From Bacteroidota bacterium (GTDB lineage: Bacteria > Bacteroidota > Ignavibacteria > Kryptoniales > JAKASW01): a DNA stretch of 64,000 bases. The translations under genes and the position numbers were made by a program. Below the pieces are notes generated by a model. That model saw only the letters and a program-made list of their open reading frames with translations. It searched no databases and had not been told where the DNA came from. Shown here piece by piece: positions 1 through 64,000 of this stretch; positions within the stretch are counted from its first letter, which is position 1, and every line of letters begins with the position of its first letter. Where the stretch lies: contig JAKAGT010000001.1 of the NCBI GenBank assembly GCA_021825585.1, positions 1 to 64,000 on the forward strand, written 5' to 3'.

Positions 1-280
1 TCCCTTCAGCGCCTCTCCTCCTTTCTGAATCATTACGCCGCTAACCCCTCCATTGATGTCTACAAATCTCTTTTCTTCGAATCCTCCTCACATCCTTTGC
101 CTCCACCTCCGTAACTGAGCGGTTACCGCGCAAGAATAAGACCGTTATCGGCCACGTGAGGGGTCCAAATCTGCGGCCGGAGAATTTCGGCAGGAGATTG
201 CCCGCTTTCCTACTTGACAGCAGGACCTCCTCAGATTATCTTGATCGCGCAAAACGTGCAAAGCAGGAATAACAACAGGG

Positions 281-541
281 ATGAAGGACTATTATTCTAC
301 GCGGGAACTGGCAGATTTACTTAACGAGATACAGGCACACCTGAGCGCCGGTTTCGTGGACGTCCTTGTTCCTACCCTCAAGGAAGCGGCCCTGCAGGGG
401 AATTTGTTCGAAGTCCGGAGGATTATACGCGCGGCTTTTGTTTCTCAGCCCGGCATCATTGTATTCCACTCGAGTAATGTTTCGGACATTATGCCGCTGC
501 ATGAAAGGCTGTCCAAAGGAAAAGTCACGGCTGCGAAATGA
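281..541 (+). CDS. small hypothetical protein, translationally coupled to the downstream epimerase
   Basis: 86-aa ORF; its TGA overlaps the next gene's ATG (ATGA at 538-541). Confidence 0.55.
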   Translation: MKDYYSTRELADLLNEIQAHLSAGFVDVLVPTLKEAALQGNLFEVRRIIRAAFVSQPGIIVFHSSNVSDIMPLHERLSKGKVTAAK

Positions 542-1458
542 AAGCCGCTGTTACGGGAGCAACTGGTTTCATTGGAAAAGGGCTTACGGATCTTCTCATC
601 CGGAGCGGACACGAAGTCACGGTCCTGTCGAGAGACGCCGGAAGAGCATCGGCTGCATTTGGGAACAGGCTCAAAGCAGCAAGGTGGGCATCCGACAATA
701 AGCTTCAACTTATCGAAGTGCTGGACGGAACGGACGCGTTCATCAACCTGGCAGGCGAGAACATCGGGTCCTCCCTCTGGACAAAGGACAAACAGAGACG
801 AATACTGGAAAGCCGGTTGTCATCCGGGAAACTTCTCACGGATGTAGTTTCTTCTTTAACAAGGAAACCCGGCATACTTGTGCAGGCTTCGGCAGTGGGC
901 TTTTACGGCTCGCGAGCCGAAGAGACGCTCGATGAGACCTCCTCCGCAGGCGAGGGCTTCCTCGCCGACGTTGTCCGGAGGTGGGAAGACTCTACGAGGG
1001 AGGTCGAATCCCTCGGAGTGAGACGCATCATTATCAGGACGGGAGTGGTTTTCGAATCGTACGGCGGCGCACTCCCGAAGCTCGCTATGCCCTACCGGCT
1101 GTTCTTCGGAACCGTGTTGGGCTCGGGCAGGCAATGGGTTCCATGGATCCACTATTCGGATGAACTGGACGCAATAGAGTTTCTATTGACAAGCCGTACA
1201 GCCTCGGGAATATATAATCTGGTGTCCCCTAATCCTGCGCGAATGGGCGACATTTGCTCCGCAATCGGGGAGATCATGGGAAGACCGACCATCCTGCATA
1301 TGCCGGCAGGTCTTCTGAAAGTAGTAATGGGAAAGATGGCAGAAGAGACCATTCTCCCGAGTCAGAGAGTAACGCCGTCGCGACTTACCGAGGCGGGCTT
1401 CGAATTCCGACACGCCGATCCGAGAACTTCCGTGAGTGAGATCCTGTCGCATAAGTAG
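538..1458 (+). CDS. TIGR01777-family NAD(P)-binding SDR/epimerase (YfcH-like)
   Basis: N-terminal VTGATGFIGKGL Rossmann motif, INLAGENI, ILVQASAVGFYG, C-terminal DUF1731-like tail. Confidence 0.88.
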   Translation: MKAAVTGATGFIGKGLTDLLIRSGHEVTVLSRDAGRASAAFGNRLKAARWASDNKLQLIEVLDGTDAFINLAGENIGSSLWTKDKQRRILESRLSSGKLLTDVVSSLTRKPGILVQASAVGFYGSRAEETLDETSSAGEGFLADVVRRWEDSTREVESLGVRRIIIRTGVVFESYGGALPKLAMPYRLFFGTVLGSGRQWVPWIHYSDELDAIEFLLTSRTASGIYNLVSPNPARMGDICSAIGEIMGRPTILHMPAGLLKVVMGKMAEETILPSQRVTPSRLTEAGFEFRHADPRTSVSEILSHK

Positions 1459-1803
1459 CGGACACTCACACCCGGCCACCGACCCCTCGCTTTATTGTTC
1501 ACTTCTCCGCTCATCCTTCCCCGAAACGTGCTAAGTGAGATTAATTGCAGGGACGAGGGCACATCCTGGACCGGTTATTTTCAAACCGAATCACAGGCGA
1601 GGTTCACCGGCGCGCACGCAGGCCGCAGCTTTTGAAGACGCATACATGTCGGCCGGTGAGGAAGGTCGATAGCAAGCCCCGCAGGCGATTTGATACTGGT
1701 GTGATGGTCGCCTAAATTGCAATGTCGGGGTTCCATTACCATTCGAGCAGCACATCGTTACAATTTCTCAATTGGCAAACAAAATCTGCGGGGAGTATGC
1801 ACC

Positions 1804-2565
1804 ATGAAACAGTGGTATGAAATATTGTTCGAAAATTACGGCGAGAAATATGACAAAGAGCCATTTATCGGAGGCACGGCCGGCGAGTGTGATTTCATCG
1901 AGGACGAAGCGGCCCACGACCGGACCAGGAGGATACTCGACATAGGATGCGGCACCGGACGTCATACGATCGAACTTGCCAAACGGGGCTACAGGGTAAT
2001 GGGAATCGATATTTCAGAATCCATGCTGGAGCGTGCGAAACAGAAAGCATCCGGGGAAGGAGTAAATGTCGATTTCCGTAAGGCAGATGCGAGGACACTC
2101 GCTTACTCGAAGGAATTCGATATCGTCATAATGCTGTGCGAAGGGGGCTTTCCACTCATGGAAACCGACGAGATGAACTTTGAGATTCTCGCGAGCGCTG
2201 CGAAGTCGCTAAAGGACGGCGGGAGATTCATCTTCACGACGCTGAACGGCTTCTTCCCGCTCTTCCATTCGGTCAAAGAATTCATCGATTCTAACGCCAA
2301 GGAAGGGACCGCATCGTGTGAAGAACTGAACTTCGACATAATGACTTTGAGAGATCACAGCACAACCCGCTTCGTAAACGATCTCGGAGAGACAAGGGAG
2401 CTGGAATGCAATGAGCGATACTACCTTCCTTCTGAAATAACATGGCTTCTGAAGTCGTTGGGATTCGGGAAGGTCGACATCTTCCAGGCAAAGCTCGGTG
2501 AGTTCAGCAGAAGCAAGCGGCTAACCACCGAAGATTTCGAAATGCTCGTTGTGGCGGTTAAGTAG
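1804..2565 (+). CDS. class I SAM-dependent methyltransferase
   Basis: ILDIGCGTGRHTIELAKRGYRVMGIDIS motif I; ATG at 1804 (MKQWYEILFENYGEKYD) preferred over the 1717 ORF start. Confidence 0.88.
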   Translation: MKQWYEILFENYGEKYDKEPFIGGTAGECDFIEDEAAHDRTRRILDIGCGTGRHTIELAKRGYRVMGIDISESMLERAKQKASGEGVNVDFRKADARTLAYSKEFDIVIMLCEGGFPLMETDEMNFEILASAAKSLKDGGRFIFTTLNGFFPLFHSVKEFIDSNAKEGTASCEELNFDIMTLRDHSTTRFVNDLGETRELECNERYYLPSEITWLLKSLGFGKVDIFQAKLGEFSRSKRLTTEDFEMLVVAVK

Positions 2566-2582
2566 GGGCAGGGGCGCACCAT

Positions 2583-2615
2583 AAAAAAAGCGGTCACGAA
2601 AACCACCGTGACCGC
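2583..2615 (-). terminator. intrinsic terminator downstream of hpf
   Basis: inverted repeat GCGGTCACG/CGTGACCGC (2590-2598 / 2607-2615) followed on the minus strand by a T tract. Confidence 0.75.
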
Positions 2616-2652
2616 CGTCGAAACTCAGGCCATTCTTACTCTTTACAGCCTT

Positions 2653-2955
2653 TCATTCGTGTCTGATCTTTTGTTTGAACCGTACGAGCTGACCTTCAAG
2701 CTTGTCTATTGCCTTGTCGACAGCCTTGAAGTAATTGTCGGTCGTCTCGACGGCCTTCAGCACCTTGTTATGAACTGCTAGCTTTATCTCTACCATTTTG
2801 TCCGTACCGTTTGGTTTGGAGTGTTCATTCAGGAAGACAACGTCGCAATGGACTACCCCGTCGAAGAATCTGTTTAACTTGGAGACTTTCTCTTCAGCGT
2901 AGCTTCTCAAATCCGGGTCAGCTTTGAAGTGTCGGGAAGTGATGCTGATATTCAT
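2653..2955 (-). CDS. hpf: ribosome hibernation promoting factor (short HPF/RaiA family)
   Basis: MNISITSRHFKADPDLRSYAEEKVSKLNRFFDGV…DKLEGQLVRFKQKIRHE. Confidence 0.9.
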   Translation of the reverse strand: MNISITSRHFKADPDLRSYAEEKVSKLNRFFDGVVHCDVVFLNEHSKPNGTDKMVEIKLAVHNKVLKAVETTDNYFKAVDKAIDKLEGQLVRFKQKIRHE

Positions 2956-3014
2956 AAGATTCCTCCTTGTTTGGTCTATTTGTTAGTGTGATTAGGTTGT
3001 AGCCTGAAACCGAA

Positions 3015-3950
3015 TCACCTTGCTCTCGGATGAGATTTAGCGTAGGTCCTCTTCAGCTGCTCGACCGACAGGTGCGTATAGATCTGTGTCGTCGAGAGAC
3101 TCTCATGACCCAATAACTGACGGACCGCTTCGAGATCCGCGCCGTGATTCAAAAGATGTGTTGCGAAGGAATGCCGGAGCGTATGCGGACCCTTCCGCTC
3201 ACAATCCGACAACCGGCTAACTCTCCCGGCAACTACACGGTACACGGAAGCGGGAATCATCCTTTTCCCGTTCGATGAAACGAAAAGAGCCTGTTTTCCT
3301 CCTCTTGTTTTTGTGGTTTCATCCTTCGTTTTAACGTAGCTCTTTACAGCCTCAATTGCACGATCTATGACCGGAATCATCCTCATCTTTCTCCTCTTGC
3401 CCAGGACCGTGACGACACTGTTGTCGTAATCGATATCGGACTCGTCCAGCCCGCAGAGTTCGCTGACGCGCATGCCGGTCCCGTAGAGAAGCTCCAGTAT
3501 CGCCTTGTTTCGGTAGTCCACCGGGCCGCTCAACTTCACGTCGAGAATCGCCTCGATGGTGTCTTCTTCAATGAAAATAGGGATCGGTTTGGCCGCCTTT
3601 GGAGTGCTGATGAAGCCGGTGAAGTCGCGCTCGATGAACTCGAATCTCACGAGGTACTTCGCAAACGATCTGATGCTGGACAGCTTCTTCCGGACGGTTC
3701 TTCTGTCGTTGCCCCGCTTGTCCAGCTCTACGAGGAAAGCGTGCACGGCGTCCTCGAGGGAAGTGACTCCGCCGCCGGGCCGGGAAACGTCGTCAAGCCC
3801 AAGTTCTACACCGCCGGAATACTCGAACAGAAAATTATTAAACTCCCGCAGAGACTGCTCATACGTCGAGAGAGTCTTCTCAGATGCCCCCTTTTCCTTC
3901 CTCAGGTAGTCGAGGAAGGAGTCCGCTAACTCACGTATGGGATCTTTCAC
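3015..3950 (-). CDS. xerC: tyrosine recombinase XerC-like
   Basis: core-binding N-terminus and R…HTLRHSFATHLLNHGADLEAVRQLLGHESLSTTQIYTH catalytic block; a GTG at 3950 overlaps the topA stop by GTGA and is preferred over the longer ORF start at 4052. Confidence 0.9.
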   Translation of the reverse strand: MKDPIRELADSFLDYLRKEKGASEKTLSTYEQSLREFNNFLFEYSGGVELGLDDVSRPGGGVTSLEDAVHAFLVELDKRGNDRRTVRKKLSSIRSFAKYLVRFEFIERDFTGFISTPKAAKPIPIFIEEDTIEAILDVKLSGPVDYRNKAILELLYGTGMRVSELCGLDESDIDYDNSVVTVLGKRRKMRMIPVIDRAIEAVKSYVKTKDETTKTRGGKQALFVSSNGKRMIPASVYRVVAGRVSRLSDCERKGPHTLRHSFATHLLNHGADLEAVRQLLGHESLSTTQIYTHLSVEQLKRTYAKSHPRAR

Positions 3951-6346
3951 TTTGCCGCAACTTCGACCTTTTCTTTGGTTCCACCGGGCTTGTCCGAATT
4001 GTTCGAGGCGTTTGCCTCTTCCGGCGAAAACTCGCTCTCGCATTTCGGACACTTATAATAGTTTCCCTTGGCCTTCGTGTACTTCTCAAGAAGGAACGGG
4101 GAATCGCCAAGCGGGCACGGGAGGCTCACGGGTTTATCCCATGTTGCATAGTGGCACTTCGGATAATTTGTGCAGCCGTAGAAAATTCTCTTCTTCCGGG
4201 TGAACCGCTGTGCCAGTTCTCCCTTGCCGCAATCCGGGCACTTCACGCCGGTAGTAATGCTCTTGGTGTATCTGCAGTTCGGATAATTCGAGCAGCCGAT
4301 GAACTTCCCGAATCTGCTGTTCTTATAGATCAGGTCTGCTCCGCATTCCGGACACTTGTCGCCGGTCGGGCGGTTGTTGTCGTCATGTGCGTCTATCGGC
4401 TTCGTATTCTTGCATTCAGGGTACCTGCTGCAGGCGAGAAACCTTCCGCGCCGGCTCCATTTTATCACCATCTGGGCGCCGCAGACGTCGCATGTGACCT
4501 GCTGGCCGTCGACATTAGACTTTATCTCATCTATTCTTCCTTCGACACCCTTCACCGCTGTATCGAACGGCTGATAAAACTCATTCATGACATCCAGGTA
4601 CTTCTTGTCCCCGTTTGCGATCTCGTCCAGCTCTGACTCCATCTCCGCCGTAAACTTGACATCAAAAAAATCCGGAAGGTGAGAAGACAAAATCTTGCTC
4701 ACGTTCATCCCGAGATCGGTCGCAAAGAGTCTGCGCTCTTTCAATTCCACATAGCCTCTGTCTTCGATGGTCGATACGATTGAAGAGTACGTGCTCGGCC
4801 TTCCGATTCCCAGCGACTCAAGTTCCTTCACGAGGCTGCTCTCAGTATACCGGGCCGGGGGCTTGGTGAAATGCTGACGCGGGAGGATTTCCTCCAGATC
4901 CACGCCCTGGCCATCTTTCAGGCTCGCGGGAAGTTTGAATCTCTGGAGCTCTTCGCCGTCTTCATCGGGCTTGGATAAATCGGCGTCCTCGGTTGTAATG
5001 TCATATACCTGCAGGAAACCGGCGAACTTGACGCGCGAGTCGGTAGCCCGGAATATGAACCTGGGGTTCGAATCCCCGGCGGCCAGCTTTGGGTCGGACT
5101 TACTCTCTATGGATACGGTGATCTGGTCATAGACGGCAGGGTTCATCTGAGAGGCGATGAACCTCTTCCAGATGAGGTCGTACAGGAGAAACATCTCGCG
5201 CGGAAGATGTTTCTTCACCTCCTGCGGGAGAAACTCCATATGAGTCGGACGAATGGCTTCGTGCGCGTCCTGTGACGCCTTTGCCTTCTTGAAATGCCGC
5301 GCCTCCTTGGGCAAGAACTCGTCGCCAAATTCGCCCTTTATGTAGCTGCGGGCGGCCCCAATGGCTTCGTCGCTGATACGCGTGGAGTCGGTTCGCATGT
5401 AAGTGATCAACCCGACTCTTCCCTCGGGCCCGAGGTCCACACCCTCATACAACTGCTGCGCGAGCATCATAGTCCTCTTCGGGGAAAACCCGAGCCGCGT
5501 GGAAGCAGCCTGCTGGAGAGTACTGGTGATGAAAGGAGGGGCGGGGTTTCTCTTCTGCTCCTTCCTGGATATTGCCGCTATGACGTATTCGGCAGCCTTC
5601 AACTCTTCGGAAATACTCGAAGCGCGTTCCTGGCTTTCGATGAAGAATGATTTCCCGTTCTGCTCGTTGCCGTTTGCGCTTCCTTGCGGGTCCCTCAACT
5701 CTTTCCCATCGATGGAATAGAGTTTTGCCTCGAATTCCTCTTCCTTCTCATCCTTGAACTTGCCGAGTACGGACCAGTACTCTATCGGTGAGAAGTTTCC
5801 TATTTCACCCTCCCGCTCGCAGACGAGCTTGAGCGCCACCGACTGAACCCTGCCCGCTGAAAGACCGGGGTAAACTGCCTTCCAAATCAACGGACTGACC
5901 CTGTAGCCGACAAGCCTGTCCATCACCCGGCGCGCCTGTTGCGCATATACGAGGTGAGAATCGATTTTCAGCGGCTTCTCCATCGCCTTCGAGACACCGG
6001 ACTGGGTAATCTCTGTAAAGAGAACCCGGAAGACCTTGTCGGAATCCTGCTTGAGCTCCTCCTGGATGTGTTGCGCGATGGCTTCTCCTTCCCGGTCAGG
6101 GTCGGTAGCTATGTACACTTGCTGAGCCTTTTGTGAAAGGTCCTTCAGCTTCTTTATGATTTCACTCTTGCCGCGGATGGTCTTGTACTCGGGTTCGAAT
6201 CCTTTCTCGACATCGACACCGAGTTTGCTCTTCGGCAGGTCCTTTATGTGTCCTACCGACGCTTCCACCACAAAATCGCTTCCCAGGTATCTATTGATCG
6301 TCTTCGCTTTCGCGGGCGACTCAACAATTACAAGCTTTTTTGCCAT
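3947..6346 (-). CDS. topA: DNA topoisomerase I with C-terminal zinc-finger repeats
   Basis: MAKKLVIVESPAKAKTINRYLG, GRVQSVALKLVCERE, ITYMRTDSTRIS, several CxxC…C zinc modules. Confidence 0.97.
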   Translation of the reverse strand: MAKKLVIVESPAKAKTINRYLGSDFVVEASVGHIKDLPKSKLGVDVEKGFEPEYKTIRGKSEIIKKLKDLSQKAQQVYIATDPDREGEAIAQHIQEELKQDSDKVFRVLFTEITQSGVSKAMEKPLKIDSHLVYAQQARRVMDRLVGYRVSPLIWKAVYPGLSAGRVQSVALKLVCEREGEIGNFSPIEYWSVLGKFKDEKEEEFEAKLYSIDGKELRDPQGSANGNEQNGKSFFIESQERASSISEELKAAEYVIAAISRKEQKRNPAPPFITSTLQQAASTRLGFSPKRTMMLAQQLYEGVDLGPEGRVGLITYMRTDSTRISDEAIGAARSYIKGEFGDEFLPKEARHFKKAKASQDAHEAIRPTHMEFLPQEVKKHLPREMFLLYDLIWKRFIASQMNPAVYDQITVSIESKSDPKLAAGDSNPRFIFRATDSRVKFAGFLQVYDITTEDADLSKPDEDGEELQRFKLPASLKDGQGVDLEEILPRQHFTKPPARYTESSLVKELESLGIGRPSTYSSIVSTIEDRGYVELKERRLFATDLGMNVSKILSSHLPDFFDVKFTAEMESELDEIANGDKKYLDVMNEFYQPFDTAVKGVEGRIDEIKSNVDGQQVTCDVCGAQMVIKWSRRGRFLACSRYPECKNTKPIDAHDDNNRPTGDKCPECGADLIYKNSRFGKFIGCSNYPNCRYTKSITTGVKCPDCGKGELAQRFTRKKRIFYGCTNYPKCHYATWDKPVSLPCPLGDSPFLLEKYTKAKGNYYKCPKCESEFSPEEANASNNSDKPGGTKEKVEVAAK

Positions 6347-6405
6347 TTGAAAGGTCTACCAATCGTTAAGAAAATGTTCTGACTGTAAGAGAACTATTTG
6401 TGCTT

Positions 6406-6861
6406 TCAGTTGATTGTGTCGGAACTGTTCAGCATTATCCGGCTCCCAGGTTTGCTGGGCGTGTTGTATTCGAATAGCACGTTCGCTACAATCGACTTCA
6501 CTTCGTCCCTGTCCACTGTATTCATACCGGACATGAGAGAGCGTTCGATTATGCTTTCGAGATCCAGCTGGTCTATCAGTCCAAGTTCGTACATTTCCAC
6601 GAGAAAGCCTCTTGCCTCTTTGGTCAGAATCTGTCGCTCCGCATCGTGAAAGATTCTGTAAGAGCGTACATGCGAGCTCTTGATACGCTTGAGGGGCTCG
6701 CGAACGTTCATCTTGTCGTATATCCAGCTAAGCGCCGTAGATATCTCGGTCTGACTGTAGCCGCTTTCAGTTAGTTTTGTCACGTCGACCTTTGAAATGT
6801 CCCGCGCCTGTCTAAGCTCCCTCATCAGAAAAACTATCAATTCTATGATCTTTTCCTGCAT
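6406..6861 (-). CDS. smg: DUF494/Smg family protein
   Basis: MQEKIIELIVFLMRELRQ…LTESGYSQTEISTALSWI; located upstream of topA as is common. Confidence 0.8.
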   Translation of the reverse strand: MQEKIIELIVFLMRELRQARDISKVDVTKLTESGYSQTEISTALSWIYDKMNVREPLKRIKSSHVRSYRIFHDAERQILTKEARGFLVEMYELGLIDQLDLESIIERSLMSGMNTVDRDEVKSIVANVLFEYNTPSKPGSRIMLNSSDTIN

Positions 6862-6911
6862 CTAATTTTTATCCTCAAAGCTAATATAGGTTGAAAAATT
6901 CCAAAGTCAAG

Positions 6912-7346
6912 CTACCCCCTCATGCGTCTGCCGTAAAACCGCTCAATAAACTCATTTTCGCGCCTTCTCATGCGCAACTTCTCTGAGCGGGTACTGTCTT
7001 CCCACCCCGTCAAATGCAAAACTCCGTGGATCATCAATCTCAACACTTCGCGCTCAAGGGGAACCTTGTAGCGTCTGGCTTGAACTGCCGCGCGATCAAC
7101 ACTTATATAAATCTCCCCGTCTATCATATCTGTTCCACTTAACTCAAAAGATATAACATCAGTTCGATACCGGTGGTTCAAGAATTTCTTATTAAGATCG
7201 AGGAGGTAGTCATCATTGACAAGCACGATACCTATATTATCGGCTTTTTTCCCCTCCTCACGAACAATCTCACGAAGAAGTACAGCTATCCTGTTCCGCT
7301 TGAACTTCGGAGAGCGGCCCGGATCAGCAAAGAGCTGAATTCTCAC
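6912..7346 (-). CDS. ybeY: endoribonuclease YbeY
   Basis: GEIYISVDRA…RLMIHGVLHLTGWED zinc motif. Confidence 0.9.
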   Translation of the reverse strand: MRIQLFADPGRSPKFKRNRIAVLLREIVREEGKKADNIGIVLVNDDYLLDLNKKFLNHRYRTDVISFELSGTDMIDGEIYISVDRAAVQARRYKVPLEREVLRLMIHGVLHLTGWEDSTRSEKLRMRRRENEFIERFYGRRMRG

Positions 7347-7774
7347 TTAAGACTTGTCTCCGCGAGGGAAAGGGCTATGCTGCTCAGCATTACCTCCGGT
7401 CCGAATCGTGTAAAATCGCCTGACAGCACACTCTTGTCGACATTCGCGTAAAGGGAGCATCCCGCTTCACGTTCGATTATCAACCCGCTTATTTTACCGT
7501 CAGCTTCGGAGTAAAAAGTGACTTCGCCGAGCATTTCCGATGCAAGATAGCCCGTGCATTCATGCAACTGGAGATGAGAATTGATAGTGTAAACGGAGAC
7601 CAGATTTCCCTTCCGTTTCCCCGTTCTTATGGAAGGATAGATTTCGAATGCGAGTTTGCGCTTTGACTTTCTATCGAATAACTCAAGGCGATAGAAATCA
7701 TCATTTTTGACGGGGGTGACCTTCAGTACTTTTGCGACATTTTCGATGTCTTTCGCCTTAAATTCAAAGCTCAT
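7343..7774 (-). CDS. conserved-looking protein of unknown function, coupled to ybeY
   Basis: stop overlaps the ybeY start by 4 bp; likely start at MSFEFKAKDIENVAKVLKV. Confidence 0.6.
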   Translation of the reverse strand: MSFEFKAKDIENVAKVLKVTPVKNDDFYRLELFDRKSKRKLAFEIYPSIRTGKRKGNLVSVYTINSHLQLHECTGYLASEMLGEVTFYSEADGKISGLIIEREAGCSLYANVDKSVLSGDFTRFGPEVMLSSIALSLAETSLK

Positions 7775-7799
7775 TCTTAATTCCTTAGATATAATACAC

Positions 7800-7841
7800 A
7801 AAAAAAACCGATGCCGCAAAGGAATAACGACACCGGTTTTT
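7800..7841 (-). terminator. intrinsic terminator for the cold-shock gene
   Basis: minus strand AAAACCGGTGTCG…CGGCATCGGTTTTTTT with two G-U pairs and a T tract. Confidence 0.65.
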
Positions 7842-7861
7842 CAAATAGCTTAAGCCTCTGT

Positions 7862-8065
7862 CTATTTTACAGTGACATTGACGGCTTTCAGTCCTCTTGC
7901 ACCTTCTACAATTTCAAACTCGACTTGGACTCCCTTATCGAGAGTCTTGTACTGCTTGTCGGTCTTTATGTCGCTGTAGTGAACAAAGACGTCTTCACCG
8001 TTATCCTGCTCGATGAATCCGAACCCTTTTTTACCGTCGAACCATTTTACTTTACCATTTGGCAT
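7862..8065 (-). CDS. cold shock protein (CspA family)
   Basis: [33 protein letters not shown] (RNP1/RNP2). Confidence 0.97.
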
Positions 8066-8601
8066 TGGCTACACCTCCTCCTAATAAGACAGCAGCTCCG
8101 GCGACCATGGACCAGCACACTGAGACGTTCCAGCGTGCTGGAATTCAAGCGGACCCGTTAAGCAACACAAATGTTGGTCGCCTTTGCCGCCTACGGTCCG
8201 TCTGACACATAACCTATAATTCTCAAAAAGAATTCCTGATTTAAGGTGCGGCCCCCTAATGCCCATATTCCCCCGTGGAAATCGCGAAAAAAGCCGAAGT
8301 AAGTATCGTTCTTCCCACGTCCCTAAGCGATATGTGCGTCCTCGTTTTGCGCAAAATTCGACTAAATTTAGCCCGGCATGAAATGAATGTCAAGTTTCGG
8401 CGGTTGGCTATTTTGGCCACGCGAATGCACAAAATCTGAAAAGGCCGATTTTCATCGCAATCTTTCCGGCAGGCCCCGCGTTCTTGCAAGATGCTCTATC
8501 TTTCTTCAATTGTCAGGTATGTGAGTCAAAATCTGGCCAATGAAGACTCCTCGACGCAAACGTCGGGGAATGTACCCCTCAGCGATTCAAGTTTCCCGCG
8601 T

Positions 8602-9147
8602 TCATTCCGTCGCATCAGCCTCCTGGTCTGAACCGAGGGTGGCTGCACCAAACCCCTTCAGAAGCTCCCTGGCTCTCTGGACCTGCTCATCAAGGACGAA
8701 AATCCTCGCGGGTTCCAGCATAGGATAAGTCGCCAGGAAATACTCTCCCGCGATGTAGTAATCTATTTCAGAATCATCGAGCAATGACTTCAGCAGCGCG
8801 ATGTCTCCGACGTTTCGGGTTGAGAAAAACCTAGTGTATCTTTTGCTCTCCAATACCCTCGGCGGATTTACGGTATAGTCAAGAAAGGCCTCGCACTCAG
8901 GACAGTGGAACTTTCCCGACGCCCGATCATCTTCCGAAAGCTGGAGCTCACTTGAACAATTCGGGCAATCGATGCGGGCCGGGAGCATTGCTGCTGAGGC
9001 TTCGCCCTCTTTGGCCGCCTGGCACTTCGGGTTCCTGCAGTAATAGTACTCCCTCCCTTCATCCAGACATGACTCGCAATAGGGTTTGCCGCAAGAGTGA
9101 CAAACAGACAGTGCCTTTTTGTTCGGATGGTTTACACAGTATTCCAT
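8602..9147 (-). CDS. B-box-type zinc finger plus DUF2007-like protein
   Basis: CVNHPNKKALSVCHSCGKPYCESCL; second CPNCSSELQLSE…CPEC; C-terminal LLKSLLDDSEIDYYIAGEYF signal-transducer-like segment. Confidence 0.65.
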   Translation of the reverse strand: MEYCVNHPNKKALSVCHSCGKPYCESCLDEGREYYYCRNPKCQAAKEGEASAAMLPARIDCPNCSSELQLSEDDRASGKFHCPECEAFLDYTVNPPRVLESKRYTRFFSTRNVGDIALLKSLLDDSEIDYYIAGEYFLATYPMLEPARIFVLDEQVQRARELLKGFGAATLGSDQEADATE

Positions 9148-9241
9148 CTCTTTCCTCTTTTTCTAAGTGAAGCAGAAACTCGTGCGAATCAGGTCCCTGC
9201 CTGACCGTTCGTCCAGATCTCACCGGGACAGATCTTCCCGT

Positions 9242-10072
9242 TCAGTAGCTCTCATCAATCGACGGAAATTTTCCCTTCTTCACGTCGTCTTTGTACCGGA
9301 GAAATGCATTATGCATTTCTTCAGCGATGTTCGCGTAGTGACGCACGAACCGCGGCTTAAACTCCTGAGTCAGTCCGACCATATCGGCATAAACAAGAAT
9401 CTGGCCGTCGCATGACGGGCCGGCACCTATCCCGATTGTAGGGACTTTCACTCCCTTCGTTACTTTTACAGCCAGTCCGGCTGGGATCTTCTCGAGAACG
9501 ATGGCAAACACTCCGGCCGCTTCGAGGAGCTTCGCGTCGGCAAGTATCTGCGATGCTTCGTCCTTATCTTCTCCCCGCGGTCTGTATCCGCCGAACTTGT
9601 TGATGGACTGCGGCGTCAGCCCCAGGTGGCCCATGACCGGAATTCCGATTTCATTCATGCGTCTTATGGACTCGGCAATTGCTTTTCCCCCTTCGACCTT
9701 TACGCCGCTTGCGCCGGTCTCTTTGAGAATTCTTCCCGCGTTCCTCAACGCCTCCTCGGTCTCGACCTGAAAGCTCATGAAGGGCATGTCGACAATGACA
9801 AGGGAGCGTTTTACCGCGCGGACCACCGTCTTGGCGTGATAAATCATTTCGTCGAGAGTGACCGGTATGGTCGTGCTGTTCCCCTGGAATACGTTGGAGA
9901 GGGAATCGCCGACCAGAATTATGTCTATACCAGCCTCATCGAGCAACCTCGCCGTGATAGCATCGTACGCGGTGAGTGCTGCAATCTTCTCGCCTTTTTC
10001 CTTCGATTGGATGATGGTGCGGGTCGTTACGGCCTTCGCCTTATCTAAAGCTGCCTCAGATTTGTCCGGCAT
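9242..10072 (-). CDS. panB: 3-methyl-2-oxobutanoate hydroxymethyltransferase
   Basis: [68 protein letters not shown]. Confidence 0.96.
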
Positions 10073-10113
10073 GATCGACCTCTCCTTGTGATTAACCGAC
10101 CGAAATCGGCTGT

Positions 10114-10935
10114 TTACGGATTCTCGAATTGTGCCGGGGCCCGGGAAAACTGCCCCTCAGCGGAAACACTTCCACTCTCGAATGTGAATTCGGCGCCGAG
10201 AACCTCTTCGAATCCCCTGGCAACCGCGTTCCTCACTCTCTCCTCATTCACATCACTTCCAAGAATCTCTCTCAGCGTCACGGTATGTTCGTCAAGGTCC
10301 TTTTTTGTCTTCTCTCTCAGCTCATTGCCGATAAGGAGATACTTCACAATCTCCTTGTGAAACTCCCCGATCAGAATCGAGCCATGCTGAAGGAGGACCT
10401 CGCCGAACCTGTGCTGCGCGCTTCCGACCAGCTTCCTGCCTTTGTATTCCACTTCATAGACCGCCGACGTCGAGAAACATGGAATAGTGGACGGATCACG
10501 AAACAGTTTCCTGAAATCGGCGGAGCTTTGGGACAGCTGCAGGTCGGCACCGAGCAACCGGAGCCCCCGCACAAGGGCATTGCTGATCAGGCTATAACTC
10601 TCGCCGACCGACTGCCCGCCTGTTCCCATCACGACCGAGTACGTCAGCTCTTCGGCATGCAATACAGCTTTGCCCCCGGTAGGCCGCTTCACAACCTCAA
10701 CTCCTTCCCGATCGGCAAGGGCAACGTCTATGTCCGACAATTCCTGGTTTCTCCCGAGAGAAATGCAGTAAGGCTTCCAACCGTAGAATCGGAGAATTGG
10801 CATGCCGGTCCTGCCGAATTGCCCGACCAGCTCCAAATCAAAATCCATGTTGAACCGGCCGTCGTGTTCTCCCGAGTCAATGCGGCTCCAGCCGCGAGGT
10901 GCCACAGTTCTCTCGGATTTCAGACCGGCGCCCAC
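10114..10935 (-). CDS. lipoate-protein ligase A family protein
   Basis: [21 protein letters not shown]…[20 protein letters not shown]…[21 protein letters not shown]; a GTG at 10935 just after the lpxA stop is the likely start (ORF extends to 10974). Confidence 0.85.
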
Positions 10936-10936
10936 G

Positions 10937-11716
10937 TTAGCCCCTGATGATCCCTCTGGAAGATGCCTTGACAAAATTCAGGACGTTCGAAGCTTCGTCC
11001 GAGCCGCTGAATTCGCTCTCAATTCTCATCACCGCTTCGCTCACCATCATTCCGGATGAATACAGAACCCGGTATATATTCTCAATACTCTCGATCCGTT
11101 CCCGGGTGAAGCCCCTCCTGCGAAGGCCGATGACATTCACGCCGTCGTACCTCAGCGGTTCCCGCCCTGCAAGAACATAGGGAGGAACGTCCTTGGACAC
11201 CCTCAACCCTCCGCCGATCATAGAATGCGACCCGATATTCACGAATTGATGGATCGGCGTCAGGCCGCCGATCGTAACCCATTCGCCGATGTGGACATGC
11301 CCCGCCAGGGTTACTGCGTTTGCGAGGATGCACCGGCTTCCGACTCTGCAATCATGCGCCACGTGCACATATGCCATCAACAGGCAATCGGATCCGATTA
11401 CGGTCTTTCCGGTTTCCACGGTGCCGCGGTGGAGAGTGCAGTACTCCCGGACAACCGTATTATCGCCGAGTTCCAGGATGGTCTTTTCGTCCCTGTACTT
11501 CAGATCCTGAGGAGCATTCGAGACAACTGCTCCGTGGTGGATGGTGCAGCTTTTCCCGATACGCGCGCCGTTCGCGATGTACGCCGAGGAGGCCACTGTG
11601 CTGCCGTCTCCTATAACGACGTCGTCTTCAATGACAGTGAAGGGCCCGACGCTTACCCCATCTCCAAGCTCCGCACGGGGGGAGACTACTGCTCTTGGAT
11701 CAATCGAAGTGGACAT
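10937..11716 (-). CDS. lpxA: acyl-ACP--UDP-N-acetylglucosamine O-acyltransferase
   Basis: left-handed beta-helix hexapeptides; HRGTVETGKTVIGSDCLLMAYVHVAHDCRVG, YDGVNVIGLRRRGFTRE. Confidence 0.96.
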   Translation of the reverse strand: MSTSIDPRAVVSPRAELGDGVSVGPFTVIEDDVVIGDGSTVASSAYIANGARIGKSCTIHHGAVVSNAPQDLKYRDEKTILELGDNTVVREYCTLHRGTVETGKTVIGSDCLLMAYVHVAHDCRVGSRCILANAVTLAGHVHIGEWVTIGGLTPIHQFVNIGSHSMIGGGLRVSKDVPPYVLAGREPLRYDGVNVIGLRRRGFTRERIESIENIYRVLYSSGMMVSEAVMRIESEFSGSDEASNVLNFVKASSRGIIRG

Positions 11717-11724
11717 TCACCTAT

Positions 11725-13143
11725 TCACTTTCCGCCGGATGGTTCGCTGTTTGCGTCGACAATGGCCGCGGTCATTTCAGCTTCGGCAACCAGCGTCCCG
11801 TCAACAAAAGCCTTTCCTGTCATGCTTGCTATCTTGCTCCTTCTGGAGACCATTTCTACCTGCATCACCAGCTGATCTCCCGGAACCACGGTTTTTCTGA
11901 ACTTCACGTTGTTAAGGGACATGAAGTATACCAGCTTCCCGTCGGCGTTTTCCATTCCGTTCAGCAACAGGATCCCGCCGGTCTGCGCCATCGCTTCGAC
12001 TATCAGCACTCCTGGCATCACAGGCTTCGACGGGAAATGCCCCTCGAAGAACGGCTCATTCGAAGAGACGTTTTTTATTCCGACCACCTTCTCATCCAGC
12101 TTGAAGTCGACGATCTTGTCGACAAGCAGGAACGGGTAGCGGTGAGGAAGAATCCTTTTTATGGCATCGATGTCGAAAATCACACCGGCAGTCTTCGTAA
12201 ACTGGTATTTCTTGACGATTTTCTTCTGCTGGTACAGCTTCCGGATCTTCCTCGCAAACTCAACATTATGCGAATGGCCGGGCCTGGCAGCCAAAATCTG
12301 GGCCTTCATGGGTGCACCAACCAACGCCAGATCCCCCAGGAGATCCAGGAGCTTGTGGCGTGCAGGTTCATTCTTGAACCGCAGCATCTTATCGTTCAGG
12401 ATACCGCTTGAACCGAGTATCACCGACCCGTTGATCTTAAGTTTCTGCGCGAGCTTCTTGAGCTCAGCAGGCTCCATCTCATCGTCGACAATGACTATGG
12501 CGTTGTCGAGGTTGCCCCCCTTGATAAGACCGTTTTCCCTCAGCATTTCGACCTCCTTCAGGAAACAGAAAGTCCTGGAAGAAGAAAACTCGCTGACAAA
12601 CTCCTTCTCGAGAGAAAACATGCCGGTGTGCTGGCTACCGAGCGCCGGATTCCTGTAGTCGATCATTATAGTAACTCTGAAGTCATCGAGGGGAAGTGCC
12701 ACCATCTGCACTTCTTTCTTCTCGTCCAGGTACTCCACAGTCTGATCGATTATCAGATAATCTTTTGGAGCTTCCTGCACGGTGAAGCCCGCACTGAGGA
12801 GGGCTTCGACAAAAGGCTGCGCGCTCCCGTCGCCGACAGGCGGTTCCGCGGCGTCAAGCTCTATAGTTATATTGTCAATCTCCAAACCCGCAACCGCGGC
12901 AAGGACGTGTTCCACGGTGTGGACTTTGACATCGCCGATGCCTAGCGTGGTACCGCGCGAAACATCCACAACGAAATCGGCCAATGCCGGAATCTCAGGG
13001 TTCCCACCGACATCCGTGCGCCGGAAGACGATCCCATGATTCTCCGGAGCCGGGAGAAACGTAATTGTCGAATCACATCCGGTGTGCAGTCCGACACCCG
13101 ACAGGGAAACTTTTTTTGTAATGGTACGCTGTTGGACAAGCAT
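11725..13143 (-). CDS. lpxC-fabZ: bifunctional UDP-3-O-acyl-N-acetylglucosamine deacetylase / 3-hydroxyacyl-ACP dehydratase
   Basis: LpxC half (KKVSLSGVGLHTG, TVEHVLAAVAGL, H-K-LLDLLGDL) joined in one ORF to the FabZ half (ILPHRYPFLLVDKI, FEGHFPSKPVMPGVLIVEAMAQTGG). Confidence 0.96.
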   Translation of the reverse strand: MLVQQRTITKKVSLSGVGLHTGCDSTITFLPAPENHGIVFRRTDVGGNPEIPALADFVVDVSRGTTLGIGDVKVHTVEHVLAAVAGLEIDNITIELDAAEPPVGDGSAQPFVEALLSAGFTVQEAPKDYLIIDQTVEYLDEKKEVQMVALPLDDFRVTIMIDYRNPALGSQHTGMFSLEKEFVSEFSSSRTFCFLKEVEMLRENGLIKGGNLDNAIVIVDDEMEPAELKKLAQKLKINGSVILGSSGILNDKMLRFKNEPARHKLLDLLGDLALVGAPMKAQILAARPGHSHNVEFARKIRKLYQQKKIVKKYQFTKTAGVIFDIDAIKRILPHRYPFLLVDKIVDFKLDEKVVGIKNVSSNEPFFEGHFPSKPVMPGVLIVEAMAQTGGILLLNGMENADGKLVYFMSLNNVKFRKTVVPGDQLVMQVEMVSRRSKIASMTGKAFVDGTLVAEAEMTAAIVDANSEPSGGK

Positions 13144-13151
13144 CTATATGG

Positions 13152-14189
13152 TTACTCCTTATCTGTCAGTTTCTCAACCTTGTGCTGCAAAACAGTAAAT
13201 TCTTCGATGATTTTGGGGAGCATTCTCAAAGCTCCTTCGATCCGCTTTGACTCGCGAAGCTCTTTCGCCGGAGAACCGAAATATGATTTCCCCGGTTCCC
13301 TTATGGATTTGGAAATACCCGACTGCGCACCGATGGATGTGTGGTCTGCTATCTCAATGTGACCGGCAAATCCTACCTGACCGCCTATCATGCAGTTCTT
13401 CCCTATCTTCGTGCTCCCCGAAATCCCCGTCTGGGCCGCAATCACGGTGTTCTCTCCGACGACGACATTATGTGCAATCTGGATCAGGTTGTCCAGCTTC
13501 GCTCCCTTACAAATCCTTGTTTCTCCGATGGTTGCGCGGTCTATCGAACAATTCGAGCCGACCTCAACATCGTCCTCGATGACGACTATTCCCATCTGAG
13601 GAATCTTCTCGTATGTCCCATCCTCCTTCGGGGCAAATCCGAATCCGTCGCTCCCGATGACCGTGCCGCTATGAACGATAACCCTTTTCCCGATGCGACA
13701 ACCCTGATAGACTGTCACATTCGGATAGATCAAAGAATCTTCTCCCACTTCCGATTTTTCGCCAAGCACTACGCCGTGCGAAATCCTCGCTCTGTCGCCT
13801 ACCGTCGCACCGTCAAGCACGCTGGCAAATGCGCCGATCCTCACATCCTTGCCGAGCGCCGCACCCGGTGAGACAAAAGCGAGAGGATGTATGCCTGGCG
13901 GAAGAGGCTCGCGCGGCGGGAGGATACTCTTCAACGCCAAAACGAAAGCCACGTACGGGTCTTTTGCCCGCAACAGAACGACGTCTGACCGATCCGTCCT
14001 GAATGTCTCCGAGACGAGAACGGCAGACGCTCGTGTGGTCGAAACATACTTCTCATATTTGGGATTCGCCAGAAAAGTAAGTTCCCCGGATTTAGCCTCT
14101 TCGATTTTTCCGACCCCGGTTATCTCGGCATCGCCGTTCCCGTCGACAGTTGCTCCGATAATCCGGGCGATATCGGACACCTTCATCAA
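13152..14189 (-). CDS. lpxD: UDP-3-O-(3-hydroxyacyl)glucosamine N-acyltransferase
   Basis: hexapeptide repeats, SDGFGFAPKEDGTYEKIPQMG, NCSIDRATIGET, NLIQIAHNVVVGENTVIAAQTGISGST. Confidence 0.96.
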   Translation of the reverse strand: MMKVSDIARIIGATVDGNGDAEITGVGKIEEAKSGELTFLANPKYEKYVSTTRASAVLVSETFRTDRSDVVLLRAKDPYVAFVLALKSILPPREPLPPGIHPLAFVSPGAALGKDVRIGAFASVLDGATVGDRARISHGVVLGEKSEVGEDSLIYPNVTVYQGCRIGKRVIVHSGTVIGSDGFGFAPKEDGTYEKIPQMGIVVIEDDVEVGSNCSIDRATIGETRICKGAKLDNLIQIAHNVVVGENTVIAAQTGISGSTKIGKNCMIGGQVGFAGHIEIADHTSIGAQSGISKSIREPGKSYFGSPAKELRESKRIEGALRMLPKIIEEFTVLQHKVEKLTDKE

Positions 14190-14797
14190 TTACCGCCCGG
14201 CGGGGCAGGAGCAGGCTGTGTTGCCCCGGGCATCGCAGTCCCGGGCTGAGTAGCACCGGGGACTTTCAGCTTGTCCAGGACCAGCTGGGTCACATCGTAC
14301 TTGTCGTTGGCGTACATCATAAGGATCTGCCCGCTCTTGTCGAAAATATAATCGTAGTTACCTTCCTTCGCGACATCCTGGATTGCCTGCATGACTTTTG
14401 CCTGAACGGGCTGCATGATGGCCTTCTGCTGCTGGTAAAGATCGCCGTTCTGACCGAACCTCTGGTTCCTCAGGTCGATGATCTTCTTCTGCATGTCGCT
14501 CAACTTCTGTTCCTCCTGAACACGGGCCTGTTCCGGAAGTATGAGCCGCCTCTTCTGGTAATCGTTGGATTCCTGCTGCAACTGATTCTGCATCTTGTTT
14601 ATCTCAGCTTCCCACTGCGAAACGAGTGCATCCAGTTTACCCTGGGCCTCGACAGCTGCAGGGAGTTCTTTCATTATTTGCTGAGTGTCGACCCAGCCTA
14701 TTTTCTGCTGGGCGAATCCGGCTGCGCTCGTTGTCAGCAGCCAACCGCCGACGAGCAGCCACATTTTCCAAGCGCCTGCTTTCATATTAAGCCTCAA
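14186..14797 (-). CDS. OmpH/Skp family periplasmic chaperone
   Basis: signal peptide, KIGWVDTQQIMKELPAAVEAQGKLD…coiled coil…YDYIFDKSGQILMMYANDKYDVTQLVLDKL. Confidence 0.85.
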   Translation of the reverse strand: MRLNMKAGAWKMWLLVGGWLLTTSAAGFAQQKIGWVDTQQIMKELPAAVEAQGKLDALVSQWEAEINKMQNQLQQESNDYQKRRLILPEQARVQEEQKLSDMQKKIIDLRNQRFGQNGDLYQQQKAIMQPVQAKVMQAIQDVAKEGNYDYIFDKSGQILMMYANDKYDVTQLVLDKLKVPGATQPGTAMPGATQPAPAPPGGN

Positions 14798-14802
14798 ATA
14801 TT

Positions 14803-15354
14803 TTAGTTAGTCGAACGCCTCAGGATATCCAGTACTTTGTAGGTCAAGTCGTAGGAAGGATCGGCGTACAAGACCACCGCGAGGTCTTCACGTTTGTCAA
14901 GGACGTACTGCATCTTCTGGTCTTTAGCGACCTGGGCGATAACCTTATAAACCTTGTCGCGAATAGGCTTCAGCAATTTCTCTCTCATCTGATCGAGTTC
15001 TCCACCCTGACCGACTTTCTCCTGACGGTAAGCGAGAATCTGCTGCTGGAGACCGTTGATTTCCTGCTGCGCCTGCTGCTTCGCCTGGTCAGTCATCATT
15101 CCCTGCTGCTTCGTATACGCATCGACCTTGTTCTGGTATTCCGTAGACATCTGGTTGACGGTATCGCTCCAAGCCTTCATCAGTCCATCGAGCTTCCGCT
15201 GCGCCGCCTGGGCCTCCGGCAGTTGATCCAGGATCGTGGCTGAATTCACATAACCTATCTTCATTGGAGCATCCTTCGGAGACACCGCGAACATAAATCC
15301 GAGAGCGGACAGAATAACCGCGGACGAGAGCAAAACGATGAATTTTTCTTTCAC
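14803..15354 (-). CDS. OmpH/Skp family periplasmic chaperone (second copy)
   Basis: KIGYVNSATILDQLPEAQAAQRKLD…QYVLDKREDLAVVLYADPSYDLTYKVLDIL. Confidence 0.87.
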   Translation of the reverse strand: MKEKFIVLLSSAVILSALGFMFAVSPKDAPMKIGYVNSATILDQLPEAQAAQRKLDGLMKAWSDTVNQMSTEYQNKVDAYTKQQGMMTDQAKQQAQQEINGLQQQILAYRQEKVGQGGELDQMREKLLKPIRDKVYKVIAQVAKDQKMQYVLDKREDLAVVLYADPSYDLTYKVLDILRRSTN

Positions 15355-15400
15355 TTCTAACCTCTTTTTTTGTTTAGAATAAAATTAACTAACGTTGAAC

Positions 15401-17770
15401 TCAAAAACTCTTGCCGAACTGAAATTCAAAGTGCCAGCCCGACGGCGGCCCACCGGGAGCTACAGGGTCAAAACCGTAGCCGTAGTCAAATCCGATTAGT
15501 CCTATCGGGTTGATCATGACACGTGCTCCGAATCCGGCGGCACGGTCAAGCTGGAAAATGTTCGTATGGTTCAGGTCCGTGTACACATTGCCTCCCTCCG
15601 CAAACAGCAGAGTATACAGCGGAATGGGATCCTGAAGCAGCGAGAATCGCAGCTCCAGGGTCTGTTTGAACATTACCTTGCCCCCGATAGGCGTACCGCT
15701 GGCCGTATTGGGAGATTTGGGACCCACCATCTGATCGGGATAACCTCGCAGCGGCGTGGTCGAAATATATCCGAGTCCGGTGCCGCCCATGAAGAAAAGG
15801 TCTATGGGATTGACATTTCCGTGATTCGTCATCGAGCCTATGACGCCGAAAAGAGTCCCGCTGTAAAGGACGATCCGGTCACTGCCGAGGATAGGCGTGT
15901 AAAAATCCGCGGAAAATACGTGCTTGTGGAAGTTTATCGTACCCGGCAGAATCGGACCGCCGGCTATCTCATCTGTCAGCGAAACGCTCGAGCCGACGGA
16001 AGGAAATATCGGACTGTCCGTGCTGTTCCTTGAGATTACCTGTGTGAGGCTTATCTCGTCGTACGATCCCACTTTGTACACTCCGCCGCCGTTGGCGATG
16101 TTGTTGTTCTGTACCGTGAATATCCAGTCCGCTCTGAACCAGTTGTCCGGCCACCTCAACCTGCGTCCAACGCTCACAGAGCCTCCGGTCATTCGCAGAT
16201 CGTAGTAATAGGTCTGGCGTGTATCGAATACGTTCACTCCCAGAGAAGTCGGAGTGTTCATGAACCACGGTTCGGTAAATCCGAGCTGGAAGGTCCTGTA
16301 GTACGTGCTCACACCGAACTGCCAGTTGAAGTTGAGGCTTTCACCGGCGCCGCCCTGAAGCGGATGCCTTATGTCGAAATTATTGAAGCTTACCCCGATC
16401 GCGCCTGTGAAGCCGTACGCCTGGCTGTATCCGACGGACATGTTAAATGTATCGCTCGATTTCTCTTTGACCGCGTATGTCACGTCTACGGTAGAGTCGT
16501 TGACAATGTAGTAATCAGGCTTGATCTTCTCGGGATCGAAGTAGTTCATCTGCGAAAGCTGCCTGACGCTTCTGATTATCATCGCACGCGAGAAATAATC
16601 GCCGGGTACGGTGAAGAGCTCCCGCCGGATAACCCTGTCCTCAGTTTTGGAATTCCCGCTGATAAGTACCTCTCCGATGCGAAATTGATTCCGTTCATAC
16701 ACTCTTATCTTCAAGTCGATGGAGTCGGGTGGGACGCGGATCTCTTCCGGCTCGACGTTGAAAGTCAGATAGCCGCTGTCGAGATACAGAGAAGCGACGT
16801 CCGTTTGTGCCTTGTTGCCGCGAAGGTTCTCATCGAACATGACCTTGTCATAAACATCGCCCGACTTCAGTCCAAGCCGCTCGTTCAGGACACTCGACGG
16901 AAATTTCGTGTTTCCCTCCCAGACTATGCGCCTTATGTAATATTTCTTTCCCTCATACAGATTGATATGAATGTACATCCACTTTTTGTTCGGACCGTAC
17001 CATATCGAATCCGAGAGAATGGATGCATCGATATACCCATTCTTCCGGTAAAGGTCCAGAAGGTTCTGTTTGTCGTCCTGAAATTTCTTCGCGTCGAACT
17101 TCGAACTCTGCCAGAACATCCACCATACGTCCTGGTGCGTATCCTTCATAGCCCCGCGCAGCTGGCCGGCCGAGAAGTTTTTGTTTCCGCTGAACGTTAT
17201 GGACTTAATTCTTACCTCTTTGCCCTCATCGATATTTATCTCGAGATTGACCCGCGCGCCTGCCGTATCGGCAACAGGCACAAGCTTCGGCTCGATCTTC
17301 GCAAGGAGATAACCTTTGTCCTCATATTTCTTCTTGAGGTTATACACGAAAGTGCTCAGGTCCTGCGGATTGACTATTTGCCCTCTTACGAGATTTATCT
17401 CGTCTTTGATGTCCTTCTCACTGAGCTCGTGATTTCCCTTTATAATGATGTCGGCCAGCCTGGGATATTCTTCGACCTTAATCAGCAGGAAGACCCCTTC
17501 TCCGATCCTCTTGTCGATGAGAATTTCGATATCCGAGAAAATCCCCAGCGACCAGAGTTGTTTTATCGCCTGGCGGATCTTGTCTCCGCCCGGCGTAATA
17601 TCGCCGCCAACCTGCAGACCCGAATATCTAATGATTGCCGATGCATCGGTGAGCTTGTTGCCCTCGACAGATATCCCGAGAATCTTCAGCGGCTGAGGCT
17701 TTTCCGGCGTTTGAGCATAAACGGCACCTGTCAGCGAGGCCATGGCCAGGAACAAAAAAAGATACTTCAT
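15401..17770 (-). CDS. bamA: outer membrane protein assembly factor BamA
   Basis: signal peptide, POTRA repeats (GIFSDIEILI…EKDIKDEI), C-terminal barrel GFDYGYGFD…GWHFEFQFGKSF. Confidence 0.94.
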   Translation of the reverse strand: MKYLFLFLAMASLTGAVYAQTPEKPQPLKILGISVEGNKLTDASAIIRYSGLQVGGDITPGGDKIRQAIKQLWSLGIFSDIEILIDKRIGEGVFLLIKVEEYPRLADIIIKGNHELSEKDIKDEINLVRGQIVNPQDLSTFVYNLKKKYEDKGYLLAKIEPKLVPVADTAGARVNLEINIDEGKEVRIKSITFSGNKNFSAGQLRGAMKDTHQDVWWMFWQSSKFDAKKFQDDKQNLLDLYRKNGYIDASILSDSIWYGPNKKWMYIHINLYEGKKYYIRRIVWEGNTKFPSSVLNERLGLKSGDVYDKVMFDENLRGNKAQTDVASLYLDSGYLTFNVEPEEIRVPPDSIDLKIRVYERNQFRIGEVLISGNSKTEDRVIRRELFTVPGDYFSRAMIIRSVRQLSQMNYFDPEKIKPDYYIVNDSTVDVTYAVKEKSSDTFNMSVGYSQAYGFTGAIGVSFNNFDIRHPLQGGAGESLNFNWQFGVSTYYRTFQLGFTEPWFMNTPTSLGVNVFDTRQTYYYDLRMTGGSVSVGRRLRWPDNWFRADWIFTVQNNNIANGGGVYKVGSYDEISLTQVISRNSTDSPIFPSVGSSVSLTDEIAGGPILPGTINFHKHVFSADFYTPILGSDRIVLYSGTLFGVIGSMTNHGNVNPIDLFFMGGTGLGYISTTPLRGYPDQMVGPKSPNTASGTPIGGKVMFKQTLELRFSLLQDPIPLYTLLFAEGGNVYTDLNHTNIFQLDRAAGFGARVMINPIGLIGFDYGYGFDPVAPGGPPSGWHFEFQFGKSF

Positions 17771-17901
17771 CCTACTCCGATACTTTCCATAAATTTTGTA
17801 TTATACGCGAACAATGCGCCTCTCAGGAACCGCGCGACATTAACTCGTTAGACGCACGAAATATGCAGCGGTTACTATCACAGTGCGAGGTGATTGAATC
17901 A

Positions 17902-18684
17902 CTAAAGTGTTTGGAGGTGCTTAACCTGTTCACTTACAAGCCCGAATCTGCGCTCTCGTTTCTGGAAATCGCTTATCGCTTCGTACAAGTGCCTCCTGCG
18001 AAAATCAGGCCAATAGACTTTCGAAATAAAAATCTCTGTGTATGCAATCTGAAACAACAGGAAATTGCTGATACGAAACTCGCCGCCGGTCCTTATGAGC
18101 AGATCGGGATCTGGAAGCGAGGCAGTCACCAGGTAACTTGAAAAGAGACTCTCGTTAATATCCTCGGCCGACATCTTGCCGCCTGCAGAATCTGCAACTA
18201 TTTTCTTAACGGCCTCAGTAATTTCCCACCTTCCCGAGTAGCTCAATGCGAGATTCAAGTTTAATCCGCTGTTGCCCTTTGTTCGTTCGAAAGCTTCGTT
18301 GAGCTCACGCTGTACCCCCGCCGGAAGCGAATCGAGGTCACCGATCGCCGTCAGACGGACGTTGTTCTTGTGGAGTTTATCCGTCTCGTCTCGCAGCGCC
18401 TTGACAAGGAGCCTCATTAAAGTCGAGACTTCCTGCTGGGGGCGCTTCCAGTTTTCGGTCGAGAAGGCATACAGCGTGAGGCACTTTACGCCGAGTTGTC
18501 CGGAAGCTTCGACGATGTCGCGAACCGAGCTGACACCCTCGCGGTGTCCTGCAACACGTGGGAGGGCGCGCTGTTTGGCCCATCGTCCATTGCCATCCAT
18601 GATAATAGCAATGTGTTTAGGGATGCTCCCTCCAGCCTTCAATTCGTCCTGCAGAGTCTTATCATCAGATCTTAGCGCGATCAA
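17902..18684 (-). CDS. uppS: isoprenyl transferase (undecaprenyl diphosphate synthase)
   Basis: HIAIIMDGNGRWAKQRALPRVAGHREGV; DLLIRTGGEFRISNFLLFQIAYTEIF. Confidence 0.96.
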   Translation of the reverse strand: MIALRSDDKTLQDELKAGGSIPKHIAIIMDGNGRWAKQRALPRVAGHREGVSSVRDIVEASGQLGVKCLTLYAFSTENWKRPQQEVSTLMRLLVKALRDETDKLHKNNVRLTAIGDLDSLPAGVQRELNEAFERTKGNSGLNLNLALSYSGRWEITEAVKKIVADSAGGKMSAEDINESLFSSYLVTASLPDPDLLIRTGGEFRISNFLLFQIAYTEIFISKVYWPDFRRRHLYEAISDFQKRERRFGLVSEQVKHLQTL

Positions 18685-18810
18685 ACTTTCCGCCTCGTTT
18701 TTTGCTGTGCAATTTAAACCCGCATGTAGTAAAAATCAAGGATTCCAAAGCCTTCCGGTGGGCTTAACACACAATCTTGCAGTAAGTTACAAGCATGACG
18801 TGCTCTATTT

Positions 18811-21183
18811 TTATCTCCACTGGATAACCTCTGAGGTATCCGCATCAAGACGCAGAAGCGCAGCTCCGGAAATATCGGTCCTCCACACCGCGACATCGTG
18901 ACGCGAGAGCCTTTCAAGCACCTCCGAGGACGGATGGCCGAACCTATTTCGGGATCCAACCGAGATCACCGCCAATGAAGGGTGAATCGAGCTTACAAAT
19001 TCTTCCGACGAGCTCGTCTTGCCGCCGTGATGACTGACTTTGTAGACGGAAGCGGCAAGGAAGGGGCCGTAGTTTCGGACAATTTCCCGATCGGCTCCAG
19101 CCTCAACATCTCCCGCTAGAATTACACTCTCACTTCCTATGCACACCTTGAGAACGATAGAACCGTCATTCAGCCTTGTCCTATAGGACGACCCTCCCGG
19201 ACCGACATAAATGCGGTTCGGATGAAGGACGTACACTCTCTGAACCGCTCCCGAATCCAGTATGAGGCCTGCCATTGCGACCTGGGCTGGAACCCCAAGA
19301 GTCTTCACTGAAGTCATCGTATTCGTCCACGTCCTGGAAGGTGAATGCTGGTCCGAGTAGATGAATCTCCCGACTCTTATTTTTCGAAGGATGGATACGG
19401 CACCTCCGATATGATCGCTGTGAAGATGAGTTATAACGAAGTAGCTTAGCTCCCTCACACCCCGCCTCTCGAGAAATGGGAGAATTACACGCTCACCGCT
19501 GTCATAGCCGCCGAATTTTACCCCCGAATCAACCAGCATATTCTTTCCGTCGGGAAGCTCGATGTAAATTGCATCTCCCTGGCCGACGTCGAGGACAAAA
19601 ACTCTCGCTTCGGGTTTCCCATGCCACAAACTCGAGTAAAGAAGGATGTTTGCGCCAAGGAGGGCTGCAAGTACGACTTTCTTCCAGATGGCATCTTTGC
19701 CGAAAGCCGCTACGGAAACAAGCCAAAACGAATAGAGCAAAGTGAACATCAAACCCGCCTCGGCGATCTTTACACTGCTGATGCGGAGAGATCCGAGCAG
19801 TGAATTTACTTCGAGTATGGAAAACCCCAGCAGCTGGGCTGCCGCTCCGTAGATGGATGCCAGAGGAGAGTAGACGAGACCGAAGAAAACGAATGTGAAC
19901 GACATCGTGGTGAAGAGCCCGGACAACGGAACCACGAGCAAGTTGGCAAAGACACTAACCAGCGACACTCTGTTGAAGTAGTAAACCGTCAGTGGGACAG
20001 TGCCCAACGTTGCCGCTACCGTCAGGATTGACAAGGAGACTACAGAATTCGCCATCGGTCTGTCCTTGAGAAACGGATAACGCTTGTGCACCATCCAGAC
20101 CATTTTCTGATAGGTAAAGGCAATTGACAGTACCGCGGCAAACGACAGCTGGAAGCCGGGTGAGAAAAGTTGAGACGGGCTGGCCATGAGAATTACAAGA
20201 GCTGCAAACCCAAGCGAGTTGAGGGCATCGCTCCTCCTCTGAAGAAAAAGGCCCAGAAGGAGCACGATTGCCATCAATACCGCTCTCATAACGCTTGGTA
20301 CCGTTCCGACCACAAATGCGTAGAGCAGCAAACAGGGTGCTATGATGAAAAATCTTAATCTGCGGGGGATTCTCGCCAGTGACGCGACCATCATCAGTAT
20401 GGCCGTGAAAAATCCTATGTGAAGGCCGGACACGGAGAGTATGTGGATCGTGCCCGAGTTGACAAATTGTTCGCTAATGCTCCGTTGAATGCCCGACCGT
20501 TCGCCTATCAGCATCGCTCTTGCGAGTTCAGCTTCATCGCCTCTCATAAATTCCTTTATCTTCGAACGGAAGAAGTTCCTAATCGGCTCGATCAACTTTC
20601 GCTGCAAACTTAGCCCTTCGTAATGGCACAGTGAGAGCACGTCCGACGCTTTCCGGATATACACTCTTCCGACGATTCCGTTCAGCTCATAAAAGGATTT
20701 CAGATTGAATTCGCCGGGGTTTCGAGCTTCGGAAACACTCCCCAATTCACCAGCAAAAGCAATTCTATCCCGCGTCCCCAGCTCTAACCTGTACCTGGAT
20801 GTAACGACAAGGTTCCCCCCTATCTTCTTCCAGCCGTTGTCGTAACCAAAACAATCGGTAAGTCTCACCGAAGCGGCTGAGCTGTCGCGCGGAGCCTCTT
20901 CCACAGTTCCGGCAAAATAACGGAAGTGCTGGAGATTCGCCGGGTTCACGGATGCTACATTCGTGCTCATGTAGAATGCAAAGGCGAGGGAAAAAGTCGC
21001 GTAACCCCCCACGGCTGCGGGATTGGGGACACCCTTCCTTCCCATTGCATACCAGGCAACCATGGTAACGGACATCGCGACAGCTGCCGAAAGGAAAACG
21101 AGCTGAAAAGGCGCGTATTCCCTTCCGATTCCAATGCCGATAGCTGCAGCGATGGCTGCCTTGAATGCCGGTAAACGCCTCAC
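18811..21183 (-). CDS. comEC: ComEC/Rec2 family DNA internalization protein
   Basis: DUF4131 N-terminus, competence TM domain (HILSVSGLHIGFFTAIL), C-terminal metallo-beta-lactamase domain (THLHSDHIGG…KVSHHGGKTSSS). Confidence 0.93.
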   Translation of the reverse strand: MRRLPAFKAAIAAAIGIGIGREYAPFQLVFLSAAVAMSVTMVAWYAMGRKGVPNPAAVGGYATFSLAFAFYMSTNVASVNPANLQHFRYFAGTVEEAPRDSSAASVRLTDCFGYDNGWKKIGGNLVVTSRYRLELGTRDRIAFAGELGSVSEARNPGEFNLKSFYELNGIVGRVYIRKASDVLSLCHYEGLSLQRKLIEPIRNFFRSKIKEFMRGDEAELARAMLIGERSGIQRSISEQFVNSGTIHILSVSGLHIGFFTAILMMVASLARIPRRLRFFIIAPCLLLYAFVVGTVPSVMRAVLMAIVLLLGLFLQRRSDALNSLGFAALVILMASPSQLFSPGFQLSFAAVLSIAFTYQKMVWMVHKRYPFLKDRPMANSVVSLSILTVAATLGTVPLTVYYFNRVSLVSVFANLLVVPLSGLFTTMSFTFVFFGLVYSPLASIYGAAAQLLGFSILEVNSLLGSLRISSVKIAEAGLMFTLLYSFWLVSVAAFGKDAIWKKVVLAALLGANILLYSSLWHGKPEARVFVLDVGQGDAIYIELPDGKNMLVDSGVKFGGYDSGERVILPFLERRGVRELSYFVITHLHSDHIGGAVSILRKIRVGRFIYSDQHSPSRTWTNTMTSVKTLGVPAQVAMAGLILDSGAVQRVYVLHPNRIYVGPGGSSYRTRLNDGSIVLKVCIGSESVILAGDVEAGADREIVRNYGPFLAASVYKVSHHGGKTSSSEEFVSSIHPSLAVISVGSRNRFGHPSSEVLERLSRHDVAVWRTDISGAALLRLDADTSEVIQWR

Positions 21184-21401
21184 GAAGCCGCCCTGATTTC
21201 GAACAATTAAATCAACCCAAAATTTGCAGTCAAGTCCGGCAGCGAAGGTCGACCTGTCCGGCCAATAATCCGGCCCGTAACGGGAACCTCAGATTGACAA
21301 CCCATGTTCGACAGGATGGGACGGAGCAACTCGACTACACATGACAACGATGGTTGAGGAACGAATCATGACGACGCAATCAGAAAAAGGAGGAGAAACA
21401 C

Positions 21402-23237
21402 ATGAGAATCTTGAAGGTTGCACTGTCTGTTTTCTTATGCGGTCTGCTTTACGGCACCGCAGGCGCGCAAGTTTTTTTCACGGCCAATCTGAACGGAAGC
21501 CAGTCGGTACCGGCAGTCAGTACCCCCGCCACCGGCACTGCATGGGCGGTATTGAATGGTAACACGCTCACCTACCGCGTAACTTACGCAAACCTATCAA
21601 GCAGTTTTCTTGCGGCACATTTTCACCTCGGCGCTGCCGGCGTGAATGGCGGGGTCGCAATGGGAATAACCACTTTTGTCGGAAACACCGCCCAGGGAGA
21701 ATGGAACAACGTACCCGACACAATGATTGCCGATATGATGAAAGGTGACATATACATTAATATACATTCTTCCTATTACCCGAACGGTGAAATTCGCGGA
21801 CAGCTGGAACCGGCACCTGGCGTCGGCATAGCGATGGCACTTGATGGCGCGCAGGATGTGCCGGCCTTGAACGTCAATGGCACGGGAACCGGATGGGCGC
21901 TATTCACACCGGGTTCGGACACGCTCATGTACGAACTCACTGTGGCGGGACTAACTTCCCCGATAATCGGGTCGCACTTCCATCTTCAAGCAGCAGGTCA
22001 TAACGGATCGGTCGTATTTCCTTTTACAATGACAGATAGCACGACGTCCGGGACGTGGGTGTTCCCCGATACGATGTGGACACCTCTCGTTACCGACTCG
22101 CTGTACGTCAACGTTCACACGCAATTACACACCAGCGGAGAAATCAGGAGTCAGTTCATGCTCGAGCCGTCGGACACGATCTTCATGAAAGCTTCTCTCG
22201 ACGGCAGTCAGACTGTCCCAACGCCGACAACAGGCGCAACCGGAACTGCGTGGGCATTATTGGACGTCACACCTGCGTCTAGCGGTTCCTACGGATCGTC
22301 CATTGTGCCTCAGTTGACCTACCGGGTAACCTATGCCAATCTCGACAGCACATTTCTGGCTGCGCATTTCCATCTAGGAGCACCGGGCGTAAATGGTCCC
22401 GTGGTAATGCCCATTACGACCTTCACCGGCAATACGGCACAGGGAACATGGTCCGGAATTTCTGATTCCATCGTCGACGACATGCTGGCGGGAAACATTT
22501 ATATAAACATACATTCGGATAAGTATCCGCAAGGAGAGATCCGCGGACAGCTTCTGATGGCGAATGGCATACCGTTCTCTATCAGTCTCTCCGGCTCCCA
22601 GGACTCGCCTCCCATCCAGACTTACGGGACCGGAACAGGCTGGGCAATCCTCGATACTACAGGCTCTAATCTCACTTACGAGATAACTCATGCCAGCCTG
22701 TCTTCCAGCACAATTGCGGCGCACTTTCATCTAGGTGCAACCGGAGTCAACGGTTCCGTATTGACCCCATTCAGTTATGCCGACAGCACCGCATCCGGGG
22801 TCTGGACCTCACTACCGGACAGCGCGGTTACCGATCTGCTGAACGGAGACGTATACGCGAATATCCACACTACGGCACATCCATCCGGCGAGATCAGAGG
22901 ACAACTGCTGCTGAACACCGGAATCACAACTCCGCTCACGGCAGTCAGGCAGGTGGCGGATGCTATCCCGCAGAAGTTCTCGCTGAATCAGAATTATCCG
23001 AATCCGTTTAACCCGACGACAATCATAAGTTACAACCTGCCACATGCGGCGTCCGTAAACCTCGACGTTTACAATATTCTCGGCCAGAAGGTGGCTGCCC
23101 TCGTTGACGGCACACAGCAGGCAGGAATACACGAAGTGACTTTCGATGCAAGCAGGTTCGCCAGCGGAGTCTACTTCTACAGACTCTCTGCGGGAAGCGG
23201 ACAGGTTCAAACGAGGAAAATGATCCTCTTAAAATAA
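21402..23237 (+). CDS. secreted protein with four CHRD domains and a T9SS-type C-terminal sorting domain
   Basis: signal peptide; four ~120-aa repeats with HFHLGAAGVNG…DIYINIHSSYYPNGEIRGQL; C-terminal NQNYPNPFNPTTIISYNLP…ASGVYFYRLSAGSGQVQTRKMILLK. Confidence 0.88.
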   Translation: MRILKVALSVFLCGLLYGTAGAQVFFTANLNGSQSVPAVSTPATGTAWAVLNGNTLTYRVTYANLSSSFLAAHFHLGAAGVNGGVAMGITTFVGNTAQGEWNNVPDTMIADMMKGDIYINIHSSYYPNGEIRGQLEPAPGVGIAMALDGAQDVPALNVNGTGTGWALFTPGSDTLMYELTVAGLTSPIIGSHFHLQAAGHNGSVVFPFTMTDSTTSGTWVFPDTMWTPLVTDSLYVNVHTQLHTSGEIRSQFMLEPSDTIFMKASLDGSQTVPTPTTGATGTAWALLDVTPASSGSYGSSIVPQLTYRVTYANLDSTFLAAHFHLGAPGVNGPVVMPITTFTGNTAQGTWSGISDSIVDDMLAGNIYINIHSDKYPQGEIRGQLLMANGIPFSISLSGSQDSPPIQTYGTGTGWAILDTTGSNLTYEITHASLSSSTIAAHFHLGATGVNGSVLTPFSYADSTASGVWTSLPDSAVTDLLNGDVYANIHTTAHPSGEIRGQLLLNTGITTPLTAVRQVADAIPQKFSLNQNYPNPFNPTTIISYNLPHAASVNLDVYNILGQKVAALVDGTQQAGIHEVTFDASRFASGVYFYRLSAGSGQVQTRKMILLK

Positions 23238-23276
23238 CGACATATGTCCTCCCACTTTTCCGAGTCCTCATTATTC

Positions 23277-23303
23277 AAAGCCCCGCGACGTTCGCGGGGC
23301 TTT
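23277..23303 (+). terminator. terminator after the CHRD gene
   Basis: perfect 12-bp stem AAAGCCCCGCGA-CGT-TCGCGGGGCTTT. Confidence 0.8.
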
Positions 23304-23678
23304 GCGCTTTCCCTGACTCGAACGGCTTCCCGGCTATGAGTCCACTATCACTCTTATGTAAGTGCGGAGTGGAGTCTCGCTGCAAATAGGTTTCACTTTC
23401 GATTCAAGCTTTTCCAGAAAACCGGAAAGCTGACCGAACTACTTTCCGAAATCCTGGAAAACCTAAACCGATTTCCCTCTTTCCGTTCAAAACAAGAAGG
23501 AACTTGGCCGGAATGGGGTTTGTCGCATGATTGGACAGAGAAAAATAGAGCCGGCAGAGCATGATGAGTGAAAGGTTTTCCGCCCGGTTCCATAATCGAT
23601 TGGAAATCCAAGCGCTCAACGGTTGACTTTCTCTCACTGAGCTAATAACATTATCGCAGGATAATAAACGGGGATGAG

Positions 23679-25043
23679 ATGGATAAGCACAATTTGCTTC
23701 AACGTTTACTCCTTTTAGCCACTCTTGCAACACTTTCCTTCAGCTGCAGGAGCTCACCTACAGGTCCTCACGTCACCGGAAACGTGGAGGTATCTGCCGA
23801 TTATGTGGCGTGTACAGAGGTGTGGCTGAAGATAGCTTTCAGCGATCAGCAAGCAGCTACTAGCGGAGGGACGTACAAAATCACACGCGACAGTGCCACG
23901 GTCCTAACCGGGAGCTTTTCCGGCGCGGATACCACTGTCATAGACACTACCACCCAGCCGAACATGACTTACACTTACCAGGCCTGCAAGCTTGTGAACG
24001 GCAAAGTCTCTGAGCTCAGTATCCCGGTCCAGGTTACGACGCTCGATACGACGAGCAACGATTTCACCTGGCAGATCTACACGTTCGGAGGTACAGCCGG
24101 AAGCTCCATCCTCAAGGACGTTGCAATAATAAACGACAGTGACATATGGGCGGTGGGAGATATTGCCGTCAAGGATTCCTCAGTAAACGGATATTCGGTT
24201 TACAACCTCGCAAGGTGGGATGGGCGCAAGTGGTCTCTGAATCAGGTCATGTTCCCACTTTGTGACCCCAACGGTAACCAGCAGAATCTGCAGCCATTCG
24301 AGTGCTATGGCGTACTTGCTCTCTCAGATTCGGACGTATGGCTTTCCGCGGGTGGGTCTCTGGTACATTGGCAGGCCGGCTCGTCTCAACCGTTATGCTT
24401 CTCACTTGGATACGGTATGCGTGCTTTGGGAAGAATGTCGGGAGCCGAAAAGCACCTTTACATTGTCGGTACCAACGGGTTTGCCGCTTACAATGATGGT
24501 TATGTTTGGCAACAACTGTCTGCTGTCACAGGCCTGGACATCGACGACATCTGGGGAGTCTCTGATTCGGCCGCTGGTCAATCACAGGTACTGGCAGTAG
24601 CCTCGGACCAATTCACTGACAACGGTGTTGCGGTTCTGCAGCTCTCCGGAACACAGACAAGCATGTTACGGACAGCAGGGCTTCCTTCTACCAGTATCGT
24701 CGGCGTCTGGAGTGTAAGCGGGAGGGAGTGGTATGTCTGCGGAGATGGGTTGTACAAATCAAGAGACCTAAATCGCCCCTGGGAACAGGTCAAAGACATC
24801 CCTTCCATCTATACCGAAGCTATAAGAGGCACCGGTTCAAATGATATATTTGTAGTGGGGGACTTCGGACTCGTCCTTCATTTTAACGGATCCGCCTGGA
24901 CAAACCTCACACCGCAAGTGAGTGTTCCTAACTCGGTCTTATATGCAGTCGCCGTGAAAGGGAACACCATCGTTGCAGTCGGTCAAACACTTTCAGGCCT
25001 TGTCGGGGGAGCCGCCCTGGTACTCGTGGGAAAAAGGAACTAA
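23679..25043 (+). CDS. predicted secreted lipoprotein with Fn3-like and beta-propeller-like repeats
   Basis: lipobox-like LATLSFSCRSS; repeated SDIWAVGDIA / SDVWLSAGGSLVHW / NDIFVVGDFGLVLHFNGSAW motifs. Confidence 0.65.
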   Translation: MDKHNLLQRLLLLATLATLSFSCRSSPTGPHVTGNVEVSADYVACTEVWLKIAFSDQQAATSGGTYKITRDSATVLTGSFSGADTTVIDTTTQPNMTYTYQACKLVNGKVSELSIPVQVTTLDTTSNDFTWQIYTFGGTAGSSILKDVAIINDSDIWAVGDIAVKDSSVNGYSVYNLARWDGRKWSLNQVMFPLCDPNGNQQNLQPFECYGVLALSDSDVWLSAGGSLVHWQAGSSQPLCFSLGYGMRALGRMSGAEKHLYIVGTNGFAAYNDGYVWQQLSAVTGLDIDDIWGVSDSAAGQSQVLAVASDQFTDNGVAVLQLSGTQTSMLRTAGLPSTSIVGVWSVSGREWYVCGDGLYKSRDLNRPWEQVKDIPSIYTEAIRGTGSNDIFVVGDFGLVLHFNGSAWTNLTPQVSVPNSVLYAVAVKGNTIVAVGQTLSGLVGGAALVLVGKRN

Positions 25044-25051
25044 GATAATTC

Positions 25052-25076
25052 GGCGGAGTGATTTCGGCACTCCGCC
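25052..25076 (+). terminator. hairpin downstream of the lipoprotein gene (no strong T tract)
   Basis: GGCGGAGTG-ATTTCGG-CACTCCGCC. Confidence 0.5.
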
Positions 25077-25197
25077 AGCAAAGGAAACAATAAGTGAGTG
25101 GACGGTCACCACTATGATGGATCCGCCGTGGGCGTTGCTTTGCCTGGATGAATCCGCGGCTTATTTGTTTCCAACAAAATATAAGCAACCAATCTAA

Positions 25198-27322
25198 ACA
25201 CGGAAAGGTCCAATCTATGATGGCGTGTTCACCGGGCTGCCATACAATGGGTCCACCGCATACTACTCGGTCAGTGCGCCAGCTGTACAGGAGATAAACG
25301 GCTATACTGCCTTCTTCGCAGGTTGGACTTGCTCGCCCAGCGGCTCCGCCTCATTTGAGTACCCGTCACAAACAAGTACGCCAGTGGAATTCGTGTCCAC
25401 CGGGGCCACCATAATTGCCCAGTACAAATATTACACCGTCACTTACAGCACAACAGTTGGCTCTGGATCGTGGCCGATGGCTGGGAGTGGTAATGTCCCA
25501 TCAGGAGTAACTCTGACAGGAAGCTCCAGTGCAACTCTGAACTTTCCCTCAGGAGCAAGCCTGACGGTGAACGGCTCACTAAGCGGCAACAGTATGACGC
25601 TGAATGCGAGCTCTGGAACCTGGACCGGAGTCGTTGTTAATACTGGCGGTGCATCTGTCAGCGGTTGCACAATCTCCGCAGCGGACCTTCCGATCTCCAT
25701 CAGCGGAGTATCAAGCGCGACGATATCAGGAGTAACAATAAACAACTCCAGCTTTTCAAGCGGCCAGGCGGTCTCCGTCAGCGGCTCTTCTCCAACGATC
25801 TCTGGTCTGACTATCGATGGACAATCCGGCTCGGCCAATGGTGTAGCTTATACGAACTCCAGCGGAGGGACGCTTTCGAACTCCACGATCCAGGACCTTG
25901 GCGCAGGGCAAGGCGTTACAATACAGGGTAATTCGAGTCCTACGATCTCCGGCAACACTATCGAGCACAACTATTACCACGGTATAGCCTGTTGGAGTGA
26001 CGGTACCGGCTCCCCCACTATCGAGTCAAATATTATTGAATACAACGGCTCCGACGGGTTCATGCTGGATCAGTCTGCGGCATACTTGCTCGACGACCAA
26101 TCTTCAGATAACAACGTAGGCATATATTGCGAGAATGGCTCTGTCATCTCCACCGGCGGCGAGAGTGAAGCCGGCGGGAACACAATCACGGACAATACTG
26201 ACGGGATCGGTGTCACCGAGAATTCCACGGTCTCTTTCGGCGATTACACGGGGCTGGTACGTGGGCACCTGCAACAGCATCTACGGCAACACGACATACA
26301 ACGCTTATGCAAGCAATACAAGCTCGATCACGGCAGAATACGACTGGTGGGGACAGTCACCGCCTGACGCCTCCAAGTTTTGGACGGATAACAGTTCCTC
26401 AACAATTGACTACACTGGAGCGCTAACTTCGCAGGCGAATTGCCCTATCAGCGGCGCTGCTGCTCAGGAAGTAACCTTGAATGGACAAGTAGTATCCGGC
26501 GGCACAACACCTTCCAGCAGTGATCCAGCCTCACTCTTTCAATTTGCGCGGCAGGCGCGAGAAGAGGGTGAATATGGGATTGCTACGGCCGCGTACCGTG
26601 TTCTTTTGCAGGACTCAATATCCTCTACACTGAAGGAAAGGGCGCTCTTCAGGCTTTTTAACGATTTCCAGCTTTCCCGCGACAGCACGATTATCGGTGA
26701 CCTGGATACTTATTCGAAATCTCCCGGTGAACTCGGTGAGAGTAGTCAGGAACTCCTTGGATATGCATATGAGGCCACAGAGCAAACATCCAAGGCTGAA
26801 TCCATTCTGAACGATATTATCACCACCCATCCGGGCACGGAATTCGAGGAGGACGCATTGATACTTCTGGCATCGATGAAGGACTTCGACACGAGCGCGG
26901 CACAGGTGTCTTCGGCAGCGCTGAACCAGCTCATCCTCAAGTACGGTTCCTCGGTTGACAAAGGAATGCTGTTGTCGCTGGGCGCGCGCGTAAACACGCA
27001 ACCGCGGCCTTCCTCATCAAACCTGGCTGCCCAACCCAAACCTGATTCAACGACCGTGCTTTCCGGGACAAGACTCGAAAACTATCCAGACCCGTTCAAC
27101 CCAACCACAATGATCAGTTATCAATTACCAATGAACGGTCATGTGACTCTAGAGGTTTACGATGTGCTGGGGAGACTGGTGACGACGTTGGTTGATGGCT
27201 ACCAGTCCGCAGGCGGACACTCTGTCCAGTTCAACGCCGACAATCTTGCAAGCGGAGTCTACTTCTGCCGGCTGACAGCATCCGGAACAGAACTGGTAAG
27301 AAAAATGATCCTGATGAAATAA
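25198..27322 (+). pseudogene. right-handed beta-helix T9SS-secreted protein gene, 5'-truncated and frameshifted
   Basis: in-frame TAA at 25195 followed by mid-protein-like sequence with no signal peptide; beta-helix reading frame (25225-26367) switches at the GGGG run 26250-26253 into the 26135-27322 frame, which ends in NYPDPFNPTTMISYQLP…ASGVYFCRLTASGTELVRKMILMK. Confidence 0.7.
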
Positions 27323-27341
27323 CGGGCTTCTCTCAGCCATA

Positions 27342-27372
27342 AGGTCTGCCGGTATTCCGGCGGGCCTTTTTT
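27342..27372 (+). terminator. intrinsic terminator
   Basis: AGGTCTGCCGG-TATT-CCGGCGGGCCT followed by TTTTTG. Confidence 0.8.
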
Positions 27373-27474
27373 GTTTCCCCGGATTCTTGCAAATCACATC
27401 GGCATGGCGTAGCTTTGCACCAACAGTGAACATCACCCAATCGGGCTGCGGCTCTTAGAATTTTCTCGGCGCTC

Positions 27475-28881
27475 ATGAAAATTACACTCTACCGCTTACT
27501 TCCTGACCAGATAAAGAAAATCATCCGCCGCGGATACTCGGTTCTACCAATGAGTATCCGCATGGGAAAAACCTACAGTTCCACGAGAGCGTTTCTGCGA
27601 TCATCCGAACGATGGAGCGAGGAAGAAATCAGAGGCTGGCAACTCGCCAGGGTGAAGAAGATCATATCGCATGCGTTCGAGACCGTCCCGGGCTATCGGC
27701 AGTTATACGGTGAAAGCGGCGTGTCTCCCAACGACATCAACACTTTGAACGATATCCGACACCTGCCATTCGTAAGCAAGGAATTACTGAGGGATAACAT
27801 CGACGATTTTACCTCGACGGCACTACCGCGGTGGAAACGACTTTATCGGACAACCGGAGGATCGACAGGTATTCCATTCGGATTCTATCTGCTGCAGGAA
27901 GATATCGAGCGTGAGCTGGCATTCCTTAATTCGGCGTGGTCCCGCGCGGGCTGGAAGCTCGGCGACGTTTCAGCCGTTTTAAGGGGCGCTTTTATCGGCT
28001 CCGAAAGCGACATCTCGGAATACGATCCGTTCCTGAAAGATTTGAGGCTCTCTACATATTACCTGGACGAAAAGACATATCGGAGCTACAGACAAAAATT
28101 GCTCAGCGTGCGCCCCAGCTATCTCCAGGCATACCCTTCAGCGGCGGCACTTTTTGCAGATCTCATCATTCAGAACAATGACGAGGGCAAAATCCCATTC
28201 AGGCTTCTTCTGCTTGGATCCGAGAATCTGTACGACTGGCAGAAGGAAAAAATCCTGCGCGCCTTTCCTGGCGCCAGAATCTTCGCCTGGTACGGCCACG
28301 CCGAGCAGGTACTCTTCGCACCGATGTGCGAAGAGTCCGGAGAATTCCATATCGACCCGTTCTACGGACTCGCGGAAATTCTTGACCGCAATGGAAACGA
28401 GGCAGTGGAAGGAGAAACCGGAGAACTCGTCGGCACGTCGATGTGGAACATGGTGACGCCCTTTATCCGCTACAGGACCATGGACCTGGCCGTAAGGGGA
28501 GCCTCTGCGTGTCCCCGGTGCGGACGCCGCTACCAGCTCCTCGATTCCATACAAGGAAGGCTTCAGGAGTTGATAGTGACAAAGGCGGGCAGATATATTT
28601 CAATGACGGCGATCAACATGCACTCGGACATATTCGACAATGTGAAGCAGTTCCAATTCCTGCAGCGCGAAGCCGGCAGAGTTACGTTCAACATTGTCAG
28701 GAACTCAGGCTACAGCGAAAAGGATACAAAGAAGATTCATTCTGAACTCATGAAAAAGCTCGGCGGCGATATGGAGCTCGACATAAAGTTTGTCGATTCG
28801 ATCGAGGTTCCCAAAAGCGGGAAGTTCCGATTTCTGATACAGGAGCTGCCTCTGTCATATGGAGACCATGAAAGACCTTAG
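27475..28881 (+). CDS. CapK/PaaK-like adenylate-forming ligase family protein
   Basis: RTTGGSTGIPFGFYL; ARIFAWYGHAEQVLFA; YRTMDLAV…CPRCGRRYQLLDSIQGR. Confidence 0.85.
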   Translation: MKITLYRLLPDQIKKIIRRGYSVLPMSIRMGKTYSSTRAFLRSSERWSEEEIRGWQLARVKKIISHAFETVPGYRQLYGESGVSPNDINTLNDIRHLPFVSKELLRDNIDDFTSTALPRWKRLYRTTGGSTGIPFGFYLLQEDIERELAFLNSAWSRAGWKLGDVSAVLRGAFIGSESDISEYDPFLKDLRLSTYYLDEKTYRSYRQKLLSVRPSYLQAYPSAAALFADLIIQNNDEGKIPFRLLLLGSENLYDWQKEKILRAFPGARIFAWYGHAEQVLFAPMCEESGEFHIDPFYGLAEILDRNGNEAVEGETGELVGTSMWNMVTPFIRYRTMDLAVRGASACPRCGRRYQLLDSIQGRLQELIVTKAGRYISMTAINMHSDIFDNVKQFQFLQREAGRVTFNIVRNSGYSEKDTKKIHSELMKKLGGDMELDIKFVDSIEVPKSGKFRFLIQELPLSYGDHERP

Positions 28882-30394
28882 TCAGTATTTCTCCAATCTC
28901 TCAGCTGCGATATACCAGGGTAAAACCGAATACCTCGGCGTGCCGCCATACGACGCTTCAGAACGGTATCCGGAATACGACACGAACTTCGGCATCAGCG
29001 GGACACACAATCCTGCATATGAAGGAGTCCGCGGAGTGTTGTACCTGCTCGGTCTTGACGAGACTCACTACGGCACCCCGGAATGGAACCCGCTGAAGGA
29101 TGTCATAACTCCGGGAGATACGGTCGTAATAAAACCGAATTTCGTGCTGAGCGACCATTACAAGGGGGGAAACCTTTTCTCGATCATTACACATCCCTCC
29201 GTGATTCGGGCAGTTGTGGACTATGCTTACAAGGCGCTGGGCGGCGACGGGCGAATCATCATCGCCGACACCCCGCAGATGGATTGCGACTTTCAGGAGC
29301 TGCTCGAGCGGACACACCTCCTCTCTATATCCGATTTGTACCGGAGAAAATTCGGATTCGAGATACCGATCAGAGATCTGAGGAATTTCTGGTTCAAATA
29401 TAAGGACGAAAATTACGTCGCGAGCCAGGAGAACAGGAAGAAGCTTCCCGGCGATCCGGAAGGAAGCGTCGTCGTCGACCTGGGGCAAAGGAGCGCTTTC
29501 GCCGCCGTTCAGAACACAAATTTCTACGGTGCCGACTACAACAGGGACGAAACCATAACACATCACATGAACGGCCGGCACGAATACATGGTGTCGAATA
29601 CGATCCTCAGCGCAGATGTCCTGATATCGGTCCCGAAGCTGAAGGTGCATAAGAAAGTCGGGGTGACGCTGAATGCAAAGGGGCTGGTGGGTACGATCAC
29701 GAACAAGAATTATCTCGTTCACTACACGCTCGGTACCCCCGAAAAGGGAGGCGACCAGTTTCCCGCTAACTTCCTGAAGGGGAAGGCGAAGCTAATAGTC
29801 AAAACGCAGAGGTTCCTCTACGACGCACTTCTCGCAAAGCAGAGCCGCTTCGGCAGCAAGTTGTTCCGACTGGCGTACGAGCCGTACCGGAAATTCCTCA
29901 AACCGTTTCTGAAGAGGACCACAGAGGAGCTTGTGCTCTTTGACGGCGGGAACTGGCACGGCAACGACAGTGCATGGCGAATGGTGTCAGACCTGATGAA
30001 GGTTTCCGTCTACGCCGACAAACGAGGCGTATTGCAGCAGAGCCCGCAGCGAAAGGTCTTCTCTGTAATAGACGGCATCGTCGGAGGCGAAGGAAATGGC
30101 CCGCTGTTCCCGGATGAAAGAAGAGCCGGGGTGGTGATTTCAGGCTATAATCACCTCGGGGTCGATATCGCCGCCGCAAGGCTGATGGGATTCGACTGGC
30201 AGAAGCTTCCCTGGGTCATGGACCTGCTGCACAACAAGCATTTCAACTTCTTCACGAGTGAGCCGGAGAATATCAGGACCGTGAGCAACAGGAACGAGCT
30301 GACCGACATCATGCATTCAGATAATTCATTCCTGTCTTTCGTACCGCACCCCGGATGGGTGGGACACATCGAAATCAAGTTGCGACCTAAGTAA
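28859..30394 (+). CDS. DUF362 domain-containing protein
   Basis: VITPGDTVVIKPNFVLS; DVLISVPKLKVHKKVGVTLNAKGLVGTI; overlaps the preceding gene. Confidence 0.85.
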   Translation: METMKDLSQYFSNLSAAIYQGKTEYLGVPPYDASERYPEYDTNFGISGTHNPAYEGVRGVLYLLGLDETHYGTPEWNPLKDVITPGDTVVIKPNFVLSDHYKGGNLFSIITHPSVIRAVVDYAYKALGGDGRIIIADTPQMDCDFQELLERTHLLSISDLYRRKFGFEIPIRDLRNFWFKYKDENYVASQENRKKLPGDPEGSVVVDLGQRSAFAAVQNTNFYGADYNRDETITHHMNGRHEYMVSNTILSADVLISVPKLKVHKKVGVTLNAKGLVGTITNKNYLVHYTLGTPEKGGDQFPANFLKGKAKLIVKTQRFLYDALLAKQSRFGSKLFRLAYEPYRKFLKPFLKRTTEELVLFDGGNWHGNDSAWRMVSDLMKVSVYADKRGVLQQSPQRKVFSVIDGIVGGEGNGPLFPDERRAGVVISGYNHLGVDIAAARLMGFDWQKLPWVMDLLHNKHFNFFTSEPENIRTVSNRNELTDIMHSDNSFLSFVPHPGWVGHIEIKLRPK

Positions 30395-30403
30395 GAACTG
30401 CCG

Positions 30404-30625
30404 TCATCGATGCCCGTGCGCGGCCTTGAGTGCCACCCGCTCCGCACAAGAAGAGCGGAACCGCATTTGTTCTTGCTGCCAGGGCAGGCGGTTTTCCCAG
30501 TTCAGCATCAGTCCCCTGTCTATGTAATATGAAACCCCCAGGCTGGCGTTGTTTGTAATGTATCTTTGCTGTTCATTCCGGTCATGGAATGTCAAACCAA
30601 AGGATTCGGTGATCGACGTCACCAA
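30404..30625 (-). CDS. small ORF with beta-strand-like composition, possibly a remnant
   Basis: TTG-start ORF; SFGLTFHDRNEQQRYITNNASLGVSYYIDRGLMLNWENRL. Confidence 0.25.
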   Translation of the reverse strand: MVTSITESFGLTFHDRNEQQRYITNNASLGVSYYIDRGLMLNWENRLPWQQEQMRFRSSCAERVALKAAHGHR

Positions 30626-30672
30626 CCTGTCAACGCAATTGTCCGCGAAGGCACTTGAAATATCGGGAGTTT

Positions 30673-31212
30673 CTATCCAGCCGTATTTGAAACCAGTTTA
30701 CCTCTGCATTCGGGGCAGAGCCTTTCCGTCTTCATGTCTATCTCTTCAACCCCCGTCGAGGAATGCATGACGCATAAATAATCGTTGCAGTGGAGCAAGC
30801 CGAAAGTGTGTCCGAGTTCGTGAACACTCTCTTTGAGGAGGCGCAGGTGGAGCAATTTCCTGTCTGCTCCGAGTCCGTATAACTCATCATTCAGCCTGTG
30901 CGAAGAGACCACTGCCACTTTACCGTCAAGCTGCGCCTCGCCGAACACGTAGGTGAGAACCGGAACAAAGAGATCGCCCGAAGTCACCCCCAGTATTCTC
31001 CCGTCGAAGTCATCGAACCTATCGAGCAGAGCGGAGATTAGCGGTGTAGAGCCGTATTGGTTGCGCGACACATTGAAGGCAAACGACCCTTCGAGCGTCT
31101 GGGACCGGGATACTTCAACCCTCGGCCCAAACGCCCTGGTAAGGGGCTCCACCAGCGGATCGAGGAGGGAACGATCTATCGGGCTGATCGCCACGATTAG
31201 TATTGAAGACAT
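30673..31212 (-). CDS. amzA: archaemetzincin-family zinc metalloprotease
   Basis: HELGHTFGLLHCNDYLCVMHSS…CPEC zinc/cysteine signature. Confidence 0.87.
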   Translation of the reverse strand: MSSILIVAISPIDRSLLDPLVEPLTRAFGPRVEVSRSQTLEGSFAFNVSRNQYGSTPLISALLDRFDDFDGRILGVTSGDLFVPVLTYVFGEAQLDGKVAVVSSHRLNDELYGLGADRKLLHLRLLKESVHELGHTFGLLHCNDYLCVMHSSTGVEEIDMKTERLCPECRGKLVSNTAG

Positions 31213-31244
31213 TGTCCAGGGCTCTGGTCCAGACGGGCAGGTTC

Positions 31245-32609
31245 CTACGGTCTCTTCAAGCCGTACTTCGAGATTTTGCTGTACAGAGTCACGCGGTCAA
31301 TTCCAAGAGCTTCGGCAGAACGCGTTATGTTCCATCCCATTTTCTGAAGCACCTTTTCGATGTGTATCTTTTCCCAGCTCGTCAGCAGATCGTTCTGGGG
31401 TGAATTCTGTTCCTGAATCTGAGACATCTGGAACGGCAGATCCTCCGGCCGGATAACGGGGGGTTTGGCAAGTACCATGGCGCGCTCGATCACGTTTTCA
31501 AGCTCGCGGACGTTACCAGGCCATCTGTTTCGGATTAGCAGGTCCATAGCTTCCGGGTCGATATCGATCGTCGGCTTGCTCATCGAAGCGGCATATTTTT
31601 TCACAAAATGATTTACCAGCGGCGGAATGTCGACGCGCCTCTCCCTCAACGGGGGAATGAATATCGTAAACACATTTAACCTGTAGTACAAATCCTCGCG
31701 GAAACTTCTGTCGGCTATAGCCGCCTCCAGGTCTCGGTTGGTGGCGCATATGATTCTGAAGTCGCTTGAGATCATTTCATTGCCGCCAACCCTTGTGAAC
31801 TGTTTAGTCTCCAGGACCCGAAGAAGCTGAACCTGCATCTTTTGACTGATCGTCCCAATCTCATCGAGAAAGACTGTCCCTCCGTCGGCCATTTCAAATT
31901 TCCCTTTGCGGCGGTATTGTGCACCCGTGAAAGCGCCCTTCTCATGGCCGAAGAGCTCGCTTTCAAGGAGTGTCTCCGGAACCGCTCCGCAGTTGACCGT
32001 GATTATCGGGAAATACTTTCTCGAGCTGTTTGCATGAATCGTCCTGGCGACAAGCTCCTTGCCGGTACCGCTTTCTCCGCGAATCATGACGGTGGTATCC
32101 GTCTGGGCTACGGTTCTCGCCAGGTCGATCACCTTCTGCATCTGAGGGCTTTCCCCTACAATCTCATCCGCCCCTGAGAGCTCGGACATCTGCTGGCGCA
32201 GCCTCCAGTTCTCGTCGGTAAGTTTTTTCGCCCTGAACGCATTTTGAACGAGATGTGTCAGGTGATCAGGATCTACCGGCTTTGTTATATAGTCGAATGC
32301 TCCCTCTTTCAACGCCTGAACCGCAGTGTCGACTGCGGCGAACGCAGTAATTATGATTATCAAGGCGTCCTTGTCGATCTCCTTCAGCCGCTTCTGCAGT
32401 TCCAGTCCGTCCATGCCGGGCATCTTTATGTCCAGAAGCATAACATCCCAGGGGCCTTCATTCATCAGACTCAATGCGCGATTGGCGTTTTCCGCCGTTC
32501 CGACCCGGTAGCCGTCTTCCTTGAACCATTTGCTAAGCGAGTCGCGAACCGACAGCTCATCATCAACTACCAGTATGCTCGGTTGAAGCGCTTTATGATT
32601 GTTTGCCAT
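31245..32609 (-). CDS. sigma54-dependent response regulator (NtrC family)
   Basis: receiver ([17 protein letters not shown]), AAA+ [21 protein letters not shown] loop, C-terminal HTH. Confidence 0.96.
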
Positions 32610-32627
32610 GCTCTCTTCTCAATTCTT

Positions 32628-34247
32628 TTACAAGCTTGAAATCTTGTCCGCAACCGGCTCGGAAGGGTTCACCGGGAGAGTTATTGTGAACGTGGTCCCT
32701 ACATTGGACTCCGATTGAACATCAACCCTTCCGCCGTGTCTCTCTACGATACCGTGAACGACAGCAAGGCCGAGCCCCGTCCCCTTCCCGTCCTTCTTCG
32801 TCGTGAAGAACGGCTCGAAGATGTGTTCCATGTCTTCCTTGTTTATGCCAATTCCGGTGTCGACAATTTTTATCTCAACGCCGCGTTTTTTCTCCTTCAT
32901 TCTCATCTCGACAATGAGTGTTCCCCCATCGGGCATTGCCTCTATCGCGTTTATTTCGAGTGCAATCAGGGCCTGCTCAATTTGCTGCGGGTCACAGGTA
33001 GCTTCAGTGTGCCCTTCCGGCATTTTAAGCTCACACTTCACGTTGTGCATCGTAAGATGATGGGCTATCAGCTTCAGACTCTGTTCTATGATTGACCTAA
33101 GGTCCTGCGGCTGGAAATCGCCCACCTTTTGCCTGGAAAACAGGAGAAGGTTGCTGACAATATTGCCGCATCGGGCGCTCTCGTCAGCTATCATCGCAAG
33201 TTCTTCCTGCATCTCTTTGATTCTCTCCTCGGGGATGCTTTCCTTGCCGATTTTCTTCCTCAGCAGCTTAGCATACGCGAGTATCCCCGCAAGAGGATTG
33301 TTGAGTTCATGAGCTACGCTTGCGGCAAGCTTCCCCAGCGATGCCATTTTTTCCATCTGCACCATGTTCGACAGCGCCCTGCGCAGTTCCGCCGTCTTCT
33401 GCTCCACCTTGTCCTCAAGTGTGTATGCCCATTGTGTCAGTTCATCCCTTGCACGGCCGAGCTCTTCGGTCATTTCATTGAATGATGTCGCCAGATCCCC
33501 GATCTCGTCGGAAGAATGCACCCTTATCCTGTGGTCGAGGTTTCCCTTCATGATCTCCTGTGTTCCCTGTGTCAGTTTCCGTACGGGGATATTAACCATA
33601 ATCCAAATAAATAGTCCGGCAAAGACCGTGACGCTCAACACCATTAGAGCGCTGCCCATGTAAGTCGACGCTCTCAATTGGGCAAGGTCCGCATCCATAC
33701 CTTTCAGCGGAAGCATGACATCAAGCACTCCGAGCACAGTCTGGGACGACGGATGCTCGTGACACGGGGCGTTGTAGCAGCTGGGCTCATTCCTGATCGG
33801 TGTTATCACTCCGAGAACCCTGTAGCCCCTCGGCGAATAGAAGATTCTGGTCAGGGCCGAGGTCCTGTTCGTCGGAAGACTCTTCCCGGGGCTGTGGCAG
33901 ACATTGCAGGCTTCTGCGTTCATGTTGACATACCTGCCCACTTCCGTTTCGACGCTGGAATATGTTATCTCACCCCGCTTATTGTAAATCCGGATCGCCT
34001 CTATCCCGGGTTCGGTTCCCAGCGTGTTGATCGTCTGATAAATATCCTTGCGCCTGTTCTCGAGCATGCTGTACCGCGTGGACCTCTTTATGAGATCACT
34101 TGTCCGCAATGCCCAATCTGTTGTAATGCTCAAATACTTTTCATAGTGCCAATTCAGCATGACGGTTGTGAAGATTCCCGTAGAAACAAGCATTACGAGA
34201 AGTACGATTACGAAAAGCCTGAAGGCCAGAAATTTAGTGATACGCAT
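32628..34247 (-). CDS. sensor histidine kinase with predicted periplasmic c-type heme motif(s) and HAMP
   Basis: two TM segments; CNVCH and CYNAPCH in the sensor domain; HAMP; VAHELNNPLAGILAYAKLL; DTGIGINKEDMEHIFEPFFTTKKDGKGTGLGL. Confidence 0.92.
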   Translation of the reverse strand: MRITKFLAFRLFVIVLLVMLVSTGIFTTVMLNWHYEKYLSITTDWALRTSDLIKRSTRYSMLENRRKDIYQTINTLGTEPGIEAIRIYNKRGEITYSSVETEVGRYVNMNAEACNVCHSPGKSLPTNRTSALTRIFYSPRGYRVLGVITPIRNEPSCYNAPCHEHPSSQTVLGVLDVMLPLKGMDADLAQLRASTYMGSALMVLSVTVFAGLFIWIMVNIPVRKLTQGTQEIMKGNLDHRIRVHSSDEIGDLATSFNEMTEELGRARDELTQWAYTLEDKVEQKTAELRRALSNMVQMEKMASLGKLAASVAHELNNPLAGILAYAKLLRKKIGKESIPEERIKEMQEELAMIADESARCGNIVSNLLLFSRQKVGDFQPQDLRSIIEQSLKLIAHHLTMHNVKCELKMPEGHTEATCDPQQIEQALIALEINAIEAMPDGGTLIVEMRMKEKKRGVEIKIVDTGIGINKEDMEHIFEPFFTTKKDGKGTGLGLAVVHGIVERHGGRVDVQSESNVGTTFTITLPVNPSEPVADKISSL

Positions 34248-34428
34248 GGTTTTTGAGACGCCTCTTGGCAGTTTTCACAATTCTTATGCCGAGAAGGGTC
34301 ATGACTTCAGGAGAAGATAGTGGCTCAAATCAGGATGAAATCGGCCCCGAAAGAGATAGCCAGTGACGACTCAGGAGTCGGGGTCTCGAAATTGGGTTGG
34401 GACGTGGCATAATTCCGCGAACTTCTTT

Positions 34429-35253
34429 TCAAGTCCTGATAGCCAGCATTTTCTGCAGGAGAAATAGGAGCTTCTGAGGCCCGAGAAAATCTCTCAAATT
34501 CCTCGTGCGGGTTCCACCATCCAACAAAGTGACGCCGAGAGACGGGACATGCTGATACTCTTCGATTATCTCGTGTTTGAACTGCTCCATCTGACTGCTG
34601 TACTCCATTCCGATTTCCTGAGCGTTCAGGAAACGCCTCGTTGTATTCTCTCCATCGGTCACTTCCAGATCACTTATCCAGCCCTTTCCGTACGGATCAT
34701 TCTTAATGAGGGCTGCCGAATCCTTCAGTTGGAAATTGCTTCGGACGACCCTGCCGGACAACGGCGAACGGACCGCTACCGTCCCGTCTTCGCATATCAT
34801 CCATGCGAGCGGATTGTTGATGGCCTGCAGGGCGCCCCGCGGGGACAGTATCACGCTCCCCAGGCTTTCAAGGAGAAAGGCCGCGTAATGGTCCAGCCCT
34901 ATACGATATATGTTGTCTTGCTCTTTCATAACCCAGACGTGATTACGTAAATACGATCTGTCGGCAGGCAATGAGACAGACATTGGGAGGGCAAAGAAAC
35001 CGTTGAGCAAGCTGACGAGCATTTCACAACCAGATACGGCCTTCTCTTCGATTTTCGCTTCTACTGATCCGGCCGCCTTGGCGGTTAGAGGCATAGAAGA
35101 GGGGTGGGACTGTCGGTGCATGACTTGATCGAACGGGCAGTCCTCACATTCAAAATTACGGTCACACAACTTGTACGAGACCAGTCCCGCTTCAACCCAA
35201 ATACAATTCATTTCGCCATCCGGGATCACTCTGTTGATCATTTTGTTTTCCAT
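34429..35253 (-). CDS. glycine cleavage H-like domain protein with N-terminal cysteine motif
   Basis: CIWVEAGLVSYKLCDRNFECEDCPFD; HVWVMKEQDNIYRIGLDHYAAFLLESLGSVILSP…SPLSGRVVRSN…DPYGKGWI. Confidence 0.75.
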   Translation of the reverse strand: MENKMINRVIPDGEMNCIWVEAGLVSYKLCDRNFECEDCPFDQVMHRQSHPSSMPLTAKAAGSVEAKIEEKAVSGCEMLVSLLNGFFALPMSVSLPADRSYLRNHVWVMKEQDNIYRIGLDHYAAFLLESLGSVILSPRGALQAINNPLAWMICEDGTVAVRSPLSGRVVRSNFQLKDSAALIKNDPYGKGWISDLEVTDGENTTRRFLNAQEIGMEYSSQMEQFKHEIIEEYQHVPSLGVTLLDGGTRTRNLRDFLGPQKLLFLLQKMLAIRT

Positions 35254-35278
35254 GCCGCACCGCCTCTATGAATCATGT

Positions 35279-36574
35279 TTATTTGGCTTCCATTCCAAAC
35301 GTATGCGCACTTTTCAGTTGAGCATTGTCTTCCAGCACGACGACCTCGTAGCTCTCAGCATGCGCAGGGGCCTCCGCGTGAACCTCCTTGGGAAAGACCG
35401 CAAGATTCTTCGCTGCCCATGCGAAGGTGCCGAACCCGACCGCCACTATCATCAATGTAACCGAAATTTCCATCCAGCTTGGGAAATAGTTGACGCCGAA
35501 CTGGCTGTAATAACGCTCAATGGATGTAATGCTGACATCCATTCGGTTCAGGACGAATCCTGAAACAATGAGAAGCGCGGTGTAAAACAGGCCCCGCTTG
35601 CTCTCTCTCACTTTCGGGATCACTAGTAGTACCATAGGAAGAACCACACCGCCCAATATTTCGACCCAATACAATACCCCCTCCAGATTGAACGTGGAGA
35701 GATAAGGCGCAAGATGATAGTTCAATATATCTTCTATCTTCAAAACGAGGTATATCGCAAGGGCGACTGCACTTACTTTCCCCAGCTTTGAGAGTATCGG
35801 CATTTCGATCTCCCTGTGGAAAGCGCGGGAGCTGATGAACGACTCAATTGTCACCATTGCAGGTCCGACCGCCACGGCAGATATGAAGAAGAAGAAAGGA
35901 AGGTTGCCGGAATACCACAGCGGGTACATCTTCTCGGGCACAATAAGGTAAAGTGATCCCAGCGATGACTGGTGCAAGGTGGAAAGCATTACGCCGAGTA
36001 TCACAAGAGGGACGATCACTTTATGCACGGCGTGAACCGCCCTATGCATTCTCAGCCGTTCGAAGAGCATCGGGCTGAACTCCAGAGCAAGGACCGCCGT
36101 ATAGAGAATCACGCACCATGCAACCTCGAACATAACCGAATGGGGATTCCACATCACCATCGGATGCCAGATGTTCCACGGTCGCCCCAGGTCGAATAGG
36201 AGTGCAAAGACGACCAGCACATAGCCAAGAAAGGCCGTAAGTACGGAAGGCCGCACGATCGCCTGATATTGGTCCAAGTTGAAGACGTAGACCGCAGATG
36301 CTACGACGAAGCCGCCGGCTGCCAGACCGACGCCGCACAACACGTCGAAGCCGATCCACAGTCCCCACGGGAAATCATCACTCAGATGAGTCGCGGCGCC
36401 AAGCCCAAACAAGAATCTCACCACAGTCGAGTATAACCCTGCGGCAACGAGAGCCAGGAAAACAGATTTCCAGAATGTCATGTGCCTGAACCAATTAGTT
36501 ATGTTCGAAAGGAATCCGTTACTTTTCATCTTTTCCTCCGGCGATTTGCCTTTTATCTTCTGACGCGACAGCAT
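35279..36574 (-). CDS. NrfD/HybB-type integral membrane quinone-reactive subunit
   Basis: polytopic; GLGAATHLSDDFPWGLWIGFDVLCGVGLAAGGF; DLGRPWNIWHPMVMWNPHSVMFEVAWCV; likely start at 36529 (MKSNGFLSN) or 36574. Confidence 0.88.
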   Translation of the reverse strand: MLSRQKIKGKSPEEKMKSNGFLSNITNWFRHMTFWKSVFLALVAAGLYSTVVRFLFGLGAATHLSDDFPWGLWIGFDVLCGVGLAAGGFVVASAVYVFNLDQYQAIVRPSVLTAFLGYVLVVFALLFDLGRPWNIWHPMVMWNPHSVMFEVAWCVILYTAVLALEFSPMLFERLRMHRAVHAVHKVIVPLVILGVMLSTLHQSSLGSLYLIVPEKMYPLWYSGNLPFFFFISAVAVGPAMVTIESFISSRAFHREIEMPILSKLGKVSAVALAIYLVLKIEDILNYHLAPYLSTFNLEGVLYWVEILGGVVLPMVLLVIPKVRESKRGLFYTALLIVSGFVLNRMDVSITSIERYYSQFGVNYFPSWMEISVTLMIVAVGFGTFAWAAKNLAVFPKEVHAEAPAHAESYEVVVLEDNAQLKSAHTFGMEAK

Positions 36575-37325
36575 TCGGCTTTCCCTCCCTCATTTGTTCT
36601 TCATACTCCGCCACCTTTTTCTTGCGGTTGGTCAGCCACCAGAATCCTGCCATGAGTGTGCTACCCCACACGAAATAATCGGGTATCTTCTCCATAATAT
36701 CCAATGTGTATTGCGGGAGCGCTCTCTTCGGAAGGGAAGGTGGGAACCCGAGCTCGGAAAAATCGACTCCGGCAAGGTAAATAGTCGATGTGCCACCGAC
36801 TTCGGTCTCCCCAAAGACATGCTGGACGTATGTCTTTGGATTCTCCTTGATCTTTTTCTCTGCCTCCTGCAGCAGGTCATCACGATATCCGAAGATGCGG
36901 GCCTGAGCGGGACAAGCTTCGACGCACGCCGGCTGCTTCCCGTTCTCAGTCCGCTCAAAGCACATGTCACATTTTGTTATATGGGGGTTTGCCTTGTTCC
37001 ATTGGTATTTCGGAATCTGGAATGCACATGCTTGCATGCAATAGCGGCACCCAATGCACTTGCTCTCATCGTAAACCACCGGTCCTTCCGCCGTCTTGTG
37101 GAGAGCGCCTACCGGGCAAACAGAAGCGCACGCGGGTTCCTCACAGTGCATGCAAAGCCTGGGAACATATGTTCCTCCCCATTGCTGCACAACCGTGTTC
37201 TTTTCGCACGACAGTTCGTGGACCTCCGTATGCGGAAAGCCCCACCTGTCGGCGCAGGCTTCCTCGCATGACATGCAGCCTATGCATTGTGTTGTATCTA
37301 CTAAAATACCTACTTGCTTCTTCAT
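36519..37325 (-). CDS. HybA/PsrB-type 4Fe-4S ferredoxin subunit with C-terminal TM segment, no Tat signal visible
   Basis: CIGCMSCEEAC, CMHCEEPACASVCP, CIGCRYCMQAC, CDMC…CVEACP; IPDYFVWGSTLMAGFWWLTNRKKK. Confidence 0.9.
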   Translation of the reverse strand: MKKQVGILVDTTQCIGCMSCEEACADRWGFPHTEVHELSCEKNTVVQQWGGTYVPRLCMHCEEPACASVCPVGALHKTAEGPVVYDESKCIGCRYCMQACAFQIPKYQWNKANPHITKCDMCFERTENGKQPACVEACPAQARIFGYRDDLLQEAEKKIKENPKTYVQHVFGETEVGGTSTIYLAGVDFSELGFPPSLPKRALPQYTLDIMEKIPDYFVWGSTLMAGFWWLTNRKKKVAEYEEQMREGKPNAVASEDKRQIAGGKDEK

Positions 37326-37351
37326 GATGGTTCTCCCTTTGACATTTGCGA

Positions 37352-38086
37352 TTAGGACTTAATGGAGGTGGCGGAATCGGCCGACGCCAGGAAATCGTTT
37401 TCAAATTTTTTCCAGACCTCCTGCGGTGAATGCTCCATTACATCGTCTACCGGCACACCGCCGTCCATCAGCGTAGCTCCAGCCAACGCCGGAGAACCAG
37501 ATCCTGCAAGCGTCCCCATTTGTGCGGTTATAAAATTCCTAAACCTCTTAATCTCGTCCTTCAACCATTTTGCCGCTTCACTCCCGATGGAAAGCTGTTT
37601 AATCTCGTCCGCCAGGTCCGACGGCTCCATGACGGCAATCCATCCCGCCTTGTACGGTTCTTTCCTTAGCATGTCGGGAAAGTGAATCAGCTCATCGTTC
37701 ACAGCAACGACTTTTCCCGAGATCGGGGCACGGAAAGATAACGTCTTCGTTCCCTGTCTCACGGTGAACAACTTCTCGCCCCTCGCGAACCTGCCATCCT
37801 GGGAAACGACGGTCACCTGGTCAACCGCGCCCAGAATTTTCTGGACGAAATCGTCAAGTCCTACTCTTGTCAACCCGTCCGGAAGGAGTTCGACCCATGT
37901 GTGCCCCTTACCAAAGAAATAGGCCTTTGGAATTACAAACCTCGGCTTGGACAAAACCTTGACCGCCGGAGACAATGCGGCCTTACGTTTCTCGGCACGC
38001 TGCACGAAATAATCGATTACGAAGAAAACGATTATCGTCGCGACAACAAACAACGCAACCATTTTGAACCTCCTAAGATTTAACAA
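37352..38086 (-). CDS. membrane-anchored glycine cleavage H-like domain protein
   Basis: N-terminal TM (MVALFVVATIIVFFVIDYFVQ); KGHTWVELLPDGLTRVGLDDFVQKILGAVDQV…APISGKVVAVNDEL…PYKAGWIAVMEPSD. Confidence 0.82.
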   Translation of the reverse strand: MLNLRRFKMVALFVVATIIVFFVIDYFVQRAEKRKAALSPAVKVLSKPRFVIPKAYFFGKGHTWVELLPDGLTRVGLDDFVQKILGAVDQVTVVSQDGRFARGEKLFTVRQGTKTLSFRAPISGKVVAVNDELIHFPDMLRKEPYKAGWIAVMEPSDLADEIKQLSIGSEAAKWLKDEIKRFRNFITAQMGTLAGSGSPALAGATLMDGGVPVDDVMEHSPQEVWKKFENDFLASADSATSIKS

Positions 38087-38413
38087 TTAGTCTTCGAGAT
38101 CCCTCAGATTCAAACACACCGGTCAATCTCTATGATGACTTCCCTTGTGAACCTTAATATCTTCTCTTTCATACCTTGAATCTCTTTTCGTTACTACACC
38201 ATGTATCCTCAACTATCGTTCCGAAAGTGCCGGCGCGGGGAATTTTTTTGATCATCATAGTCATCCATTTTGTAATTACTTACGGCTGTCGCTCGACGGG
38301 AGAGGAGAACTGCGGTTAAGTGGAAAAGGAGCGAATGTAAAGCAACTCAACACCCCGAAATGCGGAAACGTTGAGATTCCTTATCGGCGTGAGAAATAGG
38401 CGGATTTTGTGGC

Positions 38414-38450
38414 GTTGACCGAATCAACATAGAGCGTTGCAAAGGTCAAC
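38414..38450. promoter_or_regulatory. candidate tandem operator upstream of the redox operon
   Basis: GTTGACCGAATCAAC (38414-38428) and GTTGCAAAGGTCAAC (38436-38450): two GTTG-N7-CAAC palindromes 22 bp apart centre to centre. Confidence 0.45.
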
Positions 38451-38778
38451 GGTGAGCCAGTACCACACAACCGTACAGTCCCCATCTGCACGGTCTTTCC
38501 TTGCAGGAGGCTGAAGGGAGGTGGGGTTGTCCCCCACACAATGGTCACACCATCTTATTGCTGGGATTGCCATATCGGATTCGTTGAAGTCGAGCAGGTT
38601 TTGTTGATCTCCAGACGCGCGGCGTCACTCGTTTGTCATTTCAACACCTAAACTCAAATCATCCCGGAATTCTAACAATACCCGACCTACAATGTCCCCG
38701 TATTACAAAGTGACTCAGATGCCATCGCAGCCGGAGGCTTCTCGAGTGCGGTTCTCCGGATCCGGCTCAGACAGACTT

Positions 38779-39480
38779 TCAGTCCGTTCTCCCTGCGAGA
38801 TCCTTGTATTCGCTGACGATCTTAATCCCCGAGCTCGTCCCGATCCTACTTGCGCCATTTCTTATCATTTCAATCGCGTCTGCGTAACTTCGCACACCCC
38901 CTGAGGCTTTCACGCCCATGGACGGCCCGACAATGCGGCGCATCAATGCGACATCCGCGGCAGTTGCTCCACCCTTGCTGAAGCCCGTCGAGGTTTTCAC
39001 GAAGTCGCCTCCGGCGTCCTTTGCAAGGAGGCAAGCCTTCTCTTTCTCGGCATCCGTCAACAAGCATGTTTCCAAGATGACCTTCACTATCGCGGATTTC
39101 GAATGAGAACTATCTACGACCGACCGGATGTCGCTTTCGACATAGTTGTAGTCGCCTGATTTCAGCCTCCCGATGTTGATCACCATGTCTACTTCGCGGG
39201 CGCCGCCGGCAATAGCTTCATCGGCTTCACAAACCTTCGAGCGGGTGGTCGTTGCACCCAAAGGAAAGCCGATCACTGTACACACCTTCACGGTAGAGTT
39301 CTGAAGCTTTTCCTCTGCCAGGGACACATAGCCGGGGTTTATGCAGACGCTGGCAAAGCCGAACTCCACCGCTTCGCGGCAGAGTTGTTCGATTTCTTCC
39401 CTCGTCGCCTCCGGCTTCAAGAGAGTATGGTCGATCATCCGTGCAATATCGGCTCCCAAGGTATCCTCAATGCTGCGCAT
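38779..39480 (-). CDS. deoC: deoxyribose-phosphate aldolase
   Basis: [62 protein letters not shown]; start at MRSIEDTLG (39480) preferred over 39600. Confidence 0.95.
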
Positions 39481-39490
39481 TTTTTCCCTT

Positions 39491-42052
39491 CTACTTGTTT
39501 TCGATTTGATTGTATAGCTGTCTGTCGGATTCTGCCAGCTTGTCTGATGGAGCCGCAGCCGTATACTTATGAAAATCAGGTCTTGATGTAAATATCCCAT
39601 ACATCGGCACGGCCATCGCGTCGCCGAAATTCAGCGGGTCCAGGCCGAGGATAACCTCGATCGTGCGAAGCATGCTCAGCTGGTCATACCTGTCGCTGAC
39701 CACAGCGTTCCTTTTCACATACGGACCGACCGCCAGGGCCTCGGTCCTTGTCGCATCGACGTGGTCCGGACCGTTCTGCGCATCATCCTCTTCTACAAGT
39801 ATCAGACTATTCTTCCAGATCGGGCTGTGAGCGATTGTCTGGACAATCAAACCGAGGGCCGCGTCGTTTTCCGAGACCAACTGGTATGGGTTCGGATAAT
39901 TCGGGTTAGTCCCGGCCGTGTGGTCGTTCGGCAGCCAGATGTATTCGAACGGGACGACCTTACCGGACTTGAGTTGTTCATTGAAGTCGGTCCGCCAGGC
40001 TTCAAACCGCCGGAGATCCGAGTACTTCAAATCCCATGTGTAATAGTTCAACGGATAGTGGTAGAGAAAAACTGCGAACGCCTTCCTGAAACCGACATTT
40101 TGTCGAAGCGCATTCTGCAGAGTCTCATCACCCGTAAAGATCTTCGATATACCCTGTGTGAACGCCTCGTCACCCAGAAGCCGGAATGCCTCCTTCGGGT
40201 TATTTGCTCGCCCGTAAAACTTCTCGACAAAGTCACTGAACTCCTTGCCTCTGTCTACCTTTGCCGCCAGCTCCATACTGTTCGCATAGAATTTCTCTGC
40301 CATCTCACTGTCCTGACCGTAGTACTTGACGATAATCTTGTAGGCCGCTGTCATGAGATAGTACGGCTCCCCATAGACTTTATAATCGACCCCCTCCGCA
40401 TCGAGCGCATCCCAAATATAATTGCGGGAGAAAGCTGCGGGGACAGTGCCAAAGGGATACCCTTTGTACTTCCCGCAATAATCTGCGTTGCCCAGCCACT
40501 CCAGGAACGGGCTCGCGTATCCACTCGTCGTGAAACTATGGCCGAGCACGCTTATCTCGCCATCGACATAGAAATTATCAAGCGTCACAAAATCGGTCGC
40601 CATTTTGTGAATGTTCGGTGTTATTTCCCTCCCGAAGATAGTCAGGCTTGAGTCGCCGTTGCCGCGCCCGAGATCGCCAAGCACCTGGTCGTACGAGCGA
40701 TTTTCCTTGATGATATAAAAAATATGCTTGATCGGGACTTTGAGCCCTTCGCGGAGACCATAGATCGGCGAACCGTACTCGACATCCTTCGTCCACCCGT
40801 GTATATCCCTGTCAATGGAATTCTCGGGCAGTATACCCGCGGTACCCTTGAGAAGCGTGAGCACGTACTCAGGTCCCCCTTTGCCCGCGACAGGCTGCGG
40901 CCCCTCCAGATTCGGGCGCCTTGGTAGGATTCCTTTCGCGCTGAGATAATACAGATTGCCGTTGTCAATCAGCACCTTTGTAGGATACCATCCGGTCGGG
41001 ATATAACCGAGAAGCCTGCCATTCTTCAGGTCGTAAATCGCAATCGCGTTCAGGGTCGCTTCGCTGACGTACAATCTTCCTCCCTCTACTGCACACGACG
41101 TCGGCGACACACCGGAATCATGATGGCCCCTCCCCACGAAAATTGTTCTTGTTACTCTGTCGGTTCCAGGATTGATAACTGAAATGTTGTCGGAATTAGT
41201 ATTCACAACGTAGATCGAATTCCCGTCAACCGTCATATTGCCCGGCGCGATTCCGACCTCTATTGATTTCAATTCGTTAAGCTGCCGGTCATACACCTTC
41301 ACCTTGTTTTCCCCAAGAAGAGAGACGTAAAGTTTACCGTCTACGAAGACTGCCGAATAAGGAAAATATCCGACCGTCACTTCCTTATCGATATCGCCAT
41401 TATTAGTGTTAAGAATGGCAATCTTACCTTTGCCGTACCTTCCGGCCGAATTATCGGCAACGAGATACACGACCGCGATATGATCCTTGTCGACAGGCGC
41501 AAGCCCGGCGGCATAACCATCGACCTTGTAGCTCCGTTCGACATTGAAGCTGTTGTCGAGCCTGTAAACCTTGAAATCGAAGCCGCCGCTTATGTACAAA
41601 CCGCCGTCATCGCCCACTATTGCACTCGGGAACATGGAGTTGATTTTTACGGTCTTCTCAACGACGCCGCTCGACGGATCGATAACAGACACCACCTGCG
41701 GCTCCCTGCTGTAGAATCCCGTGTTGAGCACGACGAGTCTACTGTTGTAAACGATTGCCTCATAAGGAAGCCGGCCGACTCCGACCTGTTTCCCGGCCGG
41801 GCTGATCTTCCAACCGGTAGGGAGCTGCAGCTCATCGGACATCGCTTCGCGAGACTTCGCCTGCGCCTTTGCCACGTAGGCTTCCACACTACCGTACGGA
41901 GTGCCCTTCGCGAATTCCCATAATTGCCTATTGAGGGTGTTTTCGCTTCCCGGCTGGTCAAACTCGAAATTGTCCTGAGCTCGAGATAGCCCGGTGTAAG
42001 CAAATAGTAGAGAAAGAGCAGAAACAAGAAAGACTAGTTTGTTCTTGACCAT
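39491..42052 (-). CDS. bifunctional YncE-like beta-propeller / alkaline phosphatase-phosphoesterase family protein
   Basis: signal peptide; YVTN-type repeats ([30 protein letters not shown]); [56 protein letters not shown]. Confidence 0.87.
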
Positions 42053-42295
42053 TTCATGAATCTCCCGTTACATTCTTGGAAGCAGTATTGACGAATTGGG
42101 CGGCTCGTTGGCGAATCCCGGTTTCCGAACAAGATAGTTCTTGTAATGCGGATTAAGCAAGGTAGAGCTGGTCACAGGTAATTCTTTCAGACTCTCATCC
42201 TGACCATTGAAGAAAGAGAAAAGAAATCCGATATAAAATATGGTAAAGTGTGCGCAGACCGTCCAAAGACGTCTTGAAGAATTAAAGTGTAGCAT

Positions 42296-44833
42296 ATGAA
42301 CGATTATAGTCTGATATTTCTTACAGGTTCCGTAGTACTTACTCTGATAGGCTCCCATTCCATAAGCCGAAAGACGACCGACGGCGCGCTTGCTCTGGGT
42401 CTGTTTATCCTTGCGGCCTCGCTCTATTCGTTCGGGTGCGCGATGGAGCTAACGGTGAACTCTCTGGCCCAGAAGGAATTCTGGCTTGGAGTTGAGTACC
42501 TGGCGATTCCGCAACTGCCTACGCTGGCGCTGATCTTCGCTATCCAATATGCGGGTAAGAAGAAGTGGGCAACCCGTAAGTTTATTTCATCTGTGATCGG
42601 TTTCTCCCTCTTGATATCGGTGATGGAATGGACAAACAATTTTCACCATTGGTATTACTCATCGGTCGCGCTGGATGCCACGGGTCTGTTTCCAGTCATA
42701 GCTACCACAAAAGGTTTCCTGTATTGGGCTTTTATGATCTATACCAATGCAGCGGCATTCTCCACAAACGCCCTCCTTCTGAACGCTTCCCGAAGAGGCA
42801 AAAGGGAATACCGAAAGCAGGCATTGATATTTTCGGTTGGCTCAATGGCACCGTGGGCGTTCCTGCTTGTATACCTTGCCGGGATGAGTCCAGGTGGATT
42901 GGACATAACCCCGCTGGGTTTTGTATTGACGGGCATAATCTATGTTTGGGGCACATTCAGATATCGAATGTTCGACCTGGTCCCGATTGCTCTGGAAAAT
43001 ATCTGGGAGAACATGAAGGACGGGATGATACTCATCGATGATACTGGCCTACTCTTGAACTTCAATGCATCTGCCCGCAAAATCCTCAGCTGGTTTGCCG
43101 CTCCTTCACAAGGTATGAACATTGCGACCGACTTTCACGAATTTTCAGATTACATGAGGGATTGGGACGCAATTGAGGATGAAGGACATTTCCTGACGGT
43201 TGGAGAAACCCCGAAGAAGTACTTCAACGTAAGCATCTCGCCGATACTTGACGGCAAGAATCATGAACTTGGCAGAGCCGTGATATTGACCGATATCACC
43301 GAGCGGAAGGAAATGGAGGAGGACATTTCTGAATCGGAGAGAAATTACAGAGAGCTTGTGGAGAATGCTCTCGTTGGAGTATACAAGGTCAAACTGGATG
43401 GCGCAATCATCTATGCCAACAAGGCCATGGCAGATATGCTGGGATACGATTCTCCGCAGGAATTGATGGCCGTCAATTCCTCGGCTACATACAAGATCGA
43501 CAACGAGAGAGACAACCTCATAACAGAAGTCCTGAATTTCGGCAGGACCAGGAAGAGCATGGAGTTTGAACTGGTAACAAAGAAAGGAGAGGTCAGGAAC
43601 GTCCTTCTCAGCGCATCGCTTGATAAAGACGTGATATCCGGAATGGCTAAAGACATAACCGAGATTCGCACTCTCGAGAGCCAGTTTATCCAAGCACAAA
43701 AATTGGAAGGACTGGGGAACATCGCAGCCGGGATCGCACACGATTTCAACAATCTCCTTGGAGTAATACTCGGTTACTCGGAGTGGTTAGGCAAATCCGG
43801 TTACGATAAAGCGAGGATCGAGCGGGGGATGAAAGCCATCGTTCAATCTGCGGAACGGGGAAAGTCCCTGGTCAGGCAGCTCATGACTTTCGCAAGAAAG
43901 ACGAATACCACGTTCGTTCCGGTGCAGGTCAACGAGGTCGTTCGGGAATTAGAGAGAGTGATGGTTGAAACGTTTCCGAAAACCATAGAAATCTTCACCC
44001 GTTTGATGGACAGGCTGCCGTATGTATCGGGGGACCAGACACAAATAAACCAAGTCCTGCTGAACATGTGTTTGAACGCCCGCGACGCCATGGAAAAAGG
44101 CGGGAGATTGCGCATCTCGACGAATACCACGCCCGGCAAATTACTCGCAGGACGTTTTCCAGACGTGACTTCCAGAGAGTTTGTGGAAATTCAGATAACC
44201 GACACCGGCACGGGCATGGATGAGAATACTCGGCAAAGAATATTTGAACCATTCTTCACGACCAAGGGGATCGGCAAAGGAACAGGGCTAGGGCTGTCGG
44301 TTGCTTATGGAATCGTGGAGAGTCACAGGGGCTACATCGAAGTCGAGAGCAGGGTTGGAGAAGGGACAACCTTCAGCGTCTATCTGCCGGTAATGGAAGA
44401 GCCGTCAGAGCAGCTCTCTTTTGGCATCGGGTCCCCATCTGAAATCCGCGGAGGCAAAGAGACAGTGCTGATAGCCGAAGACGAAGAGATGTTAAGGGAA
44501 TTGGTTACCTACATGCTGAGCTCGAACGGATACAGAACGCTGACGGCAGCGGACGGTTATGAGGCGCTCGATGTATTTAAGAAGAATGACCGGCTCATTT
44601 CTCTAGTGATTTCAGATCTCGGCCTTCCGAAAATAAGCGGCGAGGATCTCGTCGCTGGAATCAAGCATCTCAGACCGGAAGCGAAGGTAATCGTCGCCAG
44701 CGGTCTAATCGAGATGGAAACGAGATCGAGGCTGGAAAGGAACGGGGTGCGGCATTTCATCAACAAGCCTTACAGGATAGATGAAGTATTATCGAAGGTT
44801 CGTGAAGTACTCGATTCCCCCGACGGGACCTAA
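42296..44833 (+). CDS. hybrid sensor histidine kinase (7TM N-terminus, PAS, HisKA/HATPase, receiver)
   Basis: 7TM-type N-terminus, PAS blocks, IAHDFNNLLGVILGYSEWLG, DTGTGMDENTRQRIFEPFFTTKGIGKGTGLGLSVAYGI, C-terminal LVISDLGLPKISGEDL. Confidence 0.94.
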   Translation: MNDYSLIFLTGSVVLTLIGSHSISRKTTDGALALGLFILAASLYSFGCAMELTVNSLAQKEFWLGVEYLAIPQLPTLALIFAIQYAGKKKWATRKFISSVIGFSLLISVMEWTNNFHHWYYSSVALDATGLFPVIATTKGFLYWAFMIYTNAAAFSTNALLLNASRRGKREYRKQALIFSVGSMAPWAFLLVYLAGMSPGGLDITPLGFVLTGIIYVWGTFRYRMFDLVPIALENIWENMKDGMILIDDTGLLLNFNASARKILSWFAAPSQGMNIATDFHEFSDYMRDWDAIEDEGHFLTVGETPKKYFNVSISPILDGKNHELGRAVILTDITERKEMEEDISESERNYRELVENALVGVYKVKLDGAIIYANKAMADMLGYDSPQELMAVNSSATYKIDNERDNLITEVLNFGRTRKSMEFELVTKKGEVRNVLLSASLDKDVISGMAKDITEIRTLESQFIQAQKLEGLGNIAAGIAHDFNNLLGVILGYSEWLGKSGYDKARIERGMKAIVQSAERGKSLVRQLMTFARKTNTTFVPVQVNEVVRELERVMVETFPKTIEIFTRLMDRLPYVSGDQTQINQVLLNMCLNARDAMEKGGRLRISTNTTPGKLLAGRFPDVTSREFVEIQITDTGTGMDENTRQRIFEPFFTTKGIGKGTGLGLSVAYGIVESHRGYIEVESRVGEGTTFSVYLPVMEEPSEQLSFGIGSPSEIRGGKETVLIAEDEEMLRELVTYMLSSNGYRTLTAADGYEALDVFKKNDRLISLVISDLGLPKISGEDLVAGIKHLRPEAKVIVASGLIEMETRSRLERNGVRHFINKPYRIDEVLSKVREVLDSPDGT

Positions 44834-44890
44834 AAAAAAGCTTGGCAGATTGTTGAAGCCCACCAGGCCTACCGTCAGCTTATTTTGCGC

Positions 44891-47800
44891 CTAATTGTTC
44901 CATTCGGGAAGCGTACCCGGGGTCCAGGGGGCACCGGCACTGCGCATCCGGTTCTCAAGCTCTTTCAGATCAACCTGAATCAGCTCGCGAAGCCTGACCA
45001 ACTGACGTGCAAATTCCTCGCTTGCAACTTTATATGAATCGATATCGGTCTGGGGCGGCGGCGCGGTGGACATTGATTCATTACCAAGTATCGTCTCAAC
45101 CCGATCGCTTACCGAGACCTGCGTATTTACGCTCAAGGCCCGCAGGGTCTCGTTTCCACGAAGCTGTATGAGAATCGAATCGAGCGTCATCTTCATGTTG
45201 TAAACGTCCGTCCGCAGATCCTCGACGTTCGATGAGGCCTGACTCAGCCCGTTCTCGATCATGGCAAGTTTCTCCTGCAGCTGATTGGCGGTTTGCAGAG
45301 CCGCATGGAGAGCCCCATGCAACTTAGTGACTTTTTGCTGAAAGGCAACGAGCGCCGGGGGCAGCGTGTCTTCACCCTCAACGTGCACATTAAAGCTCTG
45401 CGGCCCGGAAAGACGTGCCATTTTGCCGTCGACCAGTTTGTAGAGAGAGACATTATACTCGCCGGGCATGACGAAAGGACCGTCGGCGGATCCGCCGCCC
45501 GACGTCTTGCGTACCACCTTACTTGGATATCGCAGGTCCCAGGTGACACGATGAATGCCTGCCGTCACCGGACCCTCGATCCTGCGTACCACATCCCCGG
45601 TGGCGTCGGTAACCTTCAGTTCTATCACCGGAGGGGGCTTCATCCCTTCCGCTGTCAACTGATCCTCGGTCGGATAAGTTATTTCAGACCCGCTCTTCTC
45701 CGCCTTATTCTCTTCCTCCTGCCGCTGCTCTTTCTTCGTCTTCAGGCTCTCCTTCAAATAATATGTGAACGTCGCACCGAACGGCGGGTTCGACGCTGTG
45801 TAGTAGGATTCACCCTGCGACGCCTTGCCGACGTCGCCGAGCGGCTGCTTGAGAATGTACAAAGACGCATTCCTCACCGGGAAGAGATAGCTGTCCTCAT
45901 CGAATATTTTCTCGTTGGCAATTCGCAGCGGAGCGTAATTATCAAGCACATAAAAACCGCGTCCGAACGTCGCCGCAACGAGGTCGCACTCGCGTTTCTG
46001 TATGGCCAGATCGCGCACAGGAATTGTCGGGAAATCGCCCTTCAGTTGTATCCACTTCCCGCCGCCATTGTTCGAGAAGAAGAGGCCGAATTCCGTACCG
46101 GCAAAGAGAAGGTCCGGATCTTTGTAGTCTTCCGCAAATGCCAGGACAGGACCGGCTGCAGGCAGGTTCGAACTTATCGAAGTCCATGTTCTTCCCTGGT
46201 CGGTGCTCTTCAGCAAATACGGCCTGAAGTCTTCATTCTTATGATTATCAAAGGCGGCGTAAACCGTATTTACATCATGGCCGGAGGCGAATACCCGCGC
46301 GACATATGTCATATCAGGCACGCCGGGGAACCTGTCTATCTTCCTCCACGTCCTGCCGTCGTTGTCTGTCACCTGTATGAGCCCGTCGTCGGTTCCGACG
46401 TAAAGTAATCCGCGTTTCAGAGGAGATTCAGAAATGCTCGTCGTCGTTCCATAAAACGAAGTGGATGAATTCCTGGCGACAGCGTCGGGCCCCCATACTC
46501 GTCCCATTATTTTCATCCTGTTCACGTCGAGGTGCCGTGTGAGGTCGCCGCTTACCTCAGTCCAGCTGTCGCCGCGGTCCGTACTCTTGAACAGCTTGTT
46601 CGCCCCGAAATAGATTGTGTTATGATTGAACGGGCTGATGAGCAGCGGAGAGTCCCATTCCCAGCGGAGCGGGGCCTCGTCTTTGCCCTGCTGGGGCTGA
46701 ATTCCGAGAACTTGGCCGGTCTTCCTGTCGAATCGGACGAGCCCGCCATACTGACTTTCGGCATAAACCGTGTTCGGATCAACGGGATCGACGCGCGATT
46801 CGAAGCCGTCTCCCCCGACGGTGATGAACCAATCGGAGTTGACGATGCCTGAGGCGCTCATCGTCTGCGAAGGTCCGCCGACAGAGTTATTGTCCTGTGT
46901 CCCGCCGTAGATATAGAAGAACGGTTTCGAATTATCGACTGCAACATCGTAGAATTGAGTAATCGGCAAATTGCTCTTGAAGTCCCAGTTCTTTGCGCGG
47001 TCGTAGCTCTCATATAGTCCGCCGTCGCATCCAACCAGGTAGTAATCCGGATCGTGCGGATCGATATACATGACGTGGCTGTCAACATGCTTCCACTTCT
47101 CGTCGAGACGATGGAGCGTCTTTCCGCCGTCGTCCGAGACGTGAATATAAGTGTTCATTATATATATACGGTTTACGTCCGCCGGATCGGCGTAGATTGT
47201 GGCATAGTACATTGCGAGCTCGTCAAAATTGTTTCTCCGTTCCCAGGTCTGGCCGTAATCAGTCGAGCGGAATATTCCTCCCTCCCCGTCAGCGGCTTCA
47301 ATGGTTGCATAAACCACATCCGGTTCCACCGGAGATATTGCCATGCCTATTTTCCCCATATCGACGGCAGGGAGTCCGTGCGTCAGCTTCGTCCAGGTGT
47401 CGCCGCCGTCCGTAGACTTGTAAATACCGCTTTCCGGGCCGCCGTCGATAAATCCCCAGGTGTGCCGTCGCCTTTCGTAAGCAGACGCGTACATGATGTT
47501 GGGATTCGATGGATCCATCTCCACGTCGTTCACGCCGGTGTTCTCGCTGATCTTCAGGACGTCTTTCCAGGTCTTTCCACCGTCGGTAGTCTTGTAGAGT
47601 CCGCGGTCGCCTCCTGGCCCCCAAAGCGGTCCCTGTGCCGCAGCAAATACCACGTTCGTGTTTCTCGGATCTATAAGTATTTTTCCAATATGCTCGGAAG
47701 TCTTGAGTCCCATGTTTGTCCAGTGCTTGCCGCCGTCCTCTGACTTGTAAATTCCGTCGCCCCAGCCGACGCTTCGCTGGCTGTTTGCTTCACCGGTCCC

Positions 47801-48163
47801 GACCCAGACGACGAACGGGTTCTTTGGGTCAATCGCGATTGAACCGATGGAGTATACCGGCTCGTGCTGGAATACGGGTGTCCATGAAGTACCGTCGTTG
47901 TAAGTCTCCCACACTCCTCCGGAGGCGGCGCCGACGTAGTAGTGCGCCCGATTGTGCGGATCGACCGCAATCGCGACGATGCGTCCGCCGGTGAACGCCG
48001 GACCGATTGAACGGAGTTTAAGCCCGCTGAAAGTCGATGAGGACATGACATCGTTCTTCTCCGTCTTTGCCGGTGCAGCTTTCCGGTTTGGCTGACCGAA
48101 TGCAAGGCCGAAGAACGCAGCTAATAGAAGGATTGATGACGTGATGGCGTGGAAGTGCTTCAT
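44891..48163 (-). CDS. large secreted BNR/sortilin-like beta-propeller protein (VPS10/glycosyl-hydrolase-like)
   Basis: signal peptide MKHFHAITSSILLLAAFFGLAFG; repeated SxDGGxTW-type motifs (IYKSEDGGKHWTNM, LYKTTDGGKTWKDV, IYKSTDGGDTWTKL). Confidence 0.85.
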   Translation of the reverse strand: MKHFHAITSSILLLAAFFGLAFGQPNRKAAPAKTEKNDVMSSSTFSGLKLRSIGPAFTGGRIVAIAVDPHNRAHYYVGAASGGVWETYNDGTSWTPVFQHEPVYSIGSIAIDPKNPFVVWVGTGEANSQRSVGWGDGIYKSEDGGKHWTNMGLKTSEHIGKILIDPRNTNVVFAAAQGPLWGPGGDRGLYKTTDGGKTWKDVLKISENTGVNDVEMDPSNPNIMYASAYERRRHTWGFIDGGPESGIYKSTDGGDTWTKLTHGLPAVDMGKIGMAISPVEPDVVYATIEAADGEGGIFRSTDYGQTWERRNNFDELAMYYATIYADPADVNRIYIMNTYIHVSDDGGKTLHRLDEKWKHVDSHVMYIDPHDPDYYLVGCDGGLYESYDRAKNWDFKSNLPITQFYDVAVDNSKPFFYIYGGTQDNNSVGGPSQTMSASGIVNSDWFITVGGDGFESRVDPVDPNTVYAESQYGGLVRFDRKTGQVLGIQPQQGKDEAPLRWEWDSPLLISPFNHNTIYFGANKLFKSTDRGDSWTEVSGDLTRHLDVNRMKIMGRVWGPDAVARNSSTSFYGTTTSISESPLKRGLLYVGTDDGLIQVTDNDGRTWRKIDRFPGVPDMTYVARVFASGHDVNTVYAAFDNHKNEDFRPYLLKSTDQGRTWTSISSNLPAAGPVLAFAEDYKDPDLLFAGTEFGLFFSNNGGGKWIQLKGDFPTIPVRDLAIQKRECDLVAATFGRGFYVLDNYAPLRIANEKIFDEDSYLFPVRNASLYILKQPLGDVGKASQGESYYTASNPPFGATFTYYLKESLKTKKEQRQEEENKAEKSGSEITYPTEDQLTAEGMKPPPVIELKVTDATGDVVRRIEGPVTAGIHRVTWDLRYPSKVVRKTSGGGSADGPFVMPGEYNVSLYKLVDGKMARLSGPQSFNVHVEGEDTLPPALVAFQQKVTKLHGALHAALQTANQLQEKLAMIENGLSQASSNVEDLRTDVYNMKMTLDSILIQLRGNETLRALSVNTQVSVSDRVETILGNESMSTAPPPQTDIDSYKVASEEFARQLVRLRELIQVDLKELENRMRSAGAPWTPGTLPEWNN

Positions 48164-48321
48164 GGTGACGGTCTCCTTTGAATTTGGGTCCACAAAAATC
48201 TCTGGATTGAAATATACGTTCAGGAGGGGATAAGAATAAGGGAAAAAGGGTAAATCCGGTAGAAATTGACGGAGACGAGTTTTACCAGCCCGACGGGGTC
48301 GGTGAAATGTAAGAATCGTTC

Positions 48322-48373
48322 GCTATAGTAATACACCATAGCCATTGACTTACAAGTTTAGGTATTGTATCAT
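48322..48373 (+). promoter_or_regulatory. promoter with upstream palindrome for the AbrB/PIN toxin-antitoxin pair
   Basis: -35 TTGACT (48345-48350), 17-nt spacer, -10 TATCAT (48368-48373); GCTAT-N11-ATAGC (48322-48342) adjacent to the -35; AAGGAG before ATG 48393. Confidence 0.6.
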
Positions 48374-48392
48374 ATGTTGAAAGGAGTAGGAA

Positions 48393-48623
48393 ATGGAAAA
48401 ATCAGTAGTAACCACAAAGGGTCAGATCGTTGTGCCTTCGAGAATCCGGAAAAAGTTCGGAATAAAGAAGGGTACAAAGATCGCGTTCATAGAGAAAGAC
48501 GGGAAGCTGATTTTGCAGCCGCTCAACAAGAATTACTTTCTTTCGCTGGCGGGGATTCTCGGTACTAACGGCAAGGTGCTCAAGTCCCTGATGGAGGATA
48601 AGAAGAGAGAACGCGAACTATGA
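48393..48623 (+). CDS. AbrB/SpoVT-type antitoxin (VapB-like)
   Basis: VVTTKGQIVVPSRIRKKFGIKKGTKIAFIEKDGKLILQPL. Confidence 0.9.
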   Translation: MEKSVVTTKGQIVVPSRIRKKFGIKKGTKIAFIEKDGKLILQPLNKNYFLSLAGILGTNGKVLKSLMEDKKREREL

Positions 48624-49021
48624 AAGCAGTCGTCCTGGACAGCTTCGCCGTGATCGCGCATCTTGAGAACGAGCCGGGTTATGAAAAAGTGGCTGAAGTC
48701 TTCGATGAATGCGTCGCAAAAGATTCTGAAGCATTCATGTGTATCATCAACTGGGGTGAGGTTATCTATCACACTCTTCGGGTCGGTGGAGAAGAGGCCG
48801 CGAAGCTTGCCGAGGAAGCGATGGCGACACTGCCCATCCAGCTTGTCGAGGCGAATAAAGATCTAACTCACCAGGCCGCCGTCCTGAAAGCGTCAAACAA
48901 GATGTCATACGCCGATTGCTTCGCAGCAGCTCTCGCGATGAAAAAGAGAGGTGAATTGATAACGGGAGACGCCGAATTCAGACAGGTGGAAAAGGATGTG
49001 AAGATCCGGTGGATAAGATGA
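48620..49021 (+). CDS. PIN-domain ribonuclease toxin (VapC-like)
   Basis: VLDSFAVIAHLENEPG…MSYADCFAAALAMKKRGELITGDAEFR; 4-bp overlap with antitoxin. Confidence 0.9.
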   Translation: MKAVVLDSFAVIAHLENEPGYEKVAEVFDECVAKDSEAFMCIINWGEVIYHTLRVGGEEAAKLAEEAMATLPIQLVEANKDLTHQAAVLKASNKMSYADCFAAALAMKKRGELITGDAEFRQVEKDVKIRWIR

Positions 49022-49036
49022 CGTATCACCTATGCA

Positions 49037-49273
49037 CTACTTGGCTGAAAAATGAGATGAATAGCTATCCGGCAGTTCCTTGATCACCTTCTGGTACTGG
49101 CCTCCCTGTCCCTTCGCTATCTTCTTGAAAAACCCCACACTCGATTTGCTCAAGTTCAATGTAACTTTCACGTTGCTTTCTTTGAACGCAAGCTCCTCCG
49201 GCTTCGGCAAGAAATCCTCCACTACTTCGACTTTACCGATCTTTTCATTCGTGTACTTTATTTTCTTGTTCAT
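49037..49273 (-). CDS. small CopG/ribbon-helix-helix-like protein, third gene of BrnT-type locus
   Basis: VKVTLNLSKSSVGFFKKIAKGQGGQYQKVIKEL; 4-bp overlap with the upstream antitoxin ORF. Confidence 0.6.
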   Translation of the reverse strand: MNKKIKYTNEKIGKVEVVEDFLPKPEELAFKESNVKVTLNLSKSSVGFFKKIAKGQGGQYQKVIKELPDSYSSHFSAK

Positions 49274-49539
49274 GTTGCGGAAGGTTTCAACTTTCCTTTG
49301 TTGTATTTGTGGATCAAACTCGAAATCAACGTTTGGTAAGGAATTCCTTCCTCAAGGGCTTTGACTTGAATATCATGGTAATCCTGGGGGGTTAATCGGA
49401 TGTTTATACGTTTATTTTTTGATATGCTCTCCCTTGCCGCCTTCACGTAAACCTTCTGGCTCTTCTTTTTGATCGGTTTCCATTCCCCTCTGTCATAAGA
49501 TTCGATCAGATCCTTTTCTTCTTTGTCTATGAATTTCAT
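49270..49539 (-). CDS. CopG/BrnA-type antitoxin
   Basis: RINIRLTPQDYHDIQVKALEEGIPYQTLISSLIHKYNKGKL. Confidence 0.8.
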   Translation of the reverse strand: MKFIDKEEKDLIESYDRGEWKPIKKKSQKVYVKAARESISKNKRINIRLTPQDYHDIQVKALEEGIPYQTLISSLIHKYNKGKLKPSAT

Positions 49540-49540
49540 C

Positions 49541-49855
49541 TTATCCCTCTTTGTTTAGATATTTCTTGGTCGCCTCTCTGCTCGGATATATTGTTTTCAA
49601 GAAATACTTCTCTTCATCTTCAACGAATGGAACCGCGTATGCATAATCTCTGACCTCAACGACAAACATTTTTTGATCTGGATACTTGTTTTTGTTCGGA
49701 TGTTCAAGTACTTCCAATAACCTATTGTTTGCTATCGCTAAAACGATCTCCTCAAAAGAAATGTCTCTTGTTCTTCTTAAGAGATCGTTTTTGCCTTCAT
49801 CCCAATCAAAGTATTTCAATTTGCAGGCACTGTGATTTGTGTGCCTATCAGGCAC
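49541..49855 (-). CDS. BrnT-family-like toxin
   Basis: FDWDEGKNDLLRRTRDISFEEIVLAI…YAVPFVEDEEKYFLKTIYPSREATKKYL; start uncertain (GTG 49855 or TTG 49819). Confidence 0.75.
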   Translation of the reverse strand: MPDRHTNHSACKLKYFDWDEGKNDLLRRTRDISFEEIVLAIANNRLLEVLEHPNKNKYPDQKMFVVEVRDYAYAVPFVEDEEKYFLKTIYPSREATKKYLNKEG

Positions 49856-49890
49856 CTGATAATACTAATGCAACATCCGGATTAAATCAA
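49841..49890 (-). promoter_or_regulatory. promoter and operator palindrome of the BrnT-type locus
   Basis: minus strand TTGATT-N17-TAGTAT (49890-49862), then palindrome GTGCCTGATAGGCAC (49855-49841) at the predicted start site. Confidence 0.5.
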
Positions 49891-49919
49891 GCAAGGCCCT
49901 CTCCGTGTGAAATTACGAA

Positions 49920-49939
49920 GGGCGGCCAACCGGCCGCCC
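49920..49939 (-). terminator. hairpin downstream of the OPT transporter gene
   Basis: GGGCGGCC-AACC-GGCCGCCC; only a weak T-rich tail. Confidence 0.5.
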
Positions 49940-50068
49940 AACAATCCAATAATCCCCAAATCCAATATTCCCCGACTACACACTCCGTGTTTTGTCGGGC
50001 AGGCATCATTCCCCCGCTTCGCGGGATTTCGCTCCGCTCAACATTATTCCATTAATCCCTCATTCCAT

Positions 50069-52084
50069 TCACATCGCTGCCTTCGGCGGCGCCGGCTGGT
50101 CAGGTGAACCCGCGTTCCTCAGAGGGAAGTAAATCAAAATGGCAGCCAGAAGCACAAACACAAGTATGCTCACTCCGAAGCTTGGCGACGCGAAGATCAG
50201 CGGCCACTGGACGTCATAGAATGCAAGCGCCGCGAAGATCAACCCGGTCAATGCCTCCCCGGCGATGAATCCGGAAGAAAGGAGTATGCCGGTGTTCTCC
50301 ACGCGGGCTCCCTGGGCATCGTTAAACTTCCGGCGTCTCACCACCAGGTCGACGATTCCTCTGATCAGTCCTCCGACGAATATTGCCGATACAGTGCCAA
50401 AGGGGAGATACATTCCGACGAAAACGAGCATCGGGCTCCGCACTCCGCTGATTATGAAGCCGAACGCCATTATCATTCCGACGATCACCAGAGGCCACGC
50501 CATGTGCCCGCCGACGATTCCCTGGGCAAGTGCGGCCATCATGCCCGCCTGTGGTGCGGGAAGATTCGCCCCTCCGAACCCGGTTCCTCCGCGGTTGATG
50601 TCTCCCTGGTTCAGTATCATGAGCGGGATAAACATGACCGCCGAGCCTGCAAAAACACCCAGCAGATCACCTACCTGCATCTTCCATGGAGTACCGCCGA
50701 GTATATGCCCGACCTTCAAATCCTGAAGCATCTCGCCCGCGACTGCTGCCGAGACGCAGACAACTGCCGCGACGCCGAGCACTGCTGCGACACCCGTGAT
50801 TCCGGTTTGCCCGAGAACCACCATGAGAAGTGCGGCAATCAGCAGTGTTGAAATCGTCAATCCGCTTACCGGGTTGTTGCTGGAGCCGATTATGCCGACC
50901 AGGTAACCCGAGACTGCGGCGAAAAAGAACCCTGTGACGAGCATAACCAGCGTTGCAGTCAGGGCCGCAACAGCGGCGTTGGCAAAGAAATTATAGATGA
51001 AATACGTGGCGATGCCGGCAAGAATTATTCCGCCGCCCACGTACCTGAAATCCATGTCGCGTTCTGTTCTTATTTCGACTCTTCCGCCAGAAGCAGCTTT
51101 CCTGACATCACCGATTGCCCTGCCGAGTCCGACGCTCAGGCTCTTCCTCATTTTGTAGAGAGTATATCCCGCGCTGAAGAGCATTCCGCCGATAGCGATA
51201 GGACGAACAAGCGTGAGCCAAACCGAGTAGCTCAATGCAATCCACGAACTCTGCGGCGCGCTTGCAGGCAGAGACGTAGGTCCTATGAAGTAAAGCAGCA
51301 GCGGGACGAAGAGTCCCCACGCAATAATTCCGCCGCTGAAGTTAAGTGCTGCCAGGCGGGGACCGATGATGTATCCCACGCCGACGTATGCCGGACTGAC
51401 TCCCGGCGTCGTGATTAGTGCCCCGCCGCCGGACTGAATCGTCGAGTTGGACGAGCCCGTGCTGAGCGACATCGGGAGCGGCGTGAACTTGATGAACCTC
51501 TCCCATGCTGCGGCGAAAAAGTTCAGCTGACCGAGAGCCTGGATGATGCCGCCCAGCCCCATCGCGCTGAAGAGATACTTCGCGCCCGTTCCGCCGGTGC
51601 GGCCCGCCTTGTGAATTTCGGCTGCAGCCACCGACTCCGGAAAAGGAAGCTCCTTATCTTCAACCATCACACGGCGCAGGACCGTAACGAATAAGATTCC
51701 GAGCACGCTGCCGACGAACATTATGATCGTCGCTTCCAGGTAATGCCTGCTGTCAAAATGCTTCCATATGCCTGCGATATAAAATGCCGGGATCGTAAAT
51801 ACCGCTCCTGCGGCTATTGATTCCCCGATTGCACCCACCGTCCTGGCAATGTTTTCTTCAAGCAGACTCCCTTTCATCATCTTGAGAACTGCCATGCCGA
51901 TCACTGCCGCCGGATATGTGGCTGCAATGGTCATCCCTGCCTTCAATCCCAAATAAGCGTTTGCCGCCCCGAGGATAACGCACATCACCAGTCCCAATAG
52001 CAGTGCCCTCAAACTGAATTCCTTCATCGTTGTTTCAGCGGGCACATAGGACTGGAACCGCGTGCCGGTAACTCGTTCAGCCAT
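50069..52084 (-). CDS. OPT-family oligopeptide transporter
   Basis: polytopic; FSLRALLLGLVMCVILGAANAYLGLKAGMTIAATYPAAVIGMAVL; NNPVSGLTISTLL. Confidence 0.93.
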   Translation of the reverse strand: MAERVTGTRFQSYVPAETTMKEFSLRALLLGLVMCVILGAANAYLGLKAGMTIAATYPAAVIGMAVLKMMKGSLLEENIARTVGAIGESIAAGAVFTIPAFYIAGIWKHFDSRHYLEATIIMFVGSVLGILFVTVLRRVMVEDKELPFPESVAAAEIHKAGRTGGTGAKYLFSAMGLGGIIQALGQLNFFAAAWERFIKFTPLPMSLSTGSSNSTIQSGGGALITTPGVSPAYVGVGYIIGPRLAALNFSGGIIAWGLFVPLLLYFIGPTSLPASAPQSSWIALSYSVWLTLVRPIAIGGMLFSAGYTLYKMRKSLSVGLGRAIGDVRKAASGGRVEIRTERDMDFRYVGGGIILAGIATYFIYNFFANAAVAALTATLVMLVTGFFFAAVSGYLVGIIGSSNNPVSGLTISTLLIAALLMVVLGQTGITGVAAVLGVAAVVCVSAAVAGEMLQDLKVGHILGGTPWKMQVGDLLGVFAGSAVMFIPLMILNQGDINRGGTGFGGANLPAPQAGMMAALAQGIVGGHMAWPLVIVGMIMAFGFIISGVRSPMLVFVGMYLPFGTVSAIFVGGLIRGIVDLVVRRRKFNDAQGARVENTGILLSSGFIAGEALTGLIFAALAFYDVQWPLIFASPSFGVSILVFVLLAAILIYFPLRNAGSPDQPAPPKAAM

Positions 52085-52328
52085 GGATGCTCCTTTCCCG
52101 AAGTGGTCCTTCGGATTTTTTATTCCCGATAATTATGATGAATGAAGATAAGAAACCGATATCAAGCGAGGCCCGGAGTAATGATATTTTCAACCTTCTA
52201 ATGGTCCATATGTTATTCGCTTGCACAAACTCTGCACACTGAAGCTGCCATTGAAGCTCCGTGAATATAAAAGCATTTAATCGGATATACAACGGTTGGC
52301 AGCCACTCGGTGTAACCCCTCACTTATG

Positions 52329-52480
52329 GTTTCTCGCCAAGCCGCAAAGCTCGCAAAGCGAACCGCTCGTCAACATTTCTTTGCGTTCTTGGCGCCTTTG
52401 CGAGAGAAATAACCCTTTCAGTGAGGCATTACCACTCGGTTTGCGCGATTTGTCATGCTGAACCTGATTCAGTATCTGTT
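52329..52480. repeat. intergenic repeat-like elements
   Basis: TTTCTCGCCAAGCCGCAAAGCTCGCAAAG…CTTTGCGTTCTTGGCGCCTTTGCGAGAGAAA imperfect inverted repeat (52329-52409) and TGTCATGCTGAACCTGATTCAGTATCTG (52450-52478). Confidence 0.5.
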
Positions 52481-52565
52481 TTTTTGACCTCGAAAAGAGT
52501 TCGGTGTGATAATATAAATTGAAACGGAGATGGTTGACGGAAGACGGTTCTGCCGGCGAACGGAG

Positions 52566-54080
52566 CTATTTGCTTACTGTGCTAATCTGCGCTCGTGCAG
52601 CTTGAGCGAACTTAATCGCCCGACTATTCGCCGGGTTGATCTCTGCGGCCCTCGTCAGCGTGGAAGCTGCATCGGAGAATTTTCCCAGTTTGAACTGCAC
52701 AAGCCCGTACATTTCAATTCCCTGCGGATCGTCATATCCAAGTTCTACCGCCTGTCTGAATGCCGCATCGGCGCCGGCGAAATCTCCGATCTTCATTCTG
52801 CAGTTCGCCAGACTTGAGAGCGTTACCTTATCATGCTCGGGAGCCTTCTCGAGAAGTTTCGCCGCTTCGCCATACTTTTCGGTGTCTATCAGCGCGGAGG
52901 ACACAAGCCTAACATACCAGCCCTCGCCCTCGAACTGCCGGAAGCGGTCGGCCGCCTCCAATGCTTCCCGGTACATCCTGTTCCTGACGAGGAACTCGAT
53001 ATATTCGCCGATTTTCTGAGGCCTGGCGCCCTCCTCGGCCGCCATTTTCAGATAAAGGCTGGCCGTGGGAACGTCTCCACCAAGTGCCGCGGCTTTTCCA
53101 ACCTTTGAATAAATCACGTGAACATCAAACATCGGTTCGATTGCCGCGGTAGTTTTGCCGCGCAGAATCAGGGACCTATATTTCTCGACCGCCTCCAGAA
53201 AGGACTCTACAGACTTCCGATAATCCGAGAGCTTCAGATAGATCTCTCCACGCATGAGGTGAGAAAACGTCTGTTGCGGTGCCGCTTCGAGCGAACTTGT
53301 GCAGGCAGCAAGGGCCTCTTCATATTCACCCAGCTTGTACTTATTCTCGGCAATGATTCCGTAAACAGAGGCTTCGACTGATTTGCCGAAGCCGCCCGCC
53401 TGCAACGCCTCATTCAGATGAGACAATCCTTTTTCGACCTCGCCCAGGATAATCTCCGTCTGGCCGAGCTGATAAAGCGCATAACCGTGGTTCTTCCCTT
53501 TTTGAAGCTGGGAGAGAAGGAGTCTGTGGTTGCGCCTGGCCTTTTCCAGAATAACAGCGTCATCCTGCGCATATCCCAGATGATCGATTATGACATCGGA
53601 TTGAAGAATTCTCGCCCCGACGGCAGTAAGAGAGTTGGTTATCTGCTCATGCACTTCCCCTGAGAAGGCAACCCCCTTGATCTTTCTGAAGAGCCTCGGG
53701 TAAGAAACAAGGTGATACTGGGCATCCTCTCTCGTTCCGATCTTGCTTTTCAGCTGGAGAAGAAACGCATCGGCCTTTCCGCCCGAAATCAGCTTCCTGA
53801 TCTTCGCGTGGTAGGATTTATCTATCCTCTCGTCGGCGTCCAGATACAATATCCAGTCGCCGGTCGAGTTCCCCAGAGATTCATTGCGGGCTGCGGAGAA
53901 ATCGTCGCACCACTCAAAATTATATACCTTTGCCCCGAAGCTTCGGGCGATTTCCTTCGTGCTGTCGGTAGAGCCGGTATCGACGATGACAATTTCGTCT
54001 ACGAGACCCTTGACGCTTTCCAGGCACCCCCGCAGGAACCGCTCTTCGTTCTTTACTATCATCGAGAGTGTAAGCTTCAA
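52566..54080 (-). CDS. family 2 glycosyltransferase with C-terminal TPR repeats
   Basis: LTLSMIVKNEERFLRGCLESVKGLVDEIVIVDTGSTDSTKEIA; DWILYLDADERI; TPR-like repeats. Confidence 0.92.
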   Translation of the reverse strand: MKLTLSMIVKNEERFLRGCLESVKGLVDEIVIVDTGSTDSTKEIARSFGAKVYNFEWCDDFSAARNESLGNSTGDWILYLDADERIDKSYHAKIRKLISGGKADAFLLQLKSKIGTREDAQYHLVSYPRLFRKIKGVAFSGEVHEQITNSLTAVGARILQSDVIIDHLGYAQDDAVILEKARRNHRLLLSQLQKGKNHGYALYQLGQTEIILGEVEKGLSHLNEALQAGGFGKSVEASVYGIIAENKYKLGEYEEALAACTSSLEAAPQQTFSHLMRGEIYLKLSDYRKSVESFLEAVEKYRSLILRGKTTAAIEPMFDVHVIYSKVGKAAALGGDVPTASLYLKMAAEEGARPQKIGEYIEFLVRNRMYREALEAADRFRQFEGEGWYVRLVSSALIDTEKYGEAAKLLEKAPEHDKVTLSSLANCRMKIGDFAGADAAFRQAVELGYDDPQGIEMYGLVQFKLGKFSDAASTLTRAAEINPANSRAIKFAQAARAQISTVSK

Positions 54081-54460
54081 TTTACGTCTCCGGGGGAGCG
54101 TGAGTTCAAAGCATCAAGTACTTTCTTGCGGAAGGATATCTGTTCGACCGGCTTTACGATAAAGTCGCTGGCTCCGAGATCGACGGCTCTCTTCACACTT
54201 TCCGAGTCGCCGTACGCCGTCATCATTATAATTGGTGTGTTTTTGTTGAGAGAGTCGGTGCGGAGCCTGCGAAGCACTTCCAGTCCGTCCATTTCGGGCA
54301 TCATAATATCGAGGAGGATCAGATCATATCTGAAATTACTGGCGAGCATCAGAGCCTCGACGCCATCTGCGGCGTTCGAAATATCGAACCCGATCTGTTT
54401 CAGATGATACTCAACTAATTTCCTTATCATTGGAATGTCGTCAGCGACGAGCACCTTCAT
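54077..54460 (-). CDS. single-domain response regulator (CheY-like)
   Basis: [37 protein letters not shown] in DFIVKPV. Confidence 0.93.
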   Translation of the reverse strand: MKVLVADDIPMIRKLVEYHLKQIGFDISNAADGVEALMLASNFRYDLILLDIMMPEMDGLEVLRRLRTDSLNKNTPIIMMTAYGDSESVKRAVDLGASDFIVKPVEQISFRKKVLDALNSRSPGDVN

Positions 54461-55173
54461 TTAGTCAGCCTGTTCTTCAGCTGCACCAGCAGCACCTCTG
54501 CCGCGTGCCAATCTATATTAGAAGCATGCACCACTTCGTTGAGTTCGGTTGCAAGCCTGGTTGCCTCATTGTAGCCGAATGACCCGCTTGTTCCCCTGAT
54601 ATTGTGCGTGACTTTTCTGATCGACTCCACTTCTCGATTTCGGACCGCGATCTCCAGTATTTCGATCTGTTCGGCGTAGAATTTCAAGAACTCCCCGACC
54701 ATCGCCCTCACGGCATCACTGAATTCCTGTTCGTTCACGCCAAACGGATTTTCCTTCTCCGCCGGATCTGTCGGAATCATCGACTGGACAAACTCCTCGC
54801 CGAAGACAAGTTGCAATTTCTGGAGGAGGATTTCATCCGTCAACGGTTTGGTGATAATGGCGGCCGCGCCGAGCTTCGCAGCGGAGACGATGTTTATCCT
54901 GTCAGAATACGCAGTCATTACGACAATCGGGATATCTCTGATTGCATGGTTCGCCTTGATCAGCTGCATGGCCTTCAGCCCGTCGAGACGGGGCATCATT
55001 ATATCTATGAGAATCAGATCCGGCTTCCGGGAGATTGCGAGTTTTACCCCCTCGTATCCGTCGGAGGCAACTAAGACTTCAAATTTCAGCCGCGAAAAAA
55101 AAGCTCCCGCGAAACGCTGGACCAGTTTCGCATCGTCAATAACCAGCACACATTTTCCGGATTGCTCAGCCAT
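54457..55173 (-). CDS. response regulator with C-terminal Hpt domain
   Basis: receiver [18 protein letters not shown]; Hpt [24 protein letters not shown]. Confidence 0.9.
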
Positions 55174-55402
55174 TCTTCTTGAGAATCTTCTTCAACGCCA
55201 TGGCTTTTTCCTTGTCCAGCTGAGCGGATGCCGCCTTGTTTTCGGCCGCTATTTTCTCGTAGATCTCTTCACGGTGAACGGGTATATCCTCAGGAGCTTC
55301 GACCCCCAGCTTTACGCTGCCGCCCTCGACAGATACGACGACAACCTTAATCTTGTCGCCAATCTTGATGACTTCGCCCAACTTCCTTGTCAAGACTAAC
55401 AT
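55166..55402 (-). CDS. csrA: carbon storage regulator CsrA
   Basis: [51 protein letters not shown]. Confidence 0.97.
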
Positions 55403-55417
55403 AATACCCTTCCATGG

Positions 55418-55813
55418 TTAATTAATTTTGTAGTCTGTCAAATATTTATCTGAATTCAGCACCAACTGCTTGCCCGATTTATTGCCGTTGTTCAACACTA
55501 TGGGCGCTTTTAGATTCGCCGTAATCGGCTCCGGATCACGCCGCAACACAAGGACCACGAACATGGACGAAGAACTCCGCTCGTCCGCCGCAAGCTCGCC
55601 GTAAAGTTCCGGCGCAAGGTGAGCCGCATCTACGACCGCAAAGCCGACGGTCGGATCCTCAACGGAAAGAAGCCACCTCAGCGGCTCGGTATCCTTGTCG
55701 TCTATTATAATGAAATCATGGAGTTCTTCAAAACCAAACAAACCGTTTGGAAAGTGATAGACAATACTCTCATCAAACTCCAGTTCACCAAAATGCCTCG
55801 TCACGAGTTTCAT
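55418..55813 (-). CDS. fliW: flagellar assembly factor FliW
   Basis: LEFDESIVYHFPNGLFGFEELHDFIII…LKAPIVLNNGNKSGKQLVL; ATG at 55813. Confidence 0.93.
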   Translation of the reverse strand: MKLVTRHFGELEFDESIVYHFPNGLFGFEELHDFIIIDDKDTEPLRWLLSVEDPTVGFAVVDAAHLAPELYGELAADERSSSSMFVVLVLRRDPEPITANLKAPIVLNNGNKSGKQLVLNSDKYLTDYKIN

Positions 55814-55832
55814 CTTTATCGTCGTCTCCTCC

Positions 55833-56540
55833 TCAGTTCTGCGTTGTGCGGTTGAGTATGACAATGTCCACTCTCCTGTTTTCTGCTTTGTGGGCCGGGG
55901 TGTCGTTCGGTACGAAGGGATGGTATTCGCCATAACCGATTATCGCCACTTTCTCCGGCCTGATTTGGTAATGGGTTAATAGATAGTAACCTACGGTCAT
56001 CGCCCTGGCAACGGAAAGCTGCCAGTTTGACGGATATTGTGCGGTATGAATCGGGGTGTTATCAGTATGCCCTTCGATGCGAATCTGATTGGGTATCGAT
56101 TGCAGAAGAAACCCGAGCGTGTCAAGTGCCGGAAATGCCCCCGGCTTCAATTCCGCCTTCCCCGGATCGAACATAAGTTTCTCCAGCAAGTGGACCGTCA
56201 CTCCGCGTTCGTCCTCGGTGATCATCGCGCCGCCGGTTTTCAGCACATTACTGACAGCCGATTTCACCTTTCTTTCCAGTTCTCTTGGCCCCGACAGCGG
56301 CGACTGGGTCAAAGTAGCCGACAATACTCCATTCTCTCCCGGCATCGTCCCATGGTTGCCGCCGCTTCCGCCGAATACGCTTGCAAAAGCCGAGACGTAC
56401 TTCTGATACTTCTTCATGTCAACCTGGGAACTCGCATAAAGAATTACGAATAACCCGAGGAGCAGGGTTATCAGATCGGAATATGTGAGGAGCCACCGCT
56501 CCAGGTTGTCGTGTTCGCTTCCGCCTTTCTTCCGCATCAT
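55833..56540 (-). CDS. motB: flagellar motor protein MotB
   Basis: RWLLTYSDLITLLLGLFVILYASS TM with plug; OmpA-like IEGHTDNTPI…NRRVDIVIL. Confidence 0.93.
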   Translation of the reverse strand: MMRKKGGSEHDNLERWLLTYSDLITLLLGLFVILYASSQVDMKKYQKYVSAFASVFGGSGGNHGTMPGENGVLSATLTQSPLSGPRELERKVKSAVSNVLKTGGAMITEDERGVTVHLLEKLMFDPGKAELKPGAFPALDTLGFLLQSIPNQIRIEGHTDNTPIHTAQYPSNWQLSVARAMTVGYYLLTHYQIRPEKVAIIGYGEYHPFVPNDTPAHKAENRRVDIVILNRTTQN

Positions 56541-57313
56541 ATCTCACCCTGTTGGCTGCTCGGCAGCATCGCCATCAACTTCGCCTTTACAATAGCCGGT
56601 ATTTCGCCCGCCTGCACGGCGAGGACACCCTCGAGGGTCACTTCCATGACAAGATTCTCCTCACCGTGAATGGTCTTCAATTTGTCCGCAAGCGGCAGCC
56701 AGATTATGTTTGCGGTGAAGATCCCCCACAGTGTGGCGATAAACGCGCTGGCTATATGGTGTATCAGATCGTTCGGGTCGCCGCCGGCATTCGCGAGAGT
56801 CACGATGAGGCCCATCACTGTGCCGATAATTCCCATAGTCGGTGCGTATCCTCCCATCTTCTGGAAGATCTGGGCATTGGAAAGGTGTCTCTCATTGAGG
56901 AATCCCATTTCAGCATCTGCGACTGCACGCATAGTCTGCGGGTCGGTCCCGTCAATCGCAAAACGGAGCATCTTTTTCAGGAACGCGTGCTGCAATTCGT
57001 TCAGCTCCTTTTCCAGAGAAAGGAGGCCGTCCTTCCTTGCAACCGTCGCGTAATGAACGATCGATTCGATCAGCTTTTCAACATCATGCTTCGGCGGCAT
57101 GAAAGCGATTATCGCAAACTTCCATATCTTTCCGAATTGATTGAAGGAGGTACCGATCATGGCGGTTGCGAATGTGCCGCCGAAGACAATCACCATTGCC
57201 GGTATCATTATGAGGGCACCGATCTTACCGCCTTCCATGAGGAAGGATCCGAATATGGAGATGATGCCGAATGCCAGGCCGGCAACCGTTCCTATTTCTA
57301 TTGTTTTCTTCAT
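56537..57313 (-). CDS. motA: flagellar motor stator protein MotA
   Basis: four TM segments; MGGYAPTMGIIGTVMGLIVTLANAGGDPNDLIHHIASAFIATLWGI. Confidence 0.95.
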   Translation of the reverse strand: MKKTIEIGTVAGLAFGIISIFGSFLMEGGKIGALIMIPAMVIVFGGTFATAMIGTSFNQFGKIWKFAIIAFMPPKHDVEKLIESIVHYATVARKDGLLSLEKELNELQHAFLKKMLRFAIDGTDPQTMRAVADAEMGFLNERHLSNAQIFQKMGGYAPTMGIIGTVMGLIVTLANAGGDPNDLIHHIASAFIATLWGIFTANIIWLPLADKLKTIHGEENLVMEVTLEGVLAVQAGEIPAIVKAKLMAMLPSSQQGEI

Positions 57314-57316
57314 ACT

Positions 57317-58204
57317 CTACGGCAGAAAGTTCGACAACGAAAGCTGGATCACGCTTGCTCCGGTCTTGAGGGCCGCGCTCAGAGTGGTCTGCTGCTCCTG
57401 CAGCTTGATTACCGCGGCTGCTACGTCGGTATCACCGAGGTTCGATATGGTCGCTTGCAGGGATTGGTTTTCGGAGTTCAGCTGGCTCTGTATCAGCTGA
57501 AAGCGATCCATTATTGCGCCCGCCTTTGCGTTTGTGTTTATCATGGAGTTCAAGTAATTGTCCACAGTCGTGATGTCCGCCTGCGTCGGTGTCGTACCGG
57601 CGTTCATCTCATTCTTGATTGCGATGAGGTCGTTGAAAATCTGGCCGTTGCTGAACGCTTCCGAACCCGTGATGTTGTATTGGAGAGTCATCTGTGAACT
57701 GACATTGAGCTGGAGCGCGCCTCCGACTCCGCTTGGATTCGCCGACACTGCCGTCTGTGAAGCGTTCATGAAAAACGGCTGCGAAGTGGTCTGTGACCCG
57801 CCGAAAATGTACTTCCCGCCGTATTGAGTGTTCGCGAGATCCAGAAGCTGATTTATATACTCCCCCATTTGGGTCCCGTAGTTCTGTTGATCCTGGGGAT
57901 TGGTATCGTTGGCCGCCGAGAGAAGCATCGATTTGATGCTCGTGAGAATGTTCACTGCGCTTCCCAGCGACGAACTCTGTTGCGTCAGGAAGCTCGACGC
58001 ATATTGCGCATTCTGCGTGTAAACGTCATTCTGATTCGACTCATCCTGAAGGAGCATCAGTCTCTGGTTCAATGTGGGATTATCTGAAGGAGTGTTTACA
58101 ACTTTGCCGCTGGAAATCTGTTCCTGCAGATTGCTTATAGACTGCCTGTCTTGCCCCACGGAATAGAGCAAATCACTTACGATTTGTTGTTCGTTGATCC
58201 TCAT
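57317..58204 (-). CDS. flgL: flagellar hook-associated protein 3
   Basis: flagellin-like N- and C-termini; SISNLQEQISSGKVVNTPSDNP; NQSLQATISNLGDTDVAAAVIKLQEQQTTLSAALK. Confidence 0.92.
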   Translation of the reverse strand: MRINEQQIVSDLLYSVGQDRQSISNLQEQISSGKVVNTPSDNPTLNQRLMLLQDESNQNDVYTQNAQYASSFLTQQSSSLGSAVNILTSIKSMLLSAANDTNPQDQQNYGTQMGEYINQLLDLANTQYGGKYIFGGSQTTSQPFFMNASQTAVSANPSGVGGALQLNVSSQMTLQYNITGSEAFSNGQIFNDLIAIKNEMNAGTTPTQADITTVDNYLNSMINTNAKAGAIMDRFQLIQSQLNSENQSLQATISNLGDTDVAAAVIKLQEQQTTLSAALKTGASVIQLSLSNFLP

Positions 58205-58205
58205 T

Positions 58206-59588
58206 TTACGACACCATTCCGATTACTGTTTGATACATCGAGTCGGCAGTGGTCACGACTTTTGCGGCCGCCTCGAACGAATGTTGAAACTGAATCATGT
58301 TCGTCAGCTCCTGGTCCAGCGAAACGCCGGAAATTGACGTCTGGAATGCCGTCAGCTGGTTCTGCTGAATTTGCAGTGTCTGGACGCTGTTCGAAGCGTT
58401 CTGGGAAGCAGTGCCTACCTGATTCACCAATGCCTGATAGGCATCCATGATAGACTGCCCGTTGCCCATCACCGGCGCGTTCAGGACGTTTGCCATGGCG
58501 GCAGCATTCTCGCCGTTGCCGGGATCTCCGTTGGACGATGCGGCGATATTGTTGAGGTTGTTCAGGATATCAGGAGAAATCGCAATGCTGCCGGCGCTTG
58601 TTCCCTGGAAGAAAGTCTTACCCGTCTGCGCCGCGGCGCCTCCGGCCGGGAGCGTATATCCGGCGGAGTTGAAGGCATTGACCGTCTTTACCAGTGTGTT
58701 GGCTATTGAGTCGAGCTGACTCGAGAAAGAAGGGATTAAATTATCGTATGAATTGAGAAGTCCGGCTATTTCGCCCGACGAGACTGTGGCCGGGACGGTG
58801 GAATCAGATCTCCCGATGGTAATCCCGGAAGCCGTCTGAGTCATTTTGAAATTGAATGCCGTTCCCGCGGCAACCAGCACCGCGCCCCCCGCAGTCACGT
58901 TGGTAGTTCCGTTCGCGTCGGTTACCACCTTGACGTTTATCAGATTGCTCAACTGCGTGACCGCATTGTTCAGCTGGTCCTGCAAATCCGACGAGGCACC
59001 TGATGTCCCCGAGTTCGCGAGGATCTGCTTGTTTATTCCTGCGATCGTGCCGGCCAGCTGGTTTATTTTCGTGACATCGGAGCCGATTTGCTGGCCCACC
59101 TGGTAGCTGGCGTCCGTCAGTTGATTATTCAGAGAATTGAAAGTTGTCGCGACGTTCTGACCCGCCTGCAGAACCGTCTGCCTGACACCCGCATCTTCGG
59201 GAGTCTGTGAAAGGGTTTGAAATGCACCGAACAACGCATTGAGCTGGGCCACAAGTCCGCTGGTGGAATTTGAAGTCTCGTTGAATATCCCTTCAACCGT
59301 CGAGCCCACCTGCTGCTCTATGTTTGCCTGGCTCAGATCGGAATTCATATTCGTGACCTGCTCGTTGACAAATGCATCCCTGATGCCCTTGATGCCGGTT
59401 ATCGTCACTCCACTCCCGACGTAGCCGTAGCTCATCTGAATCGGAGCCGATGCCTCCGTCATCACTTCCTGCCTGGTGTAGCCGTCTGTGTTCGCGTTGG
59501 CAATGTTGTGCGCGGTCGTATCAAGCTCCGCCTGACTTGTCATCAGGGCGCCGCTTCCTATGTTCAATATGCTGTTCAGTCCGCCCAT
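58206..59588 (-). CDS. flgK: flagellar hook-associated protein 1
   Basis: SILNIGSGALMTSQAELDTTAHNIANANTDGYTRQEV; C-terminal MIQFQHSFEAAAKVVTTADSMYQTVIGMV. Confidence 0.95.
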   Translation of the reverse strand: MGGLNSILNIGSGALMTSQAELDTTAHNIANANTDGYTRQEVMTEASAPIQMSYGYVGSGVTITGIKGIRDAFVNEQVTNMNSDLSQANIEQQVGSTVEGIFNETSNSTSGLVAQLNALFGAFQTLSQTPEDAGVRQTVLQAGQNVATTFNSLNNQLTDASYQVGQQIGSDVTKINQLAGTIAGINKQILANSGTSGASSDLQDQLNNAVTQLSNLINVKVVTDANGTTNVTAGGAVLVAAGTAFNFKMTQTASGITIGRSDSTVPATVSSGEIAGLLNSYDNLIPSFSSQLDSIANTLVKTVNAFNSAGYTLPAGGAAAQTGKTFFQGTSAGSIAISPDILNNLNNIAASSNGDPGNGENAAAMANVLNAPVMGNGQSIMDAYQALVNQVGTASQNASNSVQTLQIQQNQLTAFQTSISGVSLDQELTNMIQFQHSFEAAAKVVTTADSMYQTVIGMVS

Positions 59589-59594
59589 AGTTTG

Positions 59595-60038
59595 CTAAGC
59601 CTTCTTGTCGACCAGTTTTCTTCTCCCGTCATCGGTGAGGATCCTGATATTCTGCCTGATAAAGCCGAGCGAATGCAGCAGCAAAACTCGGCTGATATTG
59701 TTCAGCTGGATGACTTTGGAAAAAGCTCTTTGAAAATCGAGGTGCAACCTTCGGTAGGCATGCGAATCAGCCTTGCCCAGTTTCTTTTCCAGGAGATCCG
59801 CATCGTTAAGGTCCTTACCGTTCAGTCCAAGCTGCTTCAGAAGCCACCCGCGTTCTTTTTCGACGACGCGGACGCGGTTCAGCACTTCGAGCTCTTCGCT
59901 AACCATGGACTGAATCGCGGCTGTATCGAGCCTCGATATTGCATCGTGCTTCTTGCCCAGTACTTCAGCCATTTTCCCGAATTCAACTGCCTCGGCAGCA
60001 GTGATTTCCATCAAACGTTTCTTGTCATCGTCCGTCAT
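59595..60038 (-). CDS. flgN: FlgN-like flagellar export chaperone
   Basis: helical 147-aa ORF directly upstream of flgK; LGKKHDAISRLDTAAIQSMVSEELEVLNRVRVVEKERGWLLKQL. Confidence 0.7.
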   Translation of the reverse strand: MTDDDKKRLMEITAAEAVEFGKMAEVLGKKHDAISRLDTAAIQSMVSEELEVLNRVRVVEKERGWLLKQLGLNGKDLNDADLLEKKLGKADSHAYRRLHLDFQRAFSKVIQLNNISRVLLLHSLGFIRQNIRILTDDGRRKLVDKKA

Positions 60039-60852
60039 TACTCACCTCACTACCGTCAAACATGTTCAAATAGTTCATCACTCGTTTTATGTAGTTCTGG
60101 GTCTCACCGTAGGGTGGAACTCCACCATACTGCTGCACAGCACCGGGTCCCGCATTGTACGAGGCCAGGGCCAGGGGAAGATTTCCGGAAAATTCATCGA
60201 GGAGGCTTTTCAGATATTTCGTGCCGCCCATGATATTCTCACGCGGGTCCATCGGGTTCGTAACGCCCATCTCCTTGGCTGTAGAATCGACGAGTTGCAT
60301 CAGACCTTTCGCATTCTTGGAAGAAACCGAATCGGCTTTTCCGGCCGATTCGGCTGCAATTACAGCTTTTATCAGGTTTGGTTGCAAATTGTATGCGCCT
60401 GCCGCTTCATTAATTATATCGGAGTATTTCCCCACATTCTCCAACAAAGAACCGGAACTATATGCTCTTATCTTCTGCAATGCGCCGAACGGAGCCTGCG
60501 AAGCGGGAAGATTCTGGAACGACATATTCCCATCGGTCGGCGGTGTCTGCGGGACCTGGGAGTCCAGGTTCTCACCGGTGAACTCCTTGTAAAGCATGCT
60601 CCCGATACCGAGCTCGCTGTTTTTCGCCATGTACTGGGCAAGCTTCATATTAAAGAGACCTGTCATTATGTCCTTGCCGAAGCCCTGTCCCGGTTTATCC
60701 TCCCCGTCAATATTCTCAGTCTCCTGCATCGACTTCAGCATATATTGCACGAAGATAGCCTCGAAATCCTTTACAGCCGCCTTCAGCTTGGTCTTCTGCT
60801 GTTCGGTCAGCTGAGGTTGAACGGGCGAGATATTTTCGTTGATCTTATCCAT
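60025..60852 (-). CDS. flgJ: FlgJ-type rod-binding domain fused to a lytic transglycosylase (SLT) domain
   Basis: LKAAVKDFEAIFVQYMLKSMQET…; SLT motifs IKAVIAAESAGKADSVSSKNAKGLMQLVDSTA, ALASYNAGPGAVQQYGGVPPYGETQNYIKRV. Confidence 0.9.
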   Translation of the reverse strand: MDKINENISPVQPQLTEQQKTKLKAAVKDFEAIFVQYMLKSMQETENIDGEDKPGQGFGKDIMTGLFNMKLAQYMAKNSELGIGSMLYKEFTGENLDSQVPQTPPTDGNMSFQNLPASQAPFGALQKIRAYSSGSLLENVGKYSDIINEAAGAYNLQPNLIKAVIAAESAGKADSVSSKNAKGLMQLVDSTAKEMGVTNPMDPRENIMGGTKYLKSLLDEFSGNLPLALASYNAGPGAVQQYGGVPPYGETQNYIKRVMNYLNMFDGSEVSNDGR

Positions 60853-60872
60853 TTGTGCCGGTCAATCTGGCC

Positions 60873-61973
60873 TTACATTATCACAAGTTCGGCCTTAAGT
60901 GCACCTGCCGCTTTCAACGCCTGGAATATCGCGATAATGTCGCGCGGCCTCACCTTCAGCGAGTTAAGTGCGGTGGCTATGCCCTGCACAGTCGCTGCAC
61001 CGTTGATTGCCACCATGGACGTACTCTCCTGGCTAACTTGTGCAGTTGCCGCCTGTGTGACGACAGTCTGACCCTGTGAAAAAGGTGCAGGCTGCGAGAT
61101 CACGGGATACGCCTGGATCTCGATGTTCAGATTCCCGTGTGAAATTGCGACCGGAAGTACGGTCACGTTCTGACCGACGACCACAGTTCCCGTTCTTTCA
61201 TTTATAACCACTCGCGCCACTACATCCGGGGCCACCTGGAGCGATTCGATCTGGGCGATGAACGGCACCAGTTTATCCCTGGTCTGGAAGGCGGGCGGTA
61301 CCTGCACGTTTATTGTCCCGCCATTAATCGCATCCGCAACAGTCGAGCCGATGCTCTGGTTGATTGCGTCGGCGACCCGGGTCGCGGTCATGAAGTCCTG
61401 CTGGAAAAGGACGATCGAGAGTTTCCAGTCGTTTACAAAATTTATCGGGGGCGCCTGCTGGACGATACCACCGTTGGGTATCCGGCCGGTAGTCGTGAAG
61501 TTCCTCTGTATTTCCGTGCCGGCAGCCCGTATATCGAAACCGCCAACCGACAGCGGACCCTGGGCAGTCGCATAAACCTTTCCGTCCTGGCCGATTAAAT
61601 CGGTCAGCAGGAGGGTTCCTCCTTGAAGGCTCGTCGCGTCGCCCATGGATGAAACCGTAACATCGACAGAGGCGCCGTTGCTTGAGAAAGGAGGAATCGA
61701 GGCCACGACCATTACGGCCGCAACGTTACGCATCCGAATCTGAGACTGAGTCACCGTGACGCCAAAGCGTTTCAGCATGCTTGCGACGGACTGCTGGGTA
61801 AATATGGACATCTGGGAATCGCCGCTCCCGTTCAGGCCTACTACGAGTCCGTAACCTATCACCTGGTAATCATTTACGCCTTTGACATACGCGATGTCTT
61901 TGATGCGGCTCGCGTCAGCAACAGATGCTATCAGAATAAGAATGATAAAAGCTCTCTTCATCACACACCTCAA
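60873..61973 (-). CDS. flgI: flagellar P-ring protein FlgI
   Basis: RIKDIAYVKGVNDYQVIGYGLVVGLNGSGDSQ…FTQQSVASMLKRFGV; GTALNSLKVRPRDIIAIFQALKAAGALKAELVIM. Confidence 0.96.
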   Translation of the reverse strand: MRCVMKRAFIILILIASVADASRIKDIAYVKGVNDYQVIGYGLVVGLNGSGDSQMSIFTQQSVASMLKRFGVTVTQSQIRMRNVAAVMVVASIPPFSSNGASVDVTVSSMGDATSLQGGTLLLTDLIGQDGKVYATAQGPLSVGGFDIRAAGTEIQRNFTTTGRIPNGGIVQQAPPINFVNDWKLSIVLFQQDFMTATRVADAINQSIGSTVADAINGGTINVQVPPAFQTRDKLVPFIAQIESLQVAPDVVARVVINERTGTVVVGQNVTVLPVAISHGNLNIEIQAYPVISQPAPFSQGQTVVTQAATAQVSQESTSMVAINGAATVQGIATALNSLKVRPRDIIAIFQALKAAGALKAELVIM

Positions 61974-62563
61974 AACAACCAGTGGAATAATTTCATCAGC
62001 CAGCCGGGGCTTTGCGATTGGTCGATAGACCCCGAGCCTTCGAATACAATCTTCGCATCCGCAATTTGTGATGAAAGGATAGAATTGTCTGGTTGGATAT
62101 CCGAGGGGCGAATGATACCGCTGAGTTTAAGCGTCTGGGATTGCCCGTTTATCGATATCAACCTGCTTCCCTCGATTTCCAGATTTCCGTATTGGTCAAC
62201 TTTTATGACGCGCGCGCTGATAGTAGTCTGGACACTGCCGGTCTCACTTGTTGAACCGGCGCCCTTGAATTCGTTGTCAGTTCCGATCTGCCCGCTGCCC
62301 GAAGGGAGATTCGCGGTGCCATAAGTTGCCGACCCGTTGAGGCCGATGGTGCTCTGCCTGCTTGTGTTGGTCGAGGCATCTTTCGATGCAGACGTCTGTT
62401 CCATGACGACAACCGTGACGGCATCTCCGACCTTCGATGCCTTGTAATCGGAGAAAAGCGAGTTGGCGGGATCCCTCATTACCTGACCGTGCGCCGCCCC
62501 GGCCACCAGAACCCCGGCTGCCAGGGAGGCAAACAAAATCATTATGCTATGCCTTTTCATCAT
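61970..62563 (-). CDS. flgH: flagellar L-ring protein FlgH
   Basis: SLFSDYKASKVGDAVTVVVMEQTSASKDAST; VDQYGNLEIEGSRLISINGQSQTLKLSGIIRPSDI. Confidence 0.95.
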   Translation of the reverse strand: MMKRHSIMILFASLAAGVLVAGAAHGQVMRDPANSLFSDYKASKVGDAVTVVVMEQTSASKDASTNTSRQSTIGLNGSATYGTANLPSGSGQIGTDNEFKGAGSTSETGSVQTTISARVIKVDQYGNLEIEGSRLISINGQSQTLKLSGIIRPSDIQPDNSILSSQIADAKIVFEGSGSIDQSQSPGWLMKLFHWLF

Positions 62564-62611
62564 TTAACTCCATTCCTAAAGTCTTTTTCCTTTTGTATAG
62601 TAAGTCGTTTT

Positions 62612-63322
62612 TCAGTTCACCAGGAGAACTTCGTCTTTGCCTATGACTTTGCCGCGAAGATTATCCCGGTATCCATTGGTGACTCGTATAACCTGGTCGA
62701 GCGTCCCGTTTTGGAGCGAAGTCCCCTGGTCGCTGACGACAATGTTGTTCGACCTTACTACGATTGTCACGTTGTCGCCGTACTTGACAAGAGGAACCGG
62801 TTCGAACATGTCGAATGTCAATGCCTTCCCGCTTTGTATCCATCTCGATGTCCATTTACCTCTCAGCTGGCTGAGTCTTGACACAGGGTTCATCAGATCG
62901 GTCGTCTCAGTTCGCACCGTGTTGATTTCATCGGCTCCAATTTCGGCGTGAGGCTGGATCGTCCGGGTGGACACGAGTATATCCTGGAAAGTCCTGACCT
63001 TCACGGTTACCGGAATTATCTGCGTAAAACCGCTCTCTCTATGTGCCGGAAGAGCCTTCACCAGGATAGTGACCAGTCCTTTCATGACGACTGAATTGGA
63101 AGAAGTAACGACAAGCTTCACTTCCTTGTACCCGACCTGATAGCTCGGCTTCAGGTCTTCAAACTGGATCGCAGTCTCAACGGAATCAGCCGTCGACCTC
63201 TTGATGTAATCTGCTACGGCGTTCTTCACCAATGTGCCGCTTACCGACTGGGCTTCAGCAGCAGCTGAGGCCAGAGCCAGGACACATATGACAGCCATTG
63301 TTAGAAAACCAACGCTTCTCAT
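62612..63322 (-). CDS. flgA: flagella basal body P-ring formation chaperone FlgA
   Basis: signal peptide; VRTFQDILVSTRTIQPHAEIGADEINTVRTETTDL; DNVTIVVRSNNIVVSDQGTSLQNGTLDQVIRVTNG. Confidence 0.9.
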   Translation of the reverse strand: MRSVGFLTMAVICVLALASAAAEAQSVSGTLVKNAVADYIKRSTADSVETAIQFEDLKPSYQVGYKEVKLVVTSSNSVVMKGLVTILVKALPAHRESGFTQIIPVTVKVRTFQDILVSTRTIQPHAEIGADEINTVRTETTDLMNPVSRLSQLRGKWTSRWIQSGKALTFDMFEPVPLVKYGDNVTIVVRSNNIVVSDQGTSLQNGTLDQVIRVTNGYRDNLRGKVIGKDEVLLVN

Positions 63323-63340
63323 TTCAACACCTCTGAATGG

Positions 63341-64000
63341 CTATGACGTCTTAAGGTTGTCGGCTAGCTGCATCATCGTGTTTGCAGTCTGTACCGCTTT
63401 GGAATTCAACTCGTATGCGCGCTCAGCCTCGATCATCTTCACCATTTCATCGACTATGGAGACATTCGAGGACTCGAGATACCCCTGCTGAATCCGGCCG
63501 AAACCGGTTGTATTTCCGTTGCCCAGGATTGGGGTGCCGGAGGCAACTGTTTCCTGGTACAGGTTGTTCCCGATGCCGTGCAGACCCGCAGGGTTCACAA
63601 ATTTTGTAAGCTGGAGTTGACCGAGCGTGACCGGGTTCGTCTGACCGGAAACCGTCGCCTGCACTGTTCCGTCGGCTGCCACCGCAATGGAAGTCGTGTC
63701 CTGCGGAATTGTAAACCCCGGCTCAACCAGGTATCCATCGGACGTCACCAGGTTCCCGTCTCCGGAGACCTTGAACGATCCGTCGCGCGTATAGGCCTCA
63801 GTCCCGTCCGGCATCCTCACGGTGAAGAAGCCGTCGCCCTGAATGGCAAAATCGAGCTGGTTCTGTGTGGGCGTGAGTTCCCCCTGGCTGAAATTCCGCG
63901 TCGTCGAGGACGGAATTGTTCCATCGCCGACTTCGAGCGGTGCAGGCGGCTCACTCCCCGGTTGACTCGAGACTCCCGTTGCTCTGATCGTCTGGTACAT
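63341..64000 (-). CDS. flgG: flagellar distal rod protein FlgG (5' part beyond window edge)
   Basis: FAIQGDGFFTVRMPDGTEAYTRDGSFKVSGDGNLVTSDGYLV; C-terminal VDEMVKMIEAERAYELNSKAVQTANTMMQLADNL. Confidence 0.93.
   Translation of the reverse strand: MYQTIRATGVSSQPGSEPPAPLEVGDGTIPSSTTRNFSQGELTPTQNQLDFAIQGDGFFTVRMPDGTEAYTRDGSFKVSGDGNLVTSDGYLVEPGFTIPQDTTSIAVAADGTVQATVSGQTNPVTLGQLQLTKFVNPAGLHGIGNNLYQETVASGTPILGNGNTTGFGRIQQGYLESSNVSIVDEMVKMIEAERAYELNSKAVQTANTMMQLADNLKTS

Follow-up and report, generated by a model that had tools for sequence, protein, structure and literature searches.

At glnA, dimers of the phosphorylated response regulator NtrC occupy tandem, phased palindromes and control a sigma54 promoter that lies at some distance. 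The sites of a second activator, NorR, differ in sequence from the GTTGA-N5-TCAAC palindromes considered here. At norVW of Escherichia coli, three NorR enhancer sites lying upstream of a sigma54 promoter are required for activation and scaffold the AAA+ oligomer (PMC2941729, citing Tucker et al. 2010). Furthermore, the response regulators of Desulfovibrio vulgaris, many of which are sigma54 dependent, have been described as acting locally, through inverted repeats of 4 to 6 bp separated by 3 to 8 bp (PMC3333781), the motifs having been obtained by comparison of orthologous upstream regions (PMC3333781, PMC4641369).

In the window, by which we mean the whole 64-kb stretch of DNA analyzed, a pair of GTTG-N7-CAAC palindromes lies upstream of a redox operon, and very probably forms the distal half of an autoregulated sigma54 enhancer that comprises three sites and to which the operon's own regulator (31245 to 32609) binds. 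Like norVW, the locus has three sites upstream of a sigma54 promoter, here a predicted one. However, NorR is a one-component sensor of NO with a GAF domain, whereas the regulator encoded here has a receiver domain and is accompanied by a partner kinase. The GTTGA-N5-TCAAC sites, with their 22- plus 77-bp geometry, also set the array apart from that of NorR. The NtrC enhancers of glnA differ from it in both site sequence and spacing, and a nitrogen-related function is not indicated here. The sigma54-dependent regulators of D. vulgaris are likewise local and associated with inverted repeats, but the organisms and the operon are different. The elements recognized upstream of the operon are the following.

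38436 to 38450, minus strand: putative enhancer site 1 (distal), GTTGACCTTTGCAAC on the operon strand, scoring 9/10 against GTTGA-N5-TCAAC
38414 to 38428, minus strand: putative enhancer site 2, GTTGATTCGGTCAAC, scoring 10/10, 22 bp from site 1 with conserved spacing
38337 to 38351, minus strand: putative enhancer site 3 (proximal), GTTGAGTTGCTTTAC, scoring 8/10, 77 bp from site 2 and nearer the gene
38256 to 38283, minus strand: GTAAGT...GACTATG, a block found conserved in the alignment of 12 genomes of the genus and situated between site 3 and the predicted promoter
38209 to 38223, minus strand: predicted sigma54 promoter, CGGAACGATAGTTGA, with GG at -25/-24 and TTGA ending at -12

The letters and coordinates given for the two palindromes in the first-pass annotation proved exact, with centers at 38421 and 38443 and hence 22 bp apart. 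Two matches to GTTG-N7-CAAC were found in the window, and no others, compared with 0.8 expected. The genome scan proposed in the same annotation identified the 22-bp pair as the only one in the 4.97-Mb genome, where single GTTG-N7-CAAC sites amount to 101; since single sites are so common, the signal resides in the pairing. In dinucleotide shuffles of the 716-bp gap upstream of the operon (n = 20,000), two sites occurred once and the 22-bp spacing never. This gap, described as noncoding, is slightly longer than stated (about 716 bp instead of about 690 bp), because the first gene starts at the ATG at 38062, which follows an AGGAGG ribosome-binding site, rather than at the TTG at 38086.

The pair was correctly recognized in the first-pass annotation, which had however missed both site 3 and the sigma54-like element. 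Site 3 is degenerate in the window and is a better palindrome in most relatives. The element CGGAACGATAGTTGA has the right -24/-12 spacing and departs from the TGGCAC-N5-TTGC consensus; in particular, the promoter of the genus reads GGAACG...TTGA versus GGCACG...TTGC in the consensus, which, as a guess, would be compatible with a weak promoter tightly dependent on its activator. Transcription is predicted to start near 38197, so placed that the site centers lie about 147, 224, and 246 bp upstream, the range of enhancers being about 80 to 250 bp. The block at 38256 to 38283 reads TAA, about 19 bp, and TTA across the 12 genomes of the genus, and could perhaps be the site of a second protein or a bending element.

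The operon downstream of the array consists of seven genes (30673 to 38062), whose order is constant in the genus and in most of the class.

37352 to 38062, minus strand: GcvH-like protein encoded by the operon's first gene, starting at the ATG at 38062 and carrying a hydrophobic segment at its N terminus
36519 to 37325, minus strand: HmcB-like 4Fe-4S protein
35279 to 36574, minus strand: HmcC/NrfD-like membrane subunit
34429 to 35253, minus strand: second GcvH-like protein
32628 to 34247, minus strand: sensor histidine kinase
31245 to 32609, minus strand: NtrC-type response regulator, proposed binder of the three sites, with a receiver domain, an AAA+ domain with GAFTGA, and a Fis-type HTH
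30673 to 31212, minus strand: metalloprotease of the archaemetzincin family, with whose gene the conserved cluster ends

In the first GcvH-like protein (37352 to 38062), the nearest Lys lies one residue away from where true GcvH has its lipoyl Lys, as judged against E. coli GcvH, and this protein may not be lipoylated. The regulator matches the Pfam families Response_reg, Sigma54_activat, and HTH_8, and conserves the GAFTGA motif at residues 225 to 230, the receiver Asp60, and the recognition-helix sequence IDRVTLY. Against TIGR01818 of NCBIfam, which describes NtrC proper (NR-I), it scores 433.1 bits, below the cutoff of 558.6. The genome also contains rpoN, with one Sigma54_DBD match of 185.5 bits. 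The regulators of one family within the same order read GAFTDA instead of GAFTGA.

Orthologous operons were located by means of the first gene, GcvH-like, in 60 relatives, and the upstream regions of the window and of 11 relatives of the same genus (12 genomes) were aligned. The tandem pair occurs at exactly 22 bp in all 12 genomes, although it is weak in one or two, and the position of site 1 is kept in the 11 relatives. A third copy of the palindrome is found 74 to 78 bp nearer the gene (12/12), and a GG-N10-TTG element follows 122 to 128 bp beyond site 3, again in every aligned genome. When all spacings from 11 to 99 bp were compared in the 11 relatives, with the window excluded, 22 bp gave the best result, with a mean of 17.18 out of 20 versus 11.46 (standard deviation, 0.28) in shuffles. 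The next-best spacings were 99 and 77 bp, as expected since these are the distances that three sites predict. Considering each genome separately, 22 bp was the single best spacing in 9 of the 12 and tied for best in two more. A deoC-linked element was considered and rejected: deoC is the upstream neighbor in the genus only, and not in every member, so that the sites belong to the operon.

Outside the genus, the array, with its pair at 21 to 23 bp, recurs in Kryptonium, Ignavibacteria, Chlorobiaceae, Neomarinimicrobiota, Schekmanbacteria, and Nitrospinae; in the last four, excluding the first two, the first gene is about 29 to 35% identical to that of the window. Thus, the conservation upstream of orthologous operons on which the first-pass annotation had staked its reading was found in the genus, in the class, and in other phyla. 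In five genomes of the same order, the third site lies 66 to 67 bp beyond the pair, and in other families of the class this distance is 67 to 81 bp, the pair being spaced by 21 to 23 bp in both cases; the difference between 67 and 77 bp corresponds to about one helical turn. With a search consensus originally drawn from the window and its relatives, the three-site array scored higher than every one of 60 shuffles at 27 of the 52 named loci scanned, reaching 27/30 in Schekmanbacteria, 28/30 in Chlorobiaceae, and 25/30 in Neomarinimicrobiota, while Nitrospinae display a clear tandem pair and a weak third site. From 69 sites in 23 genomes, a better consensus, GTTGA-A-WWW-T-TCAAC, could be derived. 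Moreover, the arrays outside the genus mostly precede a canonical TGGCAY-N5-TTGCA box, as in TGGCATGGTATTTGCA and TGGCACAGTTATTGCC, at the place corresponding to CGGAACGATAGTTGA in the window. In Geothrix, KSB1, Rhodothermales, and Desulfobacterales with related genes, the strict scan revealed no recognizable array, although these lineages are also further removed in both operon and regulator. In genomes devoid of the operon, the strict pair was at background (3 matches in 25 genomes, the reversed-pattern control giving 14 in 61). One family carries extra GTTGA...CAAC-like palindromes at -45 to -56 upstream of the GcvH-like gene. They lie downstream of the sigma54 box (-24/-12) but ahead of the start codon, and possibly serve feedback repression.

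The attribution of the sites to the operon's own regulator must be weighed against the hypothesis that they form a sigma54 enhancer serving some other regulator of the NtrC family, whose gene lies elsewhere in the genome, with the operon's regulator acting on other targets. The genome does encode several other NtrC-family regulators, 45 to 47% identical to that of the operon, and 12 perfect palindromes are scattered across it as single sites besides the one in the window (13 in total). However, none of these 12 has a partner at 22 or 77 bp and most fall within open reading frames, for which reason the idea that the motif marks a large regulon across this genome was also rejected. Furthermore, array and regulator orthologue co-occur across phyla: wherever the contigs allow the comparison, an orthologue 54 to 87% identical is found inside the operon throughout the genus and in most of the class, with the next paralogue at about 50% identity or below. 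Support for the operon's own regulator, as the first-pass annotation had it, comes from an acidobacterial genome, that of Thermoanaerobaculum, in which kinase, regulator (54% identical), and archaemetzincin form a separate unit. Ahead of this unit lie a tandem pair of its own, GTTGTGGTTTTCAAC and GTTGTGTTTTTCAAC with 22-bp spacing, and a sigma54 box, TGGCACGACCTCTGCA; in the same genome, the GcvH gene is preceded by GTTGACAGTCTCAAC together with a TGGCACG box. A different regulator appears unlikely.

In some genomes of the genus, a second, paralogous set of kinase, regulator, and archaemetzincin genes is found beside GcvH-like genes. In two of them, the regulator of the paralogous set is 49% identical and has a different HTH, and no GTTGA site scoring at least 9 was detected at these two loci, which likewise speaks for the operon's own regulator.

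A still less probable alternative is that the sites, instead of forming a sigma54 enhancer, mediate repression or dual regulation, by either the operon's regulator or some other dimeric factor. The noncanonical promoter of the genus could be read in this sense, as could the extra palindromes of the one family mentioned above, where binding could block transcription. However, the three main sites lie about 150 to 250 bp upstream of the predicted start, as is typical of enhancers, the regulator retains both the AAA+ domain and GAFTGA, and canonical sigma54 boxes are present downstream of the sites in relatives. Finally, a reading of the pair as part of a leader or terminator, folding into an RNA hairpin or a DNA cruciform with an outer stem of 7 bp and an inner one of 4 bp, is hardly credible and was rejected. 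The window sequence folds well on its own (z, -3.8) and the genus shows a slight excess of compensatory changes, but outside the genus pairing is lower than in shuffled controls. Moreover, such a structure would explain neither the third site, nor the promoter, nor a spacing that varies from 21 to 23 bp, and the predicted start lies downstream of the element. A search of Rfam returned no family at threshold and one chance match below it.

Thus, the reading in which the operon's own NtrC-type regulator acts through a sigma54 enhancer is supported by conservation, by the sigma54-type element that follows the sites in most of the orthologous operons, by the presence of rpoN, and by the linkage to the operon; we infer from these that the regulator binds the sites, that its action depends on phosphorylation and DNA looping, and that it activates rather than represses. 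In the best-supported mechanism, regulator dimers would bind the three GTTGA-N5-TCAAC palindromes, sites 1 and 2 being exposed on the same face of the DNA at 22 bp and site 3 being located about 77 bp nearer the promoter. Phosphorylation of the regulator by the kinase would then lead the bound dimers to assemble the AAA+ ring, which, upon looping of the DNA, would open the sigma54 polymerase complex on the predicted promoter (-24/-12, 38209 to 38223). Since the kinase and regulator genes sit in the operon, such a circuit would be autoregulated.

As regards the available descriptions, the GTTG motif is absent from the text of PMC3333781 and PMC4641369; NrfD is absent from the former and a glycine-cleavage/Hmc operon from the latter. 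In a library of open-licence papers, we found none joining archaemetzincin with a response regulator, or GcvH with NrfD and a histidine kinase, and a looser search of titles and abstracts returned nothing concerning a GcvH/HmcBC-like operon. Given the precedents of NorR and Desulfovibrio and the lack of a paper on this operon in that library, the probable enhancer is of a known kind (NtrC/NorR type), while its pairing with this operon appears to be undescribed within the papers covered. The GcvH/HmcBC-like redox operon itself is widespread and apparently undescribed.

What began as a guess about two palindromes has thus become a regulatory unit that can be tested, with predicted sites, promoter, and binder. 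Moreover, the conserved association of a sensor kinase with the GcvH-like and HmcBC-like genes offers a way into the question of which signal the complex answers. The array is also specific enough for the regulon to be followed into uncultured bacteria. On balance, we are inclined to suggest that a self-regulated module of kinase, NtrC-type regulator, and archaemetzincin, with a fixed three-site enhancer, may serve across phyla as the dedicated controller of a hitherto unnamed GcvH-like/HmcBC-like membrane redox complex, in which case the enhancer would provide a means of locating and defining this complex in new genomes.
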